IMG/VR virus record: IMGVR_UViG_3300030329_003261
Coordinates: 1-26,740 of that record
Source of the DNA: a virus
Length of the DNA stretch: 26,740 bases
Reading direction: 5' to 3' (one strand)
How positions within the stretch are numbered: the stretch's first letter is position 1; each line of letters opens with the position of its first letter. Of this stretch, positions 1 to 26,740 are shown piece after piece. The notes below the pieces were generated by a model that was not told the origin of the DNA, ran no database searches, and saw only the letters and a program-made list of their open reading frames with translations. Position numbers and translations under genes: made by a program.

Positions 1-337
1 CAGGATCTCCAATGTTTTGGATTCCCATCTTCTCACAGACATGGTCATGGATTTTGATTTCCAACCAATCAACAGTGTCAATGATAAGAGATTCAAATTT
101 GTGATCATCACCCCAGAGGAGACGGAGTGCATCCATGGTCTCCTCAAACTTTTTCTCTCTCAAATCAAAGTGAGGGACATCAATGTTGGTGAGTGAACCT
201 TCAAAATCGAAAAATAAAGGTCCAGGAAACTGGGCACCAAGGGTTGACTTTCCAATACCAGGAGGTCCATGAACTGCGACCTTCATCCCTTGATCAGGAT
301 TGATTCCTGACTGGATATCATCGAATGTTATGCTCAT
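1..337 (-). CDS. AAA-family ATPase, Sak4-like recombinase (C-terminus outside window)
   Basis: The reading frame opens at ATG 337 and runs off the left edge, so only about 112 N-terminal residues are visible. A Walker A motif GPPGIGKST lies at residues 24-32 and a Walker B-like strand SLIIDTVDWLE with Asp near residue 87. The stretch after Walker A, GAQFPGPLFFDFEGSL, is typical of the phage AAA_24/Sak4 group. Those are RecA-like single-strand annealing or recombination ATPases found in phage replication-recombination modules. The start overlaps the end of the upstream 75-residue gene by 20 nt, and no strong ribosome site is seen, so translation is probably coupled. It is the last visible gene of the leftward early operon. 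A different phage P-loop ATPase remains possible because the C-terminal half is missing. Confidence 0.75.
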   Translation of the reverse strand, partial: MSITFDDIQSGINPDQGMKVAVHGPPGIGKSTLGAQFPGPLFFDFEGSLTNIDVPHFDLREKKFEETMDALRLLWGDDHKFESLIIDTVDWLEIKIHDHVCEKMGIQNIGDP

Positions 338-545
338 TGTGCATCTCGTTTTTGGTTTCAATTGCAACCTGACGAATGTCTTCGTCAGCATCCCTGTCTT
401 CAAGGAATATTTGTTTCAAAGTGATTCCTCGTTTGTTCAGTCTCTTGAAAAAATTCTCAAAGATCCGTTGCCTTTCGGCATCACGGTTCCTTTTATCCCT
501 CGATTTTTTCAGGATCTGAACGACATCATGACTTTCTATCATCAT
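318..545 (-). CDS. small charged early protein, 75 aa, function unknown
   Basis: I do not recognise this protein. It is rich in Arg, Lys, Asp and Glu and looks largely helical (ILKKSRDKRNRDAERQRIFE, then a second charged helix). The start is placed at ATG 545 (MMIESHD) because AAGGAG lies 7 nt upstream. The frame could open further upstream, but that would create a long overlap with the preceding gene. As chosen it overlaps the preceding gene by 20 nt and the following ATPase by 20 nt. Its place between a zinc-ribbon regulator and a Sak4-like ATPase suggests an early, DNA-metabolism-associated or host-takeover role, which is inference only. Confidence 0.6.
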   Translation of the reverse strand: MMIESHDVVQILKKSRDKRNRDAERQRIFENFFKRLNKRGITLKQIFLEDRDADEDIRQVAIETKNEMHNEHNIR

Positions 546-726
546 GAGGTTTCTCCTTATTAAAACGTGATGCTGCAGCCAGTCTCTGCTCACGTTCTGT
601 TTTCATCGACTGGATCAACTCGTGTTTCTCTAGTCCTGGCCCCACCATCTTGAAGAACTTCTCAAAATTGGCATTCATCCTTCTCAGTTGATGGAGCATT
701 TCCATTTCTGTTAATTGGTCTGCCAT
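526..726 (-). CDS. small helical early protein, 66 aa, function unknown
   Basis: This is a short, mainly helical, charged protein beginning MADQLTEMEMLHQLRRM. It has two predicted amphipathic helices and a basic C-terminus (FNKEKPHDDRKS). No family is recognised. Its ATG shares a base with the TAA stop of the preceding 29-residue frame (TAATG), and its end overlaps the next gene, so it is translated within a chain of coupled small early genes. Helical spacing in the first half could support self-association, but no clear coiled-coil register was established. Confidence 0.6.
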   Translation of the reverse strand: MADQLTEMEMLHQLRRMNANFEKFFKMVGPGLEKHELIQSMKTEREQRLAAASRFNKEKPHDDRKS

Positions 727-815
727 TACTCAAACTCATCCCATTCTTTTTCTTCACGGTCTGTTTCGTCTGAACCTTGGTAATCAAGGTCACATCCATC
801 AGGACCAATATTCAT
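726..815 (-). CDS. possible very small acidic protein, 29 aa
   Basis: This frame starts at ATG 815 inside the end of the zinc-ribbon gene and ends at TAA 726-728, exactly where the next gene starts (TAATG). The product is acidic (MNIGPDGCDLDYQG, ending EKEWDEFE). There is only a weak GGGA before the ATG. The support is positional: it fills the gap between two genes with a short overlap at each end, as elsewhere in this operon. It may be no more than a translational-coupling leader. Function unknown. Confidence 0.4.
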   Translation of the reverse strand: MNIGPDGCDLDYQGSDETDREEKEWDEFE

Positions 816-1365
816 GTCCCAGTTCGTCTTCTCGTTTGGATATGTTGGATTCGTCATAGTCTTTTTGGGGGATAGTGATTAAATCCTCAACAGAAGCAGT
901 TTTGAGGATTTTGATGGTTCCTCCTCGTGCCAAATACTGATCCACTTCATTCTGAAAGTGGCTTTTCACACTAGGGGGTCTCGTGGGGGTCTCAGTTACT
1001 TCAACAGGTGATTTTCGATAGGAAGATCCAAACCTGATGGTGTGTTGATCAGGTTTGAAATGCTCCTTGGGGGTATCACGTCTCCATTTGACTCTGCATG
1101 GGTTCCCACAGAATCGTTGATGATTCTGGAATCGGAAGGTTCGTTTACCACAGGTGATGCAGTTGAAGAAACGGTGGGCAAAGAGGAGATCCATTTCCTT
1201 TTCCACAAACTGAGGAGTCTCGTCCAGAGCCTTTGCCCATCCGTAATACCATGCCTTACGGTTACCAGTGGTCATGAAGGGTTTGAGCAAAAAGGCAGAG
1301 ATCAACTTTCTGTTGAAATGAGATCTCTTTGACATGACCGTGGTGGTCAGTCCCTTCTCGACCAT
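799..1365 (-). CDS. zinc-ribbon protein, probable early DNA-binding regulator
   Basis: The protein is 188 aa if started at ATG 1365, where AAGG lies 6 nt upstream and just after the stop of the preceding HTH gene. The frame stays open to ATG 1431, but that start would overlap the HTH gene by 58 nt. Four cysteines form a compact zinc-binding motif, CITC near residues 69-72 and CGNPC near 86-90. A basic helical N-terminal part (about residues 10-45) could be HTH-like. A C-terminal element, VDQYLARGGTIKIL (about residues 141-154), resembles a short motif seen in phage DNA-binding regulators. The family is not recognised exactly. As the second gene of the early operon it could regulate transcription or act on DNA, which is inference. 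Confidence 0.65.
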   Translation of the reverse strand: MVEKGLTTTVMSKRSHFNRKLISAFLLKPFMTTGNRKAWYYGWAKALDETPQFVEKEMDLLFAHRFFNCITCGKRTFRFQNHQRFCGNPCRVKWRRDTPKEHFKPDQHTIRFGSSYRKSPVEVTETPTRPPSVKSHFQNEVDQYLARGGTIKILKTASVEDLITIPQKDYDESNISKREDELGHEYWS

Positions 1366-1373
1366 GATTCGCC

Positions 1374-1553
1374 TTACAAAGGAGTCGTGGTGATCGACTC
1401 TCTGGCCTTTAACAGATCCTTTTCCGTCCATAGAAAAGTATTTCTTGATCTAAATGTTGGAGTGATTTTTTGATTTCGGACCCTCCTCCTGAGTTGGTCC
1501 ACCGTCAGTCCCAGGAACTGTGCTGCGGATTTTGTATCAAATAACTCTTGCAT
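1374..1553 (-). CDS. short HTH protein, Cro- or excisionase-like (59 aa)
   Basis: ATG 1553 is preceded by AAGGGATCAAT, a good ribosome site, and the frame ends at TAA 1374-1376. The protein begins MQELFDTKSAAQFLGLTVD, then QLRRRVRNQKITP, then RNTFLWTEKDLLKAR. That is the layout of a MerR/AlpA/excisionase-type winged helix-turn-helix: a helix-turn-helix over residues 7-27, a wing near 30-40 and a closing strand-helix. It is the first gene of the leftward early operon and faces the CI-type repressor across the operator region. It therefore occupies the genetic position of Cro, Cox or Xis. A directionality-factor role with the integrase is plausible. The HTH assignment is fairly secure; which of the three roles it has is not. 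Confidence 0.7.
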   Translation of the reverse strand: MQELFDTKSAAQFLGLTVDQLRRRVRNQKITPTFRSRNTFLWTEKDLLKARESITTTPL

Positions 1554-1569
1554 ATTGATCCCTTGTCTA

Positions 1570-1575
1570 ATTATA
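1570..1575 (-). promoter_or_regulatory. candidate leftward early promoter 2 (-10 box)
   Basis: A perfect TATAAT on the minus strand lies 16 nt upstream of the HTH-gene ATG (1553), with no good -35 at normal spacing. Transcription from it would begin near 1563, leaving a very short leader that still includes the AAGGG ribosome site. It abuts the palindrome at 1574-1588. Confidence 0.45.
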
Positions 1576-1588
1576 CTGTGATACAGTA
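1574..1588. promoter_or_regulatory. operator palindrome A, TACTGT-N3-ACAGTA
   Basis: This is a perfect 15-bp inverted repeat, TACTGTGATACAGTA. It overlaps the perfect -10 box of the leftward promoter. It is the best copy of the half-site that recurs at 1590 and 1621, and is presumed to be the binding site of the CI-type repressor, the opposing HTH protein, or both. Confidence 0.65.
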
Positions 1589-1595
1589 TTACTGT

Positions 1596-1612
1596 ATTGT
1601 CATCCAGACAAT
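1596..1612. promoter_or_regulatory. operator-like palindrome B
   Basis: ATTGTC and GACAAT form an inverted repeat around a 5-bp centre. A TACTGT half-site sits directly beside it at 1590-1595 without a proper partner. This differs from the other two palindromes, so it may bind a second regulator or be a degenerate middle operator. Confidence 0.45.
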
Positions 1613-1620
1613 GTAGGATG

Positions 1621-1635
1621 TACTGTAGTACAGAT
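1621..1635. promoter_or_regulatory. operator palindrome C, TACTGT-N3-ACAGAT
   Basis: The sequence TACTGTAGTACAGAT has the same half-site spacing as palindrome A with two changes at its end, and contains a perfect 11-bp core CTGTAGTACAG. It covers the -10 of the leftward promoter that has the TTGACA -35. Confidence 0.6.
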
Positions 1636-1651
1636 TGAAATTAAATGTCAA
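1622..1651 (-). promoter_or_regulatory. candidate leftward early promoter 1
   Basis: On the minus strand a perfect -35 hexamer TTGACA (1651-1646) is followed 18 bp later by TACAGT (1627-1622) as a -10. The -10 lies inside the palindrome at 1621-1635, so repressor binding there would block it. Confidence 0.5.
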
Positions 1652-1666
1652 CAATAAATTTATAAG

Positions 1667-1966
1667 ATGAATTTCTCAGACGTTATGGACCGAATTACAC
1701 GATTGGAAGGAGCAAGGTCTGATGGAGAGATTGCTGATTATCTAGGGCAGACGAAGCAATCTTTTGCTGGCTACAAAAAGCGAGGGACGGTTCCCTTGCA
1801 GGAAGTCATTGACTACTGCATCAAGAATGAAAGGAGTGTTGATCATGTATTGTTTGGGACTGATCCTCCCTATGTGAATAGAGATCTTGAAAAAGAGAAT
1901 ATTGAACTCAAAGCACGACTCAAAGAAGTCAAACAATTACTCTTAGAGGTAATTAGAAAGGAATAG
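1667..1966 (+). CDS. cI: CI-family phage repressor, HTH domain with coiled-coil tail
   Basis: The protein has 99 aa. Residues 3-65 fit the bacteriophage CI repressor HTH family: FSDVMDRITRLEGARSDGEI, LGQTKQSFAGYKKRGTVPLQ, then YCIKNERSVDHVLFG. In this family the HTH binds operator half-sites, and the motif ending in LLTG or LFG closes the domain. The remainder (about residues 72-99) is a charged leucine-zipper-like helix, probably for oligomerisation, where many CI proteins have an S24 self-cleaving peptidase. The gene is thus much shorter than lambda-type CI (over 200 aa), and RecA-stimulated self-cleavage is not expected. It stands first in a rightward operon with a 107-aa protein and integrase. 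The operators at 1574-1635 are its likely targets. Confidence 0.85.
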   Translation: MNFSDVMDRITRLEGARSDGEIADYLGQTKQSFAGYKKRGTVPLQEVIDYCIKNERSVDHVLFGTDPPYVNRDLEKENIELKARLKEVKQLLLEVIRKE

Positions 1967-1973
1967 AAGCACT

Positions 1974-2297
1974 ATGGAATTTCATGAAATTCAGACGATT
2001 CAGTGTCCAACTAGACAGTCTTTTGATGCACATCGTGAGATTTGGGATGACATTAAATTGATAGCAGAAGAACACAATTGTTCTTTTGAATGGGAAGTCC
2101 TTTCAGAAGAAGAAAGGACTTACCGTCTTAATATTAAAGGAAACTCTAAAACCGAACAGATGAATGGTTTAATGAAAGTTGTTGAATTTTTGAATAAACA
2201 GGATATTGAACCTGCAATTGTGATTGAAACAGAGGATTTGAAAGAGACGAAAAAGTCCATCAAAAAGGCAATTGAAATATGCGAGGAGGTCGTATGA
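1974..2297 (+). CDS. unknown 107-aa protein between repressor and integrase
   Basis: I do not recognise this family. The protein is acidic, begins MEFHEIQTIQCPTRQSFDAH, and looks like an alpha/beta fold. A helix with WDDIKLIAEEHNCSFEW is followed by a strand-rich middle (ERTYRLNIKGNS), another helix and a long charged C-terminal helix. It starts 8 nt after the repressor stop, and its TGA stop overlaps the chosen integrase ATG (ATGA), so all three proteins should be co-produced. Position suggests a modulator of repressor or integrase, for example an antirepressor, co-repressor or recombination accessory factor. No motif decides between these. The rest of this window shows no similar protein by eye. 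Confidence 0.65.
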   Translation: MEFHEIQTIQCPTRQSFDAHREIWDDIKLIAEEHNCSFEWEVLSEEERTYRLNIKGNSKTEQMNGLMKVVEFLNKQDIEPAIVIETEDLKETKKSIKKAIEICEEVV

Positions 2298-3352
2298 GTG
2301 AATCCATTTTCTTCACACGAGGAAATCGGGTCTATGGGAGATTCTATGAGTTAATTCTCCCATCAGGCCAGTATAAGAAACTGAGTTTGTGTTCCATCAA
2401 GGAAAGGAACAAATACTCTGCAAAAGGGTCACCGTCCCAGAGGGATCGATTCCTGAATCGGCTCTATGAGGACAGACTGGAAAAGGAGTTGCAGAAGAAG
2501 AGTTCTGCTGCATCTGCAGATTCCATTCAGAAACTGATTCAGGATTTCATTGATAAGAAAGATCCTGACATTACAGTTCGAGGTCAGTTGGAATACTGGA
2601 TGAGGGAGTTACCCAAGATCAAAGCACAGGATGTGAAACCCTATGACATTGTTCAGGTCAAAGAGAAGCTGATGGACCGTGTTGGTCCTGCATCAGTCAA
2701 CCGATATCTGAGTGCAATATCTAAGGTCTACACCGTCTGTGTGGAGGAATGGTTCATCTTGGAGCAGAATCCTGTGAGGATTGTTCCAAAGCTTGAGGAG
2801 CCGAAAGGCAGGACCAGATTCTTGTCAAATGAGGAACGTCTCAGGTTGCTTTCAGAATGTCGCAAATCCTCCAATCCTGATCTTTATCTTGTGGTGATGC
2901 TTGCACTATCCACAGGAGGACGAGAGGGAGAAATCTGGGGTTTGAAATGGAGTGATGTGGATCTGAAAAATGGATCAGTCATATTCCGTGATACCAAAAA
3001 TGGAGATACCAGAAGGATCTCTTTTGATGGACCTGCCTTAACAGAGTTTCGGAACAAGATCAGAAGGATTGATACCGAACTGGTCTTCCCTGGAAAGTGG
3101 GATAAGAACAAACCTCGTAGTTTTCGCAAACCTTATGAACAGGCAGTTCAGGCTGCAGGATTGGAAGACTTTACGTTTCATGATCTCAGGCACACCTTTG
3201 CCAGTTACATGGCAATGGATGGTGCAACCTTGAGAGAGATTGCCGATGCTCTGGGTCACAGAACCCTGAACATGGTTATGAGATATTCACACCTGACTGA
3301 GGAGCATTCCAGTAAGGTTGTGAAAGGCATGAATCAAAGGATGCTTGCATAA
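2294..3352 (+). CDS. int: tyrosine recombinase, phage integrase
   Basis: The protein has 352 aa when started at ATG 2294, which follows GAGGAGGT by 3 nt and overlaps the preceding stop. The in-frame ATG at 2279 would place this ribosome site inside the gene. Residues about 1-70 form an arm-binding-like N-terminus and about 75-165 a core-binding SAM-like domain. The catalytic domain has all expected residues: Arg 210 in STGGREGEIWGLKW, Lys 235 in the beta-hairpin, His 296 and Arg 299 in HDLRHTFAS, His 322 in LGHRTLN, and the nucleophile Tyr 331 in RYSHL. It integrates phage DNA by recombining attP with a host tRNA attB. The attP core lies about 90 bp downstream, the usual int-attP order. All residues needed for activity are present. 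Confidence 0.95.
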   Translation: MSESIFFTRGNRVYGRFYELILPSGQYKKLSLCSIKERNKYSAKGSPSQRDRFLNRLYEDRLEKELQKKSSAASADSIQKLIQDFIDKKDPDITVRGQLEYWMRELPKIKAQDVKPYDIVQVKEKLMDRVGPASVNRYLSAISKVYTVCVEEWFILEQNPVRIVPKLEEPKGRTRFLSNEERLRLLSECRKSSNPDLYLVVMLALSTGGREGEIWGLKWSDVDLKNGSVIFRDTKNGDTRRISFDGPALTEFRNKIRRIDTELVFPGKWDKNKPRSFRKPYEQAVQAAGLEDFTFHDLRHTFASYMAMDGATLREIADALGHRTLNMVMRYSHLTEEHSSKVVKGMNQRMLA

Positions 3353-3355
3353 TTT

Positions 3356-3379
3356 TAATATCACTTTTGATAACAGTTG
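3356..3379 (+). repeat. left arm-type repeats (degenerate)
   Basis: TAATATCACTTTTGATAACAGTT begins just after the integrase stop and resembles the right-hand pair TGATATCACTGATATCAGTT, with one change per unit and a 3-bp longer spacer. It is a probable integrase arm-binding site. Confidence 0.5.
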
Positions 3380-3383
3380 ATGT

Positions 3384-3516
3384 TTTACTCCCAATTTACC
3401 AAGTCATATCAATGCTCTACACAATCAGAGCATCTCTCTTTTAATCAGGTGGCCCTGGGTTCGAGTCCCAGCCGACCCACCAATTTATTGAGTGATTTCA
3501 GTAGATTGGGAGTAAA
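3384..3516. repeat. 12-bp inverted repeat bracketing the attP core
   Basis: TTTACTCCCAAT at 3384-3395 is the exact reverse complement of ATTGGGAGTAAA at 3505-3516. The two copies lie 42 bp before and 22 bp after the tRNA core. They could bind a bending or directionality factor symmetrically. Confidence 0.6.
3438..3482 (+). other. attP: attP core, 3' part of tRNA-Lys(UUU)
   Basis: From the anticodon loop onward the sequence reads as a tRNA. CTTTTAA loop (anticodon TTT at 3440-3442), 3' anticodon-stem strand TCAGG, variable loop TGGCC, T-arm CTGGG-TTCGAGT-CCCAG (3455-3471), acceptor strand CCGACCC, A73 and an encoded CCA at 3480-3482. The 5' acceptor strand GGGTCGG is absent upstream, so this is not a functional gene. 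Tyrosine integrases commonly use such 3' tRNA segments so that the host tRNA is rebuilt on integration. The predicted attB is a host tRNA-Lys gene. Confidence 0.88.
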
Positions 3517-3534
3517 CAAGGTTTTAGTCTAGAA

Positions 3535-3592
3535 TGATATCACTGATATCAGTTCCCACGATTTCGGGGTTTTTGATATCAGTTTGATATCA
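3535..3592 (+). repeat. right arm-type repeats, four copies of TGATATCA
   Basis: The palindrome TGATATCA occurs at 3535-3542, 3544-3551, 3574-3581 and 3585-3592. Each copy is followed by CACT or CAGTT, giving two paired units. Repeated short sites flanking a tRNA core are expected for integrase N-domain (arm) or accessory-protein binding. The last copy overlaps the stop of the small gene at 3590. Confidence 0.6.
3555..3574 (+). terminator. candidate intrinsic terminator for the integrase operon
   Basis: CCCACGATTTCGGGG can fold into a short GC stem (five pairs with one bulged A and an ATTT loop) and is followed by five Ts. It lies 200 bp past the integrase stop, within the arm repeats, so the integrase transcript would include the attP core. 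The stem is short, so the call is tentative. Confidence 0.35.
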
Positions 3593-3739
3593 CTTTTTAC
3601 CCTCCTCACCTACCTTAAAATCAGGATCATCGTACCTGAGATCAGGCCAGCAAGGTTCATAATTGGTGTAATCTAGAGGATCATCTTCAGTGTCTGGTGG
3701 AGGAGTAGAGGTTGTTTCCCACCTTTGCGTTTTAATCAA
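3590..3739 (-). CDS. possible small acidic protein, 49 aa, TTG start
   Basis: The frame starts at TTG 3739, 8 nt after AGGGG, and ends in TGA at 3590-3592 inside an arm repeat. It is Pro- and Asp-rich (TSTPPPDTEDDPLDYTNYEP, then CWPDLRYDDPDFK) and ends in Lys. It directly follows the endolysin and would be the last gene of the late operon. There is no signal sequence or TM segment, so it does not look like a spanin. The composition looks like genuine protein, but the start codon is weak. Function unknown. Confidence 0.4.
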   Translation of the reverse strand: MIKTQRWETTSTPPPDTEDDPLDYTNYEPCWPDLRYDDPDFKVGEEGKK

Positions 3740-3749
3740 AGACGAACCC

Positions 3750-4274
3750 CTACTCCGTTAGTCCTCTGAAGTATTTTGCTTTTCCTTTTTTATCCTTAAC
3801 CATTCTCAGAATCTGTTTACGATTCTCTCCCACAGAAGAATAGGATACATGGACCCAACCTGAGTTTGGTCCCTCAACCCTACCTGTGATTTTTGAGACC
3901 CTGTTGGGTTTGTAATTTTCAAGGATAAGCTGATCAAACTCTAAATTATCTCGAATCCATTCTGCGAGTTCCAGGTTGCTAACCTTCTCGCTAATGATTT
4001 CCACATCAGCAGCAGCATGGGTGTGTTCCCCAAAACAGCAATGCTGAGATTTAGGAGATCCGTTGATCAAATCATTCAACGGTTTGGATCTGAAACAACT
4101 ATTGATTTTAGTAGGACCAAATTGGTCCCTGATTGGTTGGAGGATATTTAGTGTGAGTGCCGTGATCCGTGCCACGGCATTGGTGTCAAGGTGGTCTTCC
4201 TGGTCTATGCCAGCGTGGATTGCACTCGTGGAATAGACCAGTTCATGTAGTGAAAAGTTTTTGGAAATTCGCAT
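3750..4274 (-). CDS. M15-family peptidase, probable endolysin
   Basis: The protein is 174 aa from ATG 4274 (MRISKNFSLHELVYS), 10 nt after the upstream stop. AAAGGA lies 13 nt upstream, which is longer than ideal. It fits the M15 D-Ala-D-Ala carboxypeptidase-like group (Peptidase_M15_3) that cleaves the peptidoglycan stem peptide or its cross-links. Seen in it are FSLHELV near the start, ILQPIRDQFG, INSCFRSKPLN, a zinc motif with His 78 and Asp 90, and WVHVSY with His 142. The zinc motif SQHCCFGEHTHAAADVE is about five residues longer than the usual SQHxxGxAxD and adds His 84 and His 86. The frame stays open upstream and would add a hydrophobic segment, but only TTG or internal ATG starts exist there and they overlap the previous gene. 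It lies beside holin-like genes. Confidence 0.82.
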   Translation of the reverse strand: MRISKNFSLHELVYSTSAIHAGIDQEDHLDTNAVARITALTLNILQPIRDQFGPTKINSCFRSKPLNDLINGSPKSQHCCFGEHTHAAADVEIISEKVSNLELAEWIRDNLEFDQLILENYKPNRVSKITGRVEGPNSGWVHVSYSSVGENRKQILRMVKDKKGKAKYFRGLTE

Positions 4275-4284
4275 CGCAAGGAAA

Positions 4285-4482
4285 TTATCCTTTGATAAGA
4301 TCCATGACGGATTTGTGACCATGAGAGTTGTCACCATCCACAGCACCATCCAGTGCTTCTCGTACTTCTTTAGGAAGTTTTTCAAGATGTGGTTCTAGGT
4401 GTTCCGCTGCAAGAGACTGAGCTTTATCGGCTACGATGTCTTTGAGCATGTTAGCCACGAATGGCAAGACCAAGTTAAGCAT
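4285..4482 (-). CDS. small protein of lysis region, 65 aa, function unknown
   Basis: The start is placed at ATG 4482, where GAAAGGAACCT gives a good ribosome site. Upstream in-frame ATGs (4563, 4581) would overlap the two-TM gene. The N-terminus MLNLVLPFVANMLKDIVADK is hydrophobic to amphipathic, followed by a charged helical part (LEPHLEKLPKEVREALDG) and a Gly/Asp/His-rich tail. It is not a convincing TM helix. Position between a holin-like protein and the endolysin suggests a lysis accessory role, which is inference. Confidence 0.55.
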   Translation of the reverse strand: MLNLVLPFVANMLKDIVADKAQSLAAEHLEPHLEKLPKEVREALDGAVDGDNSHGHKSVMDLIKG

Positions 4483-4537
4483 AGGTTCCTTTCTTTCGGG
4501 TTGAGGGTGGAATAAGTCATAGAAGGTTTTAATGATA

Positions 4538-4885
4538 TTAGTTATCACTTTTTTCCTCGTCATTGTGTGGTGGTATTTCATGCTTTTCTGGCTCTTGAGC
4601 TAAGTCACCACCTGACTCAAAATAAAATTTTGCAATACCTGCAATGATAGGAATGAAGGCTCCTATCAAAATGTTCAACAAATCCTTGCTAGAAGAAGGT
4701 AGTTCTGCAGAAGCACCCAACATTATGTGTACTACATAAGCAAATATGCCTAATGCTGATATGGCAATGGCAAATCTAGCTATAAATCGACTCACCTGAA
4801 TCCTCTCATTAACCGTCATCACAGGTTTCATCGGTTTAGGAGGATCTGGTTTTGTAACTGTTGTTACAGTTGTTTCTTTAGCCAT
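4538..4885 (-). CDS. two-TM membrane protein, candidate holin
   Basis: The protein has 115 aa, and ATG 4885 follows AAGGAAGTAA. A Pro- and Lys-rich N-terminal tail (about 30 aa) is followed by two hydrophobic helices, IAISALGIFAYVVHIML (about residues 39-57) and LLNILIGAFIPIIAGIAKFY (about 70-89). It ends with an acidic soluble C-terminus. This size and topology fit class II holins, which permeabilise the inner membrane to release or activate endolysin. No family-specific motif was recognised. The start touches the stop of the upstream one-TM gene. It could instead be a structural membrane protein, but the endolysin two genes away favours lysis. Confidence 0.6.
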   Translation of the reverse strand: MAKETTVTTVTKPDPPKPMKPVMTVNERIQVSRFIARFAIAISALGIFAYVVHIMLGASAELPSSSKDLLNILIGAFIPIIAGIAKFYFESGGDLAQEPEKHEIPPHNDEEKSDN

Positions 4886-5227
4886 TTACTTCCTTATTAA
4901 CGCTGATGCCATGCCTTTAATCTCATCTGCTAATCTTTCATTTGACTTAGTTACATCTTTATTTGAGATAGTTAAATTGCTAATAGCTTCAGCAAAATGT
5001 TCATTTCTAGCATTCTGTTCTTTAATTACATCTATAAGCCTAGAATCACCTTCCGAATCCTTATTTTCCCACCTTACTATTTCATCCCTGTGAGCCTGCT
5101 GAGTTTTCATTATGTAATAGAAACAAAATCCAATAATAACTGCTGGCAGTCCTATTCTTTCTACCAATATCATTACTTGATCTATTTCCATTATGCTTTG
5201 TGGTGCAGGAGGATGATGTCCACTCAT
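4886..5227 (-). CDS. one-TM coiled-coil protein, BhlA-holin-like or spanin-like
   Basis: The protein has 113 aa. After a short N-terminus (MSGHHPPAPQSIMEIDQVM) comes a single TM helix (IGLPAVIIGFCFYYIM, about residues 26-41). Then follows a long charged, coiled-coil-like domain with heptad-like spacing to the C-terminus. MEIDQVMILV before the TM and a basic segment after it recall BhlA/UviB-type holin-like proteins. The same layout is also seen in inner-membrane spanins. Its ATG overlaps the stop of the 54-aa gene (ATGA) and its stop touches the two-TM gene, so the three are translated together. No outer-membrane lipoprotein partner was found nearby, which weakens the spanin option. Confidence 0.55.
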   Translation of the reverse strand: MSGHHPPAPQSIMEIDQVMILVERIGLPAVIIGFCFYYIMKTQQAHRDEIVRWENKDSEGDSRLIDVIKEQNARNEHFAEAISNLTISNKDVTKSNERLADEIKGMASALIRK

Positions 5228-5388
5228 TTACTAGCTACTTTTAGTTCAGGTTTCTCAGATTCCTGTTTTTGAATCGTAAGAAGTTTTTCCATTCCTAATA
5301 ACTGATGATACTGCTCCTGGAGTTTAGGAACTAATTCCAACTGTTCTTTAACAACTCTTAATTTCTCTTGAACTTCTTGAAGTGTCAT
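5224..5388 (-). CDS. small coiled-coil protein, 54 aa
   Basis: ATG 5388 overlaps the stop of the upstream gene, and the stop overlaps the next start (ATGA at both ends). The product begins MTLQEVQEKLRVVKEQLEL and is almost entirely one amphipathic helix with regular Leu/Val spacing and many Glu, Lys and Gln. It ends in a Lys-rich tail. No ribosome site is visible, so coupling is expected. It may pair with the coiled-coil of the one-TM protein that follows. Function unknown. Confidence 0.55.
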   Translation of the reverse strand: MTLQEVQEKLRVVKEQLELVPKLQEQYHQLLGMEKLLTIQKQESEKPELKVASK

Positions 5389-5870
5389 TCATTTATTTTA
5401 AAATTAAGTTCACCTGTAAATTTGTCTAAAGGATGGATGTCATCCTTTTCTGTTTCCTCTATAAGCTTCCAAAGTGATGCTATTAAAAGCCCTTTAACTG
5501 TTGTGATTTGCTTATGATTGTATGCAATTTGGACTTTATTATTGTTAAGTTGAATCGCTACTTTAGTATTTGGTGATTCAATACTAAGTTTGTGTCTGCC
5601 TCCATCTTGTAAATATTCCTGAAACATAGATCTCATAGCGACTGCCATTATTCCCAACGCCCGGATTCCATCCGCTTTTTCTACACTCCATTTTAATTCA
5701 CCATTATGCTTTCCTGCTTCAATTTTTATTTCTGAAATTAAATCCTCTTCTGAGACTTCTGTTGGAGTTAATCCTGCTTTCTGCCATGATTCAAAAACCT
5801 CATCCAAACTCTTTGCATTCGGTACTAATGCATCAGGAAAATGATTTATCTTTTCTAGTTCAGTTTTCAA
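5385..5870 (-). CDS. unknown 161-aa protein, TTG start
   Basis: The frame begins at TTG 5870, whose bases overlap the TGA stop of the collar-like gene (TTGA). No ATG exists for the first 70 codons. The protein starts LKTELEKINHFPDALVPNAK (Leu codon read as Met) and has a helical N-terminal half and a strand-rich C-terminal half (HKLSIESPNTKVAIQLNNNK). No TM or signal is present. It lies between fibre genes and lysis genes, so it could be a fibre chaperone or a small virion protein, but I do not recognise it. The TTG start and absence of a ribosome site imply low, coupled translation. Confidence 0.6.
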   Translation of the reverse strand: MKTELEKINHFPDALVPNAKSLDEVFESWQKAGLTPTEVSEEDLISEIKIEAGKHNGELKWSVEKADGIRALGIMAVAMRSMFQEYLQDGGRHKLSIESPNTKVAIQLNNNKVQIAYNHKQITTVKGLLIASLWKLIEETEKDDIHPLDKFTGELNFKINE

Positions 5871-6322
5871 TCTTTTTTAATTGCCATCAGTTGGATGTAG
5901 GCTACAAAATCTGACATTGCAGCAGTCCCAGTATCTCCTGCACTTTTGTTTTCACTTCTTGCATAATTAAAAGATGCTGTTCCTGATGTAACACTAATTG
6001 TGCAAGCAGTCGCACTGCTAAGAGAGGCCCCATTCCCAAATGCATCAGCAGGAGTACGTCTCATATAAAGATTGGTTGTGTCATTCCCATAAGGGATATC
6101 GTGATAGTGGGATGGTGTGGTATGGCTATGCGTTTTATCCTGGACATTTGACAGAGCAGTTCCAACAGTTCCACCATCAGTTCCCCCTGAAGGTAACCCC
6201 ACTACCATCCTTCCTCTTGCAGAAGTGTATTCTGACCAACCTACAGGAATTAAGCCTCCTGAAGCGCGATAAGCGACTAACCCAGATGGAACAGACTGAT
6301 TGCCAACAATTCCAGATCTCAT
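5867..6322 (-). CDS. tail-collar-like protein, probable receptor-binding or fibre component
   Basis: The protein has 151 aa. Residues about 11-70 resemble the phage tail collar domain: PSGLVAYRASGGLIPVGWSE, TSARGRMVVGLPSGGT, GGTVGTALSNVQDKTHSH. That Gly-rich sequence with a His-containing HSHTTPSHYHD segment is the pattern of short tail fibre tips, where histidines may hold metal. The C-terminus SDFVAYIQLMAIKK is the usual closing strand of this domain. It stands alone here instead of at the end of a long fibre, so it may trimerise as a separate adhesin attached to the fibre at 6790-8007. No Shine-Dalgarno is visible. Confidence 0.7.
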   Translation of the reverse strand: MRSGIVGNQSVPSGLVAYRASGGLIPVGWSEYTSARGRMVVGLPSGGTDGGTVGTALSNVQDKTHSHTTPSHYHDIPYGNDTTNLYMRRTPADAFGNGASLSSATACTISVTSGTASFNYARSENKSAGDTGTAAMSDFVAYIQLMAIKKD

Positions 6323-6330
6323 ATTAAATT

Positions 6331-6780
6331 TTAGGTAAAATCGTTATCTATGTATGTTACATACACATCAAAATCATCATTTGCATGAGTTACGCCCGCT
6401 TGTAAATATTGGACAGTAGAATTCCCTTGTGCTGCTAAAGCAATTTGGTCGGCTGCGACTGTTAATCCTCCAGAGGCAAAATCTGATGGTTCTGAACCAT
6501 TAAATGAAAATCGATCATTCCAGACAAAAGTTTGTCCTGCAGCTATGTTTTGTTTTAAAACAGTCATCGTTTGAGCAGATGTTCCTCCATGAGAATCATA
6601 TCCAACAAGCCTTAAATAAAAGTAATCTGCTGTGGCATTTAATGCATTACAATGAACAATAACACTTAAAACTGTATAGATATGATGTTGCACTCCTAGA
6701 ATTAAAGTTTGGTCTGCATCTACATCTGCAAATAAATGAGAGTGTATTGTTTCGGTTCCTGGTCCTGTTGGTACTGCCAT
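6331..6780 (-). CDS. small beta-rich virion-associated protein
   Basis: The protein has 149 aa, with a strong ribosome site (AAAGGAG) 5 nt before ATG 6780. It is rich in Thr, Val, Ala and Gly and probably all-beta: IYTVLSVIVHCNALNATADY, FYLRLVGYDSHGGTSA, LQAGVTHANDDFDVYVTYID. The ending DVYVTYIDNDFT recalls short proteins found beside fibre genes in marine phages. The likely role is a fibre or capsid accessory. It lies between the main fibre and the collar-like gene, which favours a tail function. Confidence 0.6.
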   Translation of the reverse strand: MAVPTGPGTETIHSHLFADVDADQTLILGVQHHIYTVLSVIVHCNALNATADYFYLRLVGYDSHGGTSAQTMTVLKQNIAAGQTFVWNDRFSFNGSEPSDFASGGLTVAADQIALAAQGNSTVQYLQAGVTHANDDFDVYVTYIDNDFT

Positions 6781-6789
6781 AAATCTCCT

Positions 6790-8007
6790 TTATAATCCAA
6801 ATACTAATGATTGATGAAATCCTCTTTTATAACAGGATCGTTCTTCATAGTTTTTACCAGTACGAACATCTCCAAAAGTTGTCATATTAATATTTCCTGC
6901 GGTTGACCCTGCTTCTGAAGTTGATGAAAGAAAAGCGAACTCATCAGCACTTTCGTCCCAGATCATACCGACATTGGTAAGATCTCCACGCTCGATAATT
7001 AACCCACAATCATTTGAGGGAGAACCACCAGTTGTATTTTTACTGAGAACAATCAAAGGATCTTCAACAAGAAGATTTGCCGTGTTTACAGTTGTCGTAG
7101 TCCCGTCAACTGTTAAATCTCCTGCAATCACTACTGAAGAGGAAGTTGCTGTTGCATGAGGGGTGATGGTTAGTAGTGGGACGAATGATCCTGAAGCTTT
7201 GGTATTGAATGTCATTACTCCCCCGTCAGCAACACTCAATTTCCACTTATCTATATTGTCATCTCCTTGATCTGCATATAACCCAATGCTTAAAGGTTGA
7301 CCTTCGACATTTGCCTGAAACTGTAATGCAGTATCGGTGGTATCCCATTCTATACTGGTGTCGGAATCGGTTCCGAAATAGAGTTTGATATCATCTAACG
7401 CCAGAATACTGGAATTCACCCAAGCAGATCCTGAATAGCGGAGGATGTGACCTGCTGCAATTGATGTTTCTGTGTAAGTGACTCCAGTAATCGAGGTTAA
7501 AGTCGCAATATCACCATTTGCATCAAAACCCAAATACTTTGATGCACGGTCTGAAGCAGATGAAGTGATGGTGGTAATTGTGTCATCAGAGTCAAAGGAA
7601 TCCGTTAAAGTCCCACTAAACTTGAGCATCCTTGACTTGTCATCATCTAACTGTTGGGCCAGCAAGGTTGCCTTGTCGAATGCCGTCTCTAATGTTGTTG
7701 CATCCAGTGCATCATTGGCCTGATAATCTGTTGACTGAAGGAAGTCTAGGCTCCTTGAAATGGTGATGGTTGTGCTAGATGCTGGAGTATAATCTGTAGG
7801 AGATGTCAGAAAGGTAACTGTTCCTGTGGAGAAGGGTGCTGCAGTCAGGGTGTAATGTGTGTTAAGGGTTTTCACACTGTCAACACCGTCGGTGGTTACT
7901 GTGACAACAATCTCTGCCTGTGTGATTGCAGGAAAGGTGACGTTGAATGCAGTGGTGCTACCGTTCCCTGTGTATTGGACTCTGGATCGATTTACGGAAA
8001 CTGTCAT
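6790..8007 (-). CDS. tail fibre protein with T7 gp17-like N-terminus
   Basis: The protein has 405 aa. Residues 1-140 fit the T7 tail fibre N-terminal attachment domain: VQYTGNGSTTAFNVTFPAIT, TTITISRSLDFLQSTDYQAN, LETAFDKATLLAQQLDDDKS. This part docks the fibre to the tail. The rest is a Thr/Ser-rich beta shaft with a repeat seen in many marine phage fibres (SVVIAGDLTVDGTTTTVNTA, then LLVEDPLIVLSKNT and GMIWDESADEFAFLSS). The last about 20 residues (NYEERSCYKRGFHQSLVFGL) are Cys- and aromatic-rich and unlike the shaft, so a frame change near the end is possible. It has no peptidase or chaperone domain. The start overlaps the upstream stop (TAATG). Confidence 0.8.
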   Translation of the reverse strand: MTVSVNRSRVQYTGNGSTTAFNVTFPAITQAEIVVTVTTDGVDSVKTLNTHYTLTAAPFSTGTVTFLTSPTDYTPASSTTITISRSLDFLQSTDYQANDALDATTLETAFDKATLLAQQLDDDKSRMLKFSGTLTDSFDSDDTITTITSSASDRASKYLGFDANGDIATLTSITGVTYTETSIAAGHILRYSGSAWVNSSILALDDIKLYFGTDSDTSIEWDTTDTALQFQANVEGQPLSIGLYADQGDDNIDKWKLSVADGGVMTFNTKASGSFVPLLTITPHATATSSSVVIAGDLTVDGTTTTVNTANLLVEDPLIVLSKNTTGGSPSNDCGLIIERGDLTNVGMIWDESADEFAFLSSTSEAGSTAGNINMTTFGDVRTGKNYEERSCYKRGFHQSLVFGL

Positions 8008-10496
8008 TAGCGTACTATGTCTGAGGGTGCATAACCGTCTATGAAATCCTGGTTATATTGGCTCTTGTATCGTTTCTCCATCCGTCTTAAATATCCTGGA
8101 TTCAGCATTTCTTGGATCTGATAGTGGATGAAGTAATCAGATAAAGTTCGAGTAAGCCAAAAGTTTGCATAAGGATGATTGTTCTTTATGACATTCCATG
8201 CTTGTGCAGCAGGGTCTTCTGCTCTCCATAATGCACTGAAAAGTTCTGCAATATCCTGTGCAGTTGCGACTGTTGGTCCTCCTGCAACATCAGCAATTGA
8301 TGATCCGAATTTTCTGTAATCATTGAAGATGAAATCACCAAATATTCCTCCGAACCCTGCCTGTAAAACAGATGCCTGTGTAACCTTTAAGAAGGTCTCC
8401 ATATCCTCTCTGGGATCAACTGGTTCCCTTCCTCGCATCAAGCCTTTTGCAGTATATGCTGCATAGCCTAATGTAACCATTGGGAGTAGGTGCATGAATG
8501 CTGGCATCCCCATATCCTTCACACGAGGGTAGTTCTTGATCACCATTGATAAGCCGAATGATCGGAACTGCCAGAAGAGCTTTGCTGCCATGCCTGAAGG
8601 AGTTCCTGGCTTTGCCACATCGTCTCCTCCAAAAGGCACTCGCATCATGAATGCTCTTTCACGTCCTCCTGGTCTTATTATACTGTTTTCATTTTCAGTT
8701 ATGAAAAGGTTTTGAAGTTTATCTGCTAGATCTCTTTGTGTGCGGAAAGCAATCTTGTCTTCTTTAGTCGGTTTAGGAATCGATTCAATCTTCTCTTCCA
8801 GATCCCGATAGATAAGTTCAGGTGTAAAAAGCTTTGCGTCTCCAGATACCATTGGTTCAAAGGTCGAAAGAACTTCCCAATCCTGCTCTGTAATTCCATA
8901 GTTCCCCAGAAATTCCTGAAAGCGTTTGTTAAGTTCTCCAAAAGGTCTCCGTGTTGCTTCTGCAAAATCATCTGCAAGTAGAACCCCTGCACCCTCACTC
9001 CACCAATTGGTCCAGCCATTCAGACCAGTCCACTTGAAGAAATTGTTGGTCATCCTCTGGGCAAGTCCTGGACCTCCCCCATTGGGATCAAATCTCATGG
9101 AAGCACTACCAATTACTCCATCAATTGCAATACCTATTTTCCGCATAGTTTCTCTTCGTTCTTTTCTTCCTGCAGTTCTCCAAAATGGAGATTGCATGAG
9201 ACCTGTTTTGTAGGTTTCAAAATATGAAGAGAAAATGTTCTTGCCACGGTAATGTGTCGCAAATGCGGAATACATCGGGTCTGTGGTTGCACTAATCGTT
9301 GCAGTCCCAAGTTTGGAAAGATTCTGCATGGCAGACAGTCCCTGCTCCCACTTGTGAAGAGTCGGATCTCCTACCTGATGAGCCTTTCCTGAGATGAACT
9401 CATACTGAGATTTGATCACACGTCTCTCTCCCTGTGAGAGATCAGGCATGGAGTTGAGATACTTATCAAATGTGAAGTCAGGATTGGCACCAAATTTCTG
9501 CATCAAGACTGTGTTTGCAGACATCCTCTCAATTCCTGAAAGGATTGCTTCTATTGGATTGTCATGCCCATACAATGAGTTGTATTTCAACCATGCTTGA
9601 GAATCTTTGAAGTGCAATTGCCTATGCTGGCTCATCATGGTTGCCAGTGATTTAGACCCCATTCCCACCTCTTCAGGAGCAGCATCCACAATGGCTTTGC
9701 GGTTCTGCACGATGTTGTCATAGACCGTCTGTAAGAAGTTTTCACGGTCCTGTGCTTCTCCTGATTTAAAGGTTTTGTCCTCGTTTAAGAGTGGTTCAAT
9801 ATCTTGTTTCCACTTTGCATAGGTTGCTGCTTTGATCTTGGTAAGATCGTGATATTGGGTGGTCACAAAGTCATCAAGCCAACCGATTGCTGCACCCTCT
9901 GCATTTGCAAGATTGACCAGTTCTCGTTGCTCCTTGTTGACTGCCTCTGCCATTTTGAAGGCAAGGTCATTCTTGGTTTTCTGTTTTCCTGTGAAGGGAA
10001 ACAGTTCTTCAATCACTGCTTCCTGGAATTCCTTCTGATCAAACAAGCCTCGTCCAAATGGGAACTTGCCCATGACTGAGGGCATACTCAATGATGAGTT
10101 TCCACCACCTAATACAGTTAGAATCCTTCCTACTCTTAAAGATGCTTGTGCATGTTGGTTGGTCCAGACTGCATCTGCATTCTCAAACTTCTTTTCGGTG
10201 CTACCAACAAGAAAAGCCGAAAAGTTTTCCTGTTGTTTAGGATCTACATTCAATCGTTTTAGATTGTCGTAATCCTTAACAACTTGGAGCTTTCTCTGCA
10301 GTCTTTTCTGCCTTGCCACAAACTGGGCATCCGCACTCATCTCATTGATTTGTCTACGGAATTTTACCTGCCAATCAGGTTTCTTCATTAAATGATTCTT
10401 TTTGCTCCGTAGATCATCAATTAATTCGAGTGCTTCCTCATCTTTGAGTCCGAAACGTGCCTGTTTTAAGGCCAGTAAACAATTATCAACTGCCAT
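8007..10496 (-). CDS. large internal virion (DNA-ejection) protein, 829 aa
   Basis: ATG 10496 shares a base with the stop of the preceding gene and has AGGA 4 nt upstream. The protein is mostly helical, with charged N-terminal helices (about residues 25-90) and a long central region. A segment NSLYGHDNPIEAILSGIERM (about residue 310) recurs in large internal proteins of marine podoviruses. Near the C-terminus, about residues 665-735, are hydrophobic stretches such as FMHLLPMVTLGYAAYTAKGL and a Gly/Phe-rich VLQAGFGGIFGDFIF, compatible with membrane insertion during ejection. Size, order and position behind tail tubular genes match T7 gp15/gp16-type core proteins. No lysozyme or transglycosylase motif was recognised. 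Confidence 0.7.
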   Translation of the reverse strand: MAVDNCLLALKQARFGLKDEEALELIDDLRSKKNHLMKKPDWQVKFRRQINEMSADAQFVARQKRLQRKLQVVKDYDNLKRLNVDPKQQENFSAFLVGSTEKKFENADAVWTNQHAQASLRVGRILTVLGGGNSSLSMPSVMGKFPFGRGLFDQKEFQEAVIEELFPFTGKQKTKNDLAFKMAEAVNKEQRELVNLANAEGAAIGWLDDFVTTQYHDLTKIKAATYAKWKQDIEPLLNEDKTFKSGEAQDRENFLQTVYDNIVQNRKAIVDAAPEEVGMGSKSLATMMSQHRQLHFKDSQAWLKYNSLYGHDNPIEAILSGIERMSANTVLMQKFGANPDFTFDKYLNSMPDLSQGERRVIKSQYEFISGKAHQVGDPTLHKWEQGLSAMQNLSKLGTATISATTDPMYSAFATHYRGKNIFSSYFETYKTGLMQSPFWRTAGRKERRETMRKIGIAIDGVIGSASMRFDPNGGGPGLAQRMTNNFFKWTGLNGWTNWWSEGAGVLLADDFAEATRRPFGELNKRFQEFLGNYGITEQDWEVLSTFEPMVSGDAKLFTPELIYRDLEEKIESIPKPTKEDKIAFRTQRDLADKLQNLFITENENSIIRPGGRERAFMMRVPFGGDDVAKPGTPSGMAAKLFWQFRSFGLSMVIKNYPRVKDMGMPAFMHLLPMVTLGYAAYTAKGLMRGREPVDPREDMETFLKVTQASVLQAGFGGIFGDFIFNDYRKFGSSIADVAGGPTVATAQDIAELFSALWRAEDPAAQAWNVIKNNHPYANFWLTRTLSDYFIHYQIQEMLNPGYLRRMEKRYKSQYNQDFIDGYAPSDIVR

Positions 10497-12364
10497 TAAG
10501 TCCTCATCACACAGTCTGCAGCAGCACGGTATGCCTGTGCTTGCCTGTCCACATCAGCAACCATCTGGTCCATTTCTGCCAGATCCTTTGCATCCTGTTC
10601 CGTCAGTTCACTTTCTCGTGCAGCAATTTCCAGATCAATGTTCTCTTCTTCCAGTTCAAACTCGTTGCGAACTGGAGTCTCATCAACTGGAGGAAGTGGG
10701 TCTGCAGAGGTTGCTTCGTTGAATTGGGTAAATTCTGGATCAAAGACAGATTTGGATTGGTTTGGGTCTACTGTGAAAAGGACTGTCCCATCACTGTAAT
10801 CATCAAACCCTGATTCTGAAGAACGAACTGCATCATATCCTTGCTTTTTAAACCACTCTGCTCCTTTTTGTCTTATTTCTCTTGAATCCAAAATCTCTGG
10901 GTAAATATTTTTCACATTGAGGAAACGAGGATAAATGGCTCCTTGAGTGCTTATTTCTTCAAAGCCTTCTTTTAACTTTTTTGCTAATGTTTCTGCTTTA
11001 ATATTTTCTGTCTTTATTGGCTTATTATTTTTATCAGTAAGCTCATTATTTTTAATTGATTTTTTGACATCATCATCAAGCAGCCTTTGTAGATTTAAAA
11101 CATCACCTGTTTCTTTATCAAAAACATCTGGATAGCGTTCATGTAAGGCTTTGTAACCACCTCTTTTAAAATTATATTCGCCACTTGTTTTTTGAGACCA
11201 GTTTGCAATACCAAAGTATCTCCCTTTTTCTGCAAATTCTGCTGCAAACTTTGGGTTACTTGTAAAAGGGATCATGCCATTTGAATCTGGTCCTGCGACT
11301 ATGGTTTCAAACTGATCTCCGTCTCTCTGAACCGTTCCGTGATACCAAGTCTGCAAAGTCCCATCTTCATTGTTGAGAACAGAATCTTGGAAAGAACCTC
11401 GAATCATCCCAGACGGTGCCCCATCCATAGTTGAGGTGTCGATCTCAACTTGGTTTAAAACTCTTGCTGCATCCACAGTCTGGCCTGATGCCATCTGAGC
11501 ATGAGCCAACGATACTGCCATCACTCGTGACTGTGGAGGAACATGAGCAATACCCTTATAAATGCTTTGTTTTAATCCTCTATAAAACTCTTCTCTTGCT
11601 CCCAACCATGCTTGTTCCTGTGAAGAATTAAGCAATGCTCCCATTTCCTCTTGAAGATCCTGCTTTGCTTGTGCCTTGATTTGATCTTCATTAAGACCTC
11701 TGTATGGAGGAGTAGGATCATCAGGATGAATCCTGCCAAAGATCGAACCCAGTCCTACACCAATTCCTGCACCAATCCCAACATCAATAAGTGCCATAGA
11801 GATGTCATACTCCTCTTGGTATGCACCTTTTTCCAATGCAAACAAAGGATGAAATGCTGCAGTTCCAATTGCTGCTTCTGCACCTCCACGGAGTGCTGCT
11901 CTTCCTCTTGTGGTTGCATCAATCAGAGACTTTGCCTGCTTCCCCTTCTTTGCAAATCCCAACCATGGAATAAAGTTGATGGGATCAGGAATAGAGCCGA
12001 TGAACATACCACCAAAGATTGCTCCATAATCTCCTAGTGAATCTGCTCTTGCTGCCAACTGACCATAGCTCATGGAACGGTCATATCGTTCTGCCAGCAA
12101 TCTTGCCTGACCCTCTGTCATCTGTTCCTCGAACTTCAATCCTTCACGGAAAAACTCAGAACTTTGCCACTGTTCCTCGTTTTCATAAATTGTCCCTCCT
12201 GCATACTGTAATTCAGAATAAGACCTTGCGAGGTTGGGAGTCAGTTGACGGATTCCTTCCATGAGAGACTCACCAAAGAGAACAGACATAGAAGGATCAT
12301 ACTGGAGTCCAAACTGCTCCATTCCTCCTGATGTGGGTATTTCCTCATCTGTGTAGTAGGGCAT
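10496..12364 (-). CDS. internal/ejection protein with ADP-ribosyltransferase-like domain
   Basis: The protein has 622 aa. The N-terminal half contains a helical region and a Gly/Ala-rich hydrophobic stretch (ISMALIDVGIGAGIGVGLGS, about residues 188-207). Residues about 338-545 resemble ADP-ribosyltransferase domains of phage polyvalent proteins: WYHGT at 340-344 (the H-x-T position), FTSNPKFAAEFAEKG at 367-381, YPRFLNVKNIYPE at 478-490, DAVRSSESG, and the typical ending TVDPNQSKSVFDPEF at 531-545. About 90 residues with Lys/Asn-rich sequence appear inserted within the domain (about 390-475). The C-terminus is a charged helix. Such domains can modify host proteins after entering with phage DNA. 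Position among internal proteins supports delivery with the genome. Catalytic activity is inferred only. Confidence 0.68.
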   Translation of the reverse strand: MPYYTDEEIPTSGGMEQFGLQYDPSMSVLFGESLMEGIRQLTPNLARSYSELQYAGGTIYENEEQWQSSEFFREGLKFEEQMTEGQARLLAERYDRSMSYGQLAARADSLGDYGAIFGGMFIGSIPDPINFIPWLGFAKKGKQAKSLIDATTRGRAALRGGAEAAIGTAAFHPLFALEKGAYQEEYDISMALIDVGIGAGIGVGLGSIFGRIHPDDPTPPYRGLNEDQIKAQAKQDLQEEMGALLNSSQEQAWLGAREEFYRGLKQSIYKGIAHVPPQSRVMAVSLAHAQMASGQTVDAARVLNQVEIDTSTMDGAPSGMIRGSFQDSVLNNEDGTLQTWYHGTVQRDGDQFETIVAGPDSNGMIPFTSNPKFAAEFAEKGRYFGIANWSQKTSGEYNFKRGGYKALHERYPDVFDKETGDVLNLQRLLDDDVKKSIKNNELTDKNNKPIKTENIKAETLAKKLKEGFEEISTQGAIYPRFLNVKNIYPEILDSREIRQKGAEWFKKQGYDAVRSSESGFDDYSDGTVLFTVDPNQSKSVFDPEFTQFNEATSADPLPPVDETPVRNEFELEEENIDLEIAARESELTEQDAKDLAEMDQMVADVDRQAQAYRAAADCVMRT

Positions 12365-15300
12365 TACTTACCAAGCTTTATGAGATATTGTTCTGCTTCT
12401 AATGTGTCCATCTTCATCAACTTATCAATTTCATCTTGAGGAAGTTTCATCCGTTTATATTCCGTCAACCGTGCTTGGTCAAACATGGATAATGTCTTCT
12501 TTGCAACTTCCTCTTTTTTCTCTTCCTGCTTCCCTAATTCATCCCTGAGACGTTCCTGTTCTTTTGCTTCTGCTTCTGCTTCTTGTTGTTCTTCTATCTT
12601 TTGCTTTTCTAATCTTTCTTCTCTTCTCTTCTGTATTTTTGCTTCTTTTGCAGGACGTAAGTCGATTGGAGTAGCATCCAGATCCATATTTTCTGCAGTC
12701 TGTTGGACTCTTTCTGCAGAGAAGAATTGATAGTTCTCAAATGCCTTTATGGTTCCATCAATCCACTCTTTCACAGGTCTATCTCTGTTGTCTGTGATTC
12801 CTCGTAACTGCTCCCAACTTAGGGTTGTGGTCTTTCCTTGATATAATGCAGGTTCTTGTATGCCTGTTTGTTTGTTGTAAAAAGTCAGTATCATTCCAGA
12901 CTCATCTGCATTGGTCTTCCACTGGTACAAGTCATCTCCAGTTTCAATACCTAAAATTGATGCATCATCTTCTAACCTAACAAAATTCCAGTTTTGGTCA
13001 TTCTTCCGTTTTTGCAACAAACCTTTTGTGAACTGCACCAATCCTGTTTCTGCATCTTTTGGATCTCTTCCTTCCAACTCTCCTGCAGGTATCCTGACAG
13101 TCACATTATCACCAGACCCTCCTGGTATAACTTCGTAAAGGTCTTTCACAAGGTGACGGAAGACGGATGCATGATTCTCGTCTTCATTAATAAGTTTTTT
13201 TGTTTTTAAAGAAGGATTTTGGCTTTTAAGTTGAAGAGCATAATCAACATACATATCCAGCAATGCAGTCTTATCCTGACCATTTCGGTAAAATGTTTTA
13301 AAAAATTGTTCAAATTCTTTAGTTCTTCCAATCTCAGTTCTTAGTTCTTCATAACTTTCAAAATCACCATCCATAATTACTGCAGCATTCTTCTTATTTT
13401 CATCCCTATTCTTTTGTGCAGTATTTAAGTTTTCTAAGACACTAGGATCTTGAATAACCAAGTACATTTGGTCGGCTCTGGTAAAGCCTTTCATCTTAAA
13501 CATTTGTTGCAATGCTACTGAGCCATAATCACCATATTGCTTTAGCATATTTTGCAAGTATGTTTTCTTTTCAATACCAGAACCTGTTTCTGTAATTGCA
13601 TTCCATTCTGTTTCTACTTTTTCTGCCATTCCTTTAGTCCAAATGGACAATTCACCTTTTGCAACACGTCTGGTCAGTTCTCTTGCAGATGGAAAATTTT
13701 GAGGTTCTGCTGATGCACCAAAATCAATTTCACCCTTCCAGTTTAATTGATCAGTAAGTATCACCATCAATCCATCTTCAGAAAAAGGATTAAGGTCACG
13801 GTCTGATACTTTTTGAAAACCAACTGCAGCCTTGTCCTGACTTCTCAGTTTTCTCACTTCTGCAGTTGCACCCAGGAATCCCTTGTAGATGCCATCCATG
13901 ACATTTCTTTTAAAAATCTCTGTCTCAGATGTGCCGAAATCCATGTTGCTAGGATTCAGTTTGCTTTCAACCTCCTTCATCCCTTGACTGGAAAGCATCT
14001 TAAAATCGCCAGCACCTTTACGGACCTCCATTCCGTATTGGTACAAAATCTTATATTGGTCTAATTCCCACTTTTTAATGTTTCTTTCACCAAGATGCTG
14101 GTCTATGTATTCAGGATCTAAAACCTTTTGTATTTCTGTAATATCAACATTTGGATCTAAAATAATCCGTAATCCTGCATCCAGTTGTTTAAACACAAGG
14201 TCACGGTCTGCAACTTTTTTGTCATCTAATGCTTTTTGTGCCTTAGTTATAAAATCCTGCCTCACTCCTCCTTGGATTGTAGGATAAAAACCACCAGTGT
14301 TTGCTTCTAGATCCTCCCATTGTGCTAACACAGATCCATAGTTTTCAGGTCTCTTGCTTAAAGCAAGTTCACCCTTGTTATTAAGCTGAATGTCATGTTC
14401 TTTAAAAAACTTAATTTTGTCAGCAACAGTGATTGGTTCTGTACTTAGTCTTTGAAGGGCAAGTTCAGGATTATCACCAATATCTGTTTTCACATCGTTG
14501 AGGTCGATGAGATTGCGAACTGCCAGTTTTCTTTTAGGGCCATCTCTGTGATGTACATATCCTGCTGCGACTGCAATATCGATCAACTTTTCTGCAGGAG
14601 CAATTCTGGAATCAACTCTCTCATCTCCATCTCGTCTTCTAAAACCTGGATCTGTTAATGCACTGGTTTGGACTTGTTCCAGAAACTCTTGTTCCCACAA
14701 TCCTGATGCAGTAGAACTTTTAATTAGGTTGTGATGTTCTAATGCTTTGGTCTTAAAATTCAGTACATCAGATGCAGCCTGGAGACGGATACGGTCCCTT
14801 ATGTAAGGACTTTCAATCTTCCTTTCATTCAGTATTTGCTCAATCCGATTATCCGACCATTGTGTGACATAGTTGGTTGTAAATTCTTCCAATCCTATGT
14901 TGTGACCATTTCCTTCACCCTGTTCGTTTTTGTTGAATTGAGGATTTTGTATGTTTCCTAATTGCTCACTTAAACTTTCTCGAATTGAGTTTAAAACTGT
15001 GTTGGTCTGGAGGTCATTATCCATCCCATAAGCCTGCTTCAATGCCTTGACTTCACCGCTTTCCATTTTTGCTCTAAGAAGAGCCATCAGTTTGGGACGG
15101 TCTTCAGGATGGACACTTTGGACATCTGGCCCCTTACTCAATCCCATTAAAGTATTGTGAGTAAACTCAAACCATCCTTCTTCAACTTGTGTAGGAGTTA
15201 ATCCTGCTTGGTAATCTGCAATTATTTGTTTTTCAATTTTTGTATTAAGTTCTCTCATAGCACTAGGTGCTGACTCATCCCATTGACGTTTCCTTAAACG

Positions 15301-15507
15301 TGTACTTTCTGATGCAATGATTTTCCCTGCAGTTGTTGCAAGGTCCATAACCGTGTCACCAAGTTTTTGCCGTGCAATGTTTTCACTGAGAAGCACATCA
15401 CTGATCTTATTCTCAGGTGCAGGAACATCCTGGAATGCAGGAACATCATAAACCTGTTCAACAGGACGTAACTCCTGTTCAAATTGTCTGAATTTGATCC
15501 GTGCCAT
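12364..15507 (-). CDS. very large internal virion protein, 1047 aa
   Basis: This is the largest product in the window. It starts MARIKFRQFEQELRPVEQVY and is almost entirely charged and helical, with few Cys residues and no TM segment. A strong coiled-coil, Glu/Lys/Gln-rich, lies near residues 957-1005 (RREERLEKQKIEEQQEAEAE followed by more). Size and position between tail tubular B/gp14-like genes and the other internal proteins match T7-type core proteins that form the ejection tube. No enzymatic motif was recognised. The start overlaps the upstream stop by TAATG. Parts of the gene (about 13140-13530) are visibly more AT-rich than the capsid genes. Confidence 0.7.
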   Translation of the reverse strand: MARIKFRQFEQELRPVEQVYDVPAFQDVPAPENKISDVLLSENIARQKLGDTVMDLATTAGKIIASESTRLRKRQWDESAPSAMRELNTKIEKQIIADYQAGLTPTQVEEGWFEFTHNTLMGLSKGPDVQSVHPEDRPKLMALLRAKMESGEVKALKQAYGMDNDLQTNTVLNSIRESLSEQLGNIQNPQFNKNEQGEGNGHNIGLEEFTTNYVTQWSDNRIEQILNERKIESPYIRDRIRLQAASDVLNFKTKALEHHNLIKSSTASGLWEQEFLEQVQTSALTDPGFRRRDGDERVDSRIAPAEKLIDIAVAAGYVHHRDGPKRKLAVRNLIDLNDVKTDIGDNPELALQRLSTEPITVADKIKFFKEHDIQLNNKGELALSKRPENYGSVLAQWEDLEANTGGFYPTIQGGVRQDFITKAQKALDDKKVADRDLVFKQLDAGLRIILDPNVDITEIQKVLDPEYIDQHLGERNIKKWELDQYKILYQYGMEVRKGAGDFKMLSSQGMKEVESKLNPSNMDFGTSETEIFKRNVMDGIYKGFLGATAEVRKLRSQDKAAVGFQKVSDRDLNPFSEDGLMVILTDQLNWKGEIDFGASAEPQNFPSARELTRRVAKGELSIWTKGMAEKVETEWNAITETGSGIEKKTYLQNMLKQYGDYGSVALQQMFKMKGFTRADQMYLVIQDPSVLENLNTAQKNRDENKKNAAVIMDGDFESYEELRTEIGRTKEFEQFFKTFYRNGQDKTALLDMYVDYALQLKSQNPSLKTKKLINEDENHASVFRHLVKDLYEVIPGGSGDNVTVRIPAGELEGRDPKDAETGLVQFTKGLLQKRKNDQNWNFVRLEDDASILGIETGDDLYQWKTNADESGMILTFYNKQTGIQEPALYQGKTTTLSWEQLRGITDNRDRPVKEWIDGTIKAFENYQFFSAERVQQTAENMDLDATPIDLRPAKEAKIQKRREERLEKQKIEEQQEAEAEAKEQERLRDELGKQEEKKEEVAKKTLSMFDQARLTEYKRMKLPQDEIDKLMKMDTLEAEQYLIKLGK

Positions 15508-16157
15508 TAGTACTGACCTATTGCATTCTCTTGGGTTCTAAACCAAGGAATCCGTTGATTTTCAGGCATCATGTACTGGGTTTGTGCAATGGTGCCCATG
15601 CCTGTTAATAAGGTTCCTGTTCCTTCAATCAAACGTGATGCTTCTGTTGCTGCTGCAGCAGAATCGGCCCATGATGCTTTTGCATACATGGAGGATCGTG
15701 CTAAGTCTGCAGAATCCTGCATGATGTCAATTTGACGGTCTGTTTTTACCTTCAGATTGTGTGCAGTCAGATTTGCTTGGTTTTGCACATTCGCAGATGC
15801 CTTGTTCGTCAAAAGCATCTGTTGAAATTCCAGTTGTCCTGGAGTCCCATATCCCACTACTGCACCAGATGCTGCAGTCTGTACTGAGATATCTGCAACT
15901 GCACTTTTACCTGCCATTTGGATTTGATCTGCTTGGATCTGTCCTATTGCCTTTATCTCATCCTGCTTTCTTAAAGACTGGATTCGTATCATGCCCATTT
16001 TCTTTTGGGTTATTTTGTACTGAGCCTCTGCATATCTCCGATATTCTGCAGCCTGTGCATTGTATTGAGACTGTCTCTGTCTGTTTGCCTGATCTTGAGA
16101 ATAGATCGTGTAAATGGTTGCTGCTGCTTGAATTGCTGGAACCACCCATGCACCCAT
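15507..16157 (-). CDS. internal virion protein, T7 gp14-like
   Basis: The protein has 216 aa, with TTAGGAG before ATG 16157; this ribosome site spans the stop of the tail tubular B gene. The N-terminus WVVPAIQAAATIYTIYSQDQ is hydrophobic, then comes a Gln/Ala-rich helical region, AAEYRRYAEAQYKITQ. A Gly/Ala segment follows (VQTAASGAVVGYGTPGQLEF), then more Ala/Gln helices. This layout, a short Ala-rich protein with a hydrophobic N-terminus next to tail tubular B, is that of the gp14-type internal protein. That protein enters the outer membrane first during DNA ejection. Sequence identity to T7 itself appears low. Confidence 0.7.
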   Translation of the reverse strand: MGAWVVPAIQAAATIYTIYSQDQANRQRQSQYNAQAAEYRRYAEAQYKITQKKMGMIRIQSLRKQDEIKAIGQIQADQIQMAGKSAVADISVQTAASGAVVGYGTPGQLEFQQMLLTNKASANVQNQANLTAHNLKVKTDRQIDIMQDSADLARSSMYAKASWADSAAAATEASRLIEGTGTLLTGMGTIAQTQYMMPENQRIPWFRTQENAIGQY

Positions 16158-16166
16158 ATTTATCTC

Positions 16167-19085
16167 CTAATCGTTTGTTTCATAATCAAGAGCCAGCAAG
16201 GTGATCGTGCTTGGAAATGGTTGACTGCACCTTAAATATGCCTGCCCTAAAGTGTCGTAACTGGAAGGAAACACGAGTTCCTTGTCTCCTGAAAATAAAT
16301 CTAATGCAGAACTAAGCAGATCACCTCCTCTCCTAAATGTTGCATCGGTTAAATTGGACGAATCCATTCCATAACTGAGACTCATGGATTCATGGAATCG
16401 GACGATGATTCTGTGAATCCGTTTCTGGTTTCCTACTGAGGTATTGTCTGCAGTCCCGATTGCAAGAGGGAGGGTTTGCACATCACTGTTGTAGGATAAT
16501 CCGACATGTGCCCTTGTAACTGCCAACTGGATGCTGATGGCACCTGATGCCACCGTCTGATCAGGTTGTGATGCACCATTTCCAAGAAGAGAAACGGTTT
16601 CTCCTTCCAAGTATCCTAAACCTGAGATGGTACTTGTTGATCCTCCTGAATAGATTGCTCCACAGTCCAAGAAATGTGCTGCATCTGCATCGGTTTCAGA
16701 TGAGTCATAGAACTTGTCCATGTACTCCACATATCTGCGGTCCATCATTTTCACAGTGTGGGTGCCTGACCCAGTGTCTGTGATATCAACTTTAGAACCT
16801 CCTGATGTTGTGGAAACCTCAAAATCATTGGTTGCAGTACTGATTACATAATAATCTGTATCTACAGCAAGTCCTGCAGGAAGGTCTGAGGCAGATGTTG
16901 TAAACCGGACCCTTGTTCCATTTGCCATTCCATGACCATTTAAGGTCAATTTGTCAGTTGATGCATTTGCAGTCACAGTTCCTAAATTGATCGATCTCTT
17001 GACCACAAACCACATCTGATCAAAGTTGGTCCGTGGGATTGAAACCATCCTCTCAACCTTGGCATGTGTTCCATAGGTTGAGGTTGCTTCTGTGTGGGTT
17101 CCTGCAATTGCATGTTGATGCCACCCAATAACCTGCTGGTTCCTCACATAGGTGCAACAGGCCAGTTTCCCATCGGCCTTCCTGCACCACAAAAGTGCAT
17201 GAGGTTGGTCCTGGTATGCGAGTTCCTCTATCCCATACTGGGTCAGATTCTCAGACCTGATGGAAATATCATCTGCAGAATATCGTTCCTGTTCGTTGTC
17301 GAAAATCAGTTCTCTGACCTTCCTTCCATTCTGCTGCACATATAAAAGGTTGTTACCAATCTTTTGAGGAAGTGCTGTGTCCTCACTGGGCCAGTCTGTG
17401 ATCTTCTGGATGGTGAAATTGAATGGAGTCAGAGTGTTGTCTGTGTCAGATCCATAAACCTGGAAAATACCTCCTGATGTGCCTATTGATAAACGTGCAT
17501 CCTCATTCAACCATTCTATGAGGTCAACGGTGTCAGAACTGATCTGAAGGGTGATTGCATTATCATTGAAGATCTGTTCTGTAATGATCTTTGCACCAGT
17601 AGAATCTACATTTCCACTGTCCTTACCAAGAGCTTCTGTTGTTGCAAAATTGTTGAAATCTCCTGTTTTGGAAAAGTAGATGTTCTGAGGTTCAGATGTG
17701 GTTCCTGCAAACACCATCCGTTGCTGATAAATCTGGACCGTTCTTGGATATCCTGATGTTCCAGAGAATGCTCCAAGTGCCCATTCTCGTGTTGTGAATT
17801 CATTTGCAAGAGGTTCCTTGACCTTTGCTGTCACCACACTTGTGGAAGTCCTTGATGCTATCTCTGCATATCCCCATCGGATGTGAGGATAGATTTCATT
17901 ATTGAGACGGATGTATCGGTTGACATCTGTGGTCTGGAATCCTGTGTCATTGTTGATTCCTAAAATCCCAACTGCATGTAAGGTTGTTACTGTGATGGTG
18001 GAAGATCCTGATTCTGTGACTGCACTACCACCCTCTGATGCAGATAACTGAAAGTCATTGGTTGCAGTTGATACCACATAATAGGTGGTCTCCACACTAA
18101 ACCCATCAGGTGCCGATTTGACAAACCTCATCTTCGTCCCATTGGCATATCCATGAGACGTTTTATTAAATTTGTCATCTGATTGAGTAAACGTGATATC
18201 ACTCAGAAGGTTGTAACTTGTTAAAGTGATTGTTGTATCCTTCGGAATGAACTCCTTCCAGATCGTTAAAGTTCCAGAGCCGACTCCTGTTATATTGACA
18301 GGAGTTCCCTCATAGGTTGTTGAAACCTGAAACGTGTTTACCGTTGCATTGATGATGTAATATTGAGTTGCTGGCCCAGCAGAAATACCTGTTGGAAGAG
18401 AACTGGAAGATTCAAAATAGATCTTCTGACCATTGACAAACGGATGTTTGGTTACAGTTAATCTCCCATTCGAGGTGTCAATGTAATCACTCGTCTGGAT
18501 GATGTCAGTCATCCTCTCTTTATCCAGTGATCCTGAAGTCATATCCACATGGAGGACGGTGTCTTCTACATTGACAGGGTCAAATGGTCCATTTTTCAGC
18601 ACCAGTTTTTCAAAAACCCAAGTGTAGGTTCCTGTTCTCTTGAGGGTGAAAGGACGGTAACTGGGATGAACGATGAACAGAGTATCTGCACTCTGTGTCA
18701 CATCCAGATCATCCAGATCAGATGCACCATAAGGAACTGCATCTCCATCAGAATCTGCAGTGATCTCAAGTGGTGTTGACGAATCTGCTGCAGTCATCAA
18801 CACTCCATCTGCAGTGAAGAATCTGAAGTATCCTGCTCCTGCCTCGATCACATAGGACTGACCCTGACCAAAGTTGAATGGAATCAAACGAACCTCTCCA
18901 TCATTCTTTGTAGGAGTCACATACCGTGTTCCAGGTCTCCTGGTTACGGCTCCTTGTGGAACCACGACATAGTTCAAACACTTCCCTAAACTGCTCTTAT
19001 AACTTTCGAGCAGCACATTCCCTTGCAACCTTGGAGATATCTCTCCTGTCACAAAGGAACCCTGAAGTGCCTGAACTCTTGCCAT
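16167..19085 (-). CDS. tail tubular protein B (gp12-like nozzle) with inserted repeats
   Basis: The protein has 972 aa, more than the about 790 of T7 gp12. The N-terminus is characteristic: GSFVTGEISPRLQGNVLLES, CLNYVVVPQGAVTRRPGTRY, and IPFNFGQGQSYVIEAGAGYF. A central region carries RTVQIYQQRMVFAGTTSEPQ and IYFSKTGDFNNF, then DTVDLIEWLN, all conserved in this nozzle family. The extra length is explained mostly by three copies of a beta-rich repeat (residues about 205-276, 302-367 and 706-779). The protein forms the tail nozzle below tail tubular A. Its start overlaps the gp11-like gene's stop (TGATG). Confidence 0.85.
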   Translation of the reverse strand: MARVQALQGSFVTGEISPRLQGNVLLESYKSSLGKCLNYVVVPQGAVTRRPGTRYVTPTKNDGEVRLIPFNFGQGQSYVIEAGAGYFRFFTADGVLMTAADSSTPLEITADSDGDAVPYGASDLDDLDVTQSADTLFIVHPSYRPFTLKRTGTYTWVFEKLVLKNGPFDPVNVEDTVLHVDMTSGSLDKERMTDIIQTSDYIDTSNGRLTVTKHPFVNGQKIYFESSSSLPTGISAGPATQYYIINATVNTFQVSTTYEGTPVNITGVGSGTLTIWKEFIPKDTTITLTSYNLLSDITFTQSDDKFNKTSHGYANGTKMRFVKSAPDGFSVETTYYVVSTATNDFQLSASEGGSAVTESGSSTITVTTLHAVGILGINNDTGFQTTDVNRYIRLNNEIYPHIRWGYAEIASRTSTSVVTAKVKEPLANEFTTREWALGAFSGTSGYPRTVQIYQQRMVFAGTTSEPQNIYFSKTGDFNNFATTEALGKDSGNVDSTGAKIITEQIFNDNAITLQISSDTVDLIEWLNEDARLSIGTSGGIFQVYGSDTDNTLTPFNFTIQKITDWPSEDTALPQKIGNNLLYVQQNGRKVRELIFDNEQERYSADDISIRSENLTQYGIEELAYQDQPHALLWCRKADGKLACCTYVRNQQVIGWHQHAIAGTHTEATSTYGTHAKVERMVSIPRTNFDQMWFVVKRSINLGTVTANASTDKLTLNGHGMANGTRVRFTTSASDLPAGLAVDTDYYVISTATNDFEVSTTSGGSKVDITDTGSGTHTVKMMDRRYVEYMDKFYDSSETDADAAHFLDCGAIYSGGSTSTISGLGYLEGETVSLLGNGASQPDQTVASGAISIQLAVTRAHVGLSYNSDVQTLPLAIGTADNTSVGNQKRIHRIIVRFHESMSLSYGMDSSNLTDATFRRGGDLLSSALDLFSGDKELVFPSSYDTLGQAYLRCSQPFPSTITLLALDYETND
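16749..16970 (-). repeat. beta-rich repeat copy 3 in tail nozzle protein
   Basis: The copy reads DKLTLNGHGMANGTRVRFTT, then LPAGLAVDTDYYVISTATND, FEVSTTSGGSKVDITDTGSG and THTVKM. It is separated from copy 2 by over 330 residues of conserved nozzle sequence, so it is an independent insertion. Confidence 0.72.
17985..18182 (-). repeat. beta-rich repeat copy 2 in tail nozzle protein
   Basis: The copy reads DKFNKTSHGYANGTKMRFVK, then PDGFSVETTYYVVSTATNDF, QLSASEGGSAVTESGSSTIT. It lies about 25 residues after copy 1 and is the most divergent at the GSGT position. Confidence 0.7.
18258..18473 (-). repeat. beta-rich repeat copy 1 in tail nozzle protein
   Basis: The copy reads GRLTVTKHPFVNGQKIYFES, then LPTGISAGPATQYYIINATV, NTFQVSTTYEGTPVNITGVG and SGTLTI. 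It shares the plan H-x(2-4)-NG-x2-hydrophobic-F, G-x(4-6)-YY, N-x-F-x-S, GG/EG-x-x-V, GSGT with the two other copies. Confidence 0.7.
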
Positions 19086-19681
19086 CAGATGGTTGTAGAA
19101 GTGTTCAGCAAGTAACTGGTGTCAAACCGTGCATTGATGAAATCATTTGCTTCAATGACCATTGGCATACCCTTCTCCTGGGAATCCACACCTCGTGCTT
19201 CTGAGAGAATGAGCAGATACTTCTGATACATTTCCTGCTTCAACTCCGTCCTTCCTGTCAATGCTTCTGCAATCTCTGCTGCCAAACGAATCCCAATAGC
19301 CTGTTGGAGCAGAATGTCATACACATTAGGATCTGTGATCCTTGCAATGTACTTCAGTTTTGCAGTTGAATTGTCAGTCAGAAGGAACCGTCCCTCAATG
19401 GAGAATGGGACTGTGTAATCATACACATCCAAGACTCTCAAACAGTCTGAAGGAAGAGCATATTTGTAGGTAAATCCCCACACTGGTGTGTCTGTTGAGG
19501 CAGCCAATTCCACACGAGTGGTTGCAGCATTCCAAGGATGTGCCCTCAGAACTGCATCTCGTGTGTCCTCATACCTTAAATTACATGCTCTTGCACGGTC
19601 ATTGTTGTCTGTCAGAGAACTGATCTTTTCATCACCAATGTTCGACAAGGCAATGTTGCAGATTCCGACTACGGATGCCAT
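19085..19681 (-). CDS. tail tubular protein A (gp11-like adaptor)
   Basis: The protein has 198 aa, close to T7 gp11 (196). It starts MASVVGICNIALSNIGDEKI, continues with NDRARACNLRYEDTRDAVLR, HPWNAATTRVELAA, and FTYKYALPSDCLRVLDVYD, all diagnostic of the adaptor family. The final part is a long helix (AIGIRLAAEIAEALTGRTEL). It forms the ring joining portal to nozzle. The ATG overlaps the TGA of the 48-aa gene and its stop overlaps the nozzle start, so stoichiometry may be set by coupling. Confidence 0.88.
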   Translation of the reverse strand: MASVVGICNIALSNIGDEKISSLTDNNDRARACNLRYEDTRDAVLRAHPWNAATTRVELAASTDTPVWGFTYKYALPSDCLRVLDVYDYTVPFSIEGRFLLTDNSTAKLKYIARITDPNVYDILLQQAIGIRLAAEIAEALTGRTELKQEMYQKYLLILSEARGVDSQEKGMPMVIEANDFINARFDTSYLLNTSTTI

Positions 19682-19827
19682 CAGTCATCCTTCTTCTTAG
19701 AGGTTTTCTTTGCACTTGGCTTTTTCCAAGTGGTCCAGCCAGCACCTATCTTTTCCTGATATTCTGAAGATCCTGCCTCTACTTCTGCAGGAGTGTTGTT
19801 GTCATCATAAAGCGTTATTTTGGACAT
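19681..19827 (-). CDS. small Lys-rich protein, 48 aa
   Basis: ATG 19827 follows TGGAGACGT, a good ribosome site, and the TGA stop overlaps the next start. The product begins MSKITLYDDNNTPAEVEAGS and ends in a strongly basic tail with seven Lys in the last twelve residues. It contains GAGWTTWKKP, a short Trp motif. Similar tiny proteins between capsid and tail tubular A genes occur in podoviruses and may be minor head components. No function is recognised. Confidence 0.6.
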   Translation of the reverse strand: MSKITLYDDNNTPAEVEAGSSEYQEKIGAGWTTWKKPSAKKTSKKKDD

Positions 19828-19848
19828 ACGTCTCCATGCTAGGGAAAT

Positions 19849-19869
19849 GGGCCGATACCAGATCGGCCC
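19849..19869 (-). terminator. perfect 8-bp hairpin between decoration-like and 48-aa genes
   Basis: GGGCCGAT and ATCGGCCC form a perfect stem with a 5-nt loop, 22 bp after the stop of the gene at 19891-20382. No run of T follows on the minus strand (only ATTTCCC), so it is more likely an attenuator, RNase-processing or mRNA-stabilising hairpin than a full terminator. It separates highly expressed capsid genes from tail genes. Confidence 0.55.
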
Positions 19870-19890
19870 GATTGGAATGTCAGAACCTAA

Positions 19891-20382
19891 TCAGTCTATT
19901 GTGTAATAACACGCAAGATTGATGGTTCCTGTTACTGCTGCGACTGAAACAGTAATGATGACTGTGGTTTCTGCAGTCAGTGCATAGCCAAATGCATCAA
20001 TACCAGTTCCACTTACACCACCCAACAGAGTCACGTTGCCGTCAGAGGCATGTGCCTTTGGATGCATGTAATGAACTTTGTTTGCATCACCACAGATGGA
20101 TTCAGTAATGAATCGATTTGTGTCATCAGAATCGCCAACTTCAAGCTTTCCTGAGCCACTCATATCGTCAGTCACTAACACCATCTGCCAAATCCTTGCT
20201 CCCTTTGGAAGTTTGAACATGGAAATAGTGTCACCTGAAGCAAGACTGGATGCCTCATAAGTGTCATATGCGACCCTCATGCGACCTCCAACTTCAGACA
20301 CATCCACTTGGGATTGTGCTGCAGTCGAGCCAGCCTCAACAGGGTAATTTTTGGTGAAATTAACACCATATACTGCTGCCAT
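19891..20382 (-). CDS. capsid decoration-like or head fibre protein
   Basis: The protein has 163 aa, with AGGAG 8 nt before ATG 20382. It is an all-beta-looking, Gly/Thr/Ser/Val-rich protein: VDVSEVGGRMRVAYDTYEAS, DTISMFKLPKGARIWQMVLV, GKLEVGDSDDTNRFI, and a final strand ending INLACYYTID. It directly follows the major capsid gene, the usual place for decoration proteins, and the KLPKGARIW segment is typical of such proteins in marine podoviruses. Binding to the capsid surface is inferred from position. Confidence 0.65.
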   Translation of the reverse strand: MAAVYGVNFTKNYPVEAGSTAAQSQVDVSEVGGRMRVAYDTYEASSLASGDTISMFKLPKGARIWQMVLVTDDMSGSGKLEVGDSDDTNRFITESICGDANKVHYMHPKAHASDGNVTLLGGVSGTGIDAFGYALTAETTVIITVSVAAVTGTINLACYYTID

Positions 20383-20403
20383 AATTATTCTCCTGGCTCA
20401 GTG

Positions 20404-21360
20404 TTAAGAAGGATCACAGGCAATTTCGACAACACGTTCTTCTTCAAGACGTGCTGCTCCAATTGTCATTTCATAATACACTTGCGTTGAGTAACGCTTA
20501 TCAGGTCTTTCAGAAATTCTGGCCTTCACATCATCAAAGATGGCAAGCCCAACTCCTGCTCTGTGGAAACACATGACCAGTTGGTCAGCAGAGGAATCCA
20601 CATTGATCTGCTCTGTTCTGATGAACTTGAAACCCATGAAGGTGTCAATCTCACCTGATACCAAGGCACGGACAGAGTTATAATCTGCACTTGCTGCACT
20701 GATACCCTGATTTCCAGAAGAACCACCCATGGAGAAGTCCGTGAGCATCTTTGAGATCTGCTTGGAATTCACCACACAGAAGAGATTCGGATTGCCGGCA
20801 ATGTCGTAATCATCTGCTTCTCCTGCACCCAAGATCTCTTTGGCTTTTAACAACTTACCAAGAGTCAAACCTACATCTCCAGAACCTGTGTCATAGGTGT
20901 GAAAGTCCTTTGCAACCTTCTGACCTGCAGGAAGGGAAATGGCAGTAGATGCATCAGATCCTGATGTTGAGGCATCTCCAAATGCATTACCTGATAATGC
21001 ATCCAAAATCTCATCATCAATGGCACGTCCCATGGCATATGCAGCATTTTGTGCATATGGGGATGTGGGATCAATGATCATCTTCACACGGTCAACATTA
21101 TCAATGAGGTCTCCCCAGTTGTAGGAAACTGGTGTGATCCGTCTTCGATCATGTGGGGTGCTGATTAAAGGTGTATCCGCATGTCGAGATGTCACCTTCT
21201 GAGGTGCAGTAGAGCCGATTCGATCCATGAAGACCTCTTCGCCTCTTACACCAGTCTTGAGGGTCACTGCATTCCGCAGCCTTGATCCTTTCTGTTGGAC
21301 CAAGAAATCAACATTTGCCATATACTGTTTGACAAATGCCGTAGTCACTTGGGTAGACAT
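20404..21360 (-). CDS. major capsid protein
   Basis: The protein has 318 aa, with AAAGGACGAATT before ATG 21360. It shows the layout of an HK97-fold coat protein: an N-terminal helical arm (STQVTTAFVKQYMANVDFLV), an E-loop-like strand region (EEVFMDRIGSTAPQKVTSRH), then TPVSYNWGDLIDNVDRVKMI, which is typical of phage capsid families. After it follow AMGRAIDDEILDALSGNAFG, a spine helix (LGKLLKAKEILGAG) and a P-domain-like ending YYEMTIGAARLEEERVVEIA. It forms the icosahedral shell, assembled on the scaffold encoded just upstream. The 118-bp leader before it is the longest gap in the late operon. Gene length suits a capsid for a genome of about 40-60 kb. Confidence 0.85.
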   Translation of the reverse strand: MSTQVTTAFVKQYMANVDFLVQQKGSRLRNAVTLKTGVRGEEVFMDRIGSTAPQKVTSRHADTPLISTPHDRRRITPVSYNWGDLIDNVDRVKMIIDPTSPYAQNAAYAMGRAIDDEILDALSGNAFGDASTSGSDASTAISLPAGQKVAKDFHTYDTGSGDVGLTLGKLLKAKEILGAGEADDYDIAGNPNLFCVVNSKQISKMLTDFSMGGSSGNQGISAASADYNSVRALVSGEIDTFMGFKFIRTEQINVDSSADQLVMCFHRAGVGLAIFDDVKARISERPDKRYSTQVYYEMTIGAARLEEERVVEIACDPS

Positions 21361-21478
21361 AATTCGTCCTTTCGTTGAAACGATTTCTCGCTTCGACTCA
21401 CGAATGACGGATTGTCTACCTCGTATTAGGCAGGTCCGACTCCAGAGATATCAGGTCAGGCCGATAACGGTTGTCTGA
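21361..21478 (-). promoter_or_regulatory. leader of the major capsid gene
   Basis: This 118-bp spacer has no gene. It contains a stem of 7 pairs with one mismatch (21377-21383 with 21388-21394, loop of four) just upstream of the capsid ribosome site. A weaker GGTT/AACC stem lies next to the scaffold stop. A promoter or an mRNA-processing site that boosts capsid expression is plausible. No convincing sigma-70 promoter was found. Confidence 0.4.
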
Positions 21479-22333
21479 CTAACCTGCTGCCTCGTATAGT
21501 CGTTGCATTTGATTCACAGCATCTTGATGCCGTGGGTGGTACTGATCGTAGTACCGTGTTGTAAAATCCTTGTCGTTTAGAAGTTCATCAATCCTTGTCT
21601 TTGCAGATCCTGGAGTGATTCCTCCTATCCGACCCTGTTGATTCCCTGTCAATTGACCATCCTCTGCGAGGAACTGACCAATCTGGGAAAACATCTTCAC
21701 AAGAGCAGGATGTGATCCTAGTCCTGTTGCATTCATGACTTCCAGTGCATCCTCACTACCAAACTGCCTGAATGCACGTTCTGCCAATTTCGTATTCTTT
21801 ATGTATGAGTCACCCCACTCCTTCTGGAGGTCTGCAACCCACTGGACCTGCTCTGATGCAAAGTCCTCATCATCACTGGAATCCACACCAGACTGAACCT
21901 CTGAGTACCAGTTCATCAACTCGCTGGCCTGCTTCTGACTCAATCCTAATTGATATGCCTGATTCCTGAAATTATCTGCCATATCTCCTGTTCCATTCAA
22001 CTCATACTGGTCAGGAGTATCTGGTCTTCCCATTGCTTTATAAACCCCATTCCAGTCTGCATTCTCTCCTTGAGGGATCTGCATCAACTGGTCTGATGGG
22101 ACTCCAAGCTTTCGGTTTGCATGAACATAACTCTTTGCCAATGCATCCCAACTCTTGAAGTTCTTTAACACAGGTTCATGCCTTATATCATCAGGCAGAC
22201 TCTCCATGTTGATTGCAAGAGGACTTGCCTCTTGTCCACTGTCCATTCCACCAAGGATTGATCCTCCTGATTGCGTTTCCGCACCAGACGAGGATGCCTC
22301 AGTCAATGTCGTGCTGCTCTGTGTCTCTTCCAT
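21479..22333 (-). CDS. scaffolding protein
   Basis: The protein has 284 aa. It has a disordered Ser/Glu/Gly-rich N-terminus (ETQSSTTLTEASSSGAETQS), then LPDDIRHEPVLKNFKSWDAL, SYVHANRKLGVPSDQL and a helical middle (QAYQLGLSQKQASELMNWYS). It ends in charged helices (RYYDQYHPRHQDAVNQMQRL). Acidic, helical, located between portal and capsid, it fits podovirus scaffold proteins that guide capsid assembly and then leave. Its start overlaps the end of the Bbp19-like gene by 35 nt. There is no clear protease domain. Confidence 0.78.
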   Translation of the reverse strand: MEETQSSTTLTEASSSGAETQSGGSILGGMDSGQEASPLAINMESLPDDIRHEPVLKNFKSWDALAKSYVHANRKLGVPSDQLMQIPQGENADWNGVYKAMGRPDTPDQYELNGTGDMADNFRNQAYQLGLSQKQASELMNWYSEVQSGVDSSDDEDFASEQVQWVADLQKEWGDSYIKNTKLAERAFRQFGSEDALEVMNATGLGSHPALVKMFSQIGQFLAEDGQLTGNQQGRIGGITPGSAKTRIDELLNDKDFTTRYYDQYHPRHQDAVNQMQRLYEAAG

Positions 22334-22568
22334 TGGATTCTCGCCCTAGACGTTCCATGTCTCTTAGGTTTAAATTTAAGTAATTGATAATATCAATTAC
22401 CACACTTCTCCTTCCATCACGGAAGGCACTTATGGAAGGTTCTGGAACAGTAATCACATCAAAGACATGATTCCGTTGTGCCAGATCCTTCAATAATCTC
22501 TGACCATCTTCGGAACTGAAAATACGGTCATAAAGCTGTTTTCGTTCCTTCTCTTTCCGTCTGATCAT
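22299..22568 (-). CDS. Bbp19-like small structural protein
   Basis: The protein has 89 aa. Its ATG overlaps the portal stop (GCATGA). The pattern YDRIFSSEDGQRLLKDLAQR, followed by a divergent middle and FRDGRRSVVIDIINYLNLNL, matches the small Bbp19-type phage protein family usually encoded between portal and scaffold or capsid. The role is unknown, possibly head assembly. The last 35 nt also encode the beginning of the scaffold protein in another frame. Confidence 0.75.
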   Translation of the reverse strand: MIRRKEKERKQLYDRIFSSEDGQRLLKDLAQRNHVFDVITVPEPSISAFRDGRRSVVIDIINYLNLNLRDMERLGRESNGRDTEQHDID

Positions 22569-24244
22569 GCTGGCAACTGACTCTTTGCTGCAGCCAACTC
22601 TGCCTGTGCATCATTCTTACGGCTCTGACTTACCAAATTATCGGCCTGTGCGACCTGCAAGTTCCCTTGGAGCATCATCTGTTCTTCCTGTTGCTGTTGT
22701 TGCTGTTGGAGCATCTGCATCATCTCTTCTTCCGTCTTCAAGACACTTGGTGGAACCTTCAGTATCTCTGCACCCAACTCTGCAATCCGTCCTGTGTCAA
22801 ACCTCTGTACCACTGTTGGATCAATCTGGGCAATGGGAAGCAGGAACTGAATCAACTGGGCTACACTGTTTAACTCTCCTGTTCTCATCGAGATGCTGAC
22901 AGGATTTGCATATTCCACCTTGAAGTCTGCCTCTCTCAACTGAGGAGGAGCCATCGGCAACATCCCATTTGCTTCCATGATTCCCAAAGTCCTGATCACT
23001 AAAGGTGCCAGAAACTCAACCTCCTGCCTTGAGACAATTGGTCCTAACACACTCAAGCGATCCCTCTGACGTGCATTGATCTCTGTTGCACTGAACCTCA
23101 TCACATCACCATCGGCTGCCACGGGGCCAGGTAACTCCAACAGATCAAGGAAGAAGGTCTTACTGATGGAATCCCGAACCTGACCAATCTTCGATTCATT
23201 CAAGTCCAATCTCCCATTGGTCTGGAGTGGAACAATCCTGTCATCCCTTCCAAGACCTGCACGGTAATAATTCAATCCTCCAGGTTGGGTTCTCACAGGA
23301 TTCAGAAACCCATCATCTGGAACCAGCAAGGGAGGATCTACCATCTTCTGCAATGCCTTGAGTCCCACCTTCTCCATGAGGTTGATCATCTTCACATCAG
23401 GAAGAGCCGAGGTTCCTGGTCCTCGTCCATAAGTCTCTTCTGAGTTCTTGGACCATCGACTTACAATGTAAGGAAACTCCTCGAATCCTGACTCCTTCAA
23501 GACATGCTTCTGGTCTGTCAATATGTACATGCTCATCCAAGGCATATTCATATTGCCGACTGCATTCATGTCTCTGTTCCTCCTCCTCTTCACACAATGA
23601 AGGCACTCGAACTTCTTATTCTCATCCTTGGAATTGTATGCCTTCAATACACTCTCAGGCACCCCATCCTCGCCATACTCCTGAACCAACTGCCTTGCAG
23701 AATGTTCATACACTCTCAACACTCCATCCACCTTCCCAAGGTTGTCCTGAAGGAGATAGCATTGTCCTAAGAAGTAGGAACGGAAACGTGGACCCATTCC
23801 TGGTTCATCCACCACATACAAGATCCCTGTTCCAAATCCAACCAGATCCAGATAAAACTCATGTAATGCAGGATGGAAGTTCGAGTCTGGTGAGGCAAAG
23901 ACATCAAACAATCTACGTTCTGCTTCTTCCAACCATAACTGGACACTACGGTCCTGCTGTAACTCCCTCTGTACCTTCAAGTGGAACCATGGAACTGCAC
24001 TTGAAGTCAGTGTGTTGTGAAGTCCTGCAGCACTCCTCTCTAAGGCTCTTACTGCGGTACCCTCATAGATCTTCTCCCTCCGTTGCTCTCCTGCAGATTG
24101 CTTCACTGTGAAATCTGCACGTTGAGGGATCATGTACTCTGCAATCTCCTGCCACATCCGTTCCCAGTTGGCACGAGTTTGCTTCAGGTCTTCATACTCC
24201 TCTAAGACCTCAACTACATGATCATTCGGGTATATGTTCTCCAC
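22565..24244 (-). CDS. portal / head-to-tail connector protein
   Basis: The protein has 559 aa, starting at GTG 24244, 7 nt after AGGA. It fits the bacteriophage head-to-tail connecting protein family: YEDLKQTRANWERMWQEIAE, YMIPQRADF, YEGTAVRALERSAAGLHNTL, ALHEFYLDLVGFGTGILYVV, and YGRGPGTSALPDVKMINLME. A RFSATEINARQRDRLSVLGP segment lies in the clip/wing region. The C-terminus has a Gln run (LQQQQQQQEEQ, about residues 514-524) followed by a helical tail. Twelve copies are expected to form the portal ring for DNA packaging and tail attachment. Confidence 0.92.
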   Translation of the reverse strand: MENIYPNDHVVEVLEEYEDLKQTRANWERMWQEIAEYMIPQRADFTVKQSAGEQRREKIYEGTAVRALERSAAGLHNTLTSSAVPWFHLKVQRELQQDRSVQLWLEEAERRLFDVFASPDSNFHPALHEFYLDLVGFGTGILYVVDEPGMGPRFRSYFLGQCYLLQDNLGKVDGVLRVYEHSARQLVQEYGEDGVPESVLKAYNSKDENKKFECLHCVKRRRNRDMNAVGNMNMPWMSMYILTDQKHVLKESGFEEFPYIVSRWSKNSEETYGRGPGTSALPDVKMINLMEKVGLKALQKMVDPPLLVPDDGFLNPVRTQPGGLNYYRAGLGRDDRIVPLQTNGRLDLNESKIGQVRDSISKTFFLDLLELPGPVAADGDVMRFSATEINARQRDRLSVLGPIVSRQEVEFLAPLVIRTLGIMEANGMLPMAPPQLREADFKVEYANPVSISMRTGELNSVAQLIQFLLPIAQIDPTVVQRFDTGRIAELGAEILKVPPSVLKTEEEMMQMLQQQQQQQEEQMMLQGNLQVAQADNLVSQSRKNDAQAELAAAKSQLPA

Positions 24245-24245
24245 A

Positions 24246-24983
24246 CTAACTTCCTAATGTGTATCCTGTTCCTACAGTCTCTGCTCCTCCTCCACGAGTC
24301 GCACGTCTTCCAAAACGATCCCTCAATCTCCGTCTCGTTTTACGGAGTGCTTCATCATCAACAAAGGTTGAGAGGGGTTCTTCTGTTTCTACTATTTCTT
24401 CTTCATCATCTCCTGTTGGAGTTCCTCCTGTTCCTGTTTTTCCAGTTCTTCCTCCTCCTGTTCCTTCTGATCCTGATCCTATATAGTCTGGATCATTGGT
24501 TCTCAGATTTGCTGTTGTGTTGAGCATGAATTGATCATCCTCCCACTCTGTCCCTTTTAAAGTCCCATGGATGGTTGCATACTGCATTGCCTTACCTGCT
24601 GCATCAGATCTCTCCTTGGTTGTGTTGTATGTAAATCCTGTCTCTGGAGAGTATCCAAATCCTGCTTTTTCAGGTTCTTGTGTGCTAGTGCTTGCCATAA
24701 TCTTAGGTTCTTCAGGACCACTCCATCCTCCTCCTGATGGTTCTGAGGGAGCAGGTGGGGGTTTAGGAGCAGGTGGATCTGGGGTTGGCTGAGTGTAAAT
24801 ATTGCCTGAAGGATTGAAGGTTTTCTTTTTCTTTTTATTGCTGCCACCACCACCTCCTCCACCAGAATCTGACCCACTATCTCCCCCACACATCACAAAC
24901 TCACCCTCATATTCACAGGACTCAACAAAGGTCTCTTTCAAACCCTCATCAGTCCATATCCATTCAATTCTGGTGTAAATCAT
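24246..24983 (-). CDS. low-complexity Gly/Pro-rich virion-associated protein
   Basis: The protein has 245 aa, with AAAGGAACCT before ATG 24983, which overlaps the upstream stop. The first 30 residues (MIYTRIEWIWTDEGLKETFV, SCEYEGEFVMCGG) resemble the N-terminus of unknown proteins found next to terminase and portal in podoviruses. A run of seven Gly is followed by five Lys, a Pro/Ala-rich spacer and Gly/Thr-rich linkers (GSGSEGTGGGRTGKTGTGG). A basic C-terminal helix follows (RKTRRRLRDRFGRRATRGGG). It is likely disordered except at the ends. The basic tail could contact DNA or the capsid interior, which is inference. Confidence 0.65.
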   Translation of the reverse strand: MIYTRIEWIWTDEGLKETFVESCEYEGEFVMCGGDSGSDSGGGGGGGSNKKKKKTFNPSGNIYTQPTPDPPAPKPPPAPSEPSGGGWSGPEEPKIMASTSTQEPEKAGFGYSPETGFTYNTTKERSDAAGKAMQYATIHGTLKGTEWEDDQFMLNTTANLRTNDPDYIGSGSEGTGGGRTGKTGTGGTPTGDDEEEIVETEEPLSTFVDDEALRKTRRRLRDRFGRRATRGGGAETVGTGYTLGS

Positions 24984-25369
24984 AGGTTCCTTTTAAAGAG
25001 ATGCCAGTTCTCACAATTCTCCTCTCCTGTGATCTTCAGGAGCCTTTTCTGGAGAAGGTTATAAAACGGACTTGTCGGTTCACATGCAATCACATATTGG
25101 TTGATGTTGTTCTCCAGCATCAGTGACTCCAATACACTCCACACAATCAGTGAATCCCTCCAGTTGCATTTCTCCTTATCCATCTGCAGATGAACTGTAG
25201 GAGACCCAACACAAAAAGATCCAACAACTTCACCCTTCCTTCTCAACAAGTGGGTTGGGAACACAGGGTTGCTTCTTATCCCACGTCCCTTCTGAAACTG
25301 CTCCAGTAACTCTTCCCATTGTTCCTGAGTCTCAAGAGGCTCTGCCCTTACCAGAGTCTCAAAATTCAT
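24980..25369 (-). CDS. unknown 129-aa protein, possibly acetyltransferase-like fold
   Basis: ATG 25369 overlaps the terminase stop, and the TGA overlaps the next start. The alternation of helices and strands (ETQEQWEELLEQFQKGRGIR, THLLRRKGEVVGSFCVGSPT, WRDSLIVWSVLESLMLENNI, QYVIACEPTSPFYNLLQKRL) recalls a reduced GNAT-like fold. Comparable small proteins lie between terminase and portal in other podoviruses. The usual acetyl-CoA-binding R/Q-x-x-G-x-G/A loop is not seen, so enzyme activity is doubtful and it may be a structural or packaging accessory. It has no TM segment or signal. Confidence 0.55.
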   Translation of the reverse strand: MNFETLVRAEPLETQEQWEELLEQFQKGRGIRSNPVFPTHLLRRKGEVVGSFCVGSPTVHLQMDKEKCNWRDSLIVWSVLESLMLENNINQYVIACEPTSPFYNLLQKRLLKITGEENCENWHLFKRNL

Positions 25370-26740
25370 GCAACTTCCAGCATCTCAAAAGGATCATAAT
25401 CCATTGCACCCATTGCCTTTTCTGGCCTTTCCTTAAATATCCCAGTCCGTCCAAATCTCCCAATCGACTGCACCCCATACCTTGTTGCACTCATCAGATC
25501 ATCCCTCACACGGACCACCTTCCCATCCTTACGATGGTACATTCTGAACTCCTCAAACCAGTCTCCTAAATGTGAGAAGACCTTCAACCTGCCTGTCTGG
25601 AATCGGGTGAGCATCTCCTGAAGTCCTGGTTCCACACTGATCGACCCATCAGGGTTGGTGAAATGCTGTCCTACCATCTCCACACCTGCTCTCCGATACT
25701 GCTGGCTCAAACCAACTCCTGACCCCTTATCATGCTGTGCCCCATCATGAGGCCAGACACACGGAATCCAATCTCCTCTCTGCTTGATCGAATGGGCATG
25801 AACCAGGATTGTTGTATTCGCCTGACGGTAGGCATCATACAAATAGATCGTGTCTCCATCCCGATCATGGGCCAACCAAACCACTGCAGTTGGATGATTC
25901 CAGCCAAAATCAATTGCTGCCATTCGAGACCAATGTCCTGGAATCGTGAAACTTTCACACTTGATATCCTCCTCTGGTACCGGAAACACCACACCAGATC
26001 CCAAAACAGGAAGACCCTGACTCCTCATCTTCCTCTCATGTTCAGGCAGGGCTGCTAGTATCTCATCCTTGATCTCTGAAGTCAGATGAGAGGCATCATC
26101 CCATGTTGCTCTATATAGAGCCTGTCCTGGTTTGATGGAATTGATGAACTGAGATGTAATCTCATCCATCCCCTTCTCAGGGGTGTAGGTCAAATACACC
26201 AGTCCTGCAGTCTTCAAAGTTGCTCTCAATGCCTGTGAGTAAACTGCCTGTCCACACAACTCATCAAACCAAACCACATCAACTGCCTTTCCCATGAATG
26301 CTTCTGGTCCTGAATCATAAGACTTGAAGAACAACTTCGAGTTCATTCCAGATTTATGCTTCACAATCACGGATGCATAAGCATTTGGAACTCCAGGATT
26401 CCGATCTGTGTCCACAATCAGATCCAATGGTAATGCAGCCTTCCCAAACTGGAGCTTGTCTCCAGGTTCTCCCAACAATTCTGCTTGCAAGATATCTCGT
26501 GTGTTGTAATGAGATTGCCCTGCAGCCCATGCCAATATCGGCTTATTGAACTTATGCCCCTCCCACCAGTCGGGATACCACCCTGTCAGATGATAGGAGA
26601 GTTCCATTGCTCCTGAGAAAGTCTTTCCTACCTTGTTTGCTGCCATCAAACATCGTTGACGTGCCAAACCTCCTGCATCGGAAACTGCTCTGTGGAACTC
26701 TCTCTGATAAGAATAAGGCTTGTAACTGAGCATCTGATAC
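25366..26740 (-). CDS. terminase large subunit (N-terminus may lie outside window)
   Basis: The first ATG inside the window is at 26733, and the frame stays open to the edge. Members of this family usually have tens of residues before the adenine-binding motif PYSYQREFH seen here at once, so the true start is probably upstream. Counting from 26733: Walker A MAANKVGKT (residues 30-38), Walker B VDVVWFDE (151-158), the coupling motif TYTPEKGMDE, and the RNase H-like nuclease with Asp 275 in AAIDFGWNHPTAV, Asp 300 in YLYDAY, and DDLMSATRYG near the end. It is the ATP-driven DNA-packaging motor and cuts concatemers. A small subunit is expected just upstream, outside the window. Confidence 0.92.
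   Translation of the reverse strand, partial: YQMLSYKPYSYQREFHRAVSDAGGLARQRCLMAANKVGKTFSGAMELSYHLTGWYPDWWEGHKFNKPILAWAAGQSHYNTRDILQAELLGEPGDKLQFGKAALPLDLIVDTDRNPGVPNAYASVIVKHKSGMNSKLFFKSYDSGPEAFMGKAVDVVWFDELCGQAVYSQALRATLKTAGLVYLTYTPEKGMDEITSQFINSIKPGQALYRATWDDASHLTSEIKDEILAALPEHERKMRSQGLPVLGSGVVFPVPEEDIKCESFTIPGHWSRMAAIDFGWNHPTAVVWLAHDRDGDTIYLYDAYRQANTTILVHAHSIKQRGDWIPCVWPHDGAQHDKGSGVGLSQQYRRAGVEMVGQHFTNPDGSISVEPGLQEMLTRFQTGRLKVFSHLGDWFEEFRMYHRKDGKVVRVRDDLMSATRYGVQSIGRFGRTGIFKERPEKAMGAMDYDPFEMLEVA

Follow-up and report, generated by a model that had tools for sequence, protein, structure and literature searches.

The virus record that forms the window is 26,740 bases long and has been classified as a linear fragment. 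Its plus strand carries a short cassette in the order CI-like helix-turn-helix gene, 107-aa ORF, tyrosine integrase gene and then a 45-bp core (Table 1), and all other recognisable genes are located on the minus strand. A Sak4-like protein is encoded at the left end of the window. To the right of the core are genes for an M15-type endolysin, a tail fibre, internal virion proteins and tail proteins, followed further right by the capsid, the head-tail adaptor and the large terminase. The integrase has its whole catalytic set, R209-K234-H295-R298-H321-Y330 (numbered from the residue coded at 2297), and all of these residues are invariant in six integrase relatives. In the virion region, positions 12364-15507 encode a 1047-aa protein without a PHROGs or Pfam match; the DNA identity of this region between close relatives is 65%, compared with about 90% for its neighbours.

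Table 1 Coordinates of the integration cassette, the core and its flanks. Distances are counted from the first base of the core; L007 and L008 are contigs of a close relative and of a sister phage.
Feature	Position	Strand	Remark
99-aa CI-like helix-turn-helix protein (repressor or excisionase-like)	1667..1966	+	
107-aa ORF, weak match to phage repressor family	1974..2297	+	overlaps integrase start (ATGA)
Tyrosine integrase	2294..3352	+	PF00589, E=1.8e-30
Candidate arm-type site TAATATCACTT	3356..3366	+	-82 from core
Candidate arm-type site TGATAACAGTT	3368..3378	+	-70 from core
16-bp inverted repeat on either side of core	3384-3399 / 3501-3516	.	in L007, not in L008
Extra upstream identity to host tRNA, AGAGCATCT, 9 bp	3427..3435	+	two mismatched bases before core
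attP identity core: tRNA-Lys(UUU) 3' segment, anticodon loop to CCA	3438..3482	+	exact identity to host tRNA
Predicted strand-exchange (overlap) region CTTTTAA	3438..3444	+	at most unrelated attP sites, left limit of tRNA identity is here or within a few bases; cut positions predicted
Core part: anticodon loop CTTTTAA, 7 bp	3438-3444	+	
Core part: 3' anticodon stem	3445-3449		
Core part: variable loop	3450-3454		
Core part: T-arm	3455-3471		
Core part: acceptor 3' strand	3472-3478		
Core part: discriminator A	3479		
Core part: CCA	3480-3482		
Candidate arm-type sites TGATATCACTGATATCAGTT	3535..3554	+	+97, +106 from core
Candidate arm-type site pair TGATATCAGTTTGATATCACTT	3574..3595	+	+136, +147 from core

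The core reads CTTTTAATCAGGTGGCCCTGGGTTCGAGTCCCAGCCGACCCACCA and starts after a gap of 85 bp from the end of the integrase gene. No complete tRNA was called in the window by ARAGORN, and a tRNA-Lys 5' half was absent from the whole window even when up to 3 mismatches were allowed, which ruled out a permuted tRNA with its 5' half elsewhere in the window. No other window position has even a 14-mer in common with the core, and Rfam gave only chance-level matches there. The first-pass annotation had described a 45-bp 3' segment of tRNA-Lys(UUU) without a matching 5' half, an intact tyrosine integrase ending about 90 bp away and phage genes on both sides, and had taken the whole for a free-form attP. 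Our results agree with this description: the segment has exactly the limits 3438-3482, the integrase keeps all catalytic residues, the core has Sak4 and the integrase on its left side and the endolysin and virion genes on its right, and it is single in the window. The segment is best read as an attP of the ordinary kind for a tyrosine integrase.

Repeated sites sharing the candidate motif TGATATCAST were observed on both sides of the core. With at most one mismatch, TGATATCASTT was found 11 times in the window (1.96 expected), a number reached in 0 of 100 shuffles, and 8 of the 11 matches fall within 3356-3595. The distances of the sites from the core are identical in the window lineage and the L008 lineage, and the register -82, -70, +97, +106, +136, +147 is common to the window, L007 and L008. 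Despite this kept register, sequence identity between the window and L008 is only 73% from the integrase to position 3595. A fixed register round the core is the pattern that putative arm-type sites for the integrase or an excisionase would show.

Comparison with 84,980 species genomes found the exact 45-mer on 2 contigs. One belongs to the MAG SAR324 cluster bacterium lautmerah10, in which the 45-mer is part of an intact tRNA-Lys(ttt) gene located downstream of MurF-like and Mrp-like genes (named from their translations by inspection), with the start of another integrase coming next. The other contig, 6.4 kb long and binned as Opitutia, carries a half-tRNA without its 5' part. Because this half-tRNA adjoins an integrase (PF00589, E=8.2e-31) and phage-like genes, the contig looks like a probable mobile element in the wrong bin; under its accession, NZKO01000096.1, the SAR324-type half-tRNA and the integrase beside it occupy L012:270-1533. 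A tRNA-Lys(UUU) gene had been predicted as the host attB, and a bacterial tRNA-Lys identical over 3438-3482 does exist, in SAR324, the single MAG lautmerah10 holding the one intact gene with the exact window allele. By this match in sequence, SAR324 is the likely host of the phage.

A second allele was found in a sister phage, which is represented by three contigs (L008-L010) with the same arrangement as in the window and an integrase 81% identical to the window integrase. The core of the sister phage, CTTTTAATCAGGTGGTCCGGGGTTCGAGACCCCGCCGACCCACCA, differs from the window core at four positions, three of them in the T-arm, and two of those form a compensated stem pair. Four further SAR324 genomes have exactly this allele in their tRNA-Lys(ttt). 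Since two related phages have two alleles and each is exact in SAR324, both lead to SAR324, and the two alleles suggest that the phages track host species. The close relative (L006/L007), whose integrase is 87% identical, has the exact 45-mer of the window.

The same tRNA is also used by other elements. The exact 45-mer occurs in five other viral contigs, each with an integrase beside the core. Apart from L006/L007, the contigs with the 45-mer form three types (L002/L056 with L004; L003; and L005), whose integrases are 22-24% identical to that of the window, and the Opitutia-binned contig is a fourth further type of element with an integrase 32% identical to it. At most of the unrelated attP sites the tRNA identity begins at the anticodon loop or a few bases before it, and in L002/L004 it reaches back to GGTAGAGCATCTGA. 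In SAR324 genomes, too, elements other than the window phage occupy the tRNA-Lys site: an integrase lies directly downstream of tRNA-Lys in two of them (G014 and G042), and displaced core copies without the 5' half, then host-like genes, are found in two more (G021 and G023). More distant integrase relatives (L070 and L072) adjoin tRNA-Lys(UUU) halves with other T-arms. These halves, together with the several integrase types at the core, indicate that tRNA-Lys(UUU) is a recurrent target, both at this core and more widely in the integrase family. Contig L003 has the same att core and otherwise represents a different phage; it was also observed to share about 330 bp at 70% identity (L003:1636-2207) with window 4566-5163, including a 34-bp exact stretch, which suggests that phages of a single host have exchanged genes close to the lysis region.

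In the proposed mechanism, the tyrosine integrase would recombine the 45-bp attP core with the tRNA-Lys(UUU) gene of a marine bacterium from the SAR324 clade, with strand exchange in the anticodon loop or beside it. The phage-borne tRNA 3' half would replace the displaced 3' half of the host gene, and the host would therefore keep a working tRNA-Lys. When recombination was carried out in silico, on short junction fragments, ARAGORN called a complete tRNA-Lys at attL and none at attR. In Haemophilus phage HP1, whose integrase is the top solved-structure match for the window integrase, strand exchange takes place in the anticodon loop of a tRNA and arm sites flank the core; HP1 differs from the window phage in its tRNA, in the low identity of its integrase and in its unrelated virion. 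We consider it highly probable that the 45 bp are the attP core and that the integrase targets the SAR324 tRNA-Lys(UUU) at the anticodon loop, with the host tRNA kept. The recombination and its exact cuts, binding of the repeats by the integrase (or an excisionase), the SAR324 host and lysogeny are what we infer from these data, and the CI-like gene beside the integrase is compatible with true lysogeny.

Searches with portal, capsid and integrase found no integrated copy of the window phage in 52 SAR324 genomes: the portal had no match, the capsid one weak fragment, and the integrase matched related integrases only. The capsid fragment, from a related major capsid protein, lies at a contig edge (L225:4900-5688) in a genome of the SAR324 phylum (G006) and adjoins a transposase-like ORF and gcvP-like genes, so that a prophage remnant or a chimeric contig is possible.

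Other readings of the segment were weighed against the attP interpretation. A half-tRNA by an integrase could be a displaced prophage junction, as seems to be the case for L033 and L035, and the segment would then be one end, attL or attR, of a prophage in the assembly and not a free attP. We regard this as very improbable, since phage genes flank the core on both sides, a relative contig runs from TerL through the replication genes to the same attP with no host genes, and the composite of the window with this relative (L052) would close at TerL into a ring of ~36 kb, by synteny and not as an assembly. That the segment has decayed into a relic, or is a tRNA fragment encoded by the phage that plays no part in integration, is scarcely credible: it is incomplete and not called as a tRNA, but its identity to the host is 100% over 45 bp, the integrase is intact, the flanking repeats are kept in register, and unrelated integrases reuse the same core.

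A genuine attP might also belong to a phage of another uncultured bacterium that shares the tRNA-Lys allele with SAR324. The conservation of tRNA genes, the many MAGs without tRNA contigs and the location of one of the two genome matches on an Opitutia-binned contig would allow this, and the genome scan covered contigs of at least 3 kb. Hosts outside GTDB could also share the allele. Such a host is nevertheless unlikely, because the sole intact tRNA with the 45-mer is from SAR324, the second allele, from the sister phage, is also an exact match to SAR324, and the Opitutia contig looks like a mis-binned mobile element.

Megablast of the window against 50,697 phage records gave no match. By identity of the capsid and portal proteins, HTVC010P-type pelagiphages are nearest among cultured phages; HTVC010P, HTVC028P, Lederberg and Baldr share 42-47% identity with the window phage in the capsid and 34-38% in the portal. 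Their genome size, ~35 kb, is similar, whereas their host is SAR11 and that predicted for the window phage is SAR324. The window integrase has no close relative in sequenced phages, the best among the matches listed being 31% identical. Around the capsid genes of 80 capsid relatives no integrase was found beside the capsid gene, in loci that reach only 10 kb from it; with the two genes 17 kb apart, an integrase would fall outside these loci.

The phage had been called T7-like, a label that fits only its virion genes and fails for those of replication and transcription. T7-type virion genes are present, including the head-tail adaptor (phrog_332), tail proteins (phrog_394 and phrog_376) and internal virion proteins (phrog_684 and phrog_342). 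Its replication genes do not resemble those of T7, and a search for a single-subunit RNA polymerase (PF00940) detected none in the window or in four relative records. Because the PF00940 control likewise gave no match, the absence is argued from the ORF inventory of L052, a sister-phage contig that starts within the large terminase and continues with the small terminase, primase-helicase, Sak4 and integrase; across its 9 kb from TerL to Sak4, the primase-helicase is the sole ORF of at least 300 aa. This 730-aa primase-helicase (L052:5061-7253) has an NrS-1 polymerase-type HBD domain and a DUF3987. The first-pass annotation had also held a T7-type virion with integration machinery to be uncommon, a view that finds no support in T7-like cyanophages, in which 13 of 24 genomes have an integrase, 11 of the 13 with a tRNA-Leu attP (PMC8776855).

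Among marine podoviruses an integrase with a tRNA attP is a common feature, and similar pelagiphages that have both have been reported (PMC3861242). As in the window, P-SSP7, S-TIP37 and HTVC019P-like pelagiphages have an integrase followed by an exact tRNA copy of ~40-50 bp, together with a podovirus virion. They use tRNA-Leu, whereas the window phage has tRNA-Lys(UUU), and it further differs from them in its predicted SAR324 host, in the CI-like repressor gene beside the integrase and in that no RNA polymerase was found. Integration at the tRNA has been shown by experiment for S-TIP37 and P-SSP7 (PMC8776855, PMC3861242); two T7-like cyanophages integrate experimentally, and stable lysogens were not obtained (PMC8776855).

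SAR324 is an abundant, mostly uncultured ocean group to which few viruses have been tied. Hi-C links between viruses and SAR324 exist (PMC11694666), and hosts are by established practice named by comparing a phage half-tRNA with the host tRNA (PMC3861242, PMC4981710). The literature searched, whose coverage left out most subscription papers, yielded no description of a SAR324 prophage, of an attachment site in SAR324 or of an isolated SAR324 phage, and the SAR324 host link, which is well supported, is probably new. The useful result is this host assignment together with the tRNA-Lys hotspot, the kind of attP itself being already known. As a specific tag, present in one intact tRNA among 84,980 species, the 45-bp core links the window phage and several unrelated phages to SAR324. 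We lean towards the view that the window phage represents an undescribed temperate podovirus lineage of the uncultured SAR324 phylum and that tRNA-Lys(UUU) is a general SAR324 hotspot, reached independently by several unrelated integrase families, in which case the core allele would name SAR324 phages in metagenomes.
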